In this document: one piece after another, positions 1 to 64,000 of the stretch
Layout: each line of letters begins with the position of its first letter
Numbering within the stretch: the first letter of the stretch is position 1
Origin: Candidatus Peribacteria bacterium RIFCSPHIGHO2_01_FULL_51_35
Lineage (GTDB): Bacteria > Patescibacteriota > Gracilibacteria > Peribacterales > Peribacteraceae
Assembly: GCA_001787535.1 (NCBI GenBank)
Contig: MFXP01000004.1
Coordinates: 1-64,000 of the forward strand
Reading direction: 5' to 3'
Length of the DNA: 64,000 nucleotides
Program-made: the position numbers and the translations under genes
The notes under the pieces: model-generated
The model's database searches: none
What the model was told of the DNA's origin: nothing
What the model saw: only the letters and a program-made list of their open reading frames with translations

Positions 1-491
1 GCTGATCATCCTCTCAGATCAGCTACCCGTCATAGGCTTGGTAAGCCGTTACCTTACCAACTACCTGATAGGCCGCAGGCCTCTCCCGAACCGATAAATC
101 TTTACTCGATTCCTCGCTACACTCGTCCTTTAGGTTTGTGATTGTTATGCATTCTCGGAGGGCTACATTGTTATATGGCTATATTGTTCGCAAGCGAACT
201 CAGATGTTTCCTGTAATAAGGAAAGACCTTTCTTGCTTGCTTAGCTAACAATATAACAATGTAGCAATATGACATTCCGATTTTTCATAACTTCCACAAA
301 CCTTCGATACAAGTGCAATGAGGAACCGAGACTATCCGGTATTAATCCGCCTTTCGGCGGGTTATCCCTGAGTTCGGGGGGAGTACCAACGTGTTACGCA
401 GCCGTTCGCCGTGGGTCTAAACCCACTCGACTTGCATGTGTTAGGCGCACCGCCAGCGTTCACTCTGAGCTAGGATCAAACTCTTCGAAAA
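1..491 (-). rRNA. rrs: 16S ribosomal RNA, 5' portion (3' part lies beyond the left window edge)
   Basis: Reverse complement reads AGAGTTTGATCCTAGCTCAG near 485-466, then GAACGCTGGCGG..CTAACACATGCAAGTCGA and, at the far end, GGTAGTTGGTAAGGTAACGGCTTACCAAGCC, all canonical 16S 5'-domain sequence. Confidence 0.96.
108..327 (-). repeat. IVS-like palindromic insertion in the helix-10 region of 16S (copy 1)
   Basis: About 220 nt separate ATACCGGATAGTCTC from AAAGATTTATCGGTTCGGGAG, where typical 16S has a short hairpin. Ends are complementary (gattcctcgctacactc / aagtgcaatgaggaacc), with a long internal stem ggctacattgttatat..gttcgc. Confidence 0.85.
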
Positions 492-656
492 TGGATACGA
501 CCATCGTTCTCCCTTCGATTGCTCTCAGGGTAAACTCCGGTCTCTCTCCATTGAGAGATGAACCCGCAGATCAGAGATCTGCTAGTTGCTGATTGCTTTA
601 TTTTCCATGGCGCAATCGACCATGTTAATTCCAAAGGAATTGGGGTCCGTGCACTT

Positions 657-871
657 GGTTCCTTGCTGTACTCGTTTCATGTGTGGATGTTGTTACACAT
701 TCTCGGAGGGTTACATTGTTATATGGCTATATTGTTCGCAAGCGATCATCAGATGTGTTGCATACAACAATCTTCTTCATGTGCTTAGCTAACAATATAA
801 CAATGTAACCATATAACAGTTCCGATTGTTACAATCTTCACAAATTTTTGATTCCAGTACAATAAGGAACC
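657..871 (-). repeat. Second copy of the 16S IVS-like palindrome, in the 16S leader
   Basis: Shares cattctcggaggg[t]tacattgttatatggctatattgttcgcaagcga and gcttagctaacaatataacaatgta with copy 1; bounded by ggttccttgctgtact / agtacaataaggaacc. Confidence 0.85.
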
Positions 872-1076
872 AAGGACGGACAAGCTTCTTCTCTACTACA
901 CGATGCTGTGAAGGAGCTGACCCTTCCGAGGCAAAGCCTTATACAGGGGGTAGGAAACTCAGCTTCTCGTCCACGCAAAAACGTAGGAACACAGAAGCAG
1001 CCGAACGATTTTACGCGTCCGGAACCCAGGGTCAAGCGCTTTTAATTTGTTTTGATGCATTCTTTTGCACAGTGAC

Positions 1077-1161
1077 GAGGATTCCGACAAGGCCGAAGAG
1101 TCCGAGGAAACCGAGGAACGTACTCTTCGGAATCGTCGGACTCTCGGTTTCCTTGGTTTCC
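1077..1161. repeat. Inverted degenerate period-9 array
   Basis: GAGGATTCC GACAAGGCC GAAGAGTCC GAGGAAACC GAGGAACGT; the right arm reverse complement reads GGAAACCAA GGAAACCGA GAGTCCGAC GATTCCGAA GAG. Confidence 0.8.
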
Positions 1162-1301
1162 CCTTAAAAAAGGGTGCTTGACCACGCTCTTCCAGACATA
1201 TACATTCTGCTTCCTGATTCCCCTCTGTCGTTTCTGACACAGGGTTTTACCCACCCCTCGATTCGCTACGCTCACTCGGGGTGGATTCTTATCCACGAAT
1301 C

Positions 1302-1865
1302 ATGCCAACGTTGCAGCCATCCACCGAGGAGCACACCATCTATGAGATTGCAGTGCTCTACCCCATCCTTGCTCAGAAAGAAGAGCAGGCTTTGCTGAAG
1401 GAAGTCGAAGGATTTTTTGCAGAAGTGGGTGCAAAGCAGATTGCAAAAGACGCCTGGGGTCGCCGCGGTCTTGCGTATCCTGTGGAAGGAAACATGGAAG
1501 GAAATTTCGTCATCTATTACTACGAGATGGAACCCGCGCGTATTAAAGAAGTGGATAACAACCTGCGCATCGAGAAGAACGTTCTCCGCCATCTCATCGT
1601 AAAACCACCCAAGGGTTACCAAATCGTGAAGTACTCCGAGACGTACGAGCAGTGGTTGAAGGAGCGCGAGACGGTGGACCAAGTTCGCTCACGCGAGAAG
1701 GAAGAGAAATTGAAAGAGCAGGTCGCCAAGAAAGCCAAACAGCAAGCGCGCCGCAGCGACGAGCAACGCAAACAGGAAACGCACGAAGTGAAGAAGCCGA
1801 TGGTGGAAGGCGAACTCCAAAAGAAACTCGATAAATTGATTTCCGATGACACGCTCGACATCTGA
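1302..1865 (+). CDS. rpsF: 30S ribosomal protein S6
   Basis: ORF 1281..1865, with a likely start at internal Met (MPTLQPSTEEHTIYEIAVLYP). Motifs NNLRIEKNVLRHLIVK and Lys/Glu-rich tail; rpsR follows. Confidence 0.9.
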   Translation: MPTLQPSTEEHTIYEIAVLYPILAQKEEQALLKEVEGFFAEVGAKQIAKDAWGRRGLAYPVEGNMEGNFVIYYYEMEPARIKEVDNNLRIEKNVLRHLIVKPPKGYQIVKYSETYEQWLKERETVDQVRSREKEEKLKEQVAKKAKQQARRSDEQRKQETHEVKKPMVEGELQKKLDKLISDDTLDI

Positions 1866-1869
1866 TCCC

Positions 1870-2112
1870 ATGCAACCGAACCAATCTTTCCTTCAACGGC
1901 GTCCGGATCTGAAGAGCAAGCCATGTCCGTTCTGCGGCAAGCAGACCAAGTACATCGATTACAAAGATTACCCAACTCTCAAGCCGTACACGGACTACTT
2001 CGGCAACATTCGCGCCAAGTACTACACAGGCGTCTGCTTGAAGCATCAAAAGTTGCTGCGCACGGCAATCGAACGCGCACGCTTCCTGGCGATGCTCGCA
2101 TATCGTAAGTGA
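1870..2112 (+). CDS. rpsR: 30S ribosomal protein S18 (Cys-containing, zinc-type)
   Basis: KPCPFCGKQTKYIDYKD..LKPYTDYFGNIRAKYYTGVCLKHQKLLRTAIERARFLAMLAY. Start taken at MQPNQSF within ORF 1846..2112. Confidence 0.92.
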   Translation: MQPNQSFLQRRPDLKSKPCPFCGKQTKYIDYKDYPTLKPYTDYFGNIRAKYYTGVCLKHQKLLRTAIERARFLAMLAYRK

Positions 2113-2158
2113 AAAACCTACGGTTTTTCCCTTACGGGAACCCTTTTCCCTCAGAAGA

Positions 2159-2201
2159 GTCGCTTCAGTTGGGCGAAGCCCAACTTCGCGACAATTTTTT
2201 A
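2159..2201 (+). terminator. Rho-independent-type terminator after rpsF-rpsR
   Basis: gtcgcttcagttgggcGAAgcccaacttcgcgac followed by aattttttat. Confidence 0.75.
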
Positions 2202-2243
2202 TAAAACAGAGGCTCGTCATTTTCTAATCAGGACGTGTAAGAT

Positions 2244-2468
2244 TTAGTTTTGTGTGAATAGATTCCCCTCGCTGATGAGGTATCGAATTTTTTCTCGTGG
2301 ATCGAAAAGTCCGCGCATATTGTTCTCTGGATCATCAGCGCGCACCAATGCCTTGTTTGAAATGGAAAGCTTTGTATATCTTTCGCGGTCAACAATCTCA
2401 ACATCAGCTTCCTCAATAGCTTGCTGAAGGGCGATGCCTGCTTGCGGCAGCTGCGATTCGGAGGACAT
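2244..2468 (-). CDS. Hypothetical protein (74 aa)
   Basis: ORF with plausible composition in an otherwise empty interval. Confidence 0.45.
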   Translation of the reverse strand: MSSESQLPQAGIALQQAIEEADVEIVDRERYTKLSISNKALVRADDPENNMRGLFDPREKIRYLISEGNLFTQN

Positions 2469-2547
2469 AAATCATGCTCAGAATAGCTGGGATTACTCTT
2501 TGGTCAAAGATTTTCTTATTACCTCTGTATTGGCTTATACTAGGGCT

Positions 2548-3306
2548 ATGTCCGGACACTCCAAGTGGGCAAATATTCGGGTGAAGAAGACGGCGCAGGA
2601 TGCCAAGCGCGGCAAAGTATTTACGCGCCATGCCAAGCTCATAGAAATCGCAGCGCGTGCAGGCGGTGGAGACCCGGCATCGAATCCTTCGCTGCGCACG
2701 GCAATCGACAATGCAAAAGCAGACAGCGTGCCGAATATGAATATTGATAGAGCCATAAAGAAGGGAACAGGGGAGAATAAAGGAGAAGCTATGGGAGAAG
2801 TGGTCTACGCTGCCATGGGACCGGGCGGCACTGCGTACTTGATAGAGTGTTTGACCGAGAACAAGAATCGCACACTCTCCAATGTAAAACTTCTCATTGG
2901 AAAGAATGGCGGAAGTTTTGCGGAATCCAGTTCTGTCCTCTGGATGTTCGCGCGCAAAGGAGTCGTGTTAGGACATCGGAGTTCGGACATCGGAGTTCGG
3001 GCGGATGAATTGGAGCTGAAGCTTATCGATGCAGGTGCTGAAGATATTTCGACTGAAAATGCCTCCATCGAAGTCACGACTGATGCAGCGCATTGGACGC
3101 AGGTTCGTGATCTTTTGAAGACAAATGGTTATGAGATCGAATCAGCAGGACTCAAATTCGTAGCTTCCCAGAAAGTTGCTGTGAATGATCCTGCAGTTGC
3201 TCAAAAAATCGCGTCATTCATGGAAGCAATAGAAGAAGATGAAGATGTGTCGGAAGTGCACACGAATGCAGAAGTGTCTGCAGAAGTGATGGTGCAGGTG
3301 GGGTAG
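2548..3306 (+). CDS. yebC: YebC/PmpR-family transcriptional/translational regulator
   Basis: MSGHSKWANIRVKKTAQDAKRGKVFTRHAKLI..NPSLRTAIDNAKADSVPNMNIDRAIKKGTGE. Confidence 0.95.
   Translation: MSGHSKWANIRVKKTAQDAKRGKVFTRHAKLIEIAARAGGGDPASNPSLRTAIDNAKADSVPNMNIDRAIKKGTGENKGEAMGEVVYAAMGPGGTAYLIECLTENKNRTLSNVKLLIGKNGGSFAESSSVLWMFARKGVVLGHRSSDIGVRADELELKLIDAGAEDISTENASIEVTTDAAHWTQVRDLLKTNGYEIESAGLKFVASQKVAVNDPAVAQKIASFMEAIEEDEDVSEVHTNAEVSAEVMVQVG
2971..2998 (+). repeat. Period-7 array inside yebC
   Basis: GGACATC GGAGTTC GGACATC GGAGTTC. Confidence 0.75.
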
Positions 3307-3360
3307 CATCGCCTTCCAGGCGATGCGGTGGGCATCGAGGAATATTTTCCACAATCATTT

Positions 3361-3389
3361 GTAGAGATCGACCGGCGGTCGATCTCTAC
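3361..3389. repeat. GTAGAG-type dispersed palindrome
   Basis: GTAGAGATCGACC GGC GGTCGATCTCTAC between convergent yebC and the PBP gene. Confidence 0.85.
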
Positions 3390-3448
3390 CGAACATTACA
3401 AAATTCCTGCCCACCACATCGGCAAGATGCCGATGGTACCCCACCCAA

Positions 3449-6400
3449 CTACTGCAGCAGCTGCTCAATCGGTTCATCAAGCACAGGATTGAAGTCCGGT
3501 TCTTCATCGCCGGTGATGTGAATCGTGATGCTATCTTCGCGTTCATTTTCCGCAAAGTCCGTGGCAACAACGCGGATTTCCACTTGGCCGCTGAGGGAAG
3601 CATCCAATTCATAATCCAAAGAGTACGGAGCTTTGGGCTTGGTGGTGAGCAAGCGATCATTCAAGTAAAACTGCACGTACTTGATGCCGCCTTCGTCATC
3701 ATCGGCATCTGCAGTGATGGTGATTTCCGATCCTTTCCGCACGGCATCCCCGTCATCCGGTTCCGTGATGCGAATACTGGGGCCGCTTTGGTCTTTGCCA
3801 AAGGAGAACGACACTTTATCTTCCACTTTATTAAAGTATTCGTCCGTGAGAATCACCGTGAAGGTGTGGGTGCCATCTTCTTTGATGGAACGCGGCACGC
3901 GAATGGGCGGTTCCAGTTCGGAACCTGAACCTGCCACCGCCACGCGCTTGCCATCGATCATATAGACGATCTCGCGGACGGCGGAACCAACGGAGAAATC
4001 CAACCTCGGCTGGAAGGAAGGATACGATGCAGTATCGCCGTTGCTTGGGTGCTCAATCGTGAGCTTCGGTTTGATCAAGCGGCCGGGGGTTTTGGAAATG
4101 TCACACTCTTCCGTCGGCGCGACGGGGAGCGGCAGTTGAGAACCGGAGTGCGTGTCGTTCGCATTCCAGAGTGTCATTTGCTTTGCCGCCCATTCCAACA
4201 CTCCCTGCTGCCACAGCGGCCAGCGATCGGCCTGAAGACTCTCCGGAACATAGAAACTCTTTTTCTCTTGCGCATCTTCCGGACAACTCTTGGAAGCAAG
4301 CAAGCCGGTCACTTTATCCACCGTGAGTTCCAAGCATGCGGGGTCATCCTCCGTCGGCGCGTGTTCGCTTAAGAACATATCCGCTTTGCGGAACGGAACG
4401 GGCGTGCAATCCGTCGGCAACTCGCCCGAGAGAAGAGACACCTGCGGTTGCACCAAGCCCTCCGGCACTTTGAAGCTCGTGGGTTTGTCTTTCAGCAATT
4501 TGTGCGCACTCCCCATGAAGTCGCGCCAAATGGGGGCAGCAGCAGACAAACTTTCCGCGCGTTCCGAGAGCGCTTCTGCAGACGCATTTCCCACCCACAC
4601 GCCAGTGACCAGAGCCGGTGTGTAGCCGATCGTCCACAAGTTATCCGGCCTGCGCTCCAGGCAGTTGCCGGAGTTCGATGCCTCCTCCGGGTTCTCCAGT
4701 TCCCCCGGTTCCTTCGGAGCCTGGCGCCTCAAGCACTTGTTGCTGGTGCCGGTTTTGGCAGCGGCTTGGTAGCCCGGCACGGAGAGCACGCTCTGCCAGT
4801 ACTCGTTGGGGCGCGCGGAGACATCGCTGAGAATAGACGTGATCTGGTACGCAACGCGCGGGTCCAAGACTTCCTCTCCTTCTGCGGTGGGATCCGCGCA
4901 CCGGCTGCAGGGGAGAATAGCCCCGTGCTGATTTTTTATATGACGGATGCTGATGACGGGTTTCCACTCGCCGGCGCTGGCGAAGGTGCTGTAGCCGTGC
5001 ACCATTTCCATCAGCGGCGTTTCACCGGCACCAAGTGCAAGCGGCCAGCCGTAATCAAAACCATTCCGTTCCACGATCAACTCCTGCTTGCGCGTGAGCG
5101 GCGTCGTCACGCCCATGCGGGACGTCAATTCCAAAATGGGGTCCTCCCCACCCGCCAGGAAAAATGCTTTTACGGCGGGAATATTTCTGGACGCTGCCAA
5201 CGCTTTGCGGATGGACATGATGCCCCAGAAGGCGCCATCGAAGTTCTGCGGTTCATCTTCGCCGAACTTTGTCGGCACATCATGGACAATGGTGGCCGGG
5301 CCGTACCCTTGTTGAAAGGCCGCCGCATACACGAAAGGTTTAAAGCTGCTGCCGGGTTGGCGCGGGGCGCGCACCATGTCCACTTTGCCATCGTGTTCCT
5401 CATCGCTGTAATCCATATTTCCGACGTAGGCGAGCACTTCCTTCGTCAGGGGATCCAACGCCAGAAGCGCGATGTTGTTCGCACCGATGCGATCCAGCAT
5501 GTCTTCCCGGTGGAATGCCACGGCCTTCTCCGCGGCCTGCTGCAGTTCCCAGTTGAGGGTCGTTTCGATAATCAGCCCTCCCTGCTCCAAGATTCCGGTC
5601 TCCGCACCGGCCAGCATTTCTTCCAATTGTTCGCGGATCCATAGTACGAAGTGCGGCGCACGAATATTTTCGCGCGTCGGTTTGAAGACGATCTTCTCCA
5701 ATTCTTCCAGCGCGCTCAGGCGTTCCGCTTCCTTGATGTACTCCTGCTCCTGCATGTTCCGCAGGACCTGGTCGGCGCGGCCTCCCACGTAGAAGGTCGT
5801 CGCGCCCGTGCCTAAGAAATTTCCCAGCAGTCCGATGCGAATGGCATCCTCCGGAAGATCCTCCGCGCTCCGTATCGTGCCCAGGCGAATTTGTTCTTGC
5901 GTGTCTTCATCCACGGCCGTGCGCATGTGCTGTCCGTACGGACTGAAGTAGGTCGGCCGCTGCGGCAGCGCCGCGAGCACGGCCGACTCGGCCAATGTGA
6001 GATCCTTCGCAGGTTTGCCGAAATACTTTTGCGCCGCCTGCTCCACGCCGTAGGCGTTCTGTCCGAAGGGAATCCAGTTCAAATAGAGTTCCAGAATCGT
6101 GTCTTTGTCGTACATCGTTTCCAGTTTGCAGCCGAGGATCAGTTCTTTGAGTTTGCGATTGATCAAACTGTCCTGCTGCAAGTGGAGTGCATTGCGCGCC
6201 AGCTGACGTGTGAGCGTGGAAGCGCCGCCGCCCCGGCCAAGGCTGAAGATGGCGCGCCCCACGGCACGCCAGTCGACACAACCACGATCGTAAAAGCGTT
6301 CATCTTCAATGGCGATGATGGCGTACTTGGTGTGCGCGGGAATTTCATCGCCGGGAATAAGCGTGCGATCTTCTTCTTCAAAGAGACGATAGAGCTCGAT

Positions 6401-6781
6401 GCCGTTACGATCGGTAATAACAGAACTCTGCGCAGCAAAGAGCGTTTCTGCATCACCGATGTCCGGCAACGTGAGCCAGAGAATCCCTATGTAAGAGGCA
6501 AGAAGAACACTTCCCAAAGCGCCCGCCCGTAATAGGAATTGTGGCCATCCCAAGCGTCGCTTTTCTGCGATGACCCACTGTCCCGTTTGAATGATCGTAT
6601 GAATAATCAATGTAAGGACGCCGGCCACGCGCGCGAATACTCCTTTCTTCTTCGGTTGAAATCCCAGCGCACCTTTCAGAGAGCGCATGCTCGCAAATCG
6701 TTTCTCACGCTCGGGCGAAACATCCTTTTTTGCCTGGTCTCCGCCGGAAATCGTTCGAATGTGGAATCCGTGATCTGACAT
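3449..6781 (-). CDS. Bifunctional penicillin-binding protein (PBP1A-like transglycosylase/transpeptidase) with C-terminal Ig-like domains
   Basis: Transglycosylase motifs AIIAIEDERFYDRGCVDWRAVGRA and GGASTLTRQLARN; transpeptidase motifs APRQPGSSFKPFVYAAAF and AAKTGTSN; C-terminal PSIRITEPDDGDAVRKGSEITITADADDDEGG repeats. Start at MSDHGFHIR. Confidence 0.93.
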   Translation of the reverse strand: MSDHGFHIRTISGGDQAKKDVSPEREKRFASMRSLKGALGFQPKKKGVFARVAGVLTLIIHTIIQTGQWVIAEKRRLGWPQFLLRAGALGSVLLASYIGILWLTLPDIGDAETLFAAQSSVITDRNGIELYRLFEEEDRTLIPGDEIPAHTKYAIIAIEDERFYDRGCVDWRAVGRAIFSLGRGGGASTLTRQLARNALHLQQDSLINRKLKELILGCKLETMYDKDTILELYLNWIPFGQNAYGVEQAAQKYFGKPAKDLTLAESAVLAALPQRPTYFSPYGQHMRTAVDEDTQEQIRLGTIRSAEDLPEDAIRIGLLGNFLGTGATTFYVGGRADQVLRNMQEQEYIKEAERLSALEELEKIVFKPTRENIRAPHFVLWIREQLEEMLAGAETGILEQGGLIIETTLNWELQQAAEKAVAFHREDMLDRIGANNIALLALDPLTKEVLAYVGNMDYSDEEHDGKVDMVRAPRQPGSSFKPFVYAAAFQQGYGPATIVHDVPTKFGEDEPQNFDGAFWGIMSIRKALAASRNIPAVKAFFLAGGEDPILELTSRMGVTTPLTRKQELIVERNGFDYGWPLALGAGETPLMEMVHGYSTFASAGEWKPVISIRHIKNQHGAILPCSRCADPTAEGEEVLDPRVAYQITSILSDVSARPNEYWQSVLSVPGYQAAAKTGTSNKCLRRQAPKEPGELENPEEASNSGNCLERRPDNLWTIGYTPALVTGVWVGNASAEALSERAESLSAAAPIWRDFMGSAHKLLKDKPTSFKVPEGLVQPQVSLLSGELPTDCTPVPFRKADMFLSEHAPTEDDPACLELTVDKVTGLLASKSCPEDAQEKKSFYVPESLQADRWPLWQQGVLEWAAKQMTLWNANDTHSGSQLPLPVAPTEECDISKTPGRLIKPKLTIEHPSNGDTASYPSFQPRLDFSVGSAVREIVYMIDGKRVAVAGSGSELEPPIRVPRSIKEDGTHTFTVILTDEYFNKVEDKVSFSFGKDQSGPSIRITEPDDGDAVRKGSEITITADADDDEGGIKYVQFYLNDRLLTTKPKAPYSLDYELDASLSGQVEIRVVATDFAENEREDSITIHITGDEEPDFNPVLDEPIEQLLQ

Positions 6782-6905
6782 TCGTAGAGTGAGGAGTCTA
6801 AAGGGGATGCATCCTCGGGGCAATAGGAGAGGCCAACGGAATTGATCCGTAGCGCGATTCGTCGATTTCTTGACATCGAAGATCCGTGAATTAGTATCTT
6901 TGGGT

Positions 6906-7139
6906 ATGGCGACTGCAGATTTTGAACGAGGCTTGGAAAAGGGAATCGTTTTGGGGGAAGGTAGAGCCAATGCAATGGAAGTTGCTGCGGCAGCTTCGCG
7001 TCGTAGGCCCGAAACTTTTTCCAAACTTAAACCTCACTTTGACGAAGTGATGTCGTCTTTTGATCGCCTTAAGATAAATATTTTGAAGGAGGAGGAAAAA
7101 CGGGCGCAACCATCATTTACAGAGGGCGAAGGCATCTGA
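6906..7139 (+). CDS. Hypothetical protein
   Basis: MATADFERGLEKGIVLGEGRAN... divergent from the PBP gene. Confidence 0.4.
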   Translation: MATADFERGLEKGIVLGEGRANAMEVAAAASRRRPETFSKLKPHFDEVMSSFDRLKINILKEEEKRAQPSFTEGEGI

Positions 7140-7198
7140 CGCATTCCATCGTTTGCCAGCATATTCCTTTTTAAGGCGTTTTATGCTATACTATTTCG

Positions 7199-7534
7199 AT
7201 GTATACATATCGATTCCTCACCTCGATTGCAGCCATTCTTTTAGGGCGCACGCCCGCAATGGCACAGGGAAGGACCCTCACGGTGGATCTCGGCGCAACC
7301 ATTTCATTCCCGGAACTCGTGGGCAATGCCGTGGAGGCGTTTGCCCTCATCAGCATCCTCTTTACAACGGTGCTGTTTCTTGTCGGTGCTTTTATGATGG
7401 TGATGTCCCGGGGCAAAGAAGACCAGGTTTCCAAAGGAAAAGACCTTATGATCCAGTCTTTGATAGGCATGGCCGTGGTCGGGGGAGCCTATGCCCTCAT
7501 TCGGACGATTTTTTGGCTCATTTACGTTGCCTAA
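7199..7534 (+). CDS. VirB2/TrbC-like pilin-type membrane protein
   Basis: Signal-like N-terminus, then two hydrophobic segments around GKEDQVSKGKDLMIQSLIGMAVVGGAYALIRTIFWLI. Confidence 0.55.
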   Translation: MYTYRFLTSIAAILLGRTPAMAQGRTLTVDLGATISFPELVGNAVEAFALISILFTTVLFLVGAFMMVMSRGKEDQVSKGKDLMIQSLIGMAVVGGAYALIRTIFWLIYVA

Positions 7535-7564
7535 AAAGCAAGCCCCCGCCTACAATCGAGTATC

Positions 7565-8209
7565 ATGGCAAGTGATCAGCCGTTACCGGATGTCTTGGAA
7601 AGACTGGAGCGCGCGGAGCAACTCAAGCTCAGCGGCGAGCACACCGAAGCACTCGTTATTTTAGAACAACTGCTCTTGGAGGATCCGGAGAATGTCTCCG
7701 CCCTGGAAGAGATCGCAGACAATGAATTGAGCCTGGGAAGATTCGCGCGCGCGGAAGCCGCAGCCAAACGCGCCGTTCTTTTGGACGATGAAAGTTACAC
7801 GGGACATTACATTTTGGGTTTTCTCCGCTCGCGCACCGAGGAATGGCCGGCAGCCATTGCCGCGCTGCGCAAAGCGAATGGTTTGAAACCGAACAATGCG
7901 GAAATTTTGCGTTGCTTGGGTTGGGCTCTCTTCACCAGCGCCAATGAACGCGCGCAAGGCATCGTCACCCTGGAACGCGCATTGAACTTGGACGGACAGA
8001 GCATACTGACTCTTTGTGACTTGGGTGTGGCGTATCTGCAAGTGCAGAATTTTCCGAAGGCAAAAGTCCTCTTCCTGCATGCGCTCCACTTGGAACCGAC
8101 GAACCTGCGTGCGCAGGAATGTCTGCAGGCAGTAGAACGGCTGGAAAAAATTGCAGGCAAGACGATGACGAAGGGGGAGGCGAGGGTCAGCCGGAGCGGG
8201 AAGAAATAA
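7565..8209 (+). CDS. TPR repeat protein
   Basis: Repeats such as HTEALVILEQLLLEDPENVSALEEIADNELSLGRFARAEAAAKRAV and LGVAYLQVQNFPKAKVLFLHALHLEPTN. Confidence 0.8.
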   Translation: MASDQPLPDVLERLERAEQLKLSGEHTEALVILEQLLLEDPENVSALEEIADNELSLGRFARAEAAAKRAVLLDDESYTGHYILGFLRSRTEEWPAAIAALRKANGLKPNNAEILRCLGWALFTSANERAQGIVTLERALNLDGQSILTLCDLGVAYLQVQNFPKAKVLFLHALHLEPTNLRAQECLQAVERLEKIAGKTMTKGEARVSRSGKK

Positions 8210-8275
8210 GGCAAAGATGAAAGGGTAGGTTTTTCTAAGTTTGATTTAATTTAAAAATATAATATAATATACTTA

Positions 8276-8614
8276 GTGAAAAACTTTGATGAACTAATTC
8301 AGGCTTATGAGAATCTGATTGAAACAGCAGATTATCGTGATTATAAAAAACTTTGGGATGAAGTCCGTGGCACTGCAAAGAAAATACGCATTGAATTTAG
8401 TACGCGACATCCCAATACGGGCATTCATACGCTCGCAATGCGCTATCACCAAGTCTTAGGGAGTACAACATCTAACGTAGAGGACTTTGAGCGTTTAAGA
8501 GAAGCAATTATTGCTAGCGGACTCTCGAGCGAGAAAGTGGATGAAATAGTGTCTGAAATTAACAAAGAGGTAGAAGAAAAAGTTGGTGTATTGCTTATTC
8601 AAGCAGGGTTATAA
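8276..8614 (+). CDS. Hypothetical protein (GTG start)
   Basis: ORF of 112 aa with plausible composition after an AT-rich leader. Confidence 0.5.
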   Translation: MKNFDELIQAYENLIETADYRDYKKLWDEVRGTAKKIRIEFSTRHPNTGIHTLAMRYHQVLGSTTSNVEDFERLREAIIASGLSSEKVDEIVSEINKEVEEKVGVLLIQAGL

Positions 8615-8689
8615 CTTTTGACAGTGCTAAAAGAACCGCAGAAATGGATCTGCCTACCTATTCTGTAATTTCCCATTATAATCACAGCC

Positions 8690-9658
8690 ATGTCCTTCCT
8701 CAGTGTGGAGTCATCGCTCATTTTCCGCCGCAGCGCACTGCGGGGCATCCGACATTTTCTCCGCGGACAGGGCATGGGCATTTCTTTCGCAGGATTTTTA
8801 GGGGCGATGCTTCTGCTCCAACTGTTGCTACTGGTGTTTGTGGGAACAAGAGGCATCACGACCATGCTCCAGGCGGAAACCGATGTGCGCCTGGAAATTC
8901 TCAACGAAGCCGCAACCGCCGATGTGCAGCAGCTCTACGGATCCATCCGCGCATTGCCGTATGTGGAAGGCGCGCGCTACATCACGCGCGAACAAGCGTT
9001 CGAAACCACGCGCACGCAGGATCCCGCCCTGGTGTCTTTCTTGGAGCAGTACAATTTGCGCAATCCCTTCTCGGATGCAATTTCCGTCACGCTGGCGTCC
9101 GCCGCCGCGTACGATCAATTTTCCGAATTCTTGCGGCAGAAGCAGTGGAATCATGTTGTGGATCCCGCATTCCTTTCCGCAGTGACGGCGGAAAAGACGG
9201 AATTGCAAACCATGCTTCGTTTCAGCCGAGTGGGACAAATGTTCAGTGCTTTCTTTGTGCTTTTGATGTTCGGCGTGGTGTTTTTCCTCGGGTTTTCCTT
9301 CGTGCAAAAGAAAGCGGTGCAGCGTCGCAATGAACTGTGCGTTGCACATCTTTCGGGTGCGGTTCTTCCCAGCAGTGTTCTGCCGTTTGCCATGGAACTG
9401 AGTATGCTCCTGGCTCTCACCACGGTTGTGAGTGCGCTTCTGCTCTCTGTGATTCTTTTTGGCATTCCATCCGTACTCCCGTTTCTGGGACTGGAAAGTG
9501 CAGTGCTGCAGATTGCACAACTTCTTTCTGTGATGACAGCGACGGTGCCTGCCTTCTTCGTTCTGGAGATGGCTCTGCTCCTTGCGCTTGCAGTGGGAAG
9601 CGCATGGCTCGCAGTTCAGCGACAACTGAAACCAGCGTTGCTTTTTTCCACGATCTAA
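8690..9658 (+). CDS. ftsX: FtsX-like cell division/ABC permease
   Basis: N-terminal TM, extracellular VEGARYITREQAFE..NPFSDAISVTL, then three TM segments. Confidence 0.8.
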   Translation: MSFLSVESSLIFRRSALRGIRHFLRGQGMGISFAGFLGAMLLLQLLLLVFVGTRGITTMLQAETDVRLEILNEAATADVQQLYGSIRALPYVEGARYITREQAFETTRTQDPALVSFLEQYNLRNPFSDAISVTLASAAAYDQFSEFLRQKQWNHVVDPAFLSAVTAEKTELQTMLRFSRVGQMFSAFFVLLMFGVVFFLGFSFVQKKAVQRRNELCVAHLSGAVLPSSVLPFAMELSMLLALTTVVSALLLSVILFGIPSVLPFLGLESAVLQIAQLLSVMTATVPAFFVLEMALLLALAVGSAWLAVQRQLKPALLFSTI

Positions 9659-9664
9659 AACTTC

Positions 9665-10300
9665 ATGTCACATTCCTTTACGTGCGAATCGATCATCCTC
9701 CGAGTTTATGATGTTGGAGAAGCTGATCGTTACTGCATTCTTTTCACGCGTGAACTCGGTCGCGTGGCCGCGCGCGCCAAGGCCGTGCGTCGCTTGAAAA
9801 GCCGCATGGGAGGAGCTCTCCTCCCTCTTTCACATGTTCGTGTGGAACTCAAAGAACTCAGCTCCGGTTATATATTGGCTGGTGCGGAGCGCATCCAGGA
9901 TATGAGTCATCTTTCCGTTATGCCCGCGTTCGGTATTGCGGAAGAGGGGATGGAACTTTTGGGTGCCTTGCTCCAGAACGAAGAGCCGGCACAGAACCTT
10001 TTCGATGTATCGCTCAGTTTTCTTGTTGCATGCGGTGCTCCTTCGCGAAGTTTGATGCTCGCGTACACACTGCGTGTGCTGCACATCTTGGGCCTTCTCC
10101 CCGAGAGTTCCAACGATGTGTTCTTCCACGATATTTCCGACGAAGAACGATCCTTTCTCCGGGCTGCCGCAGGACACACTCCTCTTCATGATCTTTCCGT
10201 CAGTCCGACGCATCGATTGGAACACCACTGTCGTATGTTGCTTGCGGATCAGCTCTCTTCTCCGCTGAAGGCGGGGCAAGTGGCTGCGAGGATGGCGTAG
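9665..10300 (+). CDS. recO: DNA repair protein RecO
   Basis: ESIILRVYDVGEADRYCILFTRELGRVAARAKAVRRLKSRMGGALLPLSHVRVELKE. Confidence 0.88.
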   Translation: MSHSFTCESIILRVYDVGEADRYCILFTRELGRVAARAKAVRRLKSRMGGALLPLSHVRVELKELSSGYILAGAERIQDMSHLSVMPAFGIAEEGMELLGALLQNEEPAQNLFDVSLSFLVACGAPSRSLMLAYTLRVLHILGLLPESSNDVFFHDISDEERSFLRAAAGHTPLHDLSVSPTHRLEHHCRMLLADQLSSPLKAGQVAARMA

Positions 10301-10346
10301 AGAGCCCCAATTGACGTAGAGTGAATGCAATTCCCCCCTTTCTTCT

Positions 10347-10550
10347 ATGTCCGTACCTCCAGGATTTGAATCTCGATTGAGCCCTGTTTATACAGCAGCC
10401 GAATTGGAAGCTTTCGCTAAAGAAGTGCCGTCCCCCAATGATCCTATCCATCCAAGCGCATCAGAATTGATCGAATTCATGCAGCGTGTCGCCACTGCAC
10501 CTCCTCGGTCAAAGCCTACAACTGTTTTTGAAGATGAGATAGGGAGATGA
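10347..10550 (+). CDS. Hypothetical protein (67 aa); GatC-like call not supportable
   Basis: Short ORF MSVPPGFESRLSPVYTAAELEAFAKEV. Confidence 0.4.
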   Translation: MSVPPGFESRLSPVYTAAELEAFAKEVPSPNDPIHPSASELIEFMQRVATAPPRSKPTTVFEDEIGR

Positions 10551-10573
10551 ATGTTGAGTTCGGTCTGCCATTC

Positions 10574-11863
10574 TCAACTCTCTTCATCCCACTCCTCTCC
10601 CAACCACGTCGGGCGTGCGATGACATCGCCGTCGTTTGTGGAAATGCCGATTTGCGTGATGAACGGACGTGCTTCGTAGGCGGAAAAGACGCTCTCTATT
10701 TTTTCTTCGCCCGTGACGGACGTGAGGATACGGAACCATTGGGCTTTGAGCCCCGGATGCTTGTCGCCCGCTTTGCGTGTGGTGCCGGCGGGGATCTCCG
10801 TTGTGTATTCCGTACGGTCTGCGGGCGGAGCGCGAAAATCCCAGGTGTACGGCCCGATGATTTCCGTTTGGCGTGTGTCTTTCGTCCCGTAGTAAATGAA
10901 GTACGCTTGATCATTTTCTTGATGTGTCTGAATGAGAATAGCGCCGGGGCTGTCGTTGATGAACGTCATATCCGTGTGCGGAGGGTAGATGGTCGCATCC
11001 GTTCCTTCCGGAAAGTAATACCGCACTGCGAAGCTATGATTTCTTCTGGCCGCGATCGGAAAACCGTACTCCCACACGCCACGGTAGGCAGTCGTGCTCA
11101 CTTGGCAGAGTCCGCCTCCGTATTCGGGAATCGTGAGATCACCCATAATGACGAGTTCCTTCCAGTATCCCGTGGAGGCATCCACTTTCCCCAAAACTTT
11201 ATTGAAGGAAAACGTCTCGCCCTTCGGAATCAGATGACCGTTGAATTTGCTTAAACCGACGGCGATATTGTGGCGGCGAGGAATGGGGGAGCCTGCGTAA
11301 CTCGATTCTCCCACCGTCACGATCTCTTTGATTCCCGACTTGCGCAGTTCCGGGTCGAGCACCGTCACCGTTGGGGCAATTTCTTCCACGGGGAGAATGA
11401 TCTCCGTCATTCCTTTTGTCATCGCTTCCGCAATCAGTGCAGATGCTTCCTTCGTTTGCAGAGAACGTCCCAACATTCCCACTCCCTCAAAGACGATGGC
11501 ACCGGTCGCAGAGCGTTTGATGGTGACATCGCGCGGAGAGCGATTCAATTTCGGTTCGATCGCTTTTTTCAATGTCACTTCCATTGCATGCACGTTCCAT
11601 GTCGGCCGCTCCGAGCGAATGATCCCGCGCGGGAGGGCAGGGAGGCTGTCACCGTCGATGCGGAGTTCCGCAGCAGGTTCAATTTCCTTTCCTTCATACA
11701 TCCAGACTTCTTCGGTCCCGCGCCAAGCGGGGTAACTGTCGGGATCCAGCGTGAAGATGTGGTGCTTGTGGCGGAGAGTGAGTTCGGGATAGGCCGCTTC
11801 CGCTGAGGAAAGTGCAAAGAGGAAAGAGGAAAGTGCGCAGCCGATCAGAAAAAGCTTTTTCAC
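10574..11863 (-). CDS. VanW-family protein, secreted
   Basis: GHLIPKGETFSFNKVLGKVDASTGYWKELVI..EYGGGLCQVSTTAYRGVWEYGFPIAARRNHSFAVRYYFPEGTDATIYPP. Start taken at the internal GTG (VKKLFLIGC) because ORF 10574..11974 overlaps RNase H. Confidence 0.85.
   Translation of the reverse strand: MKKLFLIGCALSSFLFALSSAEAAYPELTLRHKHHIFTLDPDSYPAWRGTEEVWMYEGKEIEPAAELRIDGDSLPALPRGIIRSERPTWNVHAMEVTLKKAIEPKLNRSPRDVTIKRSATGAIVFEGVGMLGRSLQTKEASALIAEAMTKGMTEIILPVEEIAPTVTVLDPELRKSGIKEIVTVGESSYAGSPIPRRHNIAVGLSKFNGHLIPKGETFSFNKVLGKVDASTGYWKELVIMGDLTIPEYGGGLCQVSTTAYRGVWEYGFPIAARRNHSFAVRYYFPEGTDATIYPPHTDMTFINDSPGAILIQTHQENDQAYFIYYGTKDTRQTEIIGPYTWDFRAPPADRTEYTTEIPAGTTRKAGDKHPGLKAQWFRILTSVTGEEKIESVFSAYEARPFITQIGISTNDGDVIARPTWLGEEWDEES
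11805..11836 (+). repeat. Period-7 array in the VanW signal-peptide region
   Basis: GAGGAAA GTGCAAA GAGGAAA GAGGAAA GTGC. Confidence 0.7.
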
Positions 11864-11915
11864 CCGCGCATTGTTCACGAAATCTTCTCTTGAGCCAAGA
11901 AAAGAATCAGATTCC

Positions 11916-12509
11916 TTACAAGAGTGGTGGTTGCACCTGTCCCGGTTTCTTGTACGCGGGCGCCGGATGTTCATCCAATGCCTTATTCACGAGTCGGTCC
12001 GCGCGGTAGTTGTCTTCCCGCGGAATGTGTTCGAAGACGATGTCCGGGAATTGCATGGAAAGTTCCTGGATTTCTTCCACCAACGGCTGCAGGCTGGGCA
12101 TTTTCACTCGATATTCTCCATTGAGCTGTTTCACAACGAGCTCGGAGTCCACATGACAGATCAACCGATTCGGATGGTAGCGTTCCGCGATCTTCAACCC
12201 TTCGATCAATGCCCGGTACTCGGCGACGTTGTTCGTCTCCACGCCAATGCGTTCGTAGTGTTCGCGGATCACTTTGCCTTCGATGGGATCCTCCAAAATG
12301 CATGCGATGGCGGCCTGGCCGGGATTCCCGCGGGACCCGCCATCCGTGAAGAGATGGAGGGTTCCCCCCACGGCGGCAATGGTTTCTTCCTCCGTTGCTT
12401 CTTCCGCCAACGCTTTTTCCAACACGTCCGCGACAAACGCGTTCTGATCCTCCGCATCGGGGAAGAGTTGCTGCAATTTTCGTGTGAGGTGCGCTGGGAG
12501 GCGGGTCAT
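11916..12509 (-). CDS. Ribonuclease HI family protein
   Basis: LHLFTDGGSRGNPGQAAIACIL..ETNNVAEYRALIEGLKIA..CHVDSELVVKQLNGEYRVK..HIPREDNYRADRLVNKALDEH. Confidence 0.9.
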   Translation of the reverse strand: MTRLPAHLTRKLQQLFPDAEDQNAFVADVLEKALAEEATEEETIAAVGGTLHLFTDGGSRGNPGQAAIACILEDPIEGKVIREHYERIGVETNNVAEYRALIEGLKIAERYHPNRLICHVDSELVVKQLNGEYRVKMPSLQPLVEEIQELSMQFPDIVFEHIPREDNYRADRLVNKALDEHPAPAYKKPGQVQPPLL

Positions 12510-12591
12510 TGTCCGTTATTCTACACGTGGAATGCTTGCCGGAAAAAACAGTATCGGATATAATCCCGCTCTTGTCATTTCCCTTTTGCAT

Positions 12592-12807
12592 ATGACACAT
12601 CGAGTCCTCTTGAACACCATCGCAGCAACTGTCATCACTTTTTCCCTCGTCGGTACCGCCATGGCCGCCCATAGGAGATCTCCGCCGCGTCAGCGTCAGT
12701 TTCCCCGGCAGTGCACCATTGTTTGCCCCAGCGGTAAAACGTACCCGGCGTGCACGCCGGAAGGCTATCCGATCAACTATTTTATCAATCCCTGTCGTTT
12801 TGGGTGA
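12592..12807 (+). CDS. Small secreted Cys-containing protein
   Basis: Signal peptide (TIAATVITFSLVGTAMA) then CTIVCPSGKTYPACTPEGYPINYFINPC. Confidence 0.55.
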   Translation: MTHRVLLNTIAATVITFSLVGTAMAAHRRSPPRQRQFPRQCTIVCPSGKTYPACTPEGYPINYFINPCRFG

Positions 12808-12816
12808 GAACGAGCG

Positions 12817-13464
12817 TCAACATGCGCATGATTCTCCACAGCCGCATTTGCCGCCGCATGTACACGTGTTCTTCTTGGATTCCTCGAGCAGACCCGTCTC
12901 ATCGGCAGGTAGGTCCAACTTAAATCGTCCTTCGCGGAAGTCGATGGTCGCACCGCCGATACGCGCGAGCGTCATGGTCGATGCGAAAATTTTCATCGTG
13001 GGCTCCTCCGCGTGCGTGAATGTTTTCAACTCCTTCGATGTCGTATCCGAAAATTCCAAACAGAATCCGCCGTTTTCATCCAGCGTCACCATCAATCCTT
13101 GATCCGTTCGACTCTCTTCTTCCGCGAGACGCTTGAGAGTTTTTGCTGCGTCCAATGTCACCGTGAGCGTTTCCGGGCGCGGAGGTTTCGCATCCAGTAA
13201 ATTCTGCAGGTCTTCCACGAGCTCATCGATGGCTTCCGCTTCGAAACCGTGTCCCAAGCATCCTTCCTCCAAGGTTTCATACGCATTCGCAGCGCAGTGA
13301 AAACAGTGGAGGCCGTACTCGGCAAGAATCGGTTCGGATTCGGGCAGCAGTGTCACAATCTCGCGCACAGGCATCGTTTTTTGAACCCTGAGAGCAGTCG
13401 GATGCTTGTGTAGAGCAACATCTTTTTGTCCCTTTCCCGCTGGCTTCTTTTTCGTCTCGGGCAT
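12817..13464 (-). CDS. DUF1858-like domain fused to a HesB/IscA-like domain with a Cys-rich tail
   Basis: PVREIVTLLPESEPILAEYGLHCFHCAANAYETLEEGC; LTVTLDAAKTLKRLAEEE..FASTMTLARIGGATIDFREGRFKLDLP; tail CTCGGKCGCGESCAC. Confidence 0.7.
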   Translation of the reverse strand: MPETKKKPAGKGQKDVALHKHPTALRVQKTMPVREIVTLLPESEPILAEYGLHCFHCAANAYETLEEGCLGHGFEAEAIDELVEDLQNLLDAKPPRPETLTVTLDAAKTLKRLAEEESRTDQGLMVTLDENGGFCLEFSDTTSKELKTFTHAEEPTMKIFASTMTLARIGGATIDFREGRFKLDLPADETGLLEESKKNTCTCGGKCGCGESCAC

Positions 13465-13520
13465 ATCCTCATTCTACGCTTGTAGGAGCTTCTGTTCCTA
13501 CGTTTTTTCCAACGTTTCTT

Positions 13521-14780
13521 GTGGTTCGTACGCTCAGAATCCTCACCTACGTCGCTCTTCCCGTTCTCACGCTTCTTTTGGGATGGCAGCTGGGTGCGAC
13601 GTATCAGATGCGGGAATATGCGGAGGAAACGCGGAGGCTCGAGATGCTCTATTCCGGCGAAACGGGCAGCGGACAGATCGTCACCGACCCGGAGAACGAA
13701 GTGGATATGTCACTGCTCTGGGGTGTGTGGCGCATCCTCATCAAGCACTACATCGCACCGGATGAATTGGAAGCGACCAAACTCCTGTTTGGAGCCGTGG
13801 AAGGCATGGTGCGCTCCGTCGGCGATCCCTATACGGTTTTCATGACGCCCGCGCAAAATAAGGATTTCCGGCAATCCTTGGAAGGGAAATTGCAGGGCAT
13901 TGGCGCCGAACTTGCGTTCCGCGACGGCTTGATTGTGATCGTGGCGCCGCTGAAAGGTTCGCCTGCGCAGAAGGCGGGATTGCTGCCCGAGGACGTTATC
14001 ATCGAAGTGGACGGTGAAAATATTGAAGGGGAAAATTTGAACCAAGTCGTGCAGCGTATTCGCGGGCAAAAAGGAACCACCGTCACGCTCACGGTGGACC
14101 GTCCCGGCGCATTGGAATCAAAAACATTCTCCATCGTGCGCGATGAAATACTCATTCCCAGCGTGGAATCGGACCTCATCGAAACCGGCAGCGGCGCGCT
14201 CGGCTACATCGCGTTGAACCAATTCGGCGACACGAGCATCGATGAGTTCCAGAAATCATTGAAGGATCTCCTGGGCAACGATCTCGAAGGTCTGATCGTG
14301 GACGTTCGTTACAACGGCGGCGGGTATTTGGAAGGAGCTGTGGAAATGACGTCGCTCTTTCTGCGACAGGGCAAAGTGGTTTCCGTGGAGCGACGCGGCA
14401 CAGAGCCGGAACACCATTACGTCTACGGTCGCCCGGTGGCGCCCGATGTGCCCATGGTCGTGCTTATCAACCAAGGTTCCGCATCGGCATCCGAGATCGT
14501 CGCAGGGGCGCTCCAAGATCACAAGCGCGCCACAATCATCGGCATGAAGAGCTTCGGGAAGGGGACGGTGCAGGAAGTGCTGGATCTCCCCGGAGGCTCC
14601 AGTTTGCGCGTCACTACTGCGCGTTGGTTGACGCCCAATGGAAAGAATCTGGGCAAAGAAGGAGTACATCCAGACATCGTCGTGGATCGTTCGACAGAAG
14701 ATTTCGAAGCCGAACGCGATCCGCAGTTAGACGCGGCGAAAGAGTGGCTGCTGGATCATGAGGATGTGACGAAGAGATGA
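13521..14780 (+). CDS. S41-family carboxy-terminal processing peptidase
   Basis: PDZ region APLKGSPAQKAGLLPEDVIIEVDGENIEG; catalytic INQGSASASEIVAGALQDHKRATIIGMKSFGKGTVQ. Confidence 0.93.
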   Translation: MVRTLRILTYVALPVLTLLLGWQLGATYQMREYAEETRRLEMLYSGETGSGQIVTDPENEVDMSLLWGVWRILIKHYIAPDELEATKLLFGAVEGMVRSVGDPYTVFMTPAQNKDFRQSLEGKLQGIGAELAFRDGLIVIVAPLKGSPAQKAGLLPEDVIIEVDGENIEGENLNQVVQRIRGQKGTTVTLTVDRPGALESKTFSIVRDEILIPSVESDLIETGSGALGYIALNQFGDTSIDEFQKSLKDLLGNDLEGLIVDVRYNGGGYLEGAVEMTSLFLRQGKVVSVERRGTEPEHHYVYGRPVAPDVPMVVLINQGSASASEIVAGALQDHKRATIIGMKSFGKGTVQEVLDLPGGSSLRVTTARWLTPNGKNLGKEGVHPDIVVDRSTEDFEAERDPQLDAAKEWLLDHEDVTKR

Positions 14781-14821
14781 TTTTAATTCTCAGGAATACT
14801 TCTTTGATCTATTCTTTGTGC

Positions 14822-15022
14822 ATGAAAAATACTTCTCGCCTTTCAGAAGAACAGTGGGCAGAACTCCAGAGAGTCCGGAATGCCATTGCAGGTCGAGGCA
14901 CGTCTCCTGATGGTTCACCGTTGCCTCCTTTGGAGGCACATGCCCTCGCAATCGCAGAAATCAGGCGCATTGATGATGTTATCCGTCAGACTCGAGAAAG
15001 TGGAGAAAAGCCGATGGTTTAA
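14822..15022 (+). CDS. Hypothetical protein (66 aa)
   Basis: MKNTSRLSEEQWAELQRVRNAIAGRG. Confidence 0.45.
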   Translation: MKNTSRLSEEQWAELQRVRNAIAGRGTSPDGSPLPPLEAHALAIAEIRRIDDVIRQTRESGEKPMV

Positions 15023-15435
15023 TACGTAAACAATTCTTCTTTCTTAAAGAATCTCTTCACCTCCGCTTCCGCCGCTTCGGGGCTGTCCGATGCGTGTGCG
15101 ACGTTCACCATTTGATCCACGCCAAATTCCGCACGGAGCGTTCCGGGAGCTGCCTTTCTGCTGTCCGTGACGCCGAGCATGTCGCGTACCTTTGCGATGA
15201 TGTCATCGCCTTCCAACACCAGCGCGATCACGGGAACCGACTTCATGAATTTTTCCACCTCCGGATAGAAAGGCTTCTCCGCAATGTGCGCATAGTGGTC
15301 GCGCAGGATCTTGGGATCCAAGTGAATCATCTTGCAGCCACGGATCTTGAATCCCGCTTCTTCGAAGCGGGTGATCACTTTGCCGCAGATTCCTTTTTCC
15401 ACCGCGTCCGGTTTTAGGAGAATCAGAGTCTTCAT
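15019..15435 (-). CDS. ndk: Nucleoside diphosphate kinase
   Basis: KTLILLKPDAVEKGICGKVITRFEEAGFKIRGCKM; the NVAHASDSPEAAEAEVKRFF tail contains the catalytic His motif. Confidence 0.95.
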   Translation of the reverse strand: MKTLILLKPDAVEKGICGKVITRFEEAGFKIRGCKMIHLDPKILRDHYAHIAEKPFYPEVEKFMKSVPVIALVLEGDDIIAKVRDMLGVTDSRKAAPGTLRAEFGVDQMVNVAHASDSPEAAEAEVKRFFKKEELFTY

Positions 15436-15490
15436 AGATCTTCGCTATGGTAAAGCACAAATCAAATCTCTTCAACCTCGCAGATCCTTC

Positions 15491-16009
15491 TTAATACTGA
15501 TACGGCTTTGGTGCCGGCAACGGCGTCGTGCTCTGATCTTGTCGGAATTGATTCTCCAGCCGGTCCAAACAACGGTTGCGTGCACGGTCGGGGAGCGTGT
15601 CCAGCATGCAAAGACGTCGCTGTTCGCGGTACTCCGTGAGGAACGGTCGCGTCGCTGTGTTGTGATCTTCCGTGAATTCTTGCTCGCGATAGGTTTTACG
15701 CGTCTGCGCCCAATGACGTTTATTGTCCGTTGCCCGTTCGCGCTGCAATCTGTTCCGAAGCCTTGCTTGTCCCATATCCATTCCGTCATACGTTTCAAAT
15801 GCAGTATCCGGCTTGTGGGACTCCTGTACCTTCCATCGTGCCAGCTGTCTGGCTTCGCATCGTTCTTTATTCTGTCCCGTGATCTGCTGGCACGGCCGCA
15901 TCAATTGCGTTCGCTGATCACTTGTCATTTCCAATGCTGCTAAAGCAGGAGAGGCAAATGATACGCTCAAAATAATGCCAAGGAGAAAAGAAGAGGATGG
16001 TGGTTTCAT
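15491..16009 (-). CDS. Hypothetical secreted protein
   Basis: MKPPSSSFLLGIILSVSFASPALA signal peptide, then a charged Cys-containing domain. Confidence 0.6.
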   Translation of the reverse strand: MKPPSSSFLLGIILSVSFASPALAALEMTSDQRTQLMRPCQQITGQNKERCEARQLARWKVQESHKPDTAFETYDGMDMGQARLRNRLQRERATDNKRHWAQTRKTYREQEFTEDHNTATRPFLTEYREQRRLCMLDTLPDRARNRCLDRLENQFRQDQSTTPLPAPKPYQY

Positions 16010-16093
16010 GGAGACATCGTACAGATACTTGGTGGGTTTCAAAAATTTTCTTAGCTTTTTGTACTGGTTTTATCCCTCCCCATTTTTTTGATA

Positions 16094-16711
16094 CTACCGC
16101 AGTGAAGCTGTTGCGAACGTGACCCTAAAGGGCACGCACCGAATGACAACGCTCCCATACGAACTCAGATCGGTACCTGCAGGGATGGCGTAGTTTTGGT
16201 TTCCTTTGTTTCCCTTCAATGTGCCGAGATCGAGAAAGCCGGAGTCCACGTTCCCATCAGTGCTGTGAACAAGGTACACGCTGAGGGCGGGACCATTTGT
16301 CACCATGAAGTCCTCGAAGCGAAGGATGTTCTTCCCATCGGGCAGTGCGTAGATCGTTGCCTTGCCCGATCCTTGATGAAAGCTGTCCGCATCTTGAAAT
16401 GCGCCGCTCAGCGCGACTGCAGGCTCCGATGTCATCGGTTCATCTGCAACCGTATCCGGCATCTTCTGCCCAAGTTCTTCCATCATTTCTTTCTTTTCCA
16501 TGCGCTCCACTTCGGGCATCGCTTCCACCTCTTCCAGAGTGAGGGATTCCATCTCCTCAACCATCATTTTTTCATCTTCGGTGAGTCCTGAAGTGGAAGG
16601 TGGAAGTTCCTCATCCACAACGGTGTCAAAGAAAAGCGGCGAACCAAGATACCACCCCAGCACTGCTAGGATGATGATTATGACGCCGATCCCGAGACGC
16701 TTGGCATTCAT
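16094..16711 (-). CDS. Membrane-anchored DM13-domain protein
   Basis: N-terminal TM; ALSGAFQDADSFHQGSGKATIYALPDGKNILRFEDFMVTNGPALSVYLV..LGTLKGNKGNQNYAIPAGTDLSSYGSVVIRC. Confidence 0.8.
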   Translation of the reverse strand: MNAKRLGIGVIIIILAVLGWYLGSPLFFDTVVDEELPPSTSGLTEDEKMMVEEMESLTLEEVEAMPEVERMEKKEMMEELGQKMPDTVADEPMTSEPAVALSGAFQDADSFHQGSGKATIYALPDGKNILRFEDFMVTNGPALSVYLVHSTDGNVDSGFLDLGTLKGNKGNQNYAIPAGTDLSSYGSVVIRCVPFRVTFATASLR

Positions 16712-16782
16712 GGAGAGTAAAATCACTATAGCATCTCTTCGATTTCCTACCATCATCGATGGTGTATGGTCGCGCTTGATCA

Positions 16783-18045
16783 TTACTTAAGCAGCTTCAC
16801 GAGAGCATTCTCATTCTCTTCTTTTCCAATCACCACAAGGCGGAAGAGATCTTCCTTCAACAGATTCTTCGCAAGAATATCCACCTGATCCTTTGCCACA
16901 CGGTCGATCTCCGCAAAATATTCCGGGACATCGCGCACAGCGGGGTAGAGGAGTTGCTGCTTCCCGTAGAAGTGCGCGCGATCTTCGCTGTCTTCCATGG
17001 AAAGGGCGATCTTTCCTTTCAAGTAATCTTTGGCGCGCTTCAGTTCGTCGGGCATGACGCCTTCCTTCGCACAGACATGATACTCATGCACGATGTATTG
17101 GATTGCCTCGTGCAAACGCGTTTGATCCACGCCCGCACGGGTGGAGAGCGAACCGGCGTCCATGTAATTGTCGATGTCCGTGGAAATGTAATAGCAGAGT
17201 CCGCGTGCTTCGCGGATGCGCAGGAACATGCGGCTGCTCATGTTGCCGCCCAAGATGATTGCCAGAAGCTTGATCGCGAAGTGATCCTTATCCAGCGAAG
17301 GCAAACCCGGTACGCCAACCACCAGATGCGCTTGCTCCGTATTTTTGCTCCGCAGAAACACGGGCGTCTGTCCGTAGGTCGTGAATGGCAGAAACGTCGA
17401 CTTCTTTTTCTTGCTCGCAAGACCGGCGAAATACGTCTCTGCGAGTTTTTTTGCTTCCTTCGGCGTTATCTTTCCTGCGAAGGTCAGCACCAAGTTATCC
17501 GGACCATAGAGTGCGTCCTTGTGCTTCTGGAAATCTTGCTGCTTTACTGAGCGAATCACTTTTTCTTTTCCGATGGTGTCCCACCCCAGCGGATGATCGC
17601 CAAACACGAGTTCTTCAAAGTCCCACCCCGCTCGGTACATGGGTGTGTCTTGGTACATCCTCTCTTCCTCCATGATGACGCCGCGTTCTTTTTCTATCTC
17701 CGCATCGGGAAAGCTTGCATGCAGCAACATATCACTCAAGACATCGCATGCGAGTTCCGTGTGCTCCGAGGCGACTTTCACGTAGTACCCGGCATACTCT
17801 TTTCCCGTGAACGCATTGAAATCGCCCCCCACGCCGTCGATGGCCGCACTCACTTCTTTCGTATCGCGGTACTTTTTGCCGCCTTTGAAGAACATATGTT
17901 CCAAAAAGTGACTGATGCCCCGTTCACTCTCCTTTTCATACCGCGATCCCGCCCCCGCAAAGACCATCACGGTGACGGAGGCAGTTCCATCGATGGGTGC
18001 AACAAGCAGAGGAAGGCCGGATTCAAGTTTGTCGAGAGTGAACAT
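16783..18045 (-). CDS. M16-family zinc peptidase
   Basis: GISHFLEHMFFKGGKKY (HxxEH type), GVIMEEERMYQDTP. Confidence 0.93.
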   Translation of the reverse strand: MFTLDKLESGLPLLVAPIDGTASVTVMVFAGAGSRYEKESERGISHFLEHMFFKGGKKYRDTKEVSAAIDGVGGDFNAFTGKEYAGYYVKVASEHTELACDVLSDMLLHASFPDAEIEKERGVIMEEERMYQDTPMYRAGWDFEELVFGDHPLGWDTIGKEKVIRSVKQQDFQKHKDALYGPDNLVLTFAGKITPKEAKKLAETYFAGLASKKKKSTFLPFTTYGQTPVFLRSKNTEQAHLVVGVPGLPSLDKDHFAIKLLAIILGGNMSSRMFLRIREARGLCYYISTDIDNYMDAGSLSTRAGVDQTRLHEAIQYIVHEYHVCAKEGVMPDELKRAKDYLKGKIALSMEDSEDRAHFYGKQQLLYPAVRDVPEYFAEIDRVAKDQVDILAKNLLKEDLFRLVVIGKEENENALVKLLK

Positions 18046-18076
18046 GCGTAGGGGTTAACGAGAGTGTACGGGACGA

Positions 18077-18107
18077 AGGAAGCAGGTGGTAGGGGGTAGG
18101 AAGCAGG
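18077..18107. repeat. Period-7 array, intergenic
   Basis: AGGAAGC AGGTGGT AGGGGGT AGGAAGC AGG. Confidence 0.75.
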
Positions 18108-18221
18108 CTGAAAGGGGGAAGGAGACCGACAATGGATGGGTTTTTCCCTGTCGGAAGCTCTTGTTCGAATGAAGGGTTCCTTGTACTCTGCCTCGCACAT
18201 TCATTCCTTTCCGTCTTTTCA

Positions 18222-18365
18222 GTGCTCAATAAGTTACGTTGGCGTCGGCGTCTCCGAAAACATGGCTTCCGCAAACGAAGCAGCACAGCCGATGGCCGCA
18301 AGGTTCTCGCGCGCAGGCGCAGGCAGGGCAGAAGGCGTTTGACGGTGCAAAAGAAGGGATTGTAA
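18222..18365 (+). CDS. rpmH: 50S ribosomal protein L34, probable GTG start
   Basis: In-frame segment of ORF 18132..18365: KLRWRRRLRKHGFRKRSSTADGRKVLARRRRQGRRRLTV, the L34 signature. The rest of the ORF upstream looks non-coding. Confidence 0.75.
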   Translation: MLNKLRWRRRLRKHGFRKRSSTADGRKVLARRRRQGRRRLTVQKKGL

Positions 18366-18566
18366 TAGAGCGAGCTGGAAGCGGACAGTTCTTTCTCCGG
18401 ATTTATTTGTTGCGAGAGAGTTTTTAGACGTAGATGTTTCCATCTTTCTCCAGCGGGTAGAACTGCGGGATTTAGGATCACGACATACTACAGAGCACCC
18501 CTCCGTGGGTGCGATGTCGATCTTTCTTTGTTTGCCGATTCCTTCCACCTTTGTCCGGCTAATGAT

Positions 18567-18781
18567 CGCATCGTACGGGTGCCATCAAATGGTATCCACT
18601 TTCTTTTGATGCAAAAGAAAGTGGAGAAAGAAAACATAGCCGCTCTGATAAATTTCCTGCGCAACAATGGCTCGCTGCGCTAAAAACGCGAACTCGTCCG
18701 CCTGAGGGCGGACTCAAACAGCGCGTTTTTTTAACGCTCCGCTCGCCAAGTTGCGCGACGGAAATTTTTCAAGGCGGCAAC
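18567..18781. repeat. Dispersed structured repeat A, copy 1
   Basis: atcgtacgggtgc..actttcttttgatgcaaaagaaagtgga..aaatttcctgcgcaacaatggctcgct..ccgctcgccaagttgcgcgacggaaattttt; homologous to 47490..47706. Confidence 0.9.
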
Positions 18782-18848
18782 GCATTACCCATCGCCTGCC
18801 CACCAAGGAGATATTGCTCCCATGGCGATAGCGTGTACTATTTCTGCA

Positions 18849-19151
18849 ATGCTTCGCTTTTTACATACTTTGAGCGGAATCCTCTTCTACGTTTTAGGAG
18901 CGACATTTTTCCTCGCGTACCTCACGTTCCGCAATGACATCGTTCCCATGTGGTCCGCCTGGTGGATGCAAGTGGCGGATCTTCCGTTTGGATTGGTTGC
19001 GCTTCTCTACGGCGGCTTGAGTTTGTACCTGAGTGTTCATGGCACGAATGGAAAATCCAAGGTGCTTCCGTGGATCATCGGTGTTCCTCTGGTTCTGCTC
19101 TTTGCGGGTCTGTTGGTGTTTAATTTTTGGCAGAAAGCGTCGGTCTTGTAA
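18849..19151 (+). CDS. Small membrane protein (3 predicted TM)
   Basis: MLRFLHTLSGILFYVLGATFFLAYLTF.. with three hydrophobic segments. Confidence 0.6.
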   Translation: MLRFLHTLSGILFYVLGATFFLAYLTFRNDIVPMWSAWWMQVADLPFGLVALLYGGLSLYLSVHGTNGKSKVLPWIIGVPLVLLFAGLLVFNFWQKASVL

Positions 19152-19162
19152 ATGTAATTCGT

Positions 19163-19193
19163 CGTAGAGACGCGCGATTCGCGCGTCTCTACG
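19163..19193. repeat. GTAGAG-type dispersed palindrome
   Basis: CGTAGAGACGCGCGATTCGCGCGTCTCTACG. Confidence 0.9.
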
Positions 19194-19237
19194 GAAGAAC
19201 TATTCTGATTCGGTATGCAAAGAACTCTGCTCGGTTT

Positions 19238-19266
19238 GTAGAGCCGCGAGATCTCGCGTCTCTACG
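19238..19266. repeat. GTAGAG-type dispersed palindrome
   Basis: GTAGAGCCGCGAGATCTCGCGTCTCTAC, 12 nt past the 3' end of the adenosyltransferase gene. Confidence 0.85.
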
Positions 19267-19277
19267 AACGAATGGAA

Positions 19278-19826
19278 TTATGACGAATAATCAACAGCCG
19301 TATCGGCAATGCCTTTTTCATGATTCGCAGCGCGTGCAGCAATGAACAGATAATCACTCAGTCGATTGATGAAAATGCGCACAGCGGGATTGATAGTTTC
19401 CTCTCTTGCCAATGCCACGATCCAGCGTTCTGCACGGCGGCAGATGGTGCGTGCCAGGTGCAGATTCGCGGATGCGACGGATCCTCCCGGGAGAATAAAA
19501 CTTGTTTGAGGAGGCAACGCCGTTTCCAACGTCTTGATCCATTCTTCCAGTTCAAAGACATGCTCTTTTGCCATGCGATCCACCTTGGCATCCACAACAA
19601 GCGGCGTCGCGAGATCTGCGCCCACACGGAAAAGAAGATTCTGAATATGAAGCAACTGATCGGATGCTTCTTGTAAAAGCTCTTTTGATGCGAGCACCAC
19701 GCCGATGCATGCGTTCAGTTCATCGACGGTGCCATATGCATGGAGCCTCGGGGAATTTTTGGAGATTCTGCCTCCACCAAAGAGTCCTGTGGTCCCGGAG
19801 TCGCCTGTTTTGGTGACAATCGACAT
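19278..19826 (-). CDS. PduO-type cob(I)yrinic acid a,c-diamide adenosyltransferase
   Basis: MSIVTKTGDSGTTGLFGGGRISKNSPRLHAYGTVDELNACIG..RTICRRAERWIVAL..INRLSDYLFIAARAAN. Confidence 0.92.
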   Translation of the reverse strand: MSIVTKTGDSGTTGLFGGGRISKNSPRLHAYGTVDELNACIGVVLASKELLQEASDQLLHIQNLLFRVGADLATPLVVDAKVDRMAKEHVFELEEWIKTLETALPPQTSFILPGGSVASANLHLARTICRRAERWIVALAREETINPAVRIFINRLSDYLFIAARAANHEKGIADTAVDYSS

Positions 19827-19832
19827 GGATGA

Positions 19833-19863
19833 GAATTATGAATTAAGAAGTATGAATTAGGAA
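19833..19863. repeat. Period-7 array, intergenic
   Basis: GAATTAT GAATTAA GAAGTAT GAATTAG GAA. Confidence 0.7.
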
Positions 19864-19893
19864 TGGCTTTTTCCTAATAATAATTCCAAAACA

Positions 19894-19942
19894 GGGAGCA
19901 GGCATACCTGCCTGCGATACGCGGCCAAGTATGGCCGCTCCT
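19894..19942. repeat. Cloverleaf-like palindromic element, copy 1
   Basis: GGAGC-AGGCATACCTGCCT-GCGATACGC-GGCCAAGTATGGCC-GCTCC; homologous to 38463..38513. Confidence 0.85.
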
Positions 19943-19960
19943 CACTAAATAAGCATGTAT

Positions 19961-22333
19961 TTAATTCTTCATCCCCTTGACCAATCCTTCATGCACTTTT
20001 TGCACCTCCTGCTCTGTAAGCGTGCGATCCTCCGCGCGATACGTAAACCGCATCGTGACATTTTTTTGCGATGCACTTGCATAGAGATCTACGATTGCCA
20101 CTTCTTCCAAGAATTCGTGACAACCGCGCACGCTCTCGAGTATCTTTTGCATTTCAGTCTTGCCTGAGAGCGGAACCGTCACATCGTAGGTGATCGCCGG
20201 GAATGTGGGCAGCGGCTTTGCCACTTTTGAAGCAGATGCCTTCTCTATCAATGCCGAGCAATCCAGCAGCGCCACGGCTACGCGTTCCGGCAGATCGAAC
20301 CGTGCGCGAACAGAAGGATGCAGTTCGAAGATCCATCCCACAGACGAGCCTTGCACAGAGACCTCCGCCGCCCGTCCGGGATGCGCGCATGCAGGAATCC
20401 TTTTTGGTTTTTCGATAGCCATCGCAAAACCAATGGAGGAGAGGGCTGCTCCAAGATGATCCTTTGCGACTAAGAAGGGATCCTCTTTGATGCCGCGTTG
20501 TTTCTTCTCCGCGATCAGAAGTCCGCATTCCGTATGCTCCGGAACGTTCTTCGAAAATACATGTGCAATGGTGAATGTTTTGAGCGTGTGTTCGGTGAGT
20601 CCCAGGTTTTTCCCTGCATGTTCCAGAAGCCCGGGCAGCGTGCTCGTCTGCATCAAGCTGAGTTCTTCACCGATTGGGTTTTGCACTTCGATGGCATCTA
20701 TGGCATCCAGCCCCGCTTTTTTGAGCAGTGCAACGCCAATGAGCGAGAGAGGAAGAATCTCCGTATACGACTCCGCTTTGAGCGTATCGCGGAAGCGGTG
20801 CAGGCGCGGGTCGCGTGCGGGGACGCGGAGTTCTGCCAGCGGCATCTCCGCATCGATCTCATTGAAGCCGTAGATCCTACCCACTTCTTCTACCAGATCA
20901 TGCTCTCCGCGAATGTCTCCCACGCGATGCAGTGGAGCAGTCACCAAAAAGCTTGTTCCTGCGTTGGTGCTCTTTGTCTTCACGGTAAAACCAAGATCCT
21001 TAAAGATTTTTTCGATCTTCTTTGCAGGAATTTCTGCGCCCAGCATGCGCGTGATTTTTTCCTGAGCAATGTCGATGGCCTTGGGTTTGCCATTGTCGCC
21101 TTTGGACTCCAATTTGGAGGCAATGGTTGCACCGGGAATAAATTCCAACATCAGTTCGAGCGCGCGGAAGAAACCATGTTCCGTGATGACGGGTGGCACA
21201 CCTTTTTCGTAGACGGTTGCGGCATCCGTTCGGTGCCCTGTTGCGATCACGGCTCGGCGAATGGATACGGGATCCAAGCTGGCGCTGTGCAAGTAGATGT
21301 GGCGTGTCGAATTTTTCGTGCTGCTGCGGAGCCCTCCCATAATACCAAGGAGATCGAAAATTCCTTTGGTGTCTTCCAAGATCAATGCACCCTCGGGCAG
21401 CGTGAGTTCGGATTTATCCAGCGTCACGATCTTCTCGCCTTTTTTACTCCCGCGCATCGTGACATCCCCCACGATGTCACCGGCATCGAAACTGTGCAGC
21501 GGCACGCCGATCTCCATCATCACGTAGTTTGTAATATCCACCGGCAAGTTCACAGGGCGCCAGCCTGTCGCCGTGAGCCTCTTCTTCATCCAGTCCGGCG
21601 TTTCCCCCAAACTATCAATTGCGATCAAACATGCGCAGTAGCGTGGCATCAGCTTCGAGTTCTCTACTTTTAGCGCAAACGGCAGCGCAGTCTTCGGGAA
21701 TTTGAAAGTCGGAAGTTCCGGTTCCTTCTTCCATGTGGCAATGCCCATGGCAACGCACTCGCGCGCAAAGCCGACATGGGAAAACAAATCAGCCCTATGC
21801 GTGATGGCGTGATTATCGATGTGCAGGACGGTGTCGCTCAAATTCAAATACGATCGCAGATCTTTGCCGACGCCATCATCTCCGTCACCCAAGTCAACAA
21901 TGGGGCGACTTCCTTCCGATGCCTTTGGCGGGAAACGATCCTCCAGCGCCAATTCCTCCGATGCGCAGATCATGCCGTCGCTTTCCTCGCCGCGAATTTT
22001 CATCTTCTCCAACGTCATCATTTCCTTTCCGTGTTTCACGGTTGCTCCCGAATGCGCGAAGGCAATGCGCATCCCCACGCGAAGATTCGTGCCGCCACAC
22101 ACCACTTTTTTGGTGCCATGATCTGTTTTGACTTCGCAGATATTCAGTCTGTCCGCATTCGGATGCTTCGCAAGGCTCATGATCTTGCCCACGCAGCAGT
22201 GCTTGAGCAGTGCGCCGAGTTCTTGCACCTCATCCACCTCCGCCGCGTGCGCTGTCACCTCCTGCGCAATCACTTGCGGATCTTTTTTCTTGAACTCGAT
22301 GAAGTCGGAGAGCCAATCCAATGATATTTTCAT
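19961..22333 (-). CDS. pheT: Phenylalanine--tRNA ligase beta subunit
   Basis: MKISLDWLSDFIEFKKKDP; tRNA-binding domain VGKIMSLAKHPNADRLNICEVKTDHG; GWRPVNLPVDITNYVMMEIGVPLHSFDAGDI; C-terminal FDX-ACB-like domain. Confidence 0.97.
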   Translation of the reverse strand: MKISLDWLSDFIEFKKKDPQVIAQEVTAHAAEVDEVQELGALLKHCCVGKIMSLAKHPNADRLNICEVKTDHGTKKVVCGGTNLRVGMRIAFAHSGATVKHGKEMMTLEKMKIRGEESDGMICASEELALEDRFPPKASEGSRPIVDLGDGDDGVGKDLRSYLNLSDTVLHIDNHAITHRADLFSHVGFARECVAMGIATWKKEPELPTFKFPKTALPFALKVENSKLMPRYCACLIAIDSLGETPDWMKKRLTATGWRPVNLPVDITNYVMMEIGVPLHSFDAGDIVGDVTMRGSKKGEKIVTLDKSELTLPEGALILEDTKGIFDLLGIMGGLRSSTKNSTRHIYLHSASLDPVSIRRAVIATGHRTDAATVYEKGVPPVITEHGFFRALELMLEFIPGATIASKLESKGDNGKPKAIDIAQEKITRMLGAEIPAKKIEKIFKDLGFTVKTKSTNAGTSFLVTAPLHRVGDIRGEHDLVEEVGRIYGFNEIDAEMPLAELRVPARDPRLHRFRDTLKAESYTEILPLSLIGVALLKKAGLDAIDAIEVQNPIGEELSLMQTSTLPGLLEHAGKNLGLTEHTLKTFTIAHVFSKNVPEHTECGLLIAEKKQRGIKEDPFLVAKDHLGAALSSIGFAMAIEKPKRIPACAHPGRAAEVSVQGSSVGWIFELHPSVRARFDLPERVAVALLDCSALIEKASASKVAKPLPTFPAITYDVTVPLSGKTEMQKILESVRGCHEFLEEVAIVDLYASASQKNVTMRFTYRAEDRTLTEQEVQKVHEGLVKGMKN

Positions 22334-22372
22334 GCTAAGAGTATGGAGTAAATAACGCGTTTTTGGAAGATC

Positions 22373-22432
22373 CGTTACTCGTTCACTCGTTACTCGTAAT
22401 AAAAGCCAGAAACGAGTAACGGGTGACTAGCA
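22373..22432. repeat. Inverted period-7 (one 8) array, intergenic
   Basis: CGTTACT CGTTCACT CGTTACT CGTAATA ... ACGAGTA ACGGGTG ACTAGC. Confidence 0.7.
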
Positions 22433-22499
22433 ATATTGCCTTCTTGCAAAGAAGAATGCCCGCGAGTACCGTTTCCTGTAATTTCTTTCCCTCTTCCTC

Positions 22500-22757
22500 A
22501 TGCCAACTCTCTTCAAGAAGAAATCTCCGCACGTCGGCGTCTGTCTGGCGCTGCACGTCGTGCTGGCCATCCTTCTCTTTGTTGCGTCCGTCGCAGCCGT
22601 CATCGGTGCGTACAAGGCACATGTCCTTTCCAGCGGCTTGGTCTTCGGCACCACCAGCGGATCCATGTCCCTGCTCGCTCTCGCGGTGGCATCGCACTTC
22701 TGGATGAAGCATATGAAGTGCTGTGTGACGAAGTGTGAAGCTTGTAACGTTAAATAG
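22500..22757 (+). CDS. Small membrane protein, hypothetical
   Basis: Two TM segments and a Cys-containing C-terminus (CCVTKCEAC). Confidence 0.5.
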   Translation: MPTLFKKKSPHVGVCLALHVVLAILLFVASVAAVIGAYKAHVLSSGLVFGTTSGSMSLLALAVASHFWMKHMKCCVTKCEACNVK

Positions 22758-22778
22758 CGCGAAAGAAAATCTTCCAGG

Positions 22779-23414
22779 TTACAAAGGCTTCCGCGCACGG
22801 ATGAGATACGTGTATTCCGCGTCGTGCATACCGATGTCCATGGGGATTCTCTCGGCGTTCTCAAACCCGATCTCGTGCTGCGTTTGGATCATCTGCGGTG
22901 CGGTGTACATCCATCGGTGCACGTCGTAATCCTCGGTGTCGGTGGATTTGTATTTCCCAAACAGGTGCTGATTGATGGTGTCCGGATCATCGCCGCGCAG
23001 CACGCCGCGTGCAATGGCCTCGATGTCCGGCGTGGAGACGCGGAGCACTCCTCCCGGTTGTAACACCCGGAAAAATTCCCGCAGCATGTGAAGCACGTGC
23101 GGTTTGCGGAGATGCTCCAGTGTCGCAATGGAAATGATTTCGGCGATGACGCCGTCATTGAAAGGGAATTGCTTGCGTACATCGAACACCAGATCCACCC
23201 GGGGAAAGGGGACGATGTCCACGTTCAAAAATTCATCCGGCTTGAAGGGATTCCTGCCGCCGCAGATGTCCAGCTTGGCTCCCACAAAGCCCTTTGCCTC
23301 CCATTCTTTCGCACGCATGGACGATTGACGGCGATCATGCGCGTCCTTCGCCCAGCCATACAGAAAACGGTAGGGGCGAATATAGGTATAGTACTTGTCG
23401 ATCACGTTCTTCAT
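22779..23414 (-). CDS. Class I SAM-dependent methyltransferase
   Basis: GAKLDICGGRNPFKPDEFLNVDIVPFPRVDLVFDVRKQFPFNDGVIAEIISIATLEHL..LREFFRVLQPGGVLRVSTPD. Confidence 0.85.
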   Translation of the reverse strand: MKNVIDKYYTYIRPYRFLYGWAKDAHDRRQSSMRAKEWEAKGFVGAKLDICGGRNPFKPDEFLNVDIVPFPRVDLVFDVRKQFPFNDGVIAEIISIATLEHLRKPHVLHMLREFFRVLQPGGVLRVSTPDIEAIARGVLRGDDPDTINQHLFGKYKSTDTEDYDVHRWMYTAPQMIQTQHEIGFENAERIPMDIGMHDAEYTYLIRARKPL

Positions 23415-23452
23415 CCCGAGTATCGTATCATACCTTTTGCGCACCCTGCCTT

Positions 23453-24523
23453 ATGGTTACCATCGTTGCTTTCGGCAATTTTGATCTGGAAGGCGGCCGC
23501 GGCTGGGCTCTCCGCACGGGTCTGGAGCGACACGGATATGTCGTGGAGTTCTGTCGCACGGAAAAGCCGGGACTGTTCGCCAAGTACCGCGATCTCCTGC
23601 GACAGTGGAAGAGCCGCACCGGACATGCGGATCTGCTCTACGTGCCTTTCCTTGGGCACTACTTTTTGCCGCTTGCATGGTGGCTTGCACGGCGCGAGCG
23701 CATCCCGCTTACTATCGATACGTTCCTCTCGCTCTACGACACCGAAGTGAATGACAGGAAACGCTTCTCCCGTTCTCATCCGTACGCATGGATGCTGTGG
23801 ACATTCGATTGGCTCTGCGGACAATTGGCGGACGCCATGTTGCTGGATACGGAAGAACACAAAGAATACTTCGTCCGGCACTACGGCGTGTCTCCGCAAA
23901 AGATTCTCGTGCTGCCCGTCGGGTGCAGGACGGATCTGTTCGTTCCCCTGCATGCTCCGCCGCACGAAGGATTCCGCGTGGAGTTTCACGGCACATTCAT
24001 CCCGCTCCAGGGTATCGATGTCATTCTGGATGCCGCGCGCATTCTGCAGGAGCGGCACGCGGATGACATCTCCTTTGAACTCATTGGCCGCGGCCAAACC
24101 TACCAGGCCATGCATGACAGGGCGAACCGACATGCTCTTAGCAATGTGACATTCACAGGGTCGCTGCCCATGGACATGCTTCCTGCAAAGATTGCGAATG
24201 CAGACATCTGTCTCGGCATCCTCGGCATCACGGAAAAAGCCGACCGCGTCATTCCGAACAAAGCGTACGAAGTCCTGGCGTGCGGCAAGCCGCTGCTCAC
24301 GGGTGATACCACGGCGGCACGGCGGGTGCTTGCACATGGTGAGAATGCATATCTGTCCAGACCGGGGGATCCGGAAGCCCTGGCTGCAGCCATCCTCAGG
24401 CTCAAAGCAGATCCTGCGCTTCGGGAAAAGCTCGCGAAGCACGGACGCATGCTTACGGAGAAACAATTTCTTCCGGAGAAGATAGTCGAGCCGCTGGTGC
24501 AGTGGCTTACAGCACGATCCTAA
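23453..24523 (+). CDS. Glycosyltransferase family 4-like
   Basis: EFHGTFIPLQGIDVILDAARIL..LSNVTFTGSLPMDMLPAKIANADICLGILG..IPNKAYEVLACGKPLLTGDTTAARR. Confidence 0.88.
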   Translation: MVTIVAFGNFDLEGGRGWALRTGLERHGYVVEFCRTEKPGLFAKYRDLLRQWKSRTGHADLLYVPFLGHYFLPLAWWLARRERIPLTIDTFLSLYDTEVNDRKRFSRSHPYAWMLWTFDWLCGQLADAMLLDTEEHKEYFVRHYGVSPQKILVLPVGCRTDLFVPLHAPPHEGFRVEFHGTFIPLQGIDVILDAARILQERHADDISFELIGRGQTYQAMHDRANRHALSNVTFTGSLPMDMLPAKIANADICLGILGITEKADRVIPNKAYEVLACGKPLLTGDTTAARRVLAHGENAYLSRPGDPEALAAAILRLKADPALREKLAKHGRMLTEKQFLPEKIVEPLVQWLTARS

Positions 24524-24567
24524 TCTGGAGGAAATCCCTCCTGCTCTCCTGTACCATAGCGTTCCGC

Positions 24568-25578
24568 ATGGCTCGTAAGGTCTTCATCACCGGCATCGCA
24601 GGCTTCCTGGGGAGCCATATTGCCGAGCGCTGCCTGGAGCTGGGGTACGAAGTCTCGGGCTGCGACAATTTGATCGGCGGGTATTTGGACAACGTTCCGG
24701 ATGGCGCGGATTTCTACCAGTACGATTGCAAGTATTTGAATTCGATGAAGAAAATCATGCAGGGGATGGACACCGTGTACCACTGTGCGGCCACGGCCTA
24801 CGAAGGGCTCAGCGTTTTTTCCCCGCATCTTGTGACGCAGAACACGTACCAGATTTCTGTTTCCGTCATGACGGCCGCCATCGGCGTCGGCGTACGGCGC
24901 TTTGTGTACTGCTCCAGTATGGCGCGCTACGGCACGCAAGATCGCGTGCCCTTTACCGAGGACATGATCTGTAAACCCCAAGACCCCTACGGCATCGCCA
25001 AATATGCCGGGGAACTGACACTCGCCAACTTGGCGGACATTCATGGCATGGAGTACGTCATCGCCGTGCCGCACAACATCATCGGGCCCCGGCAGAAATA
25101 CGATGATCCCTACCGCAACGTGGCGAGCATCATGATCAACCTGATGCTGCAGGGGAGGCAGCCCATCATCTACGGCGATGGCATGCAGAAGAGATGTTTC
25201 AGCTTCGTGCAAGATGACATCCAAGTGCTGGAAAAACTGATGGACGAACCGTCTGTGAAGAGCCAGATCATCAACATCGGTCCCGACGAGGAATTCATCA
25301 CCATCAATGACCTGGCCGTCACCATCGCGGACATACTCCACTTCAAACTGGATCCCATCTACGTGCCCGGCCGGCCGCAGGAAGTAAAGCTTGCCACATG
25401 TTCCGCGGAAAAAGCGCGCACGCTCTTGGGATACAAGACCGCCTACACGCTGCGCAGAGGATTGGAGGAAATGATTGAATGGATTGCCAAGCGAGGAACC
25501 AAACGCTTCCGCTACACGTTTGATATTGAAATCATGAACGACAAAACGCCAAAGACGTGGACGCAGAAGATGTTCTGA
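24568..25578 (+). CDS. NAD-dependent epimerase/dehydratase
   Basis: MARKVFITGIAGFLGSHIAERCLELGYEVSGCDNLIGG..CSSMARYG..DPYGIAKYAGE. Confidence 0.92.
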   Translation: MARKVFITGIAGFLGSHIAERCLELGYEVSGCDNLIGGYLDNVPDGADFYQYDCKYLNSMKKIMQGMDTVYHCAATAYEGLSVFSPHLVTQNTYQISVSVMTAAIGVGVRRFVYCSSMARYGTQDRVPFTEDMICKPQDPYGIAKYAGELTLANLADIHGMEYVIAVPHNIIGPRQKYDDPYRNVASIMINLMLQGRQPIIYGDGMQKRCFSFVQDDIQVLEKLMDEPSVKSQIINIGPDEEFITINDLAVTIADILHFKLDPIYVPGRPQEVKLATCSAEKARTLLGYKTAYTLRRGLEEMIEWIAKRGTKRFRYTFDIEIMNDKTPKTWTQKMF

Positions 25579-25595
25579 GATTTATCGATGTGGCG

Positions 25596-25619
25596 GAGCC
25601 ACGGCGTTCGCGAACACCG
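25596..25619. repeat. Palindrome next to tRNA-Ser
   Basis: GCCACGGCG TTCGCGAA CACCGTGGC; related in layout to 63588..63616. Confidence 0.6.
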
Positions 25620-25709
25620 TGGCGGAGAGGGGGGGATTCGAACCCCCGAGACCCTTTCAGGTCTACGCGCTTTCCAAGCGCGCGCACTAGGCCACTATGC
25701 GACCTCTCC
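25620..25709 (-). tRNA. tRNA-Ser(GGA), CCA encoded
   Basis: Reverse complement GGAGAGGTCGCATAGTGGCCTAGTGCGCGCGCTTGGAAAGCGCG..variable arm..GGGGGTTCGAATCCCCCCTCTCCGCCA. Confidence 0.95.
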
Positions 25710-25793
25710 AGTTTATTAATTGTAGATGATCCATACAGAAGGTGCGCAGCGCACGAGACGTCATCTGTGCTACCTGTCCGTAGGCGACGCATT

Positions 25794-26297
25794 ATGACAA
25801 AAGAGAAGAAAAGAAGCTACCATAGCCGTATGGTCGCATTCCTCAAGATCATCATCACTCTCCTCCTGACTGCTTTGATGCTTGCGATTGCCTATGGTTT
25901 CTACCGCACATGGAAAACCGGATGGTCGGAAGATTATGATCGTTTTCAACAAGGTATGGTCCCTTCCGTCATGCCCGAAGGATTGTGGAAGGGCACGGCA
26001 TTGGGACTGGGTGAAGTTTCTTGGAAAGGAAAGAAGTTTTTCAAGAGCGGCACGGGCATCAATCTTGTAGGAGAGGAAGAAAAATTTCCTTTCCGATTTT
26101 CAAAAGAGATGAGCATCAAAGACGGCAAAAAAGAAGTCATTCGCCTGGATTACAATCAGCCCGAGAATCCTTTCTGGCTCCGCTTCATCGTGGATGAAAT
26201 GGTGAGCACGGGCGAAAACCAATTCCTTGGCATCGTGTACATCAAGGTGATTCCGTGGCTGCCGTTCCGCATGGGATACTTCACTCTCACAAAATAG
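25794..26297 (+). CDS. Hypothetical membrane-anchored protein
   Basis: MTKEKKRSYHSRMVAFLKIIITLLLTALMLAIAYGFY TM then a soluble domain. Confidence 0.7.
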   Translation: MTKEKKRSYHSRMVAFLKIIITLLLTALMLAIAYGFYRTWKTGWSEDYDRFQQGMVPSVMPEGLWKGTALGLGEVSWKGKKFFKSGTGINLVGEEEKFPFRFSKEMSIKDGKKEVIRLDYNQPENPFWLRFIVDEMVSTGENQFLGIVYIKVIPWLPFRMGYFTLTK

Positions 26298-26311
26298 GTT
26301 ACGCTACGCGC

Positions 26312-27679
26312 ATGCCCAAATCCTTTCCTCTGGCGGAGATTGCACAGGCATTTGGTATCAACTTCCAAGCAGTGAAGCAGCCGGAACATTCCTTTTTCGA
26401 CAACGTTTTTATTTTGGATGAGAAGTTTGTCTTGAAGGCTCGGTACAAGAGCGCGGGACTTTCCGAGCACATAGAGAAGGAGGCCGTGCTCGTCTCAGCC
26501 ATCCGACCACGGATTTCTTGGAATGTTCCGGAGCCGATGCGTACAACAAAAGGAGAACTCTTTCTTGCATCAGCAGATCGCATCTGGACGGGAAGTTCCT
26601 TCCTGCCAGGTAGAACATTGGGCAATTGGAAAATGCTTCCCCAAGCGACGGATGCGGAGAATAAATCGGTGCTCGCGTCTCTCCGTTCCTTGCATGATGC
26701 GACGAAGAATTTGGAACTCCATGCATATGCCGATCTGAGCGCCTTTCCTCGCGATCTCTTGGAAAAACACCGAAAGATAGAACATTTGCTTTCTCCTCAT
26801 GCAAATCAAAGAATCAAGAATGCCGTGGCGCGTGTAGAAGAATCACGACGTTCTTTCTCGGGTGAAGAAGCCTGCTTTATCCACGGCGATTACCATCATG
26901 GGAATCTTTTGGTGGATGTGGTGGGGCACATGACGGGACTCATCGATTTTGATCGATCAAGCATCGGTCATTCGTTGGAAGATCTCTCCGTTACCGTGGC
27001 GATCTGCCTCAGCGATTATCGTTCCGCCGATTTTACGTTCAATGATCCTTTGTATAAACAGTTTCTGGATTGGTATGGGTTGCATTCGGATGAGCAGTCG
27101 CTGTTTGCGGAGTATTTCATATTGGCGTGCGTCACGTCCGTGTGGAATTTCTTTGCTGCCCAAGTTCTAGAGAACCGGGATTTCTATCTTTCGTACCAAA
27201 TCTCCAAATTGCAGAACGTATGTGCTCGATTTACGACGGAAGGATCCAAAACAGCACTGCCCGGAGGCACGTCCAACGAGCCGCGTTTCCCTGTGGAACT
27301 GCGGCCGCGTTACATGGAGCTGGCACGGGAGCTAAAAATAAGCGGTGCGGACATTGATGAGCATTTCATCCGTGGCAAAGGGCACGGAGGACAGAAGATC
27401 AACAAAACCAGCAGTTGCGTGGAGCTGAATCACCGTCCCACGGGTATTTCCGTTCGTGTGCAACAATATCGGGAGCAGCACAAGAACCGCATAGAGGCAT
27501 ACAAGCTTTTGATCGAGAAGATCGAAGAGCGGGAGAAGGGAAGCGAGTCCCGCAGGGCGAAGGAAAACTTCAAAATCCGCAAGCAGAAGATGCGCCGCAG
27601 CCGTAAGGCAAAAGAAAAGATGTTGGATGAAAAGAAGAAGCGCGGAGAGCAGAAAAAGTTGCGTAAGGACATCATTTAA
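26312..27679 (+). CDS. Fusion: aminoglycoside phosphotransferase-like kinase plus class-I release-factor (RF-1/ArfB-like GGQ) domain
   Basis: APH motifs CFIHGDYHHGNLLVD and GLIDFDRSSIGHSLEDL; RF-1 domain ISGADIDEHFIRGKGHGGQKINKTSSCVELNHRPTGISVRVQQYREQHKNRIEAYKLL with a basic tail, in one uninterrupted ORF. Confidence 0.88.
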   Translation: MPKSFPLAEIAQAFGINFQAVKQPEHSFFDNVFILDEKFVLKARYKSAGLSEHIEKEAVLVSAIRPRISWNVPEPMRTTKGELFLASADRIWTGSSFLPGRTLGNWKMLPQATDAENKSVLASLRSLHDATKNLELHAYADLSAFPRDLLEKHRKIEHLLSPHANQRIKNAVARVEESRRSFSGEEACFIHGDYHHGNLLVDVVGHMTGLIDFDRSSIGHSLEDLSVTVAICLSDYRSADFTFNDPLYKQFLDWYGLHSDEQSLFAEYFILACVTSVWNFFAAQVLENRDFYLSYQISKLQNVCARFTTEGSKTALPGGTSNEPRFPVELRPRYMELARELKISGADIDEHFIRGKGHGGQKINKTSSCVELNHRPTGISVRVQQYREQHKNRIEAYKLLIEKIEEREKGSESRRAKENFKIRKQKMRRSRKAKEKMLDEKKKRGEQKKLRKDII

Positions 27680-27752
27680 AAATCTTGCGGAAATCGGTGA
27701 CAGCCCCGGGCGTGTTGCATAGAATGAACGTTTTCTCCTTCCACCATTTTTT

Positions 27753-28292
27753 ATGAAAATATCTTCTTTCCACGATCTCTTCTTGCATGCATTGCGCGAC
27801 TTGTACGATGCGGAACACCAGATTGTCGAGGCATTGCCGAAAATGATCGACGATGCGACGAATGAGGAGTTGAAGGAAGCGCTCGCTGAACATTTAGAAA
27901 AGACAAAAACGCATGTGGACCGTCTGGAAGACATTTTTACCATACTGGATGTCGTCGCGAAGCGAGAGACATGTCAGGGCATGAAGGGATTGCTGGAAGA
28001 AGGAGATAAGACGATGAGCAGGATCAAGATTCCGGAAGTGATGGACTGCGCCATCATCAGTGCGGTGCAACGCGTGGAACACTATGAAATGGCGGGCTAC
28101 GGCACGGCACGTTGCTTTGCCGAAATGATGGGGCACGACGAAGCAGCGGATCTGCTTCAGGAAACGTTGGAAGAAGAAGCAGAGGCAGACAGGCTGCTCT
28201 CCGGCATTGCAGAAGATACGGTGAATGCAAAAGCAATGCTCAAAGCGAGCGGAATGAAAGAGGAAGAGGAAGAAATGACTGAAGTGAAATGA
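27753..28292 (+). CDS. DUF892/YciE-YciF-like ferritin-like protein
   Basis: FHDLFLHALRDLYDAEHQIVEALPKMIDDATNEELKEALAEHLEKTKTHVDRLEDIF..ISAVQRVEHYEMAGYGTARCFAEMMGHDEAADLL. Confidence 0.9.
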   Translation: MKISSFHDLFLHALRDLYDAEHQIVEALPKMIDDATNEELKEALAEHLEKTKTHVDRLEDIFTILDVVAKRETCQGMKGLLEEGDKTMSRIKIPEVMDCAIISAVQRVEHYEMAGYGTARCFAEMMGHDEAADLLQETLEEEAEADRLLSGIAEDTVNAKAMLKASGMKEEEEEMTEVK

Positions 28293-28318
28293 GTGTGAGG
28301 TTGTGAGGGCACTAAAAA

Positions 28319-28408
28319 GTAAGGTAGGTATGGTAGGTAAGGTAAGTACGGCACATCAAAAAAACCTACCGTACCTACTGGACATTCCTGACCTACCTTA
28401 CTTCCTAC
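28319..28408. repeat. Inverted period-9 array between convergent genes
   Basis: GTAAG GTAGGTATG GTAGGTAAG GTAAGTACG; the right arm reverse complement reads GGAAGTAAG GTAGGTCAG GAATGTCCA GTAGGTACG GTAGGTTTT. Confidence 0.8.
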
Positions 28409-28614
28409 GCGAGCTTTCCTTGCTGCAATCTCTTGGCGAGCGTGCGCAAGTATCGTGCTGAAACTTTCATTGTTTTGTATGTTCCGGAAACAGGATCAAA
28501 CACACGCTTCTTTTGAAGATTGATTTTCCATGTTCGGCGCGTATGCCGCATGGAGTGGCTCCGGGTGTTGCCGAAAGAGGTTCCTTTGCCGGTTTTGACG
28601 CACTGTCTGCCCAT
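28405..28614 (-). CDS. rpmB: 50S ribosomal protein L28
   Basis: MGRQCVKTGKGTSFGNTRSHSMRHTRRTWKINLQKKRVFDP..VSARYLRTLAK. Confidence 0.9.
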   Translation of the reverse strand: MGRQCVKTGKGTSFGNTRSHSMRHTRRTWKINLQKKRVFDPVSGTYKTMKVSARYLRTLAKRLQQGKLA

Positions 28615-28668
28615 CGGACGTATAGAGTAAAGGCTTTGGGAACTGTGGTCAATGCTTTCCGGGATGGG

Positions 28669-28757
28669 TTTTTAGTTCCTGGTTTGTTAGTTTTTGGTTC
28701 GGAAATTTCAAGATTACTCTATCCTCCAAAACCAAAAACTAAGAACTAAAAACTAAT
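28669..28757. repeat. Inverted period-7 array
   Basis: Left TTTTTAG TTCCTGG TTTGTTAG TTTTTGG; right AAAACTA AGAACTA AAAACTA A. Confidence 0.7.
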
Positions 28758-28778
28758 CACAGGTATAGTATTTTAGTA

Positions 28779-29465
28779 ATGACAACTTTTTTAAATCCCA
28801 CTTTCATCATCAGCATCCTCATTGCACTCAGCGTCCACGAATGGGCGCATGCCATGATGGCGTATCGCTTGGGGGATTACACCGCGAAGGAGCAAGGAAG
28901 ATTGACCTTAAACCCCATCTCCCATTTGGATTTGCTTGGCACCATCCTCTTCCTCACCGTTGGGTTTGGATGGGGCAAGCCCGTGCCCATCAATGAGCGC
29001 AATTTCCAGCATCCACGCAGAGATATTGCTCTCACAGCGGTCGCAGGACCTGCAAGTAATCTTGTGCTGGCGCTTGCGGCGTACATTAGCCTCACCATTC
29101 TCTCCGCTTCGCTCCCGACGCAATCAGTCTTTGCGTTGTTGGACATTGCTTCCGGCGGGTCGCCACTCCAGATTTTCTTTGTACAACTCCTGGCAAGTTC
29201 GCTCTTCATCAACCTGGGTCTTATGGCATTCAATCTTCTGCCCATCGCTCCGCTGGATGGATCCAAAGTGCTGCAATCGTTTGTGTCGTACCGTTACGAG
29301 CGGCAGTTCGATGAATTTATGCGCGTGGGTCCGTACATTTTGCTGTTTCTTCTGCTCGGGGAACAACTGTTCGGCTTTCCGTTCCTTTCGGGGTGGATTA
29401 CGACGATCATGAGCGGCGTCCTTTGGTTCTTCCAATCGCTGATGCACGTCATGCCGGGACTCTGA
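28779..29465 (+). CDS. Site-2-protease (M50) family metalloprotease
   Basis: ALSVHEWAHAMMAYRLGD (HExxH-like), FNLLPIAPLDGSKVL. Confidence 0.92.
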   Translation: MTTFLNPTFIISILIALSVHEWAHAMMAYRLGDYTAKEQGRLTLNPISHLDLLGTILFLTVGFGWGKPVPINERNFQHPRRDIALTAVAGPASNLVLALAAYISLTILSASLPTQSVFALLDIASGGSPLQIFFVQLLASSLFINLGLMAFNLLPIAPLDGSKVLQSFVSYRYERQFDEFMRVGPYILLFLLLGEQLFGFPFLSGWITTIMSGVLWFFQSLMHVMPGL

Positions 29466-29472
29466 ATATCCG

Positions 29473-31133
29473 TCACTGTAGGAGTCCATCCAACTCCGCC
29501 GATCGTCCTCGATAGGAGGAATCCATCTCCAATAATCTTTGATAGACGATCCTCGCTTCTTGATGATTGCCCGCTTTATGGAGTGTGCGAGCCAGGTGCC
29601 AGTGGGCGGGCGTAAAGAACGGAGCAAGATCGATTGCGCGTTTGTAAAGCCGTATGGCTTCCGCCGTTTGTCCGCGCACCATATAGACGCCTGCAAGGTT
29701 ATAGACTCCATTCGGATGATCGGGATCCAAGTTCAATGCTTTTTGCAGCATCTGCTCGGCTTCCAAAAGCATGTTTTTTCGGCCGTAGGCGGCGCCCAGG
29801 TTCACGAGCGCATCGGGATAGTTTGGTTTTTGTGTCAGAGCTTTCCGGAAATACTCCATTGCGCTGTCCGTTTGGTTCTGCACCAGTGCACTCTGCCCCA
29901 AATTGTTCAATGCCACGTGTGAGTTTGGATAACTCTGCAGCACATTCAGGAAGAGTGTTTCCGTTGTTTGCCATGTGTGGCTCTGTGCAAATGCTTTGAA
30001 GGAGAGAGGAGCTGACAGTGCGATCAAAATGACCAAAGCCAGCGTCGATCGTTTGCGCAGCAACTCATAGAGAAGTGATGTCACGAGGAGCACGAGCCCG
30101 ATTAATGGGAGATAGGCATACCGATCCGCACTCATCGTCACATCATTTGATTTCGCGTATGCAAGAAAACTCGGTGCGAGGCTGATGATAAAAATCGCGA
30201 AGCCGATGCTCACGAGTGGCATGCGGCGACGGAAGAGAAATGCTGCAACCATCAATCCCATAACGACTGCTGCGGAGAGAAGAATGATCGGATTCATCAC
30301 GGATAGATCCGTCGGAGCGGGATAGATGGCGGAGAACCGGAGTGGCAGGAAAAATTGCTGCAAGGAGAATGCTGCGCTTCGGAAAGCCAGAAGCAGCGTT
30401 TGCAATGGCGTCAGCAACATAAGAGGATCCGAGCGGCCAACCAATGCAATGATTCCAAAGAGGACACTCAGTCCGAGATACGGAGCAATGGTTTTTATGA
30501 TCTTTCTTGGCGCTCTTCTGCGGTGCCACAGCAACAGTGCCAGCACGAGGGGCACGCTGATCGCAGTCACTTTGGAGAGCAATGCGCACAGAAACAGGAT
30601 CAAACCGAGAGGAGAAAATGCACGTTCTTTCTCATCCGCGTTCAGTGCTGCGAGCAGCGATCCAATGCTCAACAACGTCATCAGTAATTCTTTGCGTGCG
30701 CTGATCCACGAGACTGTCTCCGCATGCAACGGATGCACTGCGAAGAGCAATGCTCCTCCCGCCGCGAGCAGGGGATCCTGCAATACTTTTCGCAGCAGGA
30801 AGAAGATCAACACGGCATTTGCCGCATGAAGGATCAGATTCGTCGCATGGAAGAGGAATGGCTCTGCTCCCACCAATGCATACTCAATTTGATAGGTGAG
30901 GAGCGTGAGCGGTACGTAGAGCTCCGGATCAAATGACCAGAAAATTTTCGGCGAGAAAAACTGCACCAAAGGATTTCCCAGAATCAGTTCGTAGTCGTCC
31001 CACCGCACAAACTCGTAGCCGAGAACGGGGAAATAGATCAAAAAACAAACAAGTGCTATAAATGTCGGCAGCAGAAGATTTTTGTTGTCCCGAAAGAATA
31101 CAGAGGCATGCACGTTCCTTAGTATATCAAGGC

Positions 31134-31146
<13 letters not shown>
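29473..31146 (-). CDS. Multi-TM protein with C-terminal TPRs (Tmtc-like)
   Basis: About 10 hydrophobic segments, then YPNSHVALNNLGQSALVQNQTDSAMEYFRKALTQKPNYPDALVNLGAAYGRKN. Confidence 0.8.
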
Positions 31147-31208
<62 letters not shown>

Positions 31209-31262
31209 ATTGGACTTGAGAGACATAGGGTACGAGGACACGTGATTCCGATCAACCCGACT

Positions 31263-31679
31263 TCATTGATCTTCTGTGATATGCACCGTCTCCGTCCACG
31301 ATTGCTTGCTCTCTCCTCGCTTCGTACGGAGTGCGTTCTTCACGGTATGCAAACAGAGCAATGCGCATTTGAATCGTCGTGGGCCGATGGGCACGCCGAG
31401 CATTGCGTAGATGTCTTTTTGCGCGAGTGCTTCCAAATCTTTCTCGGATTTTCCCATGATCTCCTCCGACAGCATCGACATGGCGGCCTGGCTGATGGCA
31501 CAACCGGTTCCATCCCAGCCGAGATCGACAATCTTGCCATCATGGATCACGAGATCGACCGTGAGTTCATCGCCGCAGGCGGGGTTCGTTTCCGCGTGAG
31601 AAACGGAAGGCTGGGAGAGCCTCATTTTCCCTTTGGGACGCCGATAATGGTCGAGAATGGTCTCTGCGTATATGTCCAT
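31263..31679 (-). CDS. sufU: SUF-system NifU-like scaffold (SufU)
   Basis: MDIYAETILDHYRRPKGKMRL..NPACGDELTVDLVIHDGKIVDLGWDGTGCAISQAAMSMLSE. Confidence 0.92.
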   Translation of the reverse strand: MDIYAETILDHYRRPKGKMRLSQPSVSHAETNPACGDELTVDLVIHDGKIVDLGWDGTGCAISQAAMSMLSEEIMGKSEKDLEALAQKDIYAMLGVPIGPRRFKCALLCLHTVKNALRTKRGESKQSWTETVHITEDQ

Positions 31680-31696
31680 ACAAGTTGCATGGTAGT

Positions 31697-32104
31697 ATGA
31701 CACCTTTTATGGAAATTCTCGATGAATTGGAGGCACAAGCGGAACTGTATCGAGATCCAAACAAAACAGTTCCTTCTATGAGTGAGCTTGAACGTTTTTT
31801 GAGTTTACTCAGTCGTTTTATGTATGATGTTATTGCCACCGCTCGAAAGGAGGAAAGGGAATGGGCAGGACGAGAAAGCGCTATTTTACGAAATGCGCAA
31901 AGTGGCCTTCTTTCTTCCGCACGCAAATATTATGTATTGCGAAGTCATGCCAGCGATTACACGCCTCAAGAAATGGTGATTCTTAAGAAGATGAATACGT
32001 TACACAACCAAATAGCTCGTCTCGTCGGACGAGAGCCGGATCCTACTGCAGGCGCTTCACCGCCTCCGGCAGCTCCTTCGCCAGAAGATCCAACTCAGTC
32101 GTAG
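31697..32104 (+). CDS. Hypothetical protein intercalated between sufU and sufS
   Basis: Part of ORF 31685..32104 starting at MTPFMEILDELEAQAEL; its 3' end overlaps the sufS 3' end. Confidence 0.55.
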   Translation: MTPFMEILDELEAQAELYRDPNKTVPSMSELERFLSLLSRFMYDVIATARKEEREWAGRESAILRNAQSGLLSSARKYYVLRSHASDYTPQEMVILKKMNTLHNQIARLVGREPDPTAGASPPPAAPSPEDPTQS

Positions 32105-33269
32105 TGTTGTAGATGCCCACGGACAGGCGTGTGCTCGCAGGAATCCCAAGGCGCCGATGCAGCGGTTGGGTGCAGTGATGTCCCGCGCGAAGACAGATTC
32201 CTTTGCGTCCCAGGATTTCGGTGAGGTCGTGTGGATGGACGCCGTCGATTGTAAAACTCAGGAGAGGGCTAGGGTTAGGATTAGGGTTAGGGCAGAGGAT
32301 CGTGAGGCCGGGAATTTTTTGAAGCAGATCATATGCTTTTTTCATGAGCAATGACTCGTGTTTGGTAATGTCATCCCAAGAAAATTGCGTGAGCCAATCG
32401 ATGGCTGCGTCGAGGCCTACGGCTTCTGCAAGCGGTTGCGTTCCTCCTTCGAACTTTGCGGGAACATCCGCCGTCGTAAAGCGATCGGTAAAGACTTCGC
32501 CGATCATCATGCCGCCGCCGAGAAGGGGAGGAAGCGTCTCCAGCAGCTTTCGTTTTCCATACAACACGCCAATGCCCGTGGGTCCGTAAAGTTTGTGTCC
32601 GGAGAATGTGAGGAAATCGCAGTCGAGTTCCGTGACATCGATCTTTTCATGCGCCATTGCTTGCGCGGCGTCCACAAGCACCAACGCGCCTGCGGCATGC
32701 GCTTTCTGAATCATCTCTTTTAACGGAGGACGTATGCCAAGGACATTGCTCTGCGCGGTGATGGCAACCAGTTTGACCGTGCCATGGCGCAGCACCTCCT
32801 CAAACCCCTGCATGTTGAGCGTTCCGTCATCATGGATGTCGATCCAGAGCAGGTCGCATCCGCGTTCCTCTTTTACTTGCAACCACGGCACGATGTTACT
32901 GTGATGTTCCAAGATCGAGAGGATAATCGCATCCGCATCGATCCACGCTTGCGAAAGTCCGCGCGCAACAAGATTGATGCTCTCCGTGCAGCTCTTCGTA
33001 AAAACGATTTCCTCCGGATGCGCGGCATGCAGAAATGTTTGCACCGTGCGTCGAGAATCTTCCAAAGCGATCGTCGCACGCTCGGCCAGCACATGCATCC
33101 CCCGGTGTGCGTTGGCATTGTCTGTTTCATAAAATCGAGTCATGGCATCCAATACCGCACGCGGCTTTTGCGTGGTCGCGGCATTATCCAAATAGACGAG
33201 GGGATTCCCATCGAAAGTTTCCTTCAAAATGGGAATGTCTTGCCGAATGCGATCCATTGCAAGAGCCAT
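32043..33269 (-). CDS. sufS: Cysteine desulfurase (SufS type)
   Basis: VYLDNAATTQKPRAVLDAM..LEHHSNIVPW..LVDAAQAMAHEKIDV..DFLTFSGHKLYGPTGIGVLYGK..CLRAGHHCTQP. Confidence 0.96.
   Translation of the reverse strand: MALAMDRIRQDIPILKETFDGNPLVYLDNAATTQKPRAVLDAMTRFYETDNANAHRGMHVLAERATIALEDSRRTVQTFLHAAHPEEIVFTKSCTESINLVARGLSQAWIDADAIILSILEHHSNIVPWLQVKEERGCDLLWIDIHDDGTLNMQGFEEVLRHGTVKLVAITAQSNVLGIRPPLKEMIQKAHAAGALVLVDAAQAMAHEKIDVTELDCDFLTFSGHKLYGPTGIGVLYGKRKLLETLPPLLGGGMMIGEVFTDRFTTADVPAKFEGGTQPLAEAVGLDAAIDWLTQFSWDDITKHESLLMKKAYDLLQKIPGLTILCPNPNPNPSPLLSFTIDGVHPHDLTEILGRKGICLRAGHHCTQPLHRRLGIPASTRLSVGIYNTTTELDLLAKELPEAVKRLQ
32265..32294 (-). repeat. Telomere-like hexamer array inside sufS
   Basis: AGGGCT AGGGTT AGGATT AGGGTT AGGGCA (+ strand), encoding PNPNPNPSP in SufS. 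Confidence 0.8.
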
Positions 33270-33351
33270 GAGAGGGAATCATAGCATCCAAACAGCCAAA
33301 AAGAGCTGTCCGAACCCTCTTTTTTTGATACACTTCCCGGGATCTCTTTCT

Positions 33352-36159
33352 ATGCAGAAGAAAACCGTACAAATTCTCTCCATTGCGCTGTTTGCCCTGT
33401 TCCTTCTTTGGGGCGGCGGTTCCCTTATCTATTACGTTGGCGTGCCGGTGCACGGCATGGTGCTTTTGGGCGGTAATGAGCAGAGCATTACGGAAGTGTG
33501 CGGAAGCGCCTCCATCTTTTGCCGTGGTTTTTACAGTTTTCTGCCCATGCTTCAACACACGCTCACACGTGCAGCGGTGTTCTTGCCGTATTTTCTCGTA
33601 TCACTGACGGCCTACGGCATTTTCCTCGGCATCCGTTTTGCACGGCAAGGCAAACTGCCAACATCCATCACGCTGCGCCCGTGGCATCTGTTGCTGCTCT
33701 TCACTGCAGCACTCTGGATGATTTTCACATCCATTGCGTATGACGGTGCGGGAGGAGATTTCCCTATCCGGCGCATCATTGAACCGACGCCTGCTGTCTA
33801 CCAAGGTTTGGATGCGGAAGGCATGGCGGAACTGACGGCAAATTTCCAAGGCTTGCAGGGTCGCAACTGTTTGACGTATGTCGCGCACACCAATAACGGT
33901 GCAGGCGTCTACGATATTGCATTCTCCTGCATGCAGACATCGTTCTTTACGCGCGTGCTGCCTGTTGTCCTCTTCATCGTCCTGCTTCTTTTCGAACTCC
34001 TCGTCCTCGGACGTTTCCTGTTGCAGAGGCTCCGCATCACATTCCCGTTGCTCCTGCTGGAAACGCTGTTCAGCGCGACGGCCGGTGCGTGCGCTCTCGT
34101 CGCCATTCTCTGGTTTTTGGCGGTGTTGTCGCTCTTCATGGATCTTGTGGGATGGATTGTTGTCATTCTTGTTCCCATTCTGTTCTATCGTCATACCAAG
34201 GTTTGGGTACAGCGTTTTCTTTTCTCCTCGTGGGAAGTTCCTTTCCGTTGGCATTCCGTGAGTGTGATTCTCGGATGGTTGCTCCTTAGTTACATCGCGC
34301 TCAATTTTTTGAATGTCGTTCGCCCATTTCCCATCGGTTGGGATGACCTCAGCAGTTACTTGAACCGTCCTCGACTTCTCGTCAGTTACGGACACTTTGT
34401 CTTTTCCATGGCTCCGTTCCAGTGGGAATACCTGACGGCGCTTGGGTTCCTGCTCTTCGGGTACGAGAGCTCGTTCGGCGCAACAGCATCCATGATGATC
34501 AATTGGATGGCGGGACTCTTTGCATTGACTGCGGTATTCGCATTCGCACGCACGTACCTTGGCAAGGGGCATGGACTCTTGTCCGCTCTTCTCTATTACA
34601 CGCTGCCGTTGGTCGGACACTTTTCGTACGCGGACATGAAAGTGGACAATGCCGTGTTCACGATGGGCGTGATGAGTCTCTTTGCCGTCTTCTTGTTTCT
34701 CTTTCCTCCCGCAGATGAGGATTCGGAGGAGCAGGAGAGATCGTTGCGCTGGCTGGCGCTGGCCGGTGTATTCGGCGGATTTGCGCTTTCCATGAAAGCA
34801 ACGGCCATCATGATGGTTGCCGCTGCAGTGACCATTCTTCTGGGAGCCGGACTTCATTGGTCGGCATTCATTGGCGCGGTTGCTTCCGTTCTCTTTGTAT
34901 TTACTGCGAAAGATGTGCTCGATGTGAAGAAAATCGTCAATCATTTGGTGGGATATGCGTTTGAAAGTTCGCGCATGGTTTTCTTGGTGCTTGCGGCACT
35001 CGTTGCAGGCGGCGCTTTTGCATACGCCTTTTTCAAGGATCGGCGCCGTTTTTCCGCCATTCTGCTAGGCACCGGATTTTTTCTGGGGGCGTTTCTACTT
35101 TCCATCAGCCCGTGGATTATTCATAACAATTACTTGCAGGGGAGCCTCATTCCAAGGTTGGAGATGGGTGCGCCGAATACGCTTTCTCCCACGTTTGTCA
35201 TCAGCGGAGGAAGAGAGAGTGCTGCAGATTTCGGGCAAGACATTCGCGTTCTTCCGCCGGAACTTGCCTTGGACAACAATCATCCCACCTGCACGCCCAC
35301 GGGTTCGCGGGAGGAACTGGACCGCTACTGGGGCTTTGGCAAAGGATGGAAGCATTATCTCACACTGCCGTGGCGTACGGTCATGAACTTGGATTCCACC
35401 GGCTACTACGTCACGACCATGCCGGCGTTGCTGCTGTTCCCTCTGCTCCTGCTCCTTCCGTATTTCTGGATAAAACGCGGGCGGTGGCTTCGCTGGCTTG
35501 GCGCGGGAACGGTGCTCATCATTCTTCAGTGGATGTTCATGGCGAACGGCATACCGTGGTACGGCATAGGGATGTTCTTCGGACTCTGCGTTGCGCTGGA
35601 GGCGCTCGTTGCACGTGCGCCGGATCTTCCGAATAAAATATTGGCGTCATTCCTCATTGTTTGCAGTCTCTTCGTCACCTTTGGAAACAGGTTTTGGCAA
35701 TATGAGCAACAGCGGAACCTCTTTGAATATGCTTTGGGCAAGATCACTGCGTCGGCGCTCCGCGAGCGCACCATTCCATACTACGACGATATAAGTGCCG
35801 TCGCCGTCCAGCGACATAACGAAATGCCCGACCGTCCGTACATGTATCGCGTCGGGACATTCATCCCGTACTTCATCCCGAAGAATTTGGAGATCATCGG
35901 ACTCGCCGATCATCAATTGGATACCTTCAATTGTCTGTTCCAGGAGCGTGATGCGGAACTGACACTGAAGCGCATGAAAGCGTTTGGCATCAACAGCATC
36001 GTCTTTGATACGAACACCGCAACCATAGAGCGTGATGTGAATGGGACTCTACACCAAAAAGTCCAAGCGTTCGCCAATTTCTTGAACACAGCATCCTTGG
36101 GTTTGCAGATAGTTGCCAATGATCCCGACGGGGGCGTGGTTTACGTTTTGATCCCATGA
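33352..36159 (+). CDS. Large multi-TM protein, probable membrane glycosyltransferase
   Basis: Many TM segments within ORF 33229..36159, start at MQKKTVQIL; ATGA overlap with the downstream GT2. Confidence 0.7.
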   Translation: MQKKTVQILSIALFALFLLWGGGSLIYYVGVPVHGMVLLGGNEQSITEVCGSASIFCRGFYSFLPMLQHTLTRAAVFLPYFLVSLTAYGIFLGIRFARQGKLPTSITLRPWHLLLLFTAALWMIFTSIAYDGAGGDFPIRRIIEPTPAVYQGLDAEGMAELTANFQGLQGRNCLTYVAHTNNGAGVYDIAFSCMQTSFFTRVLPVVLFIVLLLFELLVLGRFLLQRLRITFPLLLLETLFSATAGACALVAILWFLAVLSLFMDLVGWIVVILVPILFYRHTKVWVQRFLFSSWEVPFRWHSVSVILGWLLLSYIALNFLNVVRPFPIGWDDLSSYLNRPRLLVSYGHFVFSMAPFQWEYLTALGFLLFGYESSFGATASMMINWMAGLFALTAVFAFARTYLGKGHGLLSALLYYTLPLVGHFSYADMKVDNAVFTMGVMSLFAVFLFLFPPADEDSEEQERSLRWLALAGVFGGFALSMKATAIMMVAAAVTILLGAGLHWSAFIGAVASVLFVFTAKDVLDVKKIVNHLVGYAFESSRMVFLVLAALVAGGAFAYAFFKDRRRFSAILLGTGFFLGAFLLSISPWIIHNNYLQGSLIPRLEMGAPNTLSPTFVISGGRESAADFGQDIRVLPPELALDNNHPTCTPTGSREELDRYWGFGKGWKHYLTLPWRTVMNLDSTGYYVTTMPALLLFPLLLLLPYFWIKRGRWLRWLGAGTVLIILQWMFMANGIPWYGIGMFFGLCVALEALVARAPDLPNKILASFLIVCSLFVTFGNRFWQYEQQRNLFEYALGKITASALRERTIPYYDDISAVAVQRHNEMPDRPYMYRVGTFIPYFIPKNLEIIGLADHQLDTFNCLFQERDAELTLKRMKAFGINSIVFDTNTATIERDVNGTLHQKVQAFANFLNTASLGLQIVANDPDGGVVYVLIP

Positions 36160-36821
36160 TTTTTGCCGTCATACCGGCTTTCAATGAAGCAACGCGCATT
36201 GCGCATGTCATCCGGGACGCAAAAAAATACGCTGCCCGCATTCTTGTGGTCGATGATGGATCCACGGATCAAACAGCTGCTGTTTCCGAACAGGAAGGAG
36301 CGACGATTGTTCGGCACATTCAAAACGGGGGAGCGGGTGCCGCCACCATGACGGGCATTGAAGCGGCGCGGGTGCTCGGCGCGACGATCATTATTACTCT
36401 GGATGCCGACGGCCAGCATGATCCCGCAGACATTCCGCTTCTCCTCAAGCCCGTGCAGGATGGCATCGCCGATATTGTTTTTGCAAACCGCTTCGGCCAA
36501 CGCAATCACATTCCTTTCATTCGGCGTGTTGCGAACGGCATCGGGAATGTTGTGACCTTCCTGACGACGGGCAAGTGGGTGAGTGACAGCCAATGCGGAT
36601 TCAAAGTGCTCGGCCCTCGTGCCATTCAGGAAATCGACCTACGCATGAGCGGATTTGAGTTCTGCTCCGAGATCGTGCGCGAGTGCGTGCAGCACAAGTG
36701 GCGCGCGGCGCAGATCCCGACGAAAGTCCTCTATTCCGAATACACACTCGCGAAGGGGCAATCCTTCAGCAATGGCATCAAAACAGCATTAAAGATCCTC
36801 CTACGGTCATTTCTGCGATAG
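36156..36821 (+). CDS. Glycosyltransferase family 2 (DPM-like)
   Basis: IFAVIPAFNEATRIAHVIRDAKKYAARILVVDDGSTDQT..ITLDADGQHDPADIPLLL. Confidence 0.93.
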   Translation: MIFAVIPAFNEATRIAHVIRDAKKYAARILVVDDGSTDQTAAVSEQEGATIVRHIQNGGAGAATMTGIEAARVLGATIIITLDADGQHDPADIPLLLKPVQDGIADIVFANRFGQRNHIPFIRRVANGIGNVVTFLTTGKWVSDSQCGFKVLGPRAIQEIDLRMSGFEFCSEIVRECVQHKWRAAQIPTKVLYSEYTLAKGQSFSNGIKTALKILLRSFLR

Positions 36822-36839
36822 CCCTTTTGGGGAAAAACC

Positions 36840-36893
36840 AAGATACAAGACGCAAGAAACAGTCTGTATCTTGTCTCTTGTTTCTTGTATCTT
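36840..36893. repeat. Inverted period-7 array
   Basis: AAGATAC AAGACGC AAGAAAC AG .. GTATCTT GTCTCTT GTTTCTT GTATCTT. Confidence 0.9.
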
Positions 36894-36899
36894 TTCCGT

Positions 36900-37256
36900 A
36901 TGGTTTTGACTCCCTATCAAGTCGTTGCACCCATCTTTTCGCTGGTCGCGATCTTCTATGCTTGGAACTTGGTTGCCCGGCAGAAGAAGACAATCTGGGA
37001 AGCATTCTTCTGGACGCTGTTCTGGGGACTGGTGTGTGTCATCGCGCTCTACCCGAGCATTCTTTCGTATCTCTCCGCCGTGACGGGCATCGCCGACCAG
37101 GAGAATGCCGTGCTGGTCACCTTCCTTGGCATCCTCTTCTTCATCGTCTTCTATCTGGTGATCCGCTTGGAGGAATTAGAGCAACGTCATACAAAAATCG
37201 TCAGGGCGCTGGCTTTACGAGAAGCCGGGCTTGAGAAAGGGGAACAGAAGAATTGA
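36900..37256 (+). CDS. DUF2304-like membrane protein
   Basis: TPYQVVAPIFSLVAIFYAWNLVARQKKTIWEAFFWTLFWGLVCVIALYPS, next to the GT2. Confidence 0.75.
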   Translation: MVLTPYQVVAPIFSLVAIFYAWNLVARQKKTIWEAFFWTLFWGLVCVIALYPSILSYLSAVTGIADQENAVLVTFLGILFFIVFYLVIRLEELEQRHTKIVRALALREAGLEKGEQKN

Positions 37257-38464
37257 CAACGGACAATGTACAATGGACAACGTGTCAGTTTTCAATTGTC
37301 CATTGTCCATTTTCTCTCCACTTCTTGAATAACACGTCGCAACCTAAAGGCACAATTCTTCTGATCTCTCCTTACTGGAAAGAAGACCATCGCTGGATGG
37401 TGAGTTCTGTGAAGCTTGCGGAGCTTTGGCAAAGGATCGGATACAAGATCGTTGTTGTATGCATGAGCAAAAGTACGGGCGTGGATGTCGTGTCGGATAC
37501 ACTCACCATCCACCGTCGCAAAGATTTCTTTCTGCCCGATCCCTGGAACTACGGCATTGCGTTGGGATTTTCCGGTTATGTGCGACGGCTCGAAAAACAG
37601 ATCAAACCAGATCTCATCATCGTCAATAAACTCCTCTTCTGGACATCGCTTGTGACAGTGCCGCTCCGTCTGCGAGGCAAACGCGTGCTACTGCTGACCG
37701 ATGCCTTCGTCGGCATGACGTGGCAACCGCGTGCATTGCTTCCGAAGATCGTCATGGCGATGGGCGCATGGACGGTAGGTTGGACAATTCTTCTTGCCGC
37801 CTCGCGCGTCGTTACGTTCCACCCACAACCGCCGCAATTATTAAAACGGCTTGGCATTGCAAAGAAGACGAGTGTGATTCCGACGGGGATCGATCCAACA
37901 AACTTTGAAGAGCAGAGAGCAGAAAGCAGAGAGCAGAAAGTTTCGATCACATACATTGGGAGATTAGAATCTGTGAAAGGTGTGGACGATTATTTGGCTG
38001 CAGCAGCATCTTTACTGGCATCACATCCTGAGATGAATGTTCGAGTCGTGGGATGGTATAAAAAAAATCATCCACTTGTCGCTGCATACGGAAATCGTGT
38101 CACGTTCACGGGATTGCGACATGACATCCCTGCAGTTCTCGCGGAGACGGACATCTTCGTGCTTCCCAGTTACAGCGAGGGGCTTTCGAATGCCCTCATG
38201 GAAGCCATGGCCAGTGGTTGTGCGTGCATTGCAAGCGATGTGGGCGGCAACCGGTTCCTCATTCAGAACGGCATCTCCGGCTTGCTCTTCCCCGCAGGGG
38301 ATAGGGAAGCACTGGCAGCACACATCCGCAGACTTCTGGAGGACACGGCAAAGAGAGAATCCTTGGGGAAAGCTGCGCGAAGAAGAATTGATGAACAGTT
38401 CTCATGGAATGTGGTTTCGAGGCAGTATCAGAGCCTTTTTAAGGAGTTGGAATCTAGAAGCTGA
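37253..38464 (+). CDS. Glycosyltransferase family 4 (start uncertain; the N-terminal about 20 codons lie in a period-7 array)
   Basis: ILLISPYWKEDHRWMVSSVKLAELWQRIGYKIVVV..LPSYSEGLSNALMEAMASGCACIASDVGGNRFLIQNGISGLL. Confidence 0.92.
   Translation: MTTDNVQWTTCQFSIVHCPFSLHFLNNTSQPKGTILLISPYWKEDHRWMVSSVKLAELWQRIGYKIVVVCMSKSTGVDVVSDTLTIHRRKDFFLPDPWNYGIALGFSGYVRRLEKQIKPDLIIVNKLLFWTSLVTVPLRLRGKRVLLLTDAFVGMTWQPRALLPKIVMAMGAWTVGWTILLAASRVVTFHPQPPQLLKRLGIAKKTSVIPTGIDPTNFEEQRAESREQKVSITYIGRLESVKGVDDYLAAAASLLASHPEMNVRVVGWYKKNHPLVAAYGNRVTFTGLRHDIPAVLAETDIFVLPSYSEGLSNALMEAMASGCACIASDVGGNRFLIQNGISGLLFPAGDREALAAHIRRLLEDTAKRESLGKAARRRIDEQFSWNVVSRQYQSLFKELESRS
37255..37312. repeat. Inverted period-7 array
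   Basis: GACAACG GACAATG TACAATG GACAACG .. CAATTGT CCATTGT CCATTTT. Confidence 0.85.
37911..37940 (+). repeat. Period-7 array inside the GT4 gene
   Basis: AGCAGAG AGCAGAA AGCAGAG AGCAGAA AG. Confidence 0.85.
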
Positions 38465-38513
38465 GGAGCGGCCATACCTGGCCGCGAGTCGCGGGCAAGT
38501 ATGCCCGCTCCTT
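38463..38513. repeat. Cloverleaf-like palindromic element, copy 2
   Basis: GGAGC-GGCCATACCTGGCC-GCGAGTCGC-GGGCAAGTATGCCC-GCTCC, beginning within the stop codon of the GT4 gene. Confidence 0.9.
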
Positions 38514-38539
38514 TGTTTGATCTGCTACCATAGGAAACC

Positions 38540-39595
38540 ATGCATAGGAATATAGTGATCCTCTCCACCTTCTTCACTCCTTTTCGGAGTGGTGCAGAAG
38601 CATGTGTGGAAGAAGTGTCGCGTGTTCTCAAAGATCGCTATGACATCACGATCATTACTGCACGCTTGCGTCACGATCTTCCAAAAAAAGATTCCTTGCA
38701 TGGGGTGAATGTCATTCGAGTCGGTTTCGGCATCCCATTTGATAAATGGCTGTTTCCTTTTTCTGCAGCGGTGAAAGCACATGCATTGCACCCTGTAATT
38801 ATCCATGCAGTTCTCGAAACCTTCGCAGGATTAGCGCTTTCCTTCTGCCGCATGACTGTTCCGAAAGCGCGCAAACTCCTTACTCTTCAAACAACGAATC
38901 GAACGTTTTTAAAGAAGCACGTGATCCGCAGTGCTGACAGGGTGACGGCCATCAGTTCAGTGCTACAACAAGTAGCTCAATCCTACGGGCGCGAAGCAGT
39001 AGTGATCCCAAACGGACTTCGCCTGGCGGATATTCCCGTCACGGAAAAGATTCCGGGAAGGATTCTTTTTGTCGGTCGCTTGGAAAAAATGAAAGGAGTC
39101 GACGTTTTGCTCAAAGCATTTGCCGCACTTCCAACACTGGCACGCGAACAAGCGAGTCTGCGCATCGTGGGTGATGGTTCCGAACGATCAGCCCTGGAAG
39201 CACTCGCGCGCGATCTGAAGATTACGGATCGCGTTTCATTTCTTGGCTATGTTCCGACTCCCGCCGTCTACCACGAATTCGCGGAAGCAGAGATTTTCTG
39301 CGGGCTTTCCCGCAGCGAAGCGCTCGGGAATGTGTTTCTGGAAGCACAAGCTGCCCGCTGTGCCGTGATTGCCACGAAAGTCGGGGGCATTCCGGACATT
39401 ATCAAAGACCGTGCGACAGGACTCCTGGTGCCACCCGACGATGCGGATGGAGCACGCAATGCCATCGAAACATGCCTCATCGACCGCAGCCTTGCCATGA
39501 AACTGGCGGCCGCCGGAAAATTCCACGCGCAGGAATACGACTGGCGTTCCATCGCGGAGCGGTATGCAGAAGTGTACGAAGAAGTGTTGTCTTAA
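38540..39595 (+). CDS. Glycosyltransferase family 4
   Basis: GRILFVGRLEKMKGVDVLLKAFAAL..FCGLSRSEALGNVFLEAQAARCAVIATKVGGIPDII. Confidence 0.94.
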   Translation: MHRNIVILSTFFTPFRSGAEACVEEVSRVLKDRYDITIITARLRHDLPKKDSLHGVNVIRVGFGIPFDKWLFPFSAAVKAHALHPVIIHAVLETFAGLALSFCRMTVPKARKLLTLQTTNRTFLKKHVIRSADRVTAISSVLQQVAQSYGREAVVIPNGLRLADIPVTEKIPGRILFVGRLEKMKGVDVLLKAFAALPTLAREQASLRIVGDGSERSALEALARDLKITDRVSFLGYVPTPAVYHEFAEAEIFCGLSRSEALGNVFLEAQAARCAVIATKVGGIPDIIKDRATGLLVPPDDADGARNAIETCLIDRSLAMKLAAAGKFHAQEYDWRSIAERYAEVYEEVLS

Positions 39596-39852
39596 CCGTT
39601 CTGGACGCGTGAAGCGACAATAGGTCCTATTGAATGCCGCTCGGCATCTGCACGCTGATCGATATACGCTGCTCCAGCCAGGCGCTGTCTTTGTTCAGTC
39701 TCATCTTGCATTCGTGCCATTGCAGCTAGGCGATCCAATGCTTGCTGGTGATTGTCACCTTGCATTCTGAAGACTGCATATGCAGCGCTATCCCCCGGAA
39801 TCAATAATCTGCCAACGAGTTCGGAGTTATCGGGTGAAGGAGTTTCGCTCAT
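39592..39852 (-). CDS. Hypothetical protein (86 aa)
   Basis: ATGA-type overlap with the downstream end of rmlA; MSETPSPDNSELVGRLLIPGDSAAYAVFRMQ. Confidence 0.55.
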   Translation of the reverse strand: MSETPSPDNSELVGRLLIPGDSAAYAVFRMQGDNHQQALDRLAAMARMQDETEQRQRLAGAAYIDQRADAERHSIGPIVASRVQNG

Positions 39853-40631
39853 ATGGCGAGAGGGGAAGAAGACTTTTTTGAAGTTTTAGAAACGATGCTT
39901 CTGTTTTTCACATTCTGGATGTCTGCGATCTTCCGCTCTCGCACGAGCACCGAAGCTTTGTGCAGACTTTCAAACGTTCCGGCGTCGATCCAGTGGTCTT
40001 GCAAGACGGTGGCCTTGAGCTGTCCTTCTTTCAAATACCATCCGCTGACCTCCGTGATCTCCAGCTCGCCGCGTGTGGAGGGTTTCATGTCGCGGATCAC
40101 CTGGAAGCAGCGTGCGTCATAGACGTAGCAACCTGTCGCAGCCAATTTGCTCTTGGGTTTCAGCGGCTTTTCCTCAATGGAGATCACTTTGTCGTTCTTC
40201 ATCTCCACGACGCCGAAACGTTCTGCATCGGGCACTTCCTTTACGAAGATGTGACCGCCGGTCTTGAAATTTTTGATCGCTATCGAGAGATCATCGAAGT
40301 AAATGTTGTCGCCGAGGATGGCACAGACGTTGTCGCCCTCGGCAAATTCCTCTGCGAGACCAAGAGCTTGGGCAATGCCGCCTGCCCGCTCCTGTACCTT
40401 GTAGGAGAAGTCGCAACCGAAACGATCTCCACTTCCAAGAAAGCTTGCCATCTGGTCTATGTGTTCCGTTCCGGAAATGATGACGATTTCCCGAATGCCC
40501 GCCTTCACCAGAACTTCCAACGGATAGTGGATGAGGGGTTGGTCGTACACGGGGAGAAGACTTTTATTCGTAATCTCTGTCAGAGGTCGAAGCCTGGTAC
40601 CCGTTCCGCCGCAGATGAGAACACCTTTCAT
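39849..40631 (-). CDS. rmlA: Glucose-1-phosphate thymidylyltransferase-like nucleotidyltransferase
   Basis: MKGVLICGGTGTRLRPLTEITNKSLLPVYDQPLIHYPLEVLVKAGIREIVIISG..CAILGDNIYFDD. Confidence 0.93.
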   Translation of the reverse strand: MKGVLICGGTGTRLRPLTEITNKSLLPVYDQPLIHYPLEVLVKAGIREIVIISGTEHIDQMASFLGSGDRFGCDFSYKVQERAGGIAQALGLAEEFAEGDNVCAILGDNIYFDDLSIAIKNFKTGGHIFVKEVPDAERFGVVEMKNDKVISIEEKPLKPKSKLAATGCYVYDARCFQVIRDMKPSTRGELEITEVSGWYLKEGQLKATVLQDHWIDAGTFESLHKASVLVRERKIADIQNVKNRSIVSKTSKKSSSPLAI

Positions 40632-40702
40632 AGGGGAATTGACAAAGGGGAAATTATAGTGCCTTTTGTATTGTGAAGCAAGCTCATTCTACAGGCTAAA
40701 TA

Positions 40703-40734
40703 CCGAAGCGGAAGATCGCGATCTTCCGCTTCGG
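40703..40734. repeat. Perfect 32-nt palindrome in the rmlA-rmlB divergent spacer
   Basis: CCGAAGCGGAAGATCGCGATCTTCCGCTTCGG. Confidence 0.9.
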
Positions 40735-40755
40735 GGATGTTGTATTATTCCTCGG

Positions 40756-41721
40756 ATGAATCTCCTTGTTACCGGCGGTGCCGGCTTCATTGGCTCCCAT
40801 TTTGTTCTGCGGCACAAGAAGCAGTTTCCCGATGACCTCATCGTCGTTGTGGACAGGCTGACGTACGCAGGCAACAAAAAGTTCTTGGAGCCTGTGCTTT
40901 CCACCATCCGTTTCGTCCAAGAGGACATCGTGGATTATGAAGTGATGGCGGAACTCGTAAAAAAATATGCCATTGATGTCATCGTCAACTTTGCAGCAGA
41001 GACACATGTCGACCGATCGATTAAAAATTCCGTTCCGTTCATTCATACGAATATTTTGGGTGTGCAAAGTCTTATCGAAGTCTGCAAAACGAATCCCCAG
41101 GTGAAATTGTTCCACATTTCCACCGATGAAGTCTTTGGGGATTTGGAGGATGACGATCCTCCTTTTAAAATAGGAGATGCGCTGAATCCCAGTTCTCCGT
41201 ATGCGGCATCCAAGGCTGCGGGAGAGATGCTTCTGCAGGCCGCCATGCGGACGTACAAGATAAAAGCATGCGTCTCGCGCTGCACCAATAACTACGGCCC
41301 GCATCAGGATGATGAGAAATTTATCCCAACGGTGATCCGCTCTGCCATGCAGAATAAACCCGTGCCGATTTACGCGCAGGGCAAGAACAAGCGTGACTGG
41401 CTGTATGTGGAAGACCACTGCGATGCGCTGGAATTGATTCTGCAAACGCCGTGGGCATTTTGGGATGACAAGCTGGAGAGCGGACACTTCTTCCAAATTT
41501 CCGCCGATGACGAACAGCAGAACATCGATGTCGCAAAAATGATCTTAAAAGTTCTCGGCAAACCGGAATCACTGCTTACTTTTGTTGCAGATCGCCCCGG
41601 ACATGACTGGCGTTACGCGCTGGATTCCTCCGCACTGCGCAAACTCGGCTGGAAACCGAAAGTCAGCTTCGAGGAGGGGATCAAACGGACGGTGGAGTGG
41701 TTCAACTCAAAAAAAATCTAA
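40756..41721 (+). CDS. rmlB: dTDP-glucose 4,6-dehydratase
   Basis: MNLLVTGGAGFIGSHFVLRHKKQFPDDLIVVVDRLTYAGNKKFLEPV..NFAAETHVDRSI..HISTDEVFGDLE..YAASKAAGEML. Confidence 0.95.
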   Translation: MNLLVTGGAGFIGSHFVLRHKKQFPDDLIVVVDRLTYAGNKKFLEPVLSTIRFVQEDIVDYEVMAELVKKYAIDVIVNFAAETHVDRSIKNSVPFIHTNILGVQSLIEVCKTNPQVKLFHISTDEVFGDLEDDDPPFKIGDALNPSSPYAASKAAGEMLLQAAMRTYKIKACVSRCTNNYGPHQDDEKFIPTVIRSAMQNKPVPIYAQGKNKRDWLYVEDHCDALELILQTPWAFWDDKLESGHFFQISADDEQQNIDVAKMILKVLGKPESLLTFVADRPGHDWRYALDSSALRKLGWKPKVSFEEGIKRTVEWFNSKKI

Positions 41722-42041
41722 TCATCCACATCACCTGCCAATAGGTCTAAAAGATGACGGGTTTTTTCAGACATTGGGAATGTGCTGTCTAAGAATTGAA
41801 GTATTTCTTCACGCGGCTCGTCGACCAAATTTACTGAGGAGTTATGCAATAAGTTGGCTTTCCATGAGCCAAGTTTCCACTGAATGTCTTCATCCATAAG
41901 TATTTCTTCAGGCACATCATATGTTTCAAAAATTTCTCTAACTCTCGTAATCGATCCAACCCCCAGCCAACGCACCAACTGACTTTTTGCCTCTTCAGTG
42001 GAAATAGGCTGTTTCTCTAATGAAGGAATATCCTTATCCAT
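41718..42041 (-). CDS. Hypothetical protein (107 aa)
   Basis: Convergent, overlapping the rmlB stop; MDKDIPSLEKQPISTEEAKSQLVRWLGVGSI. Confidence 0.55.
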   Translation of the reverse strand: MDKDIPSLEKQPISTEEAKSQLVRWLGVGSITRVREIFETYDVPEEILMDEDIQWKLGSWKANLLHNSSVNLVDEPREEILQFLDSTFPMSEKTRHLLDLLAGDVDD

Positions 42042-42106
42042 AAATGTTACTTTATATCACATTGTTTTAGTTGTCAACTAATGAGAGAATGAAAGGGAAA
42101 GCGACT

Positions 42107-43207
42107 ATGAAAGTTATCCTCGCAACGGGCATCTATCCTCCCGCCATTGGCGGACCTGCAACGTATGTCGCTGCACTTGCGCGGGAACTGGGTTCCAAAG
42201 ACATAGATGTGCAGGTGGTGTCGTACGGCAAAGCGAGTGCGGATCCTAAAGTTACGATGGTTTCGCTTACTGGGGGATCATTAATTCGATGGTTTCGATA
42301 TGCCGGAGCCTTGAATAAGGCAGCGCAGGATGCCGATGCAGTCATCGCGTTTTCTTCCGTGAGTGTGGGTGTGCCGCTCATTCTTGCTCGGTTGAAGCAT
42401 CCAAAGAAAATTCTTCGTCTTGGTGGAGATTTCTTTTGGGAAAGATATACGGATCGGGGAGGATCACTTAGTTTGAGAGAGTGGTATCAACAACGTTCCT
42501 TTGTAACGAGTTGCTCGTTGCTCGTTGCTCGTTTTATTCTAAAAAAGTTCGATCACGTTGTTTTTTCCACGGAGTACCAAAAGAACATCTACGAAGAATT
42601 TTATAAAGATTTGCCGCCGCACAGTGTTATCGAAAACACGTTTCCTACAAAGATCTCCTCGCATTCCATGCATTTGCTGCGCACAAGCGGCATGAAAGGA
42701 AATGTGCTCCGGTTGCTCTACTTCGGCCGTTTTGTGGGATTCAAAAATCTTCCCGCGCTCATTGCAGCGATGAAAGATCTTCCTGCAACCAAGCTCACGC
42801 TTGTCGGTGATGGACCCATGAAGAATAGGTTGCAGAAACAAGTGCGCGAACTTGGTATTATAGATCGCGTAGAGTTCCAGCCGACTGTGCACGGCGAGGA
42901 GAAACTCAAAATTTTTGCAGCACACGATGCACTGGTGATTCCTTCTGTGACAGAGCTGAGTCCGAATAGTGCATTGGAGGCGCGTAGTGCAGGACTCCCT
43001 GTCCTTCTCACAAGGGAAACGGGTTTGAACTCTGCGCTGACAGAAGGCATGTTGCTCCGCGATCTGCGCACGCTGGAAGCCATTGTTCGCGCTGTGGAAG
43101 AAGTGCGCACAAACTACGAATCGATCGCTTCGAAAGCCACAGCTGAACTCCCAAAGCGGACATGGAGTGACGTTGCAACGGAAATTCTTACTCTCGTATC
43201 ACGATGA
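42107..43207 (+). CDS. Glycosyltransferase family 4
   Basis: MKVILATGIYPPAIGGPATYVAALARELGSK..LLYFGRFVGFKNLPALIAAMKDLP..PSVTELSPNSALEARSAGLPVLLTRETG. Confidence 0.94.
   Translation: MKVILATGIYPPAIGGPATYVAALARELGSKDIDVQVVSYGKASADPKVTMVSLTGGSLIRWFRYAGALNKAAQDADAVIAFSSVSVGVPLILARLKHPKKILRLGGDFFWERYTDRGGSLSLREWYQQRSFVTSCSLLVARFILKKFDHVVFSTEYQKNIYEEFYKDLPPHSVIENTFPTKISSHSMHLLRTSGMKGNVLRLLYFGRFVGFKNLPALIAAMKDLPATKLTLVGDGPMKNRLQKQVRELGIIDRVEFQPTVHGEEKLKIFAAHDALVIPSVTELSPNSALEARSAGLPVLLTRETGLNSALTEGMLLRDLRTLEAIVRAVEEVRTNYESIASKATAELPKRTWSDVATEILTLVSR
42503..42534 (+). repeat. Period-7 array inside the GT4 gene
   Basis: GTAACGA GTTGCTC GTTGCTC GTTGCTC GTTTTAT. Confidence 0.85.
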
Positions 43208-44319
43208 AACTTTTGATGATCAGCGGGGACAGATCCATTCTCCAAGGAAAGAAAGGGGCGTTCTTTTATACGTTGGAAGAGTTTTCGAAGCATTGGGACC
43301 AGATTGATGTCATTTGTCCGAAAGTGCCAAGTGCCAAAGGCAAAGTGCCAAGTCCTTTTTCGAATGTGCATTTCCATCCGAATCCTGGGGGGTTGCTCTC
43401 TCAGCCATTCTGGATCCTCAAAAAAGGAAAAGAACTCATTGCCGCGTGTCGTCACGACGTGATGACAGTGCATGAGTATCCGCCGTTTTATAATGGCTTG
43501 GGTGCGCGGAAACTCGCCAAGAGCACGGGGATCCTATACATGATCGAAGTGCACCACATTGTGGGGTACCCCGTTGCTGCATCATTTATAGAACTCATCG
43601 GACGATGGATGTCGCGTTTCTGGATTCCTGCCAGCGCGGCATCTGCGAAAGCAGTGCGCATCGTGAGCCTGGAAATAGAACCTGTGCTCATGCGGTGGGG
43701 AATCCCCGAGGAGAAAATTCGCGTTCTCTCCTCTTTCTATCTGGATCGTGAAGCATTGCGGCAGGATCCATCCATCCAAAAGAAGTACGATCTCGTCTTT
43801 TGCGCGCGGCTTGTTGCGAATAAAGGATGGCGCGAACTCTTGGAAGCAGTTGCCAAGCTTCCTGCGGTTACACTTCTCATCATCGGAGATGGACCGGATC
43901 GCAAAGCGCTGGAAGCGAAGGTGAGAACGTTGCATCTTTCAGATCGCGTGCATGTCTCCGGATGGTTGGCGACAAAAGAAGATGTGTATCGTGCCCTTCA
44001 ATCCGGAAAGATCTTCGTGATGAATTCCTCCAGCGAAGGAGGTCCAAGAGTGGCTCTGGAAGCCATGGCGTTAGGACTCCCCATCATCTGCACCAACGTA
44101 GGCATCATGCCGATAGCTGTGGAAGAGGGCGCGAACGGCATCTTCACGAGCGGCGCGTCGGAGGATCTAGCGCAAAAGATCCGGCTGCTGCTGGGAGATG
44201 TCACACTTCGCGAGAAGATTGCAAAAGAAGCATCCACGGTCATCAATCTCTTTGAACGGAAAGAACTCATTAAGAATTATGCGGAATTTCTCCAGGAACT
44301 TCCCACGTTGCGTTCATGA
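43204..44319 (+). CDS. Glycosyltransferase family 4
   Basis: KYDLVFCARLVANKGWRELLEAVAKLP..MNSSSEGGPRVALEAMALGLPIICTNVGIMP. Confidence 0.94.
   Translation: MKLLMISGDRSILQGKKGAFFYTLEEFSKHWDQIDVICPKVPSAKGKVPSPFSNVHFHPNPGGLLSQPFWILKKGKELIAACRHDVMTVHEYPPFYNGLGARKLAKSTGILYMIEVHHIVGYPVAASFIELIGRWMSRFWIPASAASAKAVRIVSLEIEPVLMRWGIPEEKIRVLSSFYLDREALRQDPSIQKKYDLVFCARLVANKGWRELLEAVAKLPAVTLLIIGDGPDRKALEAKVRTLHLSDRVHVSGWLATKEDVYRALQSGKIFVMNSSSEGGPRVALEAMALGLPIICTNVGIMPIAVEEGANGIFTSGASEDLAQKIRLLLGDVTLREKIAKEASTVINLFERKELIKNYAEFLQELPTLRS
43322..43356 (+). repeat. Period-7 array inside the GT4 gene
   Basis: AAGTGCC AAGTGCC AAAGGCA AAGTGCC AAGTCCT. Confidence 0.85.
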
Positions 44320-45326
44320 AGTTGCTCATCGTCACTCAGAAGGCGGATAAAACAGATCCCGTGCTGGGGTTCTTCCACCGCTGGGTGGAGGAATTTGCGA
44401 AACACTGCGAACACGTCACGGTGATCGCACAGTCTGTGGGGGCACACCAGCTTCCCACGAACGTGACAGTGCTCTCTTTGGAAAAAGAGAAGGGTATCTC
44501 TCGTACACAGCAGATCCTGCGATTCTGGCGGCTCCTGTGGATCCATAGAGGCAACTACGATGTCGTGTTCGTGCACATGGTGCCGCTATGGATCGTCCTC
44601 GGCGCGCCTTTTTGGATCCTGCTTCAGAAGAGGATGTACCTGTGGTACGAAGCACGCGGCGCACGATGGCCGCTCAAATTCGCGCTACTTGTCGTGCGCA
44701 AAGTGTTCAGTGCGTCCAAGCATGGCATGCCGATTGCCACAACAAAGAGCGTGATCACGGGACATGGCATCGATACCGATCGTCACTCTCCCGGAGAAGA
44801 GGAGCGGGAGAGAGGGCTGCTTGTCACTGTCAGCAGGATCACGCGCGCAAAGAAGTTGCAGGTGCTGGTGAATGCATTGGCGGAATTGCCCAAAGAATTT
44901 CATCTCACCATCGTCGGAGGACCCATCACGGAAGACGACCATCATGTTCTTACGGATTTAAAAGAATCCATCGCACGAAAAGATCTGAAAGCACGCGTCA
45001 CCATCCAAAGCTTGTCGCCAAAGCATGTGTTGCCACTCCTGAAACGCGCAGAGGCGTTTATCCACGCCAGTGAAACAAGCCTGGATAAATCCATTCTGGA
45101 GGCAGTCGCCTGCGGATGCCTCACACTTTCCAGCGGCGCTGCAGCCGAGGCCATCTTGCCTCCCATCTTGCGGCCATCCGAAGCCCGTTTTGCGGAACAG
45201 ATTCAGCATGTCCTTTCATTGTCCGATGCGGAGAAGGATCGACTGAGAAAGGAATTGCGAGAAAAGGTTGTACGGGAACATTCATTGCCCCGCCTTATTG
45301 GGCGTCTCGTAAAAGAGATGGAATAA
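44316..45326 (+). CDS. Glycosyltransferase family 4
   Basis: MKLLIVTQKADKTDPVLGFFHRWVEEFAKHCEHVTVIAQ..LVTVSRITRAKKLQVLVNALAELP. Confidence 0.93.
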   Translation: MKLLIVTQKADKTDPVLGFFHRWVEEFAKHCEHVTVIAQSVGAHQLPTNVTVLSLEKEKGISRTQQILRFWRLLWIHRGNYDVVFVHMVPLWIVLGAPFWILLQKRMYLWYEARGARWPLKFALLVVRKVFSASKHGMPIATTKSVITGHGIDTDRHSPGEEERERGLLVTVSRITRAKKLQVLVNALAELPKEFHLTIVGGPITEDDHHVLTDLKESIARKDLKARVTIQSLSPKHVLPLLKRAEAFIHASETSLDKSILEAVACGCLTLSSGAAAEAILPPILRPSEARFAEQIQHVLSLSDAEKDRLRKELREKVVREHSLPRLIGRLVKEME

Positions 45327-45340
45327 GGTAGACTTTGGCT

Positions 45341-46045
45341 ATGCAGCCGCGTTTGAGCATCATCATGCCGATTTTTAACGAGGAGCGAACGCTTCCGGAG
45401 ATCATTCGGCGTGTTGTCACGGCATGCCCGTTTGCCGAAATCATCTTCGTGAACGACGGCTCCACCGATCGCTCGCTTGAAATTGCTCGAAGCTTGGCTC
45501 GTCCGACGGACACCGTGCTCACGAAAGAGAACGGTGGCAAAGGCTCTGCCGTGCGCATGGGATATGCCTACACAAAGGGAATCTATGTGATCGTGCAGGA
45601 TGCGGATTTGGAATATAACCCTGCGGAAATCATTCCGATGCTGGAGCGTGCCGAGCGGGAGAATCTTCCGGCGATCATGGGCTCGCGGCGCATTTTGAAA
45701 CAACGCCAGTACACGCACATCAAGTACTACATCGGCGGGACAGTGCTCACGTGGATCTTTAATGGCCTGTATGGAACCCGCCTCAGCGACCAGCCCAACT
45801 GCTACAAAATGGTTCGCCGAGACATCTTAGCGACGCTTCCCCTCACGGAAGATGATTTTCGCCTGGATTCCGAGCTGACGGCGCTCCTTGCGCGGCGCGG
45901 CTTCCGAATTGCCGAATATCCCACCACGTATCATCCGCGTTCCGTCACGGAGGGGAAGAAGATCAATTGGAAAGACTGGTTCCGTGCCATCAAAGTCTTC
46001 ATCCGAGTGCGTTTTCTGCCTCGCAAAAAACTGCACCAGATGTAA
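45341..46045 (+). CDS. Glycosyltransferase family 2
   Basis: PRLSIIMPIFNEERTLPEIIRRVVTACPFAEIIFVNDGSTDRS..YVIVQDADLEYNPAEIIPML. Confidence 0.94.
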   Translation: MQPRLSIIMPIFNEERTLPEIIRRVVTACPFAEIIFVNDGSTDRSLEIARSLARPTDTVLTKENGGKGSAVRMGYAYTKGIYVIVQDADLEYNPAEIIPMLERAERENLPAIMGSRRILKQRQYTHIKYYIGGTVLTWIFNGLYGTRLSDQPNCYKMVRRDILATLPLTEDDFRLDSELTALLARRGFRIAEYPTTYHPRSVTEGKKINWKDWFRAIKVFIRVRFLPRKKLHQM

Positions 46046-46047
46046 CA

Positions 46048-47442
46048 ATGGCAGCAATGCGTTCTGCACTCCATCATCCGCGATTTCCTTGGATATTTTT
46101 GCCGGCAGTTTGCCTGCTTTCGTTCTTGCTGTGGCTGCCCACGTGGGATTACCCCATCGCCAGCGACACATCCCTGTACGCATTGCTGGGAGAAAGCTTT
46201 TGGACAACATCGCGGTACGCCGTGCTGGGAGAAGCGCACGGCAAACACATGCCATTCCACGCCATCGTCAGCTTTCCGTTGGCACGCGTGTTCGGCTACA
46301 GCTTGGGGATGAAACTCTCCACGCTTTTTGCAGGATTAGGCGTTCTCATAGCCGCTTATTTTTTGTTGGAACGAACCATGGGAAGACGTGTCGCGGTTTG
46401 GACGACGCTTGCCATCGCACTGCATCACGGATTTGTGGTGATGACGATGCTGGGCAGTGCGGATTCGCTGCTGACACTACTCTTCTTGCTCTCACTCCAT
46501 GCGTATCTTTCCGCCGCTCACAATCGTCGGTTCTATTTTCTCGTCGGTATCTTCACGGGACTTGCGTGCCTTACGCGTTACAACGCGGCACCGCTCTTTT
46601 TGTTCTTCCCGCTGTACACGCTCTGGAAACGTCCAAAGGATCTTTTCTCGTTGCCGTTCATGGGGGGCATGGCTATGGGTGCGGCACTCTTCTCCATCTG
46701 GTTCATACGCGCGTACTTGGTGTTTGGCACGCTTACCAATGATTACACCGAGGAGCTTTCCGTAAAAACCGCAGGGTTGTTCCGGCAAATGATCATCAAT
46801 ATTCGTTATTACTTAAACCCCATCGGCAACATTCTTCCGGTTCTCTTTCTCTTTTCTTTCTACGGCATTTGGAAAGCACGATACAAACAGCAGTTCCTCA
46901 TCGCGGCGATGGTTGCCATTTGGTCTTTGTTTTTGATCTGGCCGGTGCTCAATCTTCGGTACACCTTCCCGGGATATGTGTTGCTGATCGCCTTCGGTGT
47001 CTTTGGCATTCAAAGCGCGGCTGAGAATCTTCCGCGTCTCCGGACAGCATTTCTTTCCATGATGGTTGTTGCTGTCGTGGCCTTGGATATTGGCGTGCTG
47101 TGTCTCTATTCCTATGGTCAATGCAATGCGCGGCTGGATCGTGCTTTCCCCATGATCCCGAAGAACTTGGGACTGACAATGGAAGGCTTTGCGATGTGGG
47201 ACGAAGCGCGCGATTGGATCAACACGCATGCGGAAACCAAAGCAACTCTTCGGACGGTGGGCAAATACAATGCGCGCATTTGGACGCAGGGAATTTTCCG
47301 CAAAGACATTGCCATCATTGACGAGGAAACCGACAACTGTCCCGTCTATACCATTGCACAGGATGATTCGGCATACGGTTTAGTGGTCTTTCAAACCGCA
47401 GATGCGCCAGTCACCTATGTGATGAAGGAGGAGTGCAAGTAG
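46048..47442 (+). CDS. Membrane glycosyltransferase (ArnT/PMT-like, GT39/83 type)
   Basis: WDYPIASDTSLYALLGESFWTTSRYAVLGEAHGKHMPFHAIVSFPLARVFGYSLG and many TM segments. Confidence 0.85.
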   Translation: MAAMRSALHHPRFPWIFLPAVCLLSFLLWLPTWDYPIASDTSLYALLGESFWTTSRYAVLGEAHGKHMPFHAIVSFPLARVFGYSLGMKLSTLFAGLGVLIAAYFLLERTMGRRVAVWTTLAIALHHGFVVMTMLGSADSLLTLLFLLSLHAYLSAAHNRRFYFLVGIFTGLACLTRYNAAPLFLFFPLYTLWKRPKDLFSLPFMGGMAMGAALFSIWFIRAYLVFGTLTNDYTEELSVKTAGLFRQMIINIRYYLNPIGNILPVLFLFSFYGIWKARYKQQFLIAAMVAIWSLFLIWPVLNLRYTFPGYVLLIAFGVFGIQSAAENLPRLRTAFLSMMVVAVVALDIGVLCLYSYGQCNARLDRAFPMIPKNLGLTMEGFAMWDEARDWINTHAETKATLRTVGKYNARIWTQGIFRKDIAIIDEETDNCPVYTIAQDDSAYGLVVFQTADAPVTYVMKEECK

Positions 47443-47489
47443 ATCGATTATTTCCACTTTTTTCCAGCTCGATTTGATCAGTGACAAGG

Positions 47490-47706
47490 ATCGTACGGGT
47501 GCAATCCAATGGGTTTCCACTTTCTTGTGGCGCACAAGAAAGTGGAGCAAAGAAAACAGTCGCTCTGAAAAATTTCCTGCACAACAATGGCTCGCTACGC
47601 TGAAAAGTGCAAAACTCGGCCTCGCTCCGCTCGGCCTCAAACATGCACTTTTCGGGTGCTCCGCTCGCCAAGGTGCGCAACGGAAATTTTTCAAGGCGAC
47701 AACCCT
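47490..47706. repeat. Dispersed structured repeat A, copy 2
   Basis: atcgtacgggtgc..actttcttgtggcgcacaagaaagtgga..aaatttcctgcacaacaatggctcgct..ccgctcgccaaggtgcgcaacggaaattttt. Confidence 0.9.
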
Positions 47707-47758
47707 GTTTGTCCTCACCTCCCGCTTAATCGTAAGAGACGACAGGTAATTCCACTCA

Positions 47759-48799
47759 TCAAAGCTCGCGCAGAAGTCTTGTCCGCACATCATCGAACCA
47801 AGTTAGAGATTGATCACTGCGGAAGTATTGTTTGTGATCTTCACGGAGTTGTTCCAAAACGGCTCGTGCCGGGAGGGAGGGGATGATGTATGGTTCCCCC
47901 GTGATGCGTTCGTAGAGTTCCAAAATCGTCCAGACAGCGAGCATGGAGGAGAGAGTTCCAAAGAGAACATTGCCGCTCCAGCGTTCCTTCTCCGGTGTTT
48001 CATAAAATGCGAGCGTCTGCTCCCGTGTTTTAAAGTATTCCAGGAGTGCCACGGCTCCGCTCATGCCGCTGAATCCCGTCAAATATCGATCGCGTTCTTC
48101 TTTCGGCACGATGGCACAGCGGTATCCTTTTTTTATAAGAATTTCATTCGCTTTATCAAACGTATCGTAGCGGCCGGGAGCTTTCCCAATATTTGAGGGA
48201 TGGTTGTTCCCGTTTGCCGGAGCCAAACTTAAGTGCTCGCGATCGACAAAGATCTCTCTGTTTAACGCAGTGCAGTAGCTGCTGCTGGGTTCATAGGATT
48301 TTCCATCGATTTCCAAGCGCCACCAGTCGCGCGGACGAAAACTCACCGATGCAGTCTTCGGATCGCGGAACTCGCGCTCGAGGACATTAAGCATCTCTCC
48401 GCTCATCGGGAACATATCATCATCGCAAATCCAGCCTATCTTCCTGTTTTTTGCGATGTGTCTTAAAAATTCATCGGATTTTGTCGCAGCATAGAAATTC
48501 AAAAACTTCTGTACACGCGCTCCCAGAAAATCTTTGGGATCCAACTTCCCCGAACAATCAAAGATCACATAATCCACACGATCTCCCAATGCTTTCCGTG
48601 CGAAGTGGTACCACACCGTCATCATGGGCGGCAGGATGTTCATCGTAAACAGTGCAGGCTTCTCGCTCTTCGGCAGGGGGGAGCGCATCAGGTAATACAG
48701 CATGGTGGGCACAGCTGTCCGCATGGCCGCTTTCAAGCTCATGGCTTTAAACGAATGCGCGAGGATTTCGTGAGGGAGGGACACGGTAATAGTGTACAT
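47759..48799 (-). CDS. Uncharacterised protein, possible GT-A glycosyltransferase
   Basis: Acidic motif IGWICDDDMFPMSGEMLNVL within the glycosylation locus; no firm family recognised. Confidence 0.6.
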   Translation of the reverse strand: MYTITVSLPHEILAHSFKAMSLKAAMRTAVPTMLYYLMRSPLPKSEKPALFTMNILPPMMTVWYHFARKALGDRVDYVIFDCSGKLDPKDFLGARVQKFLNFYAATKSDEFLRHIAKNRKIGWICDDDMFPMSGEMLNVLEREFRDPKTASVSFRPRDWWRLEIDGKSYEPSSSYCTALNREIFVDREHLSLAPANGNNHPSNIGKAPGRYDTFDKANEILIKKGYRCAIVPKEERDRYLTGFSGMSGAVALLEYFKTREQTLAFYETPEKERWSGNVLFGTLSSMLAVWTILELYERITGEPYIIPSLPARAVLEQLREDHKQYFRSDQSLTWFDDVRTRLLREL

Positions 48800-48854
48800 C
48801 CAGTATTAGAAATATAAGCCCCTTCATTTTTTAGCTATTTTTTATTTTTCTGTT

Positions 48855-48968
48855 CGGACACCCCCTCCCTACCCTCCCCCTTGAGGGGGAGGAGACGTCA
48901 TTTTTCAGAATCGAGAAAAATTACGTCCTCTCTCCCTGTAGGGAGAGAGACAGAGAGAGGGTGTCCGG
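48855..48968. repeat. Multi-stem palindromic element
   Basis: CGGACACCC .. CTCCCCCTTGAGGGGGAG .. CTCTCTCCCTGTAGGGAGAGAG .. GGGTGTCCG. Confidence 0.85.
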
Positions 48969-49024
48969 CTTTATCAATAGAGCACACATCAAAAAATAAA
49001 GGAGGCTCTAAGTCAGCATCCCAC

Positions 49025-50458
49025 TCATTTCTCTGTGGGTATGAATCCCCGCTCGAAGTATTCTTTTTCTTTCCCTACGTTTTCAATGTCCATTCTTCTC
49101 CCTTCGATGATGCTGCGCGCTGCCAGGATACCCATTTCCAACGAGTGATCTTGGTTTGTATAGCGGAAGCGACCCGGACGACCGATGGCGAAGAAGTTCT
49201 CGAAACCATCCAGGTACTCCATAATGGTTGTGAGCCGTTCTTTGTAGAGCAGATCGTATATGGGATACACGTGCGAGGCTTTGTAGTGATGCACACTCAG
49301 CACTTCGTCCTTGCGTAGCAGTTTCAACTTCTCAAACCATTCAATGGCCAACGTGAAGAGTTCGTCTTTGGACATGTTCCAAATACCGTCTCCCTCGAAG
49401 CAGAAAAATTCCACGAAGAGGGAGGTTTTCCCGGGAGGGGACATGAAACGGCTGAAATTTTTCATCTCACTGAAACGCCCGAAGGGGATGGATTTGTCCG
49501 GGTAGTACACCCAGTTGTCGCGTGTCACGAACTCACGGTTGATGGTGAGGAAAAGGTACGCCTGCGCGCGGAAGCGCAGGTTCTTGGCGGCAGCCAGCAC
49601 TTCTTTCGGCGCGGGAGGATCAAATAGTTTCACGGCTTCTGTCACGGGAATGGAGCAGACAACAGAGGGTGGTGCGTACGTTTTCGTACCCTCGGGAGTT
49701 TTCACGTCCACACTCGTTATTCTTTTGCCTTCGCAACGAATCTTCAGCGGTTCCGAGTGCGTGAGCACCGTGCTGCCTTTTTCTTCAATCCTTTTCTTGA
49801 TGGTTTCGTAGATGAGGCCGCTGCCGTGCGAAGGATAATAAAATTCATCGACGAGCGTTTTCGGCCCTCCTTTCTTAAAGAGTGCTTTCTTGAGTGTCGA
49901 CCAGATGCTGAGGCCTCCGATACGCTGCAGTGCCCAGTCGATGCTGATTTCACTGCACGGGATGCCCCAAATCTTCTCCGTATAATTGAGCATGTTGAAT
50001 TCCGCCAATGTCCGCCCGAATTGCGTGACGACGTAATCTTCGAACGACCGCATTTCGCGCGGTTTGATCATTTTTCGCACGCGCTCATACAAGTAATCAA
50101 AGAGGACGCGCGCGGCCTTGAAAGGACCCATCTGTTTCAGGACATTGCCCAGGCGAATCGGGTAAAAATAATATTTTCCATCAACGTAGAAGCGCGTTTG
50201 CCTGCGTACACGAATCCATTCCTCTCCCAGCAAATTTTCGATGAAGTCATACAAATACTTATTCTTGCTGAAGAAACGGTGCGGACCGATGTCCGTGAGA
50301 TACGTCCCGTCCGGTTCCTCAAACTTCAGCGTTTTCGCGAGCCCGCCGAGGGCGGAGGCTTTCTCTATGACGGTGGGCGTTTTGCCTGCGCGCGACAGTT
50401 CCATGGCAGCCGCCATGCCGGCGGGGCCGCCCCCGAGAATGAGAATTTGGTCATCCAT
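49025..50458 (-). CDS. FAD-dependent NAD(P)-binding oxidoreductase (UDP-galactopyranose mutase/protoporphyrinogen oxidase-like)
   Basis: DDQILILGGGPAGMAAAMELSRAGKTPTVIEKASALGGLAKTL..DIGPHRFFSKN..NYTEKIWGIPCSEIS. Confidence 0.88.
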   Translation of the reverse strand: MDDQILILGGGPAGMAAAMELSRAGKTPTVIEKASALGGLAKTLKFEEPDGTYLTDIGPHRFFSKNKYLYDFIENLLGEEWIRVRRQTRFYVDGKYYFYPIRLGNVLKQMGPFKAARVLFDYLYERVRKMIKPREMRSFEDYVVTQFGRTLAEFNMLNYTEKIWGIPCSEISIDWALQRIGGLSIWSTLKKALFKKGGPKTLVDEFYYPSHGSGLIYETIKKRIEEKGSTVLTHSEPLKIRCEGKRITSVDVKTPEGTKTYAPPSVVCSIPVTEAVKLFDPPAPKEVLAAAKNLRFRAQAYLFLTINREFVTRDNWVYYPDKSIPFGRFSEMKNFSRFMSPPGKTSLFVEFFCFEGDGIWNMSKDELFTLAIEWFEKLKLLRKDEVLSVHHYKASHVYPIYDLLYKERLTTIMEYLDGFENFFAIGRPGRFRYTNQDHSLEMGILAARSIIEGRRMDIENVGKEKEYFERGFIPTEK

Positions 50459-50481
50459 AAGACGAGAAACAGCATACAGAC

Positions 50482-50575
50482 GATGAACAGGACGCAAAAG
50501 ACACAAAAGAAACAGAAGATGCAGAGGAGCCCGCATTCTTCTGTTTCTTTTGAATCCAATGAGTCTTTTGCATCC
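50482..50575. repeat. Inverted period-9 array between divergent genes
   Basis: GATGAACAG GACGCAAAA GACACAAAA GAAACAGAA GATGCAGAG; right arm reverse complement GATGCAAAA GACTCATTG GATTCAAAA GAAACAGAA GAA. Confidence 0.85.
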
Positions 50576-50599
50576 TTTCATTTGCTACACTGGTTCCGT

Positions 50600-52276
50600 A
50601 TGTCCAAAAAAGGATTCCTTGCACTCCTCATCGGCTCAGCCGTGGTGCTCGGCGTTCTCATGGAAGTGCCGCAGTGGCTCTACAGCATCCATCCGCTTTC
50701 GCAGGGGGTCTTGGTCCAGCTCAATTCCGATGAAGATTTGTATTTGTCGCGCGTCATGGAAGCGTTGGAAGGGCGTCCCGAGCAAGCGGCGGAGGCAATC
50801 ACCGGCAATCCTGCAGTCGTGCCTTTGCAAGGAGCATGGGTGGAAGAATGGGAAGGGCGGCTTTTTTCATGGACAAGCCTTTCCGCAGCGGAAGTATTCC
50901 AAATCCTTGATTTCATTGTTCCCGCGTTGCTCTTCCTCACATTGTTTTGGTTTTTGCGGTTGGCGGGGTTCGATCGCTGGACGGCGTATGCAGGCGCTGT
51001 CCTCTTTTCCCTTCTTGAACTCTACAGTTTGAATCGTCCGGTGCATCAGCGTGAAAGTTTTTTGTTGATGCTGCTCGCGCTTGCTTGCATTTTGGAAGGG
51101 CTTCGCAGTAAACGTCAGTTTGGGGTCATCGGCGGCGTGATACTGGGGCTCCTCGTCGGTGTGTATTTTTGGAGTTGGACGTTTGCGTGGACGTTTTGTG
51201 CACTGTTGCTTCTATGGGAGGGGACGATGTGGGCGCTGGAGAAGAAATATCATCCACTCCGGTTCTTCCCACGGCTCTTGGCGCTCTTTCATCGCGTCGT
51301 TCCTCCCGCCAACAATTTTTTGTGGATGCTTTGCTTCCTCGCGGTGGGAGTGCTTGCTGCCATTCCCGCCGTGCTCCAACTTTCTGCGGCCTCCATGCAT
51401 CCACTTGCGGCGCTGGCACGCGAACGCATGGAATTTCTGCCGTCGCATGCACCGGAATCGTGGCTCCGGAGCGGTCTTTTCCTTTTGCAGCTCGTTGGGA
51501 TCGCGGGAGCAACTATTTCTGCACCGCATTTCCGTAAACACTCGAAGATCCTGATCATTTTCATAGCAAGTGCGTTCATCGTTCTCAATCAACAGGTCTT
51601 TCACGGCGTCACGTTCCTCTTCTCCTCCCATTATCTTTTTTCTCTCGTGCTTGCGGGCGTCATGACATTCCTCACGAGCGTGATCTTTTGGAAAGAATCC
51701 AAGTGGCTGCTGCTCTCGCTCGTGGCATCGATGATCTTTCTGGGAGGCATTGCATACGATGGTCGCCATGTTCTTGGTCACTTCGTTATCGACACAGAAC
51801 GCTTTTCCGAGCAGCATTTTGCAACGCTTCTGCCGGCATTGGAGCACTTGCCGCGCGCCACCATCCTGTCCGATGCAGCGAGCATGCAATTTGTTGCAAG
51901 CCACACCAGGCATGATGTTCCGTATAGCATTCGTTTGCATTACATGCTTATCAGTGGAGAAGCATTTGCTGAACGCTATTGCCTGGCGAAGCTGCCCCTT
52001 TCGCCGCTGGAATGGAGGATAGAGGAAGAGCCCATGCTGATTTACGATCGCGGCATCCTTCGGTTGGATCCTTCCCTCCGCGAACAGGAACTCACGTTGG
52101 TGGAAGAGACTTGCAAGCGCATGACCATTGACCCGTACACGTTCCTCAAAAAGTACGGTGTGCAGTACATCCTGTGGGATACCCGCAGACAACCGGGATG
52201 GAACGTGAAACGTTTCAAGATCCGGCTGCAAGATCAGGAACGAGGAGCGGAGTGGATTATGTATAAGATTCTTTGA
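50600..52276 (+). CDS. Multi-TM membrane protein, probable glycosyltransferase/oligosaccharyltransferase-like
   Basis: MSKKGFLALLIGSAVVLGVLMEVPQWLYSIHPLSQGVLVQLNSDEDLYLSRV and about 10 TM segments. The upstream part of ORF 49757..52276 is antisense to the FAD gene. Confidence 0.75.
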   Translation: MSKKGFLALLIGSAVVLGVLMEVPQWLYSIHPLSQGVLVQLNSDEDLYLSRVMEALEGRPEQAAEAITGNPAVVPLQGAWVEEWEGRLFSWTSLSAAEVFQILDFIVPALLFLTLFWFLRLAGFDRWTAYAGAVLFSLLELYSLNRPVHQRESFLLMLLALACILEGLRSKRQFGVIGGVILGLLVGVYFWSWTFAWTFCALLLLWEGTMWALEKKYHPLRFFPRLLALFHRVVPPANNFLWMLCFLAVGVLAAIPAVLQLSAASMHPLAALARERMEFLPSHAPESWLRSGLFLLQLVGIAGATISAPHFRKHSKILIIFIASAFIVLNQQVFHGVTFLFSSHYLFSLVLAGVMTFLTSVIFWKESKWLLLSLVASMIFLGGIAYDGRHVLGHFVIDTERFSEQHFATLLPALEHLPRATILSDAASMQFVASHTRHDVPYSIRLHYMLISGEAFAERYCLAKLPLSPLEWRIEEEPMLIYDRGILRLDPSLREQELTLVEETCKRMTIDPYTFLKKYGVQYILWDTRRQPGWNVKRFKIRLQDQERGAEWIMYKIL

Positions 52277-52289
52277 ATGCAAAATTCTC

Positions 52290-52312
52290 GAGATCGACCA
52301 GCGGTCGATCTC
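52290..52312. repeat. GTAGAG-type palindrome, sister of 3361..3389
   Basis: GAGATCGACC AGC GGTCGATCTC. Confidence 0.85.
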
Positions 52313-52437
52313 TACGGTTTTCCGCTCAGATTAAATAATTTGTATGTGGGATTGTGCTGCCCGAGATCGTTGGGAATCTGATGCACGTCCGTAAACCGAT
52401 CTCCTCGATGGATGACAATCCTGTTGCATGCATTCAT
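52312..52437 (-). CDS. Possible 41-aa ORF coupled to the TylF-like gene, or a truncated gene remnant
   Basis: MNACNRIVIHRGDRFTDVHQIPNDLGQHNPTYKLFNLSGKP*; TGATG stop/start overlap; stop TAG supplied by the palindrome. Confidence 0.5.
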   Translation of the reverse strand: MNACNRIVIHRGDRFTDVHQIPNDLGQHNPTYKLFNLSGKP

Positions 52438-53336
52438 CAAGGCAAGGTTTTTTTTCTCCAAAATGCGCCTGTCTGATCCACAATAATTATTTCCTCATTG
52501 ATGTTCCGTTCCTTGCGAAAATCATGGATGGCTTTTTTACATCCCTCCAAGCCATAATCATCGATTATTAAAAATCCGCCCGGAGAAAGTTTATCGTATA
52601 AGGCTTGCAGTGCTTCCATGGTGGAAGAATACATATCTCCATCCAATCGAAGAATTGCGAGGTGTTCGATGGGTGCATTCGACAATGTATCCTTGAACCA
52701 TCCTTTTAGAAAATGAACTTGACCGTCCAGCAGATCGTAGCGCCGAAAATTTTCTTGTACCTGCTCCAAGGATATAGCCAGCACTTCTTTATAGAGGTGA
52801 TGTATATCCCCGGTATCGGCCGGATATTGACTGTCGGGGGATGGCAAACCTTCAAAAGAATCCGCAACCCACACTGTTCTGTTTTTTATCCCATAGGCCA
52901 TCAAAATTGCCCGCATAAAGATCGTGGCTCCTCCTCTCCAAACGCCGGTTTCGATAAAATCTCCCGGGATGTTCTCGTGTAGAACCGTCTCTGCGCAATG
53001 TTGAATATTATCCAGGCGGCTCAAACCAATCATTGTTTCCGCAAACTTTGGCCAATCCTTGCCGGTATTTCGTTTTGCCAGCATCCGTTCTTTCGACAGA
53101 TTCTCATTTCGTATGTAGTACACATGCATCCGTCGCGATTCGAGAACACGCAGGATGCCATTCATGATGAACTGTTTAAGGGAATAGGAATTGTTTCGAT
53201 AGACTCTTCTTTTATCATCAAATCCCTTTTCAATATGCAGTGTGTCCGTGAGGCATTTTTTTATCAGCGAAAGGTAAAGGTCGGTTGTGTCGGTCTTCTC
53301 AATCCTATCCATGCAAGTTTTTGGGAATGAATTCAA
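52437..53336 (-). CDS. TylF/macrocin O-methyltransferase-like protein
   Basis: IPGDFIETGVWRGGATIFMRAILMAYGIKNRTVWVADSFEGLP..HLAILRLDGDMYSSTMEALQALYDKLSPGGFLIIDDYG. Confidence 0.92.
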   Translation of the reverse strand: MNSFPKTCMDRIEKTDTTDLYLSLIKKCLTDTLHIEKGFDDKRRVYRNNSYSLKQFIMNGILRVLESRRMHVYYIRNENLSKERMLAKRNTGKDWPKFAETMIGLSRLDNIQHCAETVLHENIPGDFIETGVWRGGATIFMRAILMAYGIKNRTVWVADSFEGLPSPDSQYPADTGDIHHLYKEVLAISLEQVQENFRRYDLLDGQVHFLKGWFKDTLSNAPIEHLAILRLDGDMYSSTMEALQALYDKLSPGGFLIIDDYGLEGCKKAIHDFRKERNINEEIIIVDQTGAFWRKKTLP

Positions 53337-53388
53337 ATGGCAATATAGAAAAAAAGCCTTTCAATGGCAAATTACCGTTTTTTTCCGA

Positions 53389-54195
53389 TCACGAGGCTGC
53401 CTTGGGATCATGGGGGAATGTGACGACAATCAGTTTCCAGGCGTACCAGAAGCGAATGAGTTCGTGCTGCAACGGGAGGCGTTTTCCCGGCCGTGGAATG
53501 CCCCAAATCAACAGTAATTTGATGAGGGCGATCAGCCTGGAGCGAAGTGTGCGGAGAAAACGATGCCTGAACCAATGCGCGAAGGAGTCCTGCTCCGCTT
53601 TCTTCCGTTCGATTGTGAGATAACGACTGTTTTTTTCGATGTAGTCCGCAATGCTCCCGAGCGGAGCAAGGCTTGCGCCCTTCAAATGATCCGTGCGTGT
53701 TCCGGAAGCAAGTTCCGGTCGCTCATGCACGGGTTTTCTCCACTCTCGAACGACATCACGGTGAAAAAAGTAGAGCCGCTCGTTCGGATACGTGGTTGCG
53801 TAGTCGATCACCGTGCCATTTTCCAGAACGTAGCGACGTGGAACGTAGCACGCGCATGGATTTCCTTTGGCTGTGATCACTTTGATCTCTTCCATGAGTT
53901 CCGGTGATGCATACTCATCGCTATCCAAGGACAAAATCCACGGCTGTGTTGCATTTTTCAGCCCAACATTGCGCGCTGCCGAGAAATCTGTGAGCGCAGT
54001 TCCTTGTTCAGAAGCATTTCGCTGTGAAATCACCGTTGCACCCGCACTTTTTGCAATCTCGATCGTCGCATCCGTACTGCCGCCATCGATGACCAGGATC
54101 TCCGCGGCATCTTTCACACTCGCAAGTGCCTGCGACAGTGTTTTCGCAGAATTGAAGGTGAGGACATGCACGCTTAATGGAAGTTTATCAGACAT
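53389..54195 (-). CDS. Glycosyltransferase family 2 (WaaE/KdtX-like)
   Basis: LPLSVHVLTFNSAKTLSQALASVKDAAEILVIDGGSTDATIEIAKSAGATVISQ..SAARNVGLKNATQPWILSLDSDEY. Confidence 0.93.
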   Translation of the reverse strand: MSDKLPLSVHVLTFNSAKTLSQALASVKDAAEILVIDGGSTDATIEIAKSAGATVISQRNASEQGTALTDFSAARNVGLKNATQPWILSLDSDEYASPELMEEIKVITAKGNPCACYVPRRYVLENGTVIDYATTYPNERLYFFHRDVVREWRKPVHERPELASGTRTDHLKGASLAPLGSIADYIEKNSRYLTIERKKAEQDSFAHWFRHRFLRTLRSRLIALIKLLLIWGIPRPGKRLPLQHELIRFWYAWKLIVVTFPHDPKAAS

Positions 54196-54565
54196 ACACG
54201 AAGAATTTATAAAGAAAGAAATTCCACAGCACGGTGATGAACCAGCTCACAAACTTTGCGGATCCTTCATCCAGGTGCAGATACTCCACAAAAGCGTAGA
54301 GCAGCATGGTTTGTGCAACGATATTTGCGATGGTCAGGATGCAGTACCGTACAAAGTGATTGAGGACGGCATCTTTCTTCCCGAAGACGATGTACTTGTG
54401 GAGAACGAATGTTGCAAAGAACCCCAAGATATTGCTGATGATGTTTGCGGTGACATACCACACATCCAGCTGGAGCATCAAAAAATAGCTGCCAAAATCG
54501 ATCAAGAATGCAAGGCTTCCGCTCACCAAGTACAATCCGAACTGTCTGAATAGCGCTTTCACCAA
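54188..54565 (-). CDS. GtrA-family membrane protein
   Basis: QFGLYLVSGSLAFLIDFGSYFLML..ISNILGFFATFVLHKYIVF..FVSWFITVLWNFFLYKFFVY. Confidence 0.88.
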   Translation of the reverse strand: MVKALFRQFGLYLVSGSLAFLIDFGSYFLMLQLDVWYVTANIISNILGFFATFVLHKYIVFGKKDAVLNHFVRYCILTIANIVAQTMLLYAFVEYLHLDEGSAKFVSWFITVLWNFFLYKFFVYV

Positions 54566-54636
54566 GCTATCCTAGCAGAATCCTTTCATCCCACCCTGGC
54601 TCCCCACATAAAAATCTGACACCATAGCCCGGTCTT

Positions 54637-56259
54637 ATGATCATCCTTGGTCTCACACATCCATACGGTTGGAATACGGCCGCTGCGCTCATTCGCGACG
54701 GCAAACTTGTTGCATTTGCCGAAGAGGAACGTTTCACGCGCCAAAAACATGCTCCGCTGGCATTCCCCGCGAAAGCCATGGCATTTGCACTCAAAGAAGC
54801 GGGCATCACGTTGGATCAGGTCGACCGTATCGCCATCGGCATGGATAGCAAATGGTCGGTGATCCTGCCGAACTTTTTTCCATGGCAACCGCTGCGGTTC
54901 GCATATGGAAAAATAGAACGCACCATGCGCGAGATCGATCGGGGCAACAGACAGTTGCCATTTTCTGTGCACGATCCACGCCTGACGTTCGTCAACCATC
55001 ACCGGGCGCATGTGGCAAGCTCGCTTTTTTTGTCGGGATTCGAGCAATCAAACTTCATTTCACTTGATGGCGCGGGCGGGGGAGAGAGCGGGATGATCGG
55101 TTACGGCGATGGTGCGAAGCTTGAAATTTATAAACGCATCACGAATGCCGGCAGCTGGGGTGCACTGTATGAACGCTTCACCAAAGTCATCGGTTTTAAG
55201 CCGCACAGTCATGAAGGCAAAACCATGGGGCTTGCTGCATTTGGTACTCCGCATCCGGAGATCATCGATTTCGTCGATTGGAGTGGAGAGATTCCCGTTA
55301 TCAACCACACGAAGCGCAATCGTTTCCTCCGTTCCCTCAAAGTTCGTGATCCGAAAGATCCGCTCACACAGGAGCAAAAAGATCTTGCCGCGACCGTGCA
55401 AGATCTTTTGGAGCGTGCACTGCTGCACATGACGAAGTATCTGGTCGAGAAATCCGGAAGCCGTAATCTCTGCATGGCAGGAGGCGTTGCCCTCAACTGC
55501 TCTGCAAACGGCAAACTGATCCACTCGGGTTTGATCGACAATATCTACGTGCAACCCGCATCATCGGATGCCGGCGTCGCATTGGGTGCTGCCGTGCATG
55601 AATATGTGCGGCTCACCGGTAAACGTCCTGATTTTGTCTTCGATCATGCGTACTTCGGTCCTTCGTATTCCGATGCAGAGATCGAAAAGTTATTAAAGGA
55701 AGCGAAAGTGCCGTACGAACCAGTGGAGAACATCGCCGAACGCACGGCAGAACTGATGTCCCAAGGGAAGATCGTGGGATGGTTCCAAGGACGCATGGAA
55801 GCAGGGCCGCGCGCGCTGGGCGGACGCAGCATCGTGGCCGATCCCATGATCCCGGGCATCAAAGACAAAGTGAATGCAGAGGTAAAACACCGCGAAATGT
55901 GGCGTCCGTTTGCTCCTGCCATGCGGTACGAAGACATCGCGGAATATGTGGAAGGACCGTACGAAAGCCCCTTCATGATCCTTGCATTCCAAGCGCGCAA
56001 AGATCGTGTGGATCAATTCCCGGCTGCTGTGCACGTGGATAACACCGCACGTGTGCAAGGTGTTCACAAGGAAGTGAATCCGCAGTACTACGCACTCATC
56101 GAAGCATTCAAAAAGAAGACAGGTCGCGGTGTCATCTTAAACACATCTTTCAATATCGCAGAGGAGCCGCTGGTCTGCAGCCCGCAGGATGCTCTGCGCA
56201 CATATTTTAGTTCCGGACTGGATGCACTGGCGATAGGAAGTTTTCTTTTGAGGAAATAA
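54637..56259 (+). CDS. Carbamoyltransferase (NodU/CmcH family)
   Basis: IILGLTHPYGWNTAAALIRDGKLVAFAEEERFTRQKHA..LCMAGGVALNCSANGKL..GRMEAGPRALGGRSIVADP..NTSFNIAEEPLVCSPQDAL. Confidence 0.95.
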   Translation: MIILGLTHPYGWNTAAALIRDGKLVAFAEEERFTRQKHAPLAFPAKAMAFALKEAGITLDQVDRIAIGMDSKWSVILPNFFPWQPLRFAYGKIERTMREIDRGNRQLPFSVHDPRLTFVNHHRAHVASSLFLSGFEQSNFISLDGAGGGESGMIGYGDGAKLEIYKRITNAGSWGALYERFTKVIGFKPHSHEGKTMGLAAFGTPHPEIIDFVDWSGEIPVINHTKRNRFLRSLKVRDPKDPLTQEQKDLAATVQDLLERALLHMTKYLVEKSGSRNLCMAGGVALNCSANGKLIHSGLIDNIYVQPASSDAGVALGAAVHEYVRLTGKRPDFVFDHAYFGPSYSDAEIEKLLKEAKVPYEPVENIAERTAELMSQGKIVGWFQGRMEAGPRALGGRSIVADPMIPGIKDKVNAEVKHREMWRPFAPAMRYEDIAEYVEGPYESPFMILAFQARKDRVDQFPAAVHVDNTARVQGVHKEVNPQYYALIEAFKKKTGRGVILNTSFNIAEEPLVCSPQDALRTYFSSGLDALAIGSFLLRK

Positions 56260-56260
56260 A

Positions 56261-56587
56261 TCATTTTGTCTCGGTGAAGTCATCCCTAAGATCGTCCGGC
56301 ACTTGTGTATTCATGCCTCTTTCGATGGATGATTCGAAGAGCATCACGAAAGGTTGAGATGCCTCTACGGTTTCTTTTTTCGAAGGTTTTATAGGCGCCT
56401 TTGCCTTTTTAGGTTCCACAGGTGCCTTTGCCTTAGGTGGTTCCGGAGAATTTTTCCCCATTGAAAAGATTCTCGGAAGATTCAACGTAACACCAAATCC
56501 CACGGCAACAATCGCAGCTGTCGTTGGTATGACTGTAGTCAATGTACGGAGGAGTGTTGGGGTGGAAGGGAGCCTTTTCGTTTCCAT
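56261..56587 (-). CDS. Hypothetical membrane-anchored Lys/Pro/Ala-rich protein
   Basis: TM near N-terminus, then PPKAKAPVEPKKAKAPIKPSKK. Confidence 0.55.
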   Translation of the reverse strand: METKRLPSTPTLLRTLTTVIPTTAAIVAVGFGVTLNLPRIFSMGKNSPEPPKAKAPVEPKKAKAPIKPSKKETVEASQPFVMLFESSIERGMNTQVPDDLRDDFTETK

Positions 56588-56659
56588 ATGTGGATTGTAT
56601 AGAAAACTGTACAGAAGTCCAGATCAAAACTCTTGCGAGAAATCATTTGCCGTTCGTTT

Positions 56660-56688
56660 GTAGAGCCGCGCGATTCGCGCGTCTCTAC
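56660..56688. repeat. GTAGAG-type palindrome
   Basis: GTAGAGCCGCGCGATTCGCGCGTCTCTAC. Confidence 0.9.
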
Positions 56689-56716
56689 GACGACGATCAT
56701 ATTTCCATTTCGATCG

Positions 56717-56750
56717 TTTGTAGAGCCGCGACATGTCGCGGCTCTACAAA
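56717..56750. repeat. GTAGAG-type palindrome (perfect, 34 nt)
   Basis: TTTGTAGAGCCGCGACATGTCGCGGCTCTACAAA. Confidence 0.92.
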
Positions 56751-56757
56751 CCACTGT

Positions 56758-56788
56758 CGTAGAGCCGTCCCGGCGGGACGGCTCTACG
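56758..56788. repeat. GTAGAG-type palindrome
   Basis: CGTAGAGCCGTCCCGGCGGGACGGCTCTACG. Confidence 0.92.
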
Positions 56789-56933
56789 AACGAACATGAA
56801 TAAATTCTGTTATTTTTCTCGCAATATCCTCCGGATCTCCCGCTTTGCAGAGGATCACCTCTTTTTCCGTTGGTGAATTTTTCATGAATGGCAGGTGTGT
56901 CACATGTGAGGACAAGAGCCTGCCTATCGGTTT
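56784..56933 (-). pseudogene. Probable C-terminal remnant of a GT4 glycosyltransferase
   Basis: Frame reads KPIGRLLSSHVTHLPFMKNSPTEKEVILCKAGDPEDIARKITEFIHVRS*, resembling the GT4 C-terminal pattern LLVxPGDPExLAxAI; its stop lies in the adjacent palindrome. Confidence 0.5.
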
Positions 56934-57335
56934 CTAGATGTACACAACGTACTTATAAAGAAGGAAGTTCCATGGAACTGTGAAGCCGATGCTCAGAATT
57001 CTGGCCAGAATTTTGTCCATACCAGTGAACTCCACCAGTGCATAGAGGAGCATAGCCTGGATAACTGTGTTGGCCACCTGGAGGAGAGTGAATCGCGCGA
57101 CATGGTGGATCAACCCTTCCCTCTTTTCGAATACCAGATATTTGTGGAAAAGAAATGTCGAAAGGAATCCCACACCGTCACTCACAACAGACGCGGATAC
57201 GTACCACAAGCCCGCCCGGATCAGAATGGCATAGGCGACAATAGCCAGGATCGCCGCCACACCGCCGCTGGCGAGATACCCAAACACCTGAATGGTGATG
57301 ACGCGGAGACCGCTATGTGTGCGTGGCAATGTATC
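56934..57335 (-). CDS. GtrA-family membrane protein (second paralogue)
   Basis: VFGYLASGGVAAILAIVAYAILIRAGLWYVSASVVSDGVGFLSTFLFHKYLVFEKRE..GFTVPWNFLLYKYVVY. Confidence 0.85.
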   Translation of the reverse strand, partial: DTLPRTHSGLRVITIQVFGYLASGGVAAILAIVAYAILIRAGLWYVSASVVSDGVGFLSTFLFHKYLVFEKREGLIHHVARFTLLQVANTVIQAMLLYALVEFTGMDKILARILSIGFTVPWNFLLYKYVVYI

Positions 57336-57340
57336 CATCA

Positions 57341-58210
57341 CTACTCGCGAATGCAGAGAATATTCGCCATCTTGTGCTGCACGCACATCATCACCGCCAT
57401 TTCAGCGTTCGCCATCCGCGTGATGGCGCCGGTCGCGTCATCAATGAAGGAGAATACGAAGCCTGTCTGCTCGAGCGATTGGAAAAGCTGAATCGGATCA
57501 GTTCCCACCTTTCGGAGTATCGCCGGCCAACATTCCACAATGAATTTTACGCCTTGGTTCTCGTTCAGGATGCGCTTCATGCCGCGGATACCAGATTCTT
57601 CCGCTCCTTCTATATCCATTTTGATCATATCCACGGTGGTTCCGGTTGGAAAATAATCGTCCAATGCCACACAACCAATCGTCACCTGTTTGCGGCTGTT
57701 GGATACGTGGTAAATCCGGTGGTCGGCGGTGTTGAAGCCCGACTGGTACAGCGTGCAGGTGCCTGTCTTGTCCGACACCGCCTTCTCAACAATAGTCACA
57801 TTACGATAGCCATTCTGTTCGATGTTCTTACGCAGAAGCGTGCAATTGTCCGCACCAGGTTCGAACGCGTACACCTTCCCCGTTGGGCCCACCTGACGCG
57901 CAGCCATCAGTGAGAAGAGCCCGATATTGGCACCGACGTCTACGAATGTCATCCCGGGCTTAAGCACGCTCTTGCAGTACGCCATACTTGCCGCCTCGTA
58001 TTCGCCAGTCGATTCCAGTTCGAACGACACGCCGAAATCAACCGGATCCACTGATACGGTGTGACCGTCCCACTGCACGGTCGGTTTGAGATACCATGAC
58101 ATCATCTTCACACCTACGTAACGCAGCGGCCCGACGTGTTCCAATATCTGGCGCATTGCGGGCGCCAGCGTCCTGCGCAGCTTTATGAAGACCGTGGTTC
58201 CCTTCTGCAT
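57341..58210 (-). CDS. FkbM-family methyltransferase
   Basis: LKPGMTFVDVGANIGLFSLMAARQVGPTGKVYAFEPGADNCTLLRKNIEQNGYRNVTIVEKAVSDKTGTCTLY..DMIKMDIEGAEE. Confidence 0.94.
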   Translation of the reverse strand: MQKGTTVFIKLRRTLAPAMRQILEHVGPLRYVGVKMMSWYLKPTVQWDGHTVSVDPVDFGVSFELESTGEYEAASMAYCKSVLKPGMTFVDVGANIGLFSLMAARQVGPTGKVYAFEPGADNCTLLRKNIEQNGYRNVTIVEKAVSDKTGTCTLYQSGFNTADHRIYHVSNSRKQVTIGCVALDDYFPTGTTVDMIKMDIEGAEESGIRGMKRILNENQGVKFIVECWPAILRKVGTDPIQLFQSLEQTGFVFSFIDDATGAITRMANAEMAVMMCVQHKMANILCIRE

Positions 58211-58272
58211 AGAAAAAAGATAACGCACAAGAGTTTATGGGAAGCTCTCAGACAAGTCCACGCTTTCCTTTA

Positions 58273-59655
58273 TCAAGAGCAATCCTTAGGCGGTGGGACG
58301 ATGATGTGACCCGTGAGAGTCCCTCCCTTAGGATCATTGGGAGTTTTCTCACGGATGAGCGTGAAACAGCGTTGTTTCTCATCCGGTGTTACGAGAGCTG
58401 CAGGAATTCTAGTGGAGAGCGTTACATTTGTGAGGAAAACCCAATGAGGATTTTTAGGAAGGTGAATGAATACCGGTGCACTTTGGATAATGAGATTCGT
58501 GTCTGCAAAATGTTCTTGGATGTACGTGGCTGTGTTTTGAGCTGTGAGACTGGCGCTAGAACCACGATGATCCCATTGCCACCATGCTTGTACCAGTACT
58601 ATGGCGCCGAGTACGACAATACTCATGTTCTTGCCAAAAAGAATGCGAGCTCCTGTGGGAACAAATGGCAGCAGCAAAATATGTGCTGCAAGCAGGAGTC
58701 GATACCATCCCGAGCGCGTGAAGCAGTAGGCAGTGAAAAGAATGATGACAGTCATGATGGTAATGGACAGCGCGTTTGGCATGGAGCGACGGAGCTTGAT
58801 GAATCCCACAATTCCTAAGATAAGCACTACGTCGTAGGCAAGAAATGGAAGACGTAGAAGAAATTCCGGTTGTGTCCAAAGAACATGTTTTGCGAGAAGG
58901 ATGTCATCCGTTCCTACGATCCACGCATAGATCTCCACGAAAAAACGCATATCCATTGCGCCGAGCACCGGAGAAAATATGGCAAATGTTAGGAGAGTGG
59001 TGAATCCAGCCACAGTAAGAGAGAGCACTTCAGGATATTTTCTTTGTAGAAGTGCCCAAATCCATGCGATTCCCATGCCACCCAAAAGGAATGCATAAGG
59101 CAATTTAGTGACGAAAGCAGCGCCAACAAATGCGCCACAGGCAATGCTCTGCCAAAGCGACAATCGTTTTTGCGTTAGTAAAAGAAGAGCGATCAGTGCA
59201 AAAAACATTCCCGGCACTTCTCCTATGACAACTTTGCCGGTGTTGACGAATGCCGAGAGCGAAACGAGCAATGCCGTGGCAAAACATGCGGAAGAACGAC
59301 CTGCAATTTTCTTTGTGAAAAAATAAAATACTATTGTGGTGCCGCAGAGATAGAGCACCATGGGAATCCGAGCGGCGACAATGCTCGGCCCCAATATCTT
59401 CATAAAAAACGCAGAGGGATAAATCAGCATGGGTCCCACCTGGAGGATTGGATACAGCCATGGGCGACCGAGGATCGGCAGGGTGTAACCATTTCCTGTG
59501 GCATATTCGCGGGCAACGATCATGAAAAGGCTGTCATCGTTCCAAGCAGCGGGGAATGTGCCGAGTTCGCGCACAAAGAAAAATAATGCCGCACTTGCAA
59601 TGATGCATTCGGGAAGGATATTCCATACTCGTCGAAAGAGTTCCTTTTGCTTCAT
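58273..59655 (-). CDS. Membrane glycosyltransferase (ArnT/PMT-like)
   Basis: WNDDSLFMIVAREYATGNGYTLPILGRPWLYPILQVGPMLIYPSAFFMKILGPS and about 10 TM segments. Confidence 0.85.
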   Translation of the reverse strand: MKQKELFRRVWNILPECIIASAALFFFVRELGTFPAAWNDDSLFMIVAREYATGNGYTLPILGRPWLYPILQVGPMLIYPSAFFMKILGPSIVAARIPMVLYLCGTTIVFYFFTKKIAGRSSACFATALLVSLSAFVNTGKVVIGEVPGMFFALIALLLLTQKRLSLWQSIACGAFVGAAFVTKLPYAFLLGGMGIAWIWALLQRKYPEVLSLTVAGFTTLLTFAIFSPVLGAMDMRFFVEIYAWIVGTDDILLAKHVLWTQPEFLLRLPFLAYDVVLILGIVGFIKLRRSMPNALSITIMTVIILFTAYCFTRSGWYRLLLAAHILLLPFVPTGARILFGKNMSIVVLGAIVLVQAWWQWDHRGSSASLTAQNTATYIQEHFADTNLIIQSAPVFIHLPKNPHWVFLTNVTLSTRIPAALVTPDEKQRCFTLIREKTPNDPKGGTLTGHIIVPPPKDCS

Positions 59656-59940
59656 GGATACATGGTAGCAGTGAACAGGTAGGACAGCTTGTCGCCTCTC
59701 TACGAGGCGATCTTTTGTGCAAATATCTGATTTATGCATTTTGTCGCTGTTCGCTTAATTTTTTCGAAAGATCGCGGTACTTCGCCATTAATCCTTGTTC
59801 CTTCGTATGACATTCGCGCACTTCGTAGCCTCCGCGCTGCAGATCGCGCTTCACATTCCAGTGCGCGGAGTGTTCTGATCATGATAACCAAAAGCGATGA
59901 GAATCTTGCTCATGAGTGACTATTGTACCCCAAAACCACA

Positions 59941-59982
59941 ACCCTCCTTCGCCAAGGTTTCGGAGGGCAGGCGGGGGAGGGT
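59941..59982. repeat. Palindromic element
   Basis: ACCCTCC TTCGCCAAGGTTTC GGAGGG CAGGCGGGGGAGGGT. Confidence 0.6.
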
Positions 59983-60032
59983 ACTTTCCAAGCGTGAAGC
60001 GACTGAGAAGAAAATTAAGGTATCATAGGCAC

Positions 60033-61193
60033 GTGCGCATCACCTACGTCACCCATACCCGCTTTCCCGTCCAAAAAGCCCATGGAAAGCAAATTGCAGA
60101 TGTCTGTGCGGCGCTGGCTGCCATCGGACATACTGTGACGTTGCTCTGTCCGACAGTCTCGAATTCCATCAAGCTCTCCTGGAACCGTTACTACGATCTC
60201 CCGGAGTCGTTCAAGGTGAAAACATTGGGACACAAAGATGCGACGCGGCAGTGGTGGGTTCCGGGGGTGTTCCATTTCCGCATCAACATGCGGCGGTACC
60301 AGAAAGCGCTCAAAACTTTTTTTGAGACGCACAAAACGGATCTCATCTATGTCCGCTCTCCTCAATTGCTGCCCGTCCTGCTCCGTGCAAAGGCGGATGT
60401 CATTTTGGAATTGCATTCCTTGCCGCGGCTCAGAAAGAAAAAGTTTGCAGCCCTTTGCAACAAGTGTGTTCGCATTGTGTGTCTGACAACCGCCATGGAG
60501 CGCGAACTCCTGTATTTGGGCGTAAAGCCCAAGAAAGTAATCGTGGAGCCGGATGCTGCGAACCTGGAGCGCTTCGCAAAGTCCGTATCGGTGAAGGTTG
60601 CGAAGAAAAGGACAAAAGTATTCCCGCTTGATCGTCCCGTCATCGGCTATTTCGGATCGTTCTACACGCAGAACAACATCGAGAAAGGAGTGAGTGTTCT
60701 CATCGAGGCCATCCTGCGCCTCAGACGAAAGAAAGTGCGTGTGTATGCGGGCATTGGCGGAGGGTGGGGCAAGGAAATCAATGAGTTCCAGAAGAAAGTG
60801 CGAGCGAAAAATTTGGAAGAAGATGTGCGGCTCTTGGGACACCTTCCTCCAGCGCAAATTCCCGAATACATGCTGGCGTGCGATGTGCTGGTGTATCCCG
60901 CACCGGCATCCAAGCATCCGTACTTCCAACGCGATACGTCTCCGCTCAAGCTCTTCGAGTATCTTGCCGCGGGACGACCCATCGTATGTGCGGATCTTCC
61001 GCCGCTGCGGGATATCGTCTCCAAAGAGACCGTGTACTTTGCGACCCCCGGGGATCCGAACTCCTTTGCGCACTGGATAGAGTATGTGCTTGAACATCCG
61101 GACGAAGCGGCGGTAAAAGTGAAAAAGGGGCTTGCTGCCGTGGCGTACTACAGTTGGGAAAAGCGCATGCGGCGAATTTTGAAGGGACTTTAA
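60033..61193 (+). CDS. Glycosyltransferase family 4 (GTG start)
   Basis: RITYVTHTRFPVQKAHGKQIADVCAALAAIGHTVTLLCP..VIGYFGSFYTQNNIEKGVSVLIEAI..SPLKLFEYLAAGRPIVCADLPPLRDI. Confidence 0.94.
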   Translation: MRITYVTHTRFPVQKAHGKQIADVCAALAAIGHTVTLLCPTVSNSIKLSWNRYYDLPESFKVKTLGHKDATRQWWVPGVFHFRINMRRYQKALKTFFETHKTDLIYVRSPQLLPVLLRAKADVILELHSLPRLRKKKFAALCNKCVRIVCLTTAMERELLYLGVKPKKVIVEPDAANLERFAKSVSVKVAKKRTKVFPLDRPVIGYFGSFYTQNNIEKGVSVLIEAILRLRRKKVRVYAGIGGGWGKEINEFQKKVRAKNLEEDVRLLGHLPPAQIPEYMLACDVLVYPAPASKHPYFQRDTSPLKLFEYLAAGRPIVCADLPPLRDIVSKETVYFATPGDPNSFAHWIEYVLEHPDEAAVKVKKGLAAVAYYSWEKRMRRILKGL

Positions 61194-61233
61194 GCATTAG
61201 CGCCTTTGGAGCCGGAATGTTAAACTTTGCTCT

Positions 61234-61650
61234 ATGGAAAGCGTGAAAACCATCAAGAAAGGCGATGCCATCTATGCCCTCTTCATCTCGAAGAATCTGT
61301 CTCCGGAAGGCGGCATCAAATTTTTAACAGATCATGCATCTCCGTTTCAATTGGGCTTGATGGAGCGCCCCGCGGGTCACAAAGTGAAGCCGCATCAGCA
61401 TCCGCCGCAAACGTTTGATGTTCAGCGTTTTAGTGAATTTCTCTATGTAGAGAGAGGGAAGATAAAAGCAACGGTGTTTGATGAGGAATGGAATGTTCTT
61501 GCAGAGCAAGAGTTGGGAGCCGGAGATTTTTTGCTGTTCCTCCGCGGAGGACACGGCATCGATGTGTTGGAACCGAGCCGCATGATAGAAGTAAAGCAAG
61601 GACCGTTCCCCGGTGATAAGGCAGCCAAGACTTTCCGTGCCATACCATGA
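61234..61650 (+). CDS. Cupin-fold protein
   Basis: HKVKPHQHPPQTFDVQRFSEFLYVERGKIKATVFDEEWNVLAEQELGAGDFLLFLRGGHGIDVLE; overlaps the next gene. Confidence 0.8.
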   Translation: MESVKTIKKGDAIYALFISKNLSPEGGIKFLTDHASPFQLGLMERPAGHKVKPHQHPPQTFDVQRFSEFLYVERGKIKATVFDEEWNVLAEQELGAGDFLLFLRGGHGIDVLEPSRMIEVKQGPFPGDKAAKTFRAIP

Positions 61651-62768
61651 CCTCTCCTCTCAAAGTTCCGGTCAACGAGCCCGTCCTCACGAAAGAGGCG
61701 AAGCAGTATGTTGCCGAGGCCATGGAGTCGGGCTGGATCAGCTCTGCGGGGAAATACATCGAGCAGTTCGAAGCGGAGTTCGCGGCATTCCTTGGTGTGA
61801 AACATGCCGTCACCACCACAAGCGGCACCACGGCCATCCACTTGGCGCTTGCGACGCTGAACATCGGACCCGGCGACGAAGTGATCGTTCCGGATTTTAC
61901 AATGATGGGGAGCATCCTTCCTGTGCTCTACTGCGGAGCCACGCCGATCTTTGTGGATGCCAAGCCGGAGACGTTCAATATCGATCCCTCGCTCATCGAG
62001 AAGAAGATCACAAAGAAGACGAAGGCCATCATGCCCGTCCATCTGTACGGCCAGAGCGCAGACATGGATCCCATCCTCGCAATCGCCAAGAAGCATAATC
62101 TTTATGTTGTCGAAGACGCAGCGGAGGCACATGGTGCGACGTACAAAGGCTGCCTCTGCGGTTCGATGGGAGACATCGGGTGTTTCAGCTTCTACGCAAA
62201 CAAGATCATTACGACAGGGGAGGGAGGCATGCTCGTGACGAATGATGATCAATTGGTAGCGCGTGCGCGGACACTCAAAGACTTGGCGCACAGTCCCCAA
62301 AAGCGTTTTTGGCACGAAGAGATGGGTTTCAACTATCGCATGACGAATCTGCAGGCGGCTGTCGGACTGGGGCAACTCAAGCACATCGATGAATTTATTA
62401 AGCATAAACAATGGATGGCCGATCGCTATCGCGAGGGGCTCAAAGGCATCAAAGGGCTTCGCCTGCCGGCAGTGAAGAAAGATTCTCTGAATGTGTACTG
62501 GATGTACGGTGTGCTTGTGGAAGAGTCTTTTCCAATGGCAAAAGACGAACTCCGAGCGGCGCTCAGAGAAAAAGGAGTGGATACACGTGATTTCTTCTAT
62601 TCCTCTGCATCGCAGCCACTGTTTAAAGATCTTCCTTCTGCAAAAGAATCATTTCCTGTCAGTAAGATGCTCAGTGAGCGTGGGTTTTACCTGCCTTCGG
62701 GACTTGCTCTTACAGAGGAACAAGTCGACTATGTCTGCTCCGCACTTCGTGAAATCGCCTCAATATAA
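61647..62768 (+). CDS. DegT/DnrJ/EryC1-family aminotransferase
   Basis: TTSGTTAIHLALATLNIGPGDEVIVPDFTMMGS..VVEDAAEAHGATYKGCLCGSMGDIGCFSFYANKIITTGEGGMLVTND. Confidence 0.96.
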   Translation: MTSPLKVPVNEPVLTKEAKQYVAEAMESGWISSAGKYIEQFEAEFAAFLGVKHAVTTTSGTTAIHLALATLNIGPGDEVIVPDFTMMGSILPVLYCGATPIFVDAKPETFNIDPSLIEKKITKKTKAIMPVHLYGQSADMDPILAIAKKHNLYVVEDAAEAHGATYKGCLCGSMGDIGCFSFYANKIITTGEGGMLVTNDDQLVARARTLKDLAHSPQKRFWHEEMGFNYRMTNLQAAVGLGQLKHIDEFIKHKQWMADRYREGLKGIKGLRLPAVKKDSLNVYWMYGVLVEESFPMAKDELRAALREKGVDTRDFFYSSASQPLFKDLPSAKESFPVSKMLSERGFYLPSGLALTEEQVDYVCSALREIASI

Positions 62769-63519
62769 AACCGGCTTCGTTTCTATCATCCTTCCGACAT
62801 ACAACGAGGCGGGAAATATCATCGCGCTTGCGGAAGAGCTGGACAGCCATGTGAAATTTCCAAAGGAAATCATTGTGGTTGATGACGATTCTCCGGATGG
62901 CACGTCCCGCCTTGTCCAAGAATGCATCGCAGGCGGAGCCATCCCTGGGCTTCGTCTGGAAACGCGCACGGCGGATCGTGGGCTTAGAAAGAGCATTGAA
63001 CGAGGGATTGAAATTGCGCAGGGCGACATCATCTGTTGGATGGACTGTGATTTTTCACATCCTCCGGAAGATATGGCATTGCTTGTTCAGGAGGTTTTGA
63101 ACGGTGCGGATATTGTGATTGCATCACGGTATATGAAAGGGGGGGTGTATAAAAAAGGGCTTGGCTGGTTTGATGCGGATGAATCCGCATTTGCCGTGCT
63201 CCTCAGTCGCATTATCAACTGGATTATTCATGTTGTTCTCGATCCTCGGATTCACGATTATACGAGTGGCTTCGTCGCATTCCGTCGCAGTGTGCTTGAA
63301 TCCCTTCTGCCGCTTCGGGGCGATTATGGCGAATACTTTGTGGAGTTGATCTATTGTGCCGTGAAAACTCGCAATATTTCCATCATTGAGTTGCCGTTCA
63401 CCTCACCCCCTCGGCGCTCCGGACAATCCAAGACAGGTACGACCTTCCGAGCGCTCTTCTGGCGAGGGCTGCCTTATGCCCGCTTGATTCCCAAACTGCG
63501 GGCGATGAAAAATAATTGA
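62731..63519 (+). CDS. Glycosyltransferase family 2 (DPM-like)
   Basis: VSIILPTYNEAGNIIALAEELDSHVKFPKEIIVVDDDSPDGTSR..WMDCDFSHPPEDM; start MSAPHFVKSP overlaps the aminotransferase end. Confidence 0.93.
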   Translation: MSAPHFVKSPQYKTGFVSIILPTYNEAGNIIALAEELDSHVKFPKEIIVVDDDSPDGTSRLVQECIAGGAIPGLRLETRTADRGLRKSIERGIEIAQGDIICWMDCDFSHPPEDMALLVQEVLNGADIVIASRYMKGGVYKKGLGWFDADESAFAVLLSRIINWIIHVVLDPRIHDYTSGFVAFRRSVLESLLPLRGDYGEYFVELIYCAVKTRNISIIELPFTSPPRRSGQSKTGTTFRALFWRGLPYARLIPKLRAMKNN

Positions 63520-63587
63520 TCCTGTACCACATGTCTGTCCTCATAAAATTGATTTTCGGAAGAAATCGAACAGAATAAAAAAATAGC

Positions 63588-63616
63588 GAAGCTACCGGCG
63601 GTCGCGACCGCCGTGG
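63588..63616. repeat. Palindrome
   Basis: gcgaagctaCCGGCGGTCGCGACCGCCGtggcgaagc. Confidence 0.7.
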
Positions 63617-63650
63617 CGAAGCAAGGGGGAGCACCATTACATCATCCCCG

Positions 63651-64000
63651 CTACGGAAGATTGTGCGCGATTAGCCAAGCCTTGAATTCGCGTGCAATAA
63701 TGTCATGGCCTTCCTGGCTCAGGTGACCGTCTCCCTCCAGGTACGGTTTTTTGCCATCTAGAAGAGCTTGGCGGAGAACCGGCGTTGCATTAAAGACAAG
63801 GATACCATGCTGCTCTGCGAGTTCTGCGATTCTCTTCTGGGAAAAATCCAGATCGATCTTCTTTCCTTGGAGGACAGGATATTTTTCGATAAGTTCCGGC
63901 GTCGTGCGGAGATCCATTTCTAGTAGAGAAGGGATGATGCCGAGGACAAGCATACCTTTGTCCACCTCTTTCTTCATTGCGACGAGCAATTTTTCATTCA
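63651..64000 (-). CDS. SGNH/GDSL-type hydrolase, C-terminal part (5' end likely beyond the window)
   Basis: ELAEQHGILVFNATPVLRQALLDGKKPYLEGDGHLSQEGHDIIAREFKAWLI has a D-x-x-H-like SGNH C-terminal block. Confidence 0.65.
   Translation of the reverse strand, partial: NEKLLVAMKKEVDKGMLVLGIIPSLLEMDLRTTPELIEKYPVLQGKKIDLDFSQKRIAELAEQHGILVFNATPVLRQALLDGKKPYLEGDGHLSQEGHDIIAREFKAWLIAHNLP

Follow-up and report, generated by a model that had tools for sequence, protein, structure and literature searches.

A palindromic stem-loop insert in 16S rRNA helix 9 and its sister copy in the pre-16S leader of a Peribacteria genome

The closest described counterparts of the locus reported here are the intervening sequences (IVS) of bacterial rRNA and the insertions in the rRNA genes of CPR bacteria. 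Coxiella burnetii carries an IVS with S23p at helix 45 of its 23S rRNA, and both the functionality and the origin of IVS have been called unclear (PMC4990558). CPR rRNA genes hold many short, uncharacterised insertions at the tops or bases of stem-loops, some of them with GIY-YIG ORFs, and the survey that described these (Tsurumaki et al. 2024, PMC11270868) reported none for the 16S of Peregrinibacteria.

Here we describe a pair of related stem-loops, one within the 16S rRNA gene and the other in its leader, from Candidatus Peribacteria bacterium RIFCSPHIGHO2_01_FULL_51_35. The window that we analysed is a stretch of 64,000 nucleotides at the start of a 266,651-bp contig (C4) in a genome of 1.196 Mb and 18 contigs; coordinates below refer to this window unless a contig or locus is named. 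Our best explanation, to which we assign a probability of about 0.7, is that both copies are insertions of one IVS-like mobile palindromic element that landed on the hairpin tips of stable RNA precursors. The sister copies in 16S and leader within one genome, and the sharing of their arms with S23 loci, appear to be new, as we found no report of either among the titles and abstracts listed by our searches of open-access papers.

The 16S gene, its leader and the two copies

The 5' part of the 16S rRNA gene occupies positions 1–491 of the minus strand (Rfam RF00177, E 6.7e-65, model positions 1–308), with the mature 5' end at 491 and the gene cut by the contig end. The 3' part was found at C1:1–258 by a DNA query of the same genome; since C4 starts within the 16S, the middle of the gene is missing. 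The 23S does not come next after the 16S, and a DNA query placed its start on contig C3. Rfam searches of the genome for the two genes came back empty, evidently being too strict for fragments, whereas the DNA queries found both. The 23S fragment (L347:1–836, on C3) has inserts at LSU model positions ~169 and ~282 and a contig break inside a third near ~587. Such assembly breaks may be due to the rRNA inserts.

Copy 1 (105–330, minus strand) is a stem-loop insert at the tip of what we take, from the E. coli 16S map, to be helix 9. Against the Rfam model it adds 205 unmatched bases to the hairpin, directly 5' of a conserved AAAG, at a site that measures 10 nt in most relatives. Copy 2 (654–874, minus strand) lies upstream in the same orientation, as the first-pass annotation had noted, with 162 nt between position 654 and the 16S 5' end at 491. 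The two are 78% identical over ~220 nt (BLAST E = 1.8e-37) and are reciprocal best matches. Segment by segment, the outer arms are each 70% identical, the core arms 84% and 95% and the apical part 55%, and directly outside the copies the value falls to 22–31%; thus, the likeness ends abruptly and, against one doubt raised in advance, is not limited to AT tracts. These values also bear on the proposal that both are ordinary expansion segments, with helix 9 and the leader hairpin grown by slippage and their likeness a convergence of simple words. The arms are indeed made of 8-nt iterated words, but a likeness of this length and significance that includes the non-repetitive outer arms, together with the reciprocal best matching, makes such convergence highly improbable. 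An assembly artefact, the other doubt, is very unlikely in view of the 22% divergence, the unique flanks of both copies within one contig and the fact that four other genomes share the copy 1 outer stem at the corresponding 16S site. A search of the plasmid collection gave ordinary 16S matches only, and an Rfam scan of the region for group I and II introns recognised SSU rRNA only.

The leader shows where copy 2 is lodged. The 5' strand of the pre-16S processing stem (888–917, minus strand) bears a motif conserved in nearly all family relatives, and its complement lies at about 462–490 of C1, ~200 nt past the 16S 3' end. Inside this stem is a conserved leader hairpin, with the 5' strand GTCCGTC (875–881, minus strand) pairing with the 3' strand GCACGGAC (645–652, minus strand). 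Homologous short hairpins occur in many relatives, where they measure about 29–51 nt (e.g., TCCGTC..GCACGGA in genome G027), as against 237 nt here, because copy 2 sits on the tip. The leader spacing is 396 nt, versus 55–217 nt in 58 of the 59 measured relative loci; the single other long leader (283 nt), in genome G002, bears a stem-loop copy of its own. Transcription of copy 2 is implied by the processing stem and by where a possible promoter lies (TTGACC-16-TAAAAT, 1008–1035, minus strand; consensus scan only). Farther upstream of the 16S leader there is an iterated-word inverted repeat at 1078–1165, which by eye resembled the arms of S23 locus L111 and was rejected as their relative, with no match at E 0.01.

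Both copies have complementary ends that form a long stem, as IVS do, with folds of −98 kcal/mol for copy 1 (z = −10.6 versus dinucleotide shuffles) and −83 kcal/mol for copy 2 (z = −7.6). The first-pass annotation described nearly identical cores together with an apical difference in which pairing was kept. The apical parts, however, have a 5-nt gap in addition to their low identity and permit no base-for-base alignment, so that tttcct/aggaaa in one copy and tgttg/caaca in the other amount to a replacement of the tip, with no clean compensatory set.

Composite anatomy and recurrence among relatives

Each copy is a composite of an rRNA-type outer stem around a core hairpin. The outer stem (CTYGGTNCCTY, 19 bp) is also present at helix 9 in genomes G021, G049, G052 and G072 (three genera), while within the present genome the 19-nt pattern is found solely at the two rRNA places. 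Among six sequences drawn from five genomes, 108 of the 114 cells in this stem are paired, with two-sided changes at 6 positions, and none of 2000 shuffles was equally well paired. This pattern of substitution supports constraint on RNA pairing in the outer stem, and to that extent the earlier suggestion of selection on RNA structure holds. Between the two copies the two-sided compensatory changes are modest; they are concentrated in the outer stem and, scored on the fold of the leader copy, number 8 pairs against 14 broken ones.

Conserved pairing of this kind, some compensatory changes and the position of both copies inside the pre-16S stem could also be read as signs of a functional pair, both stem-loops being kept because they pair with each other or because, as joint RNase III sites, they coordinate the maturation of pre-16S. 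However, both are absent from most family genomes, and an excised insertion predicts constraint on the outer stem equally well. Mutual pairing fares poorly in the fold models: duplexes across the copies reach −62.5 and −62.6 kcal/mol versus −68.9 and −85.7 kcal/mol for the local ones, and a joint fold of 930 nt places 80 and 78 pairs within the respective copies and none across them, which disfavours the cross-pairing of arms that had been suggested. We therefore judge a functional pair to be quite improbable; joint RNase III processing of the copies is plausible in itself, but neither it nor cross-pairing is needed or favoured.

The core hairpins lie at 156–279 in copy 1 and 704–824 in copy 2 (both on the minus strand). 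The core of copy 1, with arms of TTATATTG words and a CGCAAGCG motif, matches a dispersed genomic family in which TTGTTATA-like words are repeated along the arms and the same motif is usual; for the core of copy 2 the nearest match is that of copy 1, followed by the dispersed copies. As the two rRNA cores are mutually closest, the unit appears to have been duplicated whole. The search for more copies that had been proposed proved productive: beyond the two rRNA copies, the core family occupies at least 13 further distinct places in this genome, apparently short intergenic gaps where the context was read, and it is patchy among relatives, being found in 11 of 73 other genomes. The core is thus short and non-coding, with inverted arms and several dispersed copies in the manner of a MITE, while the outer stem has just two occurrences. 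At about 75–125 nt and with no consistent foot, the copies differ from REP elements, which are palindromes of 20–40 bp with a GTAG or CGTC foot.

Inserts at these sites are distributed sporadically among relatives, as is typical of IVS. At helix 9, inserts of at least 75 nt are present in 12 of the 57 measured same-family loci, our own included, and at helix 6, inserts of at least 48 nt are present in eleven measured same-family loci. The helix-9 insert of G049 follows the same composite design, and its core has 23 further matches in that genome. In G002 one stem-loop type is shared by 16S helix 6, the leader (85% identical) and the 23S (76%). A second G002 stem-loop sits at two 23S hairpins (91% identity, inverted); related stem-loops occur in genome G040 at 16S helix 9 (88%) and in the RNase P RNA of G002 (78%), directly before the CR-I motif GAGGAACGTCCGGGCA. 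This last stem-loop (L349:597–675) falls in the P3 region of a class A RNase P RNA, a host identification with E 7.6e-30 yet below the Rfam gathering score. Separately, open GIY-YIG frames of 83–88 aa (Pfam run on one) were seen between CCCCGCACCTTTTT arms inside the helix-9 inserts of three relatives (L051, L055 and L064), and the same arms occur without an ORF in L084.

These distributions help to weigh an alternative in which the leader copy arose by local duplication without any mobile element, through ectopic recombination, gene conversion or template switching of replication between hairpins, with the palindromic arms merely favouring the event; palindromes are known to provoke template switching. 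The two copies share an orientation and lie within 550 bp, their core arms are closer (84–95%) than their outer arms (70%), as expected from partial conversion, and no mobility enzyme, be it a transposase or a reverse transcriptase tied to the element, was identified. Local duplication is nevertheless at odds with the dispersal of core relatives in unrelated intergenic places and with related elements in the 16S, leader, 23S and RNase P of other genomes, including one inverted pair, and we consider it unlikely. The idea of a MITE-like element moving within the rRNA operon, which the first-pass annotation had offered beside RNA processing, is well supported by the dispersed copies, the patchy occurrence, the 16S/leader duplication in G002 and the ORF-flanking arms described below.

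S23 loci and the inserts of the 23S gene

The genome has 12 matches to the S23 family (PF05635; 23S_rRNA_IVP), 11 of them above cut-off, and at 7 of the 12 we found inverted flanking arms with scores above all 132 mismatched control pairings. At S23 locus L116 the gene-flanking arms match both rRNA copies, the best score beating 100 shuffles. Of the 23S inserts, the one at LSU model position ~169 has L110 as its sole S23 match and the one at ~282 has L118, each beating the best of 100 shuffles. Of the places beyond the 16S that had been advised for inspection, the 23S has inserts, though of other word families, and a third copy sought in the 16S 3' trailer was not found there.

Elsewhere in the window, iterated words at 28315–28405, 36833–36903, 37237–37326 and 48857–48965 match arms or flanks of S23 loci L114, L118, L115 and L117. 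Because such words are short and iterated, E-values carry less weight than usual here. A weak S23-like (Avd-like) gene, L120 (C16:21105–21410), adjoins a reverse-transcriptase-like sequence, and this region is a possible diversity-generating retroelement.

A broader and rather doubtful reading is that S23 genes mark a class of mobile palindromic elements. Derivatives of these that lack the ORF would then settle on the tips of hairpins in rRNA leaders, 16S, 23S and RNase P RNA, possibly by way of an RNA intermediate. S23 is not known to be a transposase or to have any mobility activity. If true, this reading would account for where rRNA intervening sequences come from and would implicate S23 proteins in mobility.

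Proposed course of events and comparison with known systems

On the preferred reading of both copies as insertions of one mobile element, the composite unit on 16S helix 9 would have been duplicated onto the tip of the conserved leader hairpin inside the processing stem; the 16S copy would be the source, its whole unit having moved or been copied ectopically to the leader. The direction from 16S to leader is suggested by the outer stem, which in other genomes was seen at helix 9 and in no leader. The 22% divergence makes the duplication old, and present-day activity does not follow from it. In the transcript, each copy is predicted to fold on itself into a long duplex cleavable by an RNase III-type enzyme, and by analogy with known IVS it would be a natural substrate for excision. 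Given such a duplex, the 16S copy is probably either excised, so that the 16S is split, or retained as a long spur that the ribosome tolerates, whereas the leader copy would be discarded along with the precursor. The palindromic units probably reach hairpin tips by moving or by ectopic copying, and their spread may have been driven by S23-bearing members or a partner that these need. The preference for hairpin tips could be a matter of survivor bias.

The locus bears on the origin of IVS and the role of S23 in that, within one genome, shared arm words connect S23 genes with rRNA inserts and with dispersed hairpins between genes, and the sister copies show that inserts are duplicated between rRNA sites. 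The commonness of 16S inserts in one Peregrinibacteria family bears on 16S-based detection.

Overall, the element resembles an rRNA intervening sequence in its presumed mode of action and a MITE in its appearance, and it is a candidate for, rather than an established member of, either class. It resembles bacterial MITEs and palindromic repeats (e.g., REP and RPE) in being short, non-coding, palindromic and dispersed, with one ORF-flanking relative, but differs in having no transposase family, no defined target duplication and no consistent GTAG/CGTC foot of the REPs (PMC3733652). The stem-loops of seven-nucleotide repeats in P6b of the Nostoc tRNA-Leu intron are alike in that short iterated words form a hairpin on a loop of a structured RNA and word classes are replaced; here, however, the words are unrelated and of 8 nt, the hosts are rRNA, leader and RNase P, and the portion of the Nostoc paper drawn on here has no S23 link (PMC4476775). 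With the CPR rRNA insertions it shares a CPR host and a stem-loop position, but, unlike in that survey, many genomes of the present Peregrinibacteria family have inserts at helices 6 and 9, and Rfam recognises no group I or II introns (PMC11270868). The closest likeness in kind is to bacterial IVS such as that of Coxiella burnetii, in the insertion at an rRNA hairpin, the long end-paired stem, the sporadic distribution and the link to the S23 family (PF05635), although the position at a variable rRNA hairpin tip applies to copy 1 only, since copy 2 lies in the leader, outside the mature rRNA. Unlike in Coxiella (PMC4990558), the 16S is also invaded here, the copies have no ORF, one has a sister in the leader, and the arms are built of iterated words that are common to dispersed intergenic copies and free-standing S23 loci.

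Follow-up and report, generated by a model that had tools for sequence, protein, structure and literature searches.

What are the two similar sequences that lie in the same orientation within the 64-kb window (the whole stretch of DNA analysed here), and how do their stems remain paired when the letters change? The original prediction saw a dispersed structured repeat, either a structured RNA or terminator family or a hairpin-copied mobile element. Re-reading the sequence at both sites confirmed the two same-orientation copies, the compensatory changes between their hp1 hairpins, including a T-A to G-C change present on both sides, and the apical stems that are different yet paired in each copy (Table 1). 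The boundaries of the copies had to be corrected to those of the conserved cores, and hp1 is now read as one helix of a predicted pseudoknot, with the minus strand as the favoured functional strand. We consider it probable that the window sites belong to a pan-bacterial, apparently undescribed family of structured elements that are mobile but non-autonomous and carry a telomerase-type triple-helix pseudoknot.

Table 1. Parts of the two copies and adjoining features, in window coordinates
Feature	Positions	Strand	Composition and basis
Copy 1, conserved core	18595..18778	-	minus strand 5'->3': long stem, then pseudoknot
Copy 1, R1 covariance-model match	18597-18634	-	28.4 bits
Copy 1, long bulged stem P2-P5	18639..18778	-	fold and compensatory changes; outer GCCGC..GCGGC; AAATTTCC/GGAAATTT; GCGCAAC/GTTGCGC; apical AAAACGCG/CGCGTTTT, bordered by GAGTT / TGTTTGAG motifs
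Copy 1, hp1 = predicted pseudoknot helix S2	18595..18625	-	TCCACTTTCTTTTG-ATG-CAAAAGAAAGTGGA; CTTTCTTTTG / CAAAAGAAAG plus TCCA/TGGA
Copy 1, loop L1	18626..18634	-	TTTTCTTTC, parallel Hoogsteen register with purine arm AAAAGAAAG
Copy 1, predicted helix S1	18609..18637	-	18609-18611 (ATG) with 18635-18637 (CAT), 3 bp; sequence and covariation in relatives
hp0, small hairpin	18577..18597	+	GGGTGCC-ATCAAAT-GGTATCC; adjoins hp1 on the outside; varies between copies
Solo half-hairpin	18543..18559	+	TTCCACCTTTGTCCGGC; 5' half of sister-family hp1 (compare L039); upstream of several copies
Copy 2, conserved core	47516..47700	-	
Copy 2, R1 covariance-model match	47518-47559	-	21.7 bits
Copy 2, hp1 = predicted helix S2	47516..47546	-	TCCACTTTCTTGTG-GCG-CACAAGAAAGTGGA; CTTTCTTGTG / CACAAGAAAG, compensatory to copy 1
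Copy 2, L1 linker	47547..47556	-	TTTTCTTTGC
Copy 2, long stem	47559..47700	-	apical stem rebuilt as GAAAAGTGCA/TGCACTTTTC

Copy 1 is situated past the 5' end of a gene for an M16 peptidase, and copy 2 is flanked by a gene for a PMT-like glycosyltransferase and an ORF without assignment, both of which end toward it. The window also holds another dispersed hairpin family, at 19159-19278 and 56652-56756, 37 kb apart (GTAGAGACGCGCGATTCGCGCGTCTCTACG and GTTTGTAGAGCCGCGA..TCGCGGCTCTACAAAC), and a 58-nt inverted repeat of the CAGGGAGCAGGCATACCTGCC type at 19887-19944 and 38462-38519, 84% complementary over a distance of 18.5 kb. The 5' part of a 16S rRNA gene occupies positions 1-491 on the minus strand and runs off the window start (the cmscan match has 491 nt for model positions 1-308); near it, at 142-874, sequences of 56 and 93 nt recur as direct repeats at a spacing of about 545 nt.

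The predicted fold and its strand

On the minus strand, the element begins with the long bulged stem, whose outer pair forms one end of the unit, and passes directly into a predicted H-type pseudoknot of the order S1-L1-S2-S1'-S2'. Folding energies of the two copies lie well below those of shuffled sequences (z -8.5 for copy 1 and -7.6 for copy 2), with none of 200 shuffles as low. Among 11 diverse elements of the Peregrinibacteria family, 29 of 51 predicted pairs carry compensatory changes, and the changes in the long stem comprise about 70 double against 8 one-sided ones. The unpaired motifs TGTTTGAG and GAGTT (minus strand) are conserved across phyla, and the apical stem between them varies freely. 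An attC-like reading of GCGCAAC..GTTGCGC was dropped on inspection, as copy 2 breaks the pattern.

Members of different phyla share a complementarity between the hp1 loop and the bases directly following the A-rich linker; the paired sequences include GGTCGCC/GGCGACC, CTTGATC/GATCAAG, GTGGCC/GGCCAC, CGGGC/GCCCG, TGTCC/GGACA and AGCCAC/GTGGCT, and there are more. The complementarity has a mean of 4.42 bp, as against 3.44 +- 0.10 after permutation, and none of 500 permutations reached it, although such counts are not true p-values because the sequences are related. In the ungapped alignment A3 (31 sequences, minus strand), double changes were found at 4 of the 6 S1 pairs and 6 of the 11 S2 pairs (10 of 17 in all). 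This amounts to 52 double-change cells, compared with 11.3 +- 2.6 in shuffles, and the signal was gone once the partner was slid by one column. These comparisons show that the predicted helices S1 and S2 covary across phyla. S1 has 4-8 bp in many relatives; in the window genome it has only 3 bp and is nearly invariant, and the pseudoknot there therefore rests on homology.

The linker mirrors the S2 purine arm (r = 0.96): arm A4GA3 occurs with linker A3GA4 27 times, A3GA4 with A4GA3 or A4GA4 10 times, and A3GA3 with A3GA3 18 times. Accordingly worded for the minus strand, L1 (UUUUCUUU) tracks the S2 purine arm (AAAAGAAA) letter for letter and in parallel, U over A and C over G. The parallel Hoogsteen match is 98.8%, against a permutation maximum of 95.8%, and falls to 62% at a one-position shift. 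As read from the letters, this register follows the rule by which a pyrimidine strand pairs in a major-groove triple helix, U.A-U and C+.G-C, and we infer that L1 would lie in the major groove of S2 as such triples. At family level, two crossing, covarying helices agree with the structural class of H-type pseudoknots with a major-groove triple, as does, from sequence only, the parallel Hoogsteen register of L1 with the purine arm.

Of 76 elements, 68 fold to a lower MFE on the minus strand, a difference that may be inflated by the A/C-rich plus-strand loops, which are G/U-rich on the minus strand. Among the non-Watson-Crick pairs of hp1, scored without strand preference, A.C outnumbers G.T by 38 to 12, and a plus-strand A.C is a minus-strand G.U. 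Over all helices the counts were 209 G.T, 279 A.C and 4396 Watson-Crick; a first reading of this all-helix test as parity at the DNA level was revised upon the A.C excess in hp1 alone. Because of the MFE difference and the hp1 A.C excess, the minus strand is favoured as the folded one. The wobble signal is weak outside hp1, so that the strand assignment is provisional; RNA is the more likely folded form, as against ssDNA, though not proven.

Copies across bacteria

BLAST searches of the window's own genome (1,196,444 bases in 18 contigs) revealed about nine full or near-full copies, together with truncated and chimeric ones. On reading, their cores are 81-96% identical to copy 1 and their flanks unrelated. 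The conserved unit of the element measures about 185-260 bp. Relatives in the same family carry elements with an identical skeleton and different stems. Of 286 Patescibacteria genomes, 31 matched R1, a covariance model of the pseudoknot; genome G018 has 20 matches and G242 has 16. Many further copies were thus found in the own genome and the Patescibacteria scan, and covariation increased, instead of being lost, when copies were added, both as the original prediction of a structured repeat would have it.

By exact pattern, Silvimonas has at least 16 copies and one Thiotrichaceae genome at least 27. A motif scan covered genome contigs (CAAAGAAA..RAACTCG..CTCAAACA). Among the matches listed, at least 68 elements have hp1 beside the motif, 66 from genome-contig loci and 2 from viral contigs; the taxa among these listed matches include Beta- and Gammaproteobacteria, Bacteroidetes, Gastranaerophilales, Desulfobacterota, Cloacimonadota, Melioribacteraceae and Campylobacteraceae. 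At 43 of the 68 loci, an open frame of at least 90 aa runs across the element.

In BLASTN, neither phages nor plasmids matched window copy 1. A betaproteobacterial copy matched only five plasmid records, all typed non-mobilizable, and an Aggregatibacter copy had no match in E. coli genomes. On viral contigs, a narrow, too-specific hp1 pattern found no match, and a looser scan returned mostly chance matches in coding DNA, with two real elements (L094 and L121) among those read. Against Rfam 15, the window and 17 loci at the gathering score, together with seven stretches searched down to E 1-5, gave nothing beyond tRNA, rRNA, a single unrelated sRNA and matches due to chance. We found no description of the element in the open-access papers searched by sequence, ORF motif and wording; an earlier description elsewhere is possible.

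A sister family, B (L039, L040, L079 and L080, in genomes G000, G031 and G013), has a purine/pyrimidine hp1 of the kind seen in the present family, A, and a different interior (GCGCACCGCGCGCC..CTCCTCCACCCGGCCC..GGCCTTCCCC..CACCCCCCGTGGCGCGCGG); the 3' end of L039 is common to family A. Solo 5' halves of the B-type hp1 (CCACCTTTGTCCGGC or close) occur in the window at 18543-18559 and upstream of L030, L033 and L037. Several family A copies have such a half 30-100 bp upstream, which looks as though B elements had been truncated within hp1.

Insertion sites and neighbouring genes

In four genomes examined by simple ORF calling, the neighbouring gene aims toward the element on the left in 24 of 34 cases and on the right in 25 of 36; convergent gene ends are preferred, with no strand preference. 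A cis-regulatory orientation was rejected; elements lie in either orientation between convergent ends. The suggested terminator role did not hold up: copy 2 is without a terminator-like site, and copy 1 stays within shuffle expectation (two found against a shuffle mean of 0.9, the single plus-strand match being the upstream hp0 hairpin). The combination that marks an intrinsic terminator, a GC-rich hairpin and T-run co-directional with genes, was not seen.

Mobility is indicated by the presence of a few to more than 27 copies per genome in unrelated flanks, and by a site that is occupied in one species but vacant in a congener. Aggregatibacter kilianii has an inverted pair of elements where the orthologous site in G374 is empty; the spacers have diverged, obscuring the exact insertion junctions. 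Four Aggregatibacter species have inverted-repeat elements between radA and lrp (named from reading translated flanks); G373 has the two in the opposite order, and in G372 one of them carries an internal deletion. S1 (GCAC/GTGC versus GCCC/GGGC) and S2 both show compensatory changes between orthologous elements at this site, which implies that after insertion the fold persists or is renewed by gene conversion; the changes may possibly have come by gene conversion from other copies instead of in-place evolution. At the radA-lrp loci (L396-L399), inverted AAGTGCGGT uptake-signal-like sequences sit inside the inverted pair, and the reversed order in G373 would fit an inversion of the entire segment. 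A Silvimonas locus, L278, has two half-elements head to head, forming one long near-perfect palindrome through hp1.

The ends of the unit vary with lineage. In G018 and G242 one falls at the outer stem and the other at the end of S2'. In the Thiotrichaceae genome (G103) at least 27 similar copies of the unit lie inside MITEs with 14-bp TIRs (ACTGATGTTACGCA). Several of these copies show target duplications of 5-6 bp, for example TAGTT, AAATA, AAGTA and TTCTA, and the genome also holds TIR-only derivatives such as L343, of about 50 bp. No autonomous copy was found between these TIRs; the longest TIR pairs enclose only host genes. Also in G103, L344 and L345 share an identical insertion of about 30-40 nt within the hp1 3' arm, and in L254 and L258 the long stem lacks its inner part, apparently through a deletion between direct repeats (..AGAATGG..AGAATGG..).

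Known systems and rival explanations

No known family passed the tests applied. In the pseudoknot of vertebrate telomerase RNA the order is likewise S1-L1-S2-S1'-S2', and the pyrimidine L1 lies over the S2 major groove in U.A-U triples. The element differs in being bacterial and dispersed, with no template or TERT partner (a reverse transcriptase, PF00078, scored above cut-off in only 3 of 16 carriers), in its longer S2 of 10-15 bp, in its little or no L3 and in its triple being inferred; the likeness is one of resemblance only. U.A-U major-groove triples also stabilise the fold of the SAM-II riboswitch and ENE triple helices, from which the element differs in topology or context, with no Rfam match and no constant downstream gene. 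OMEGA/HEARO and TnpB guide RNAs are, similarly, structured pseudoknotted RNAs of mobile elements in many phyla; the element, by contrast, is without an ORF, had no HEARO match in Rfam, and occurs in 16 carriers none of which has TnpB above cut-off.

Like REPs and REPINs with their RAYT (Y1) transposases, the elements are dispersed, intergenic, palindromic and mostly chromosomal, in some lineages without target duplication, and they might be ssDNA mobile elements of the REP/RAYT or IS200-IS605 type, whose folded strand a Y1 (HUH) transposase recognises without target duplication. This is consistent with the G018, G242 and window-family copies, in which neither a TIR nor an obvious duplication was seen, with covariation that is Watson-Crick-only with few wobbles, with the pyrimidine-rich left flank in G018, and with the ability of DNA also to form parallel triplexes. 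Y1_Tnp matches were found in 12 of the 16 carriers, some of which are draft genomes, and G000 alone has eight such matches. However, Y1_Tnp was unmatched in Silvimonas (G099), with its at least 16 copies, in Rheinheimera (G098) and in G001 and G013; no GTAG-type REP signature was seen; the A.C/G.T asymmetry of hp1 suggests a strand with wobble pairing; and the element, at 185-260 bp with pseudoknot and long stem, differs from REPs in build. We therefore regard an ssDNA element as unlikely. As obligatory mobilisers, Y1_Tnp, TnpB and reverse transcriptase are all unsupported, none being universal among the 16 carriers. Ordinary MITEs, moved by DDE transposases via their TIRs with the structured core as palindromic passenger DNA, would account for the TIRs, the TIR-only derivative and the duplications of the Thiotrichaceae, and the inverted pairs of Aggregatibacter, Silvimonas and others resemble composite inverted repeats. 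The elements do share with bacterial MITEs of the ERIC, RUP and Correia type a non-coding, multicopy, intergenic character, but TIRs and duplications were seen in several Thiotrichaceae copies and not in the window family, G018 or G242, the core is constant across phyla though the outer ends vary, and its pseudoknot and triple register call for a selective explanation; we doubt this account strongly.

It also seems improbable that the copies are a resident regulatory RNA, a 3'-end stabiliser or terminator multiplied by gene duplication and not selfish. The preference for gene 3' ends would suit such an RNA, a triple-helix pseudoknot would plausibly withstand 3' exonucleases, and the orthologous radA-lrp pairs were retained in four species with compensatory changes. 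Against it, there is no strand bias to either neighbour beyond convergence, no neighbouring gene is shared among loci, single genomes hold at least 20 near-identical copies, and the terminator is absent in copy 2 and not above chance in copy 1. Least of all do we credit a process free of selection, in which template-switch correction of quasi-palindromes during replication perfects the stems. Such templated repair, the hairpin copying of the original prediction, may give stem covariation, and the long-stem changes are nearly all from Watson-Crick to Watson-Crick. Hairpin copying is nevertheless insufficient, because the L1/purine-arm register is parallel (mirror), a relation that polymerase templating cannot write, and the unpaired motifs TGTTTGAG and GAGTT are retained across phyla; this rival was already disfavoured.

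The two options of the original prediction are better joined than opposed, a structured element and a mobile one being combined in a structure-bearing unit dispersed in many copies. In the reading we prefer, that of a mobile structured family, the unit would be non-autonomous, its folded module, as transcript or ssDNA, would be recognised by a trans-acting activity for copying or insertion, and insertions would survive between convergent gene ends, where they are least harmful. A more specific version, which we offer only tentatively, is that a transcript with the telomerase-type triple-helix pseudoknot is itself the mobilised unit of a pan-bacterial, RNA-based selfish element; a host or other factor would insert it with neither TIRs nor target duplication, and other elements would have captured it repeatedly.

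Absent from Rfam and conserved from Patescibacteria to Proteobacteria and Bacteroidetes, with up to dozens of copies per genome, the element would be an overlooked widespread repeat, and it probably explains many spurious small ORFs. It provides a testable system for the spread of non-autonomous structured elements without a known enzyme, and it would give RNA triple helices a bacterial counterpart.

Follow-up and report, generated by a model that had tools for sequence, protein, structure and literature searches.

The locus at positions 26312 to 27679 of the window (the whole stretch of 64,000 nucleotides analyzed here, from the small genome of a Candidatus Peribacteria bacterium, G000) raises the question of whether an APH-type kinase and a release-factor domain are truly joined in one protein, and what such a protein would do. 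The first-pass annotation had read a single ORF in which an APH-type kinase is followed by a GGQ domain and a basic tail; both domains exceed their Pfam cut-offs, and the quoted motifs are found. The frame starts with ATG at 26312, extends with its final sense codon to 27676, closes with a stop at 27677–27679, and contains no internal stop. A start at the upstream in-frame GTG (26255) would lengthen the protein by 19 aa but make it overlap the preceding ORF at 25557–26297, and ATG 26312 is preferred as the start for this reason. The preceding ORF (+ strand, 246 aa, no Pfam match) ends 14 bases ahead of the fusion ATG and possibly belongs to the same operon. The domain search proposed for this protein finds both APH (PF01636; residues 29–259; E 1.5e-21; 77.7 bits vs a cut-off of 23.2) and RF-1 (PF00472; residues 340–451; E 8e-23; 81 bits vs 35), each far above its curated cut-off. 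PF00472 is the sole Pfam match in the release-factor half, which agrees with the claimed absence of a codon-recognition domain. Residues 325–455 are strongly basic (computed pI of 10.35; 39 Lys plus Arg vs 20 Asp plus Glu), and the kinase half is only mildly acidic (computed pI of 6.0). The gene features the following parts:

26312..27679, + strand: fusion gene of 455 aa, APH-type kinase plus predicted C12orf65/MTRFR-like release-factor domain (ORF, Pfam, and a second example, P0002, in genome G049)
26312..27241, + strand: kinase half, residues 1–310, with the PF01636 match at 29–259, β3 Lys K42, putative αC Glu E55, catalytic D193, N198, and Mg-binding D212 (Pfam; alignment of relatives; fold match to APH(2''), YtaA, NahK, and Mph; model pLDDT of 73)
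26882..26905, + strand: HGDYHHGN catalytic-loop motif of the kinase, residues 191–198 (H191, D193, H195, G197, and N198 invariant in five relatives)
26942..26953, + strand: IDFD metal-binding motif of the kinase, residues 211–214 (D212 and D214 invariant in five relatives)
27242..27283, + strand: linker, residues 311–324 (none of the 12 aligned codons encodes the same residue in both fusions; low model confidence)
27284..27676, + strand: release-factor half, residues 325–455, co-linear with the whole stand-alone factor minus its start Met, with the PF00472 match at 340–451 (pLDDT mostly above 88)
27380..27394, + strand: GHGGQ, residues 357–361, with the catalytic GGQ motif G359, G360, Q361 (GGQ invariant across 29 aligned sequences)
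27584..27676, + strand: basic C-terminal helical tail (KQKMRRSRKAKEKMLDEKKKRG...), which aligns with the mtRF-R tail

The fusion is real and rare, occurring in two of 74 genomes from the window's family. Of these, 55 hold a close relative (E better than 1e-20) of the release-factor half: in 53 it stands without a joined kinase, and in two—the window's genome and G049—it is fused to one. G049 belongs to another genus, so the spread of the fusion, when followed across the family, reaches beyond the genus of the window. The two fusion proteins share 46% identity over residues 7–454, with 39% in the kinase, 0 of 12 positions in the linker, and 65% in the release-factor half. The pN/pS between them is 0.51 for the kinase half and 0.39 for the release-factor half, silent changes thus outnumbering replacements in each, with silent sites near saturation. 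This pattern, in which kinase and release factor are more conserved than the linker, appears as expected for two folded domains connected by a loose linker. An assembly or frame artefact joining two genes, toward which the release-factor gene standing alone in most relatives might point, can practically be dismissed, as the same open frame recurs in two independent assemblies, one of them from a second genus (G049), and no second copy of either half was found in the two fusion genomes. Separate-gene homologues had been put forward as a sign of such an artefact; the 53 stand-alone copies represent the ancestral state instead.

With the full protein or a kinase profile as query—the latter revealing the kinase half only—and with incomplete sampling, no further full-length fusion was found in the 74 family genomes, 288 genomes of the class (partly the same genomes), 379 genomes of the phylum, or 49 genomes of another class, nor among the matches from viral contigs, plasmids, and phage records. 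The open-licence papers searched yielded no description of a kinase–release-factor fusion, in keeping with the earlier remark that no characterized protein has this layout; the text of PMC6514570 makes no mention of a kinase. Neither domain is new, the release-factor half being a known kind of rescue factor; it is their combination that appears new. The release-factor half can be aligned from residue 2 of the stand-alone factor (M-x-FPVEL...), the Met being substituted in both fusions, and no Shine–Dalgarno-like site was found on reading the sequence ahead of the junction codons. Because of this loss of the start Met and the lack of such a site at the junction, the release-factor half depends on the kinase frame and is probably made solely as part of the fusion.

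The release-factor half appears closest to human C12orf65/mtRF-R (MTRFR). As a single sequence, its best match in the PDB is the human protein (7a5h; E 1e-15), and ArfB lies far behind at E of about 1e-3. A profile of 28 relatives matches C12orf65 at E 2e-25 over profile positions 16–129, through the tail; the best entry other than C12orf65 by the same profile is an RF1 (E 8e-17). The matches to ArfB/YaeJ are weaker in both searches and end just past the GGQ region. In the AlphaFold model, the pLDDT of this half lies at 73–76 around the GGQ loop, and the top Foldseek match is chain C of 7a5h, mtRF-R on the split mitochondrial large subunit. Strands 369–374 and 379–383 are joined by a turn of four residues, and the αi helix between the final two core strands is absent from the model. 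This helix is assigned to ArfB class 1 and ICT1 but not to C12orf65 (PMC6514570). Of the earlier label RF-1/ArfB-like, the RF-1 part stands by its Pfam score, and the ArfB-like part falls by the better match to C12orf65/mtRF-R and the missing αi helix; as judged by sequence and model, the half is better called C12orf65/MTRFR-like. Compared with mtRF-R, which acts in human mitochondria, it shares the GGQ motif without a codon-recognition domain, the lack of an extra helix between the last two strands, and the basic helical tail; it differs in being bacterial, in carrying an N-terminal kinase, in having a predicted activity, and in that no MTRES1-like partner was seen. With ArfB/YaeJ/ICT1, it has in common the layout of a codon-independent GGQ rescue factor with a basic tail, but it matches them weakly and lacks the αi helix in the model. 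RF1 and RF2 contain the same RF-1 catalytic domain with GGQ, whereas the window protein features neither a codon-recognition nor an N-terminal helical domain, and separate RF1 and RF2 genes are present in the genome.

The release-factor half thus described is, by its sequence, the family's ordinary small rescue factor, a predicted peptidyl-tRNA hydrolase. Stand-alone relatives with 55–58% identity in the best segment are found in records titled Dadabacteria, Smithella, and unclassified bacterium (L024, L025, and L026), and the factor is therefore not confined to the lineage of the window. In one genome, a stand-alone release-factor-like gene occurs as a tandem pair (L015; G020:C10:1196-2027).

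The rescue repertoire of the genomes is small. Exactly three RF-1-domain proteins occur in each of five genomes (G000, G049, and three relatives): two have frames of ~350 aa and are read as RF1 and RF2, and the third is the factor under study. No ArfB was found among the RF-1-domain proteins of these five genomes, and the factor is the only noncanonical GGQ protein found in the fusion genomes beside RF1 and RF2. A tmRNA is located in G000 at C16:74178-74590. RqcH/NFACT exceeds its cut-off in none of the 74 family genomes, with 10 of 14 controls positive. The S4-domain matches listed for G000 all sit in open frames at least 244 aa long, and among them no short S4-only MTRES1/RqcP-like protein was seen, although such stop-to-stop frames could still contain short genes. 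Next to tmRNA, the MTRFR-like factor is the sole GGQ protein of codon-independent type found in these genomes, where neither RqcH nor ArfB is detectable. MTRFR is a human disease gene, and to our knowledge its bacterial relatives are poorly characterized; a natural fusion to a kinase would be a direct lead to the stress that the factor answers.

The locus of the fusion is shared with the stand-alone gene, which in many relatives is followed by the same two neighbors as in the window:

28408..28614, − strand: gene of ribosomal protein bL28, marking the native locus of the stand-alone factor (PF00830, E 8e-21; conserved neighbor)
28779..29465, + strand: gene of an M50-family peptidase, a conserved neighbor of the stand-alone factor (PF02163, E 1e-14; synteny)

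The G000 fusion therefore lies at the ancestral locus. A DUF892 gene (27753–28292, + strand; E 1e-51) is located between the fusion and bL28 and is not seen at that place in most relatives. Both neighbors are absent beside the G049 fusion, which has PheT ~13 kb away on the same contig. The trees of the release-factor half are poorly resolved: once long branches are removed, the fusions pair as sisters (78/21), and with these branches kept, one long-branched stand-alone copy falls between them. In the PheT tree, the two genera are apart—G000 beside G032, and G049 beside G022, G023, and G025—and a single origin would therefore need transfer or loss. A single fusion event with later transfer, or an ancient one with subsequent losses, appears more likely than two independent fusions, since both use the same rare kinase.

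The kinase half features the catalytic residues expected of the APH fold. A loss of these residues, considered at the outset as a possible objection, is not seen: the HxDxxxxN and DxD motifs are kept, with D193, N198, and D212 invariant in five relatives. The β3 residue at the VAIK position is Lys in the window protein (K42) and Arg in P0002 and in three free-standing relatives (L023, L039, and L040). The solved macrolide 2'-phosphotransferase 7w15 has Arg in the same column, so the exchange does not imply inactivity. Beyond the two fusions, the kinase was found neither elsewhere among the 74 family genomes nor in the class sample. A free-standing relative with ~28% identity over the full length occurs in a Kaiserbacteria genome (L023), and more distant ones in two genomes of the phylum (L039 and L040). 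No release-factor gene adjoins the kinase in the stretches read of these three, and the fusion alone therefore links the two functions. Because the full-length AlphaFold model, built from a two-sequence alignment, has a pLDDT below 60 over most of the kinase half, this half was modeled alone, which gave a pLDDT of 73, a pTM of 0.60, and a poorly predicted catalytic loop. The modeling suggested earlier thus serves the two halves unequally, with the release-factor half mostly confident and matched best by mtRF-R, and the kinase half of moderate confidence.

The fold of the kinase half was tried as a guide to its substrate and was rejected as such, since antibiotic and metabolic kinases match the model at similar levels: YtaA, APH(2''), aminopropanol kinase, N-acetylhexosamine kinase, amicoumacin kinase, homoserine kinase, and Mph. 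Fold and catalytic motifs are shared with APH(2''), Mph, AmiN, homoserine kinase, YtaA, and NahK; compared with these, the window protein has about 10–18% identity, stays below the cut-off of every named NCBIfam kinase listed, and is fused to a release-factor domain.

As judged by sequence and models, the protein is probably bifunctional, uniting a functional rescue factor and a small-molecule kinase. This reading contains both coupled and uncoupled versions, which the alternatives below split, and our confidences in them overlap accordingly. We infer the hydrolase activity, the kinase activity, the substrate, and any coupling. The C-terminal half would be a release factor of the C12orf65/mtRF-R type, the only one in the lineage to work independently of a stop codon. 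Its basic tail would dock on the rRNA of a ribosome that has stalled or of a large subunit that has split off, and the GGQ loop would enter the peptidyl-transferase center, where water would free the stuck chain from the P-site tRNA; the factor would act alongside tmRNA. Going by its anatomy and family, the most likely task of this half is to free peptidyl-tRNA on stalled ribosomes or split large subunits. In humans, mtRF-R works on the split large subunit together with the S4-domain partner MTRES1 and, when assayed in vitro, gave no release with intact ribosomes (PMC8786322). This route may not transfer to the window protein because no short S4-only protein was seen in the listed G000 matches. 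The N-terminal half, a kinase of the APH fold, would derive from a free-standing small-molecule kinase, with a short variable linker having joined both halves in the ancestor of the fused gene, and would phosphorylate a small molecule near ribosomes in an ATP- or GTP-dependent manner. The model points to a small molecule as the most likely substrate.

How far the two halves work together is where the alternatives differ. The most serious contender, if somewhat short of probable, is an accidental read-through fusion of codirectional neighbors, with an unrelated metabolic kinase, the rescue factor as before, and no mechanistic coupling. The stand-alone rescue factor is the common state, the linker is unconserved, and the kinase gene is rare, patchy, and without link to rescue genes in the three genomes with free-standing copies; against an accident, two well-separated genera both keep the fusion, at 46% identity and with the stand-alone start gone. 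The bifunctional reading is in turn opposed by the rarity of the fusion and by most relatives lacking the kinase.

A ribosome-binding inhibitor as the substrate would best explain the joining, and a compound that has nothing to do with translation is about as possible. The inhibitor is held tentatively because metabolic kinases reach the same level of similarity. In its dedicated form, an antibiotic-response factor, the kinase would inactivate a ribosome-targeting antibiotic (aminoglycoside, macrolide, amicoumacin, or similar) and the fused release factor would clear the ribosomes that the drug had already stalled. The kinase half does resemble APH(2''), APH(3'), Mph, and amicoumacin kinase in sequence and fold, and the other half is a stalling-rescue domain. 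Such a direct link is plausible but on the unlikely side: homoserine kinase, YtaA, N-acetylhexosamine kinase, and aminopropanol kinase match about equally, the kinase half is mildly acidic, and none of the named models for aminoglycoside or macrolide kinases attains its curated NCBIfam cut-off, the best being APH(3') with 31.5 bits vs 205. The antibiotic-response or RNA-kinase role offered in the first-pass annotation is, on these scores, speculation.

A kinase with a macromolecular substrate at the ribosome—rRNA, tRNA, a ribosomal protein, or a translation factor—that marks or repairs stalled complexes is quite improbable; a tether to a ribosome-binding domain would steer the kinase there, and the half is weakly similar to PRK11768, a protein kinase model (E 8e-7), and to the TCAD9 conflict-system domain (E 5e-5), both below cut-off, but its best matches are small-molecule kinases.

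Within the bifunctional reading, a two-in-one ribosome protection, in which the kinase would disable a jamming compound or mark a ribosomal component and the tethered MTRFR-like domain would release the chain, is possible, if on the unlikely side. If true, damage sensing and rescue would be physically coupled in one bacterial protein. A GGQ domain coupled to another activity is also found in the C12orf65–MJ1316 fusion of eukaryotes and in the PrfH–RtcB association, which have been suggested to relieve or repair damaged translation (PMC6514570); the partner in the window protein differs in being an APH-type kinase and not an RNA-end-binding or ligase module.

Among viral contigs (IMG/VR; L113–L184), RF-1-domain proteins occur as RF2-like full-length forms of ~350–390 aa and as short GGQ forms of ~120–220 aa. 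In another genome (G216), the gene at 6807–7946 on the − strand of L080 encodes an N-terminal C12orf65-like RF-1 domain (residues 16–119; E 2e-20) and a C-terminal YaaA domain (PF03883; residues 124–362; E 8e-79). This second fusion, to a peroxide-stress protein, suggests that the release-factor domain is repeatedly joined to stress enzymes.
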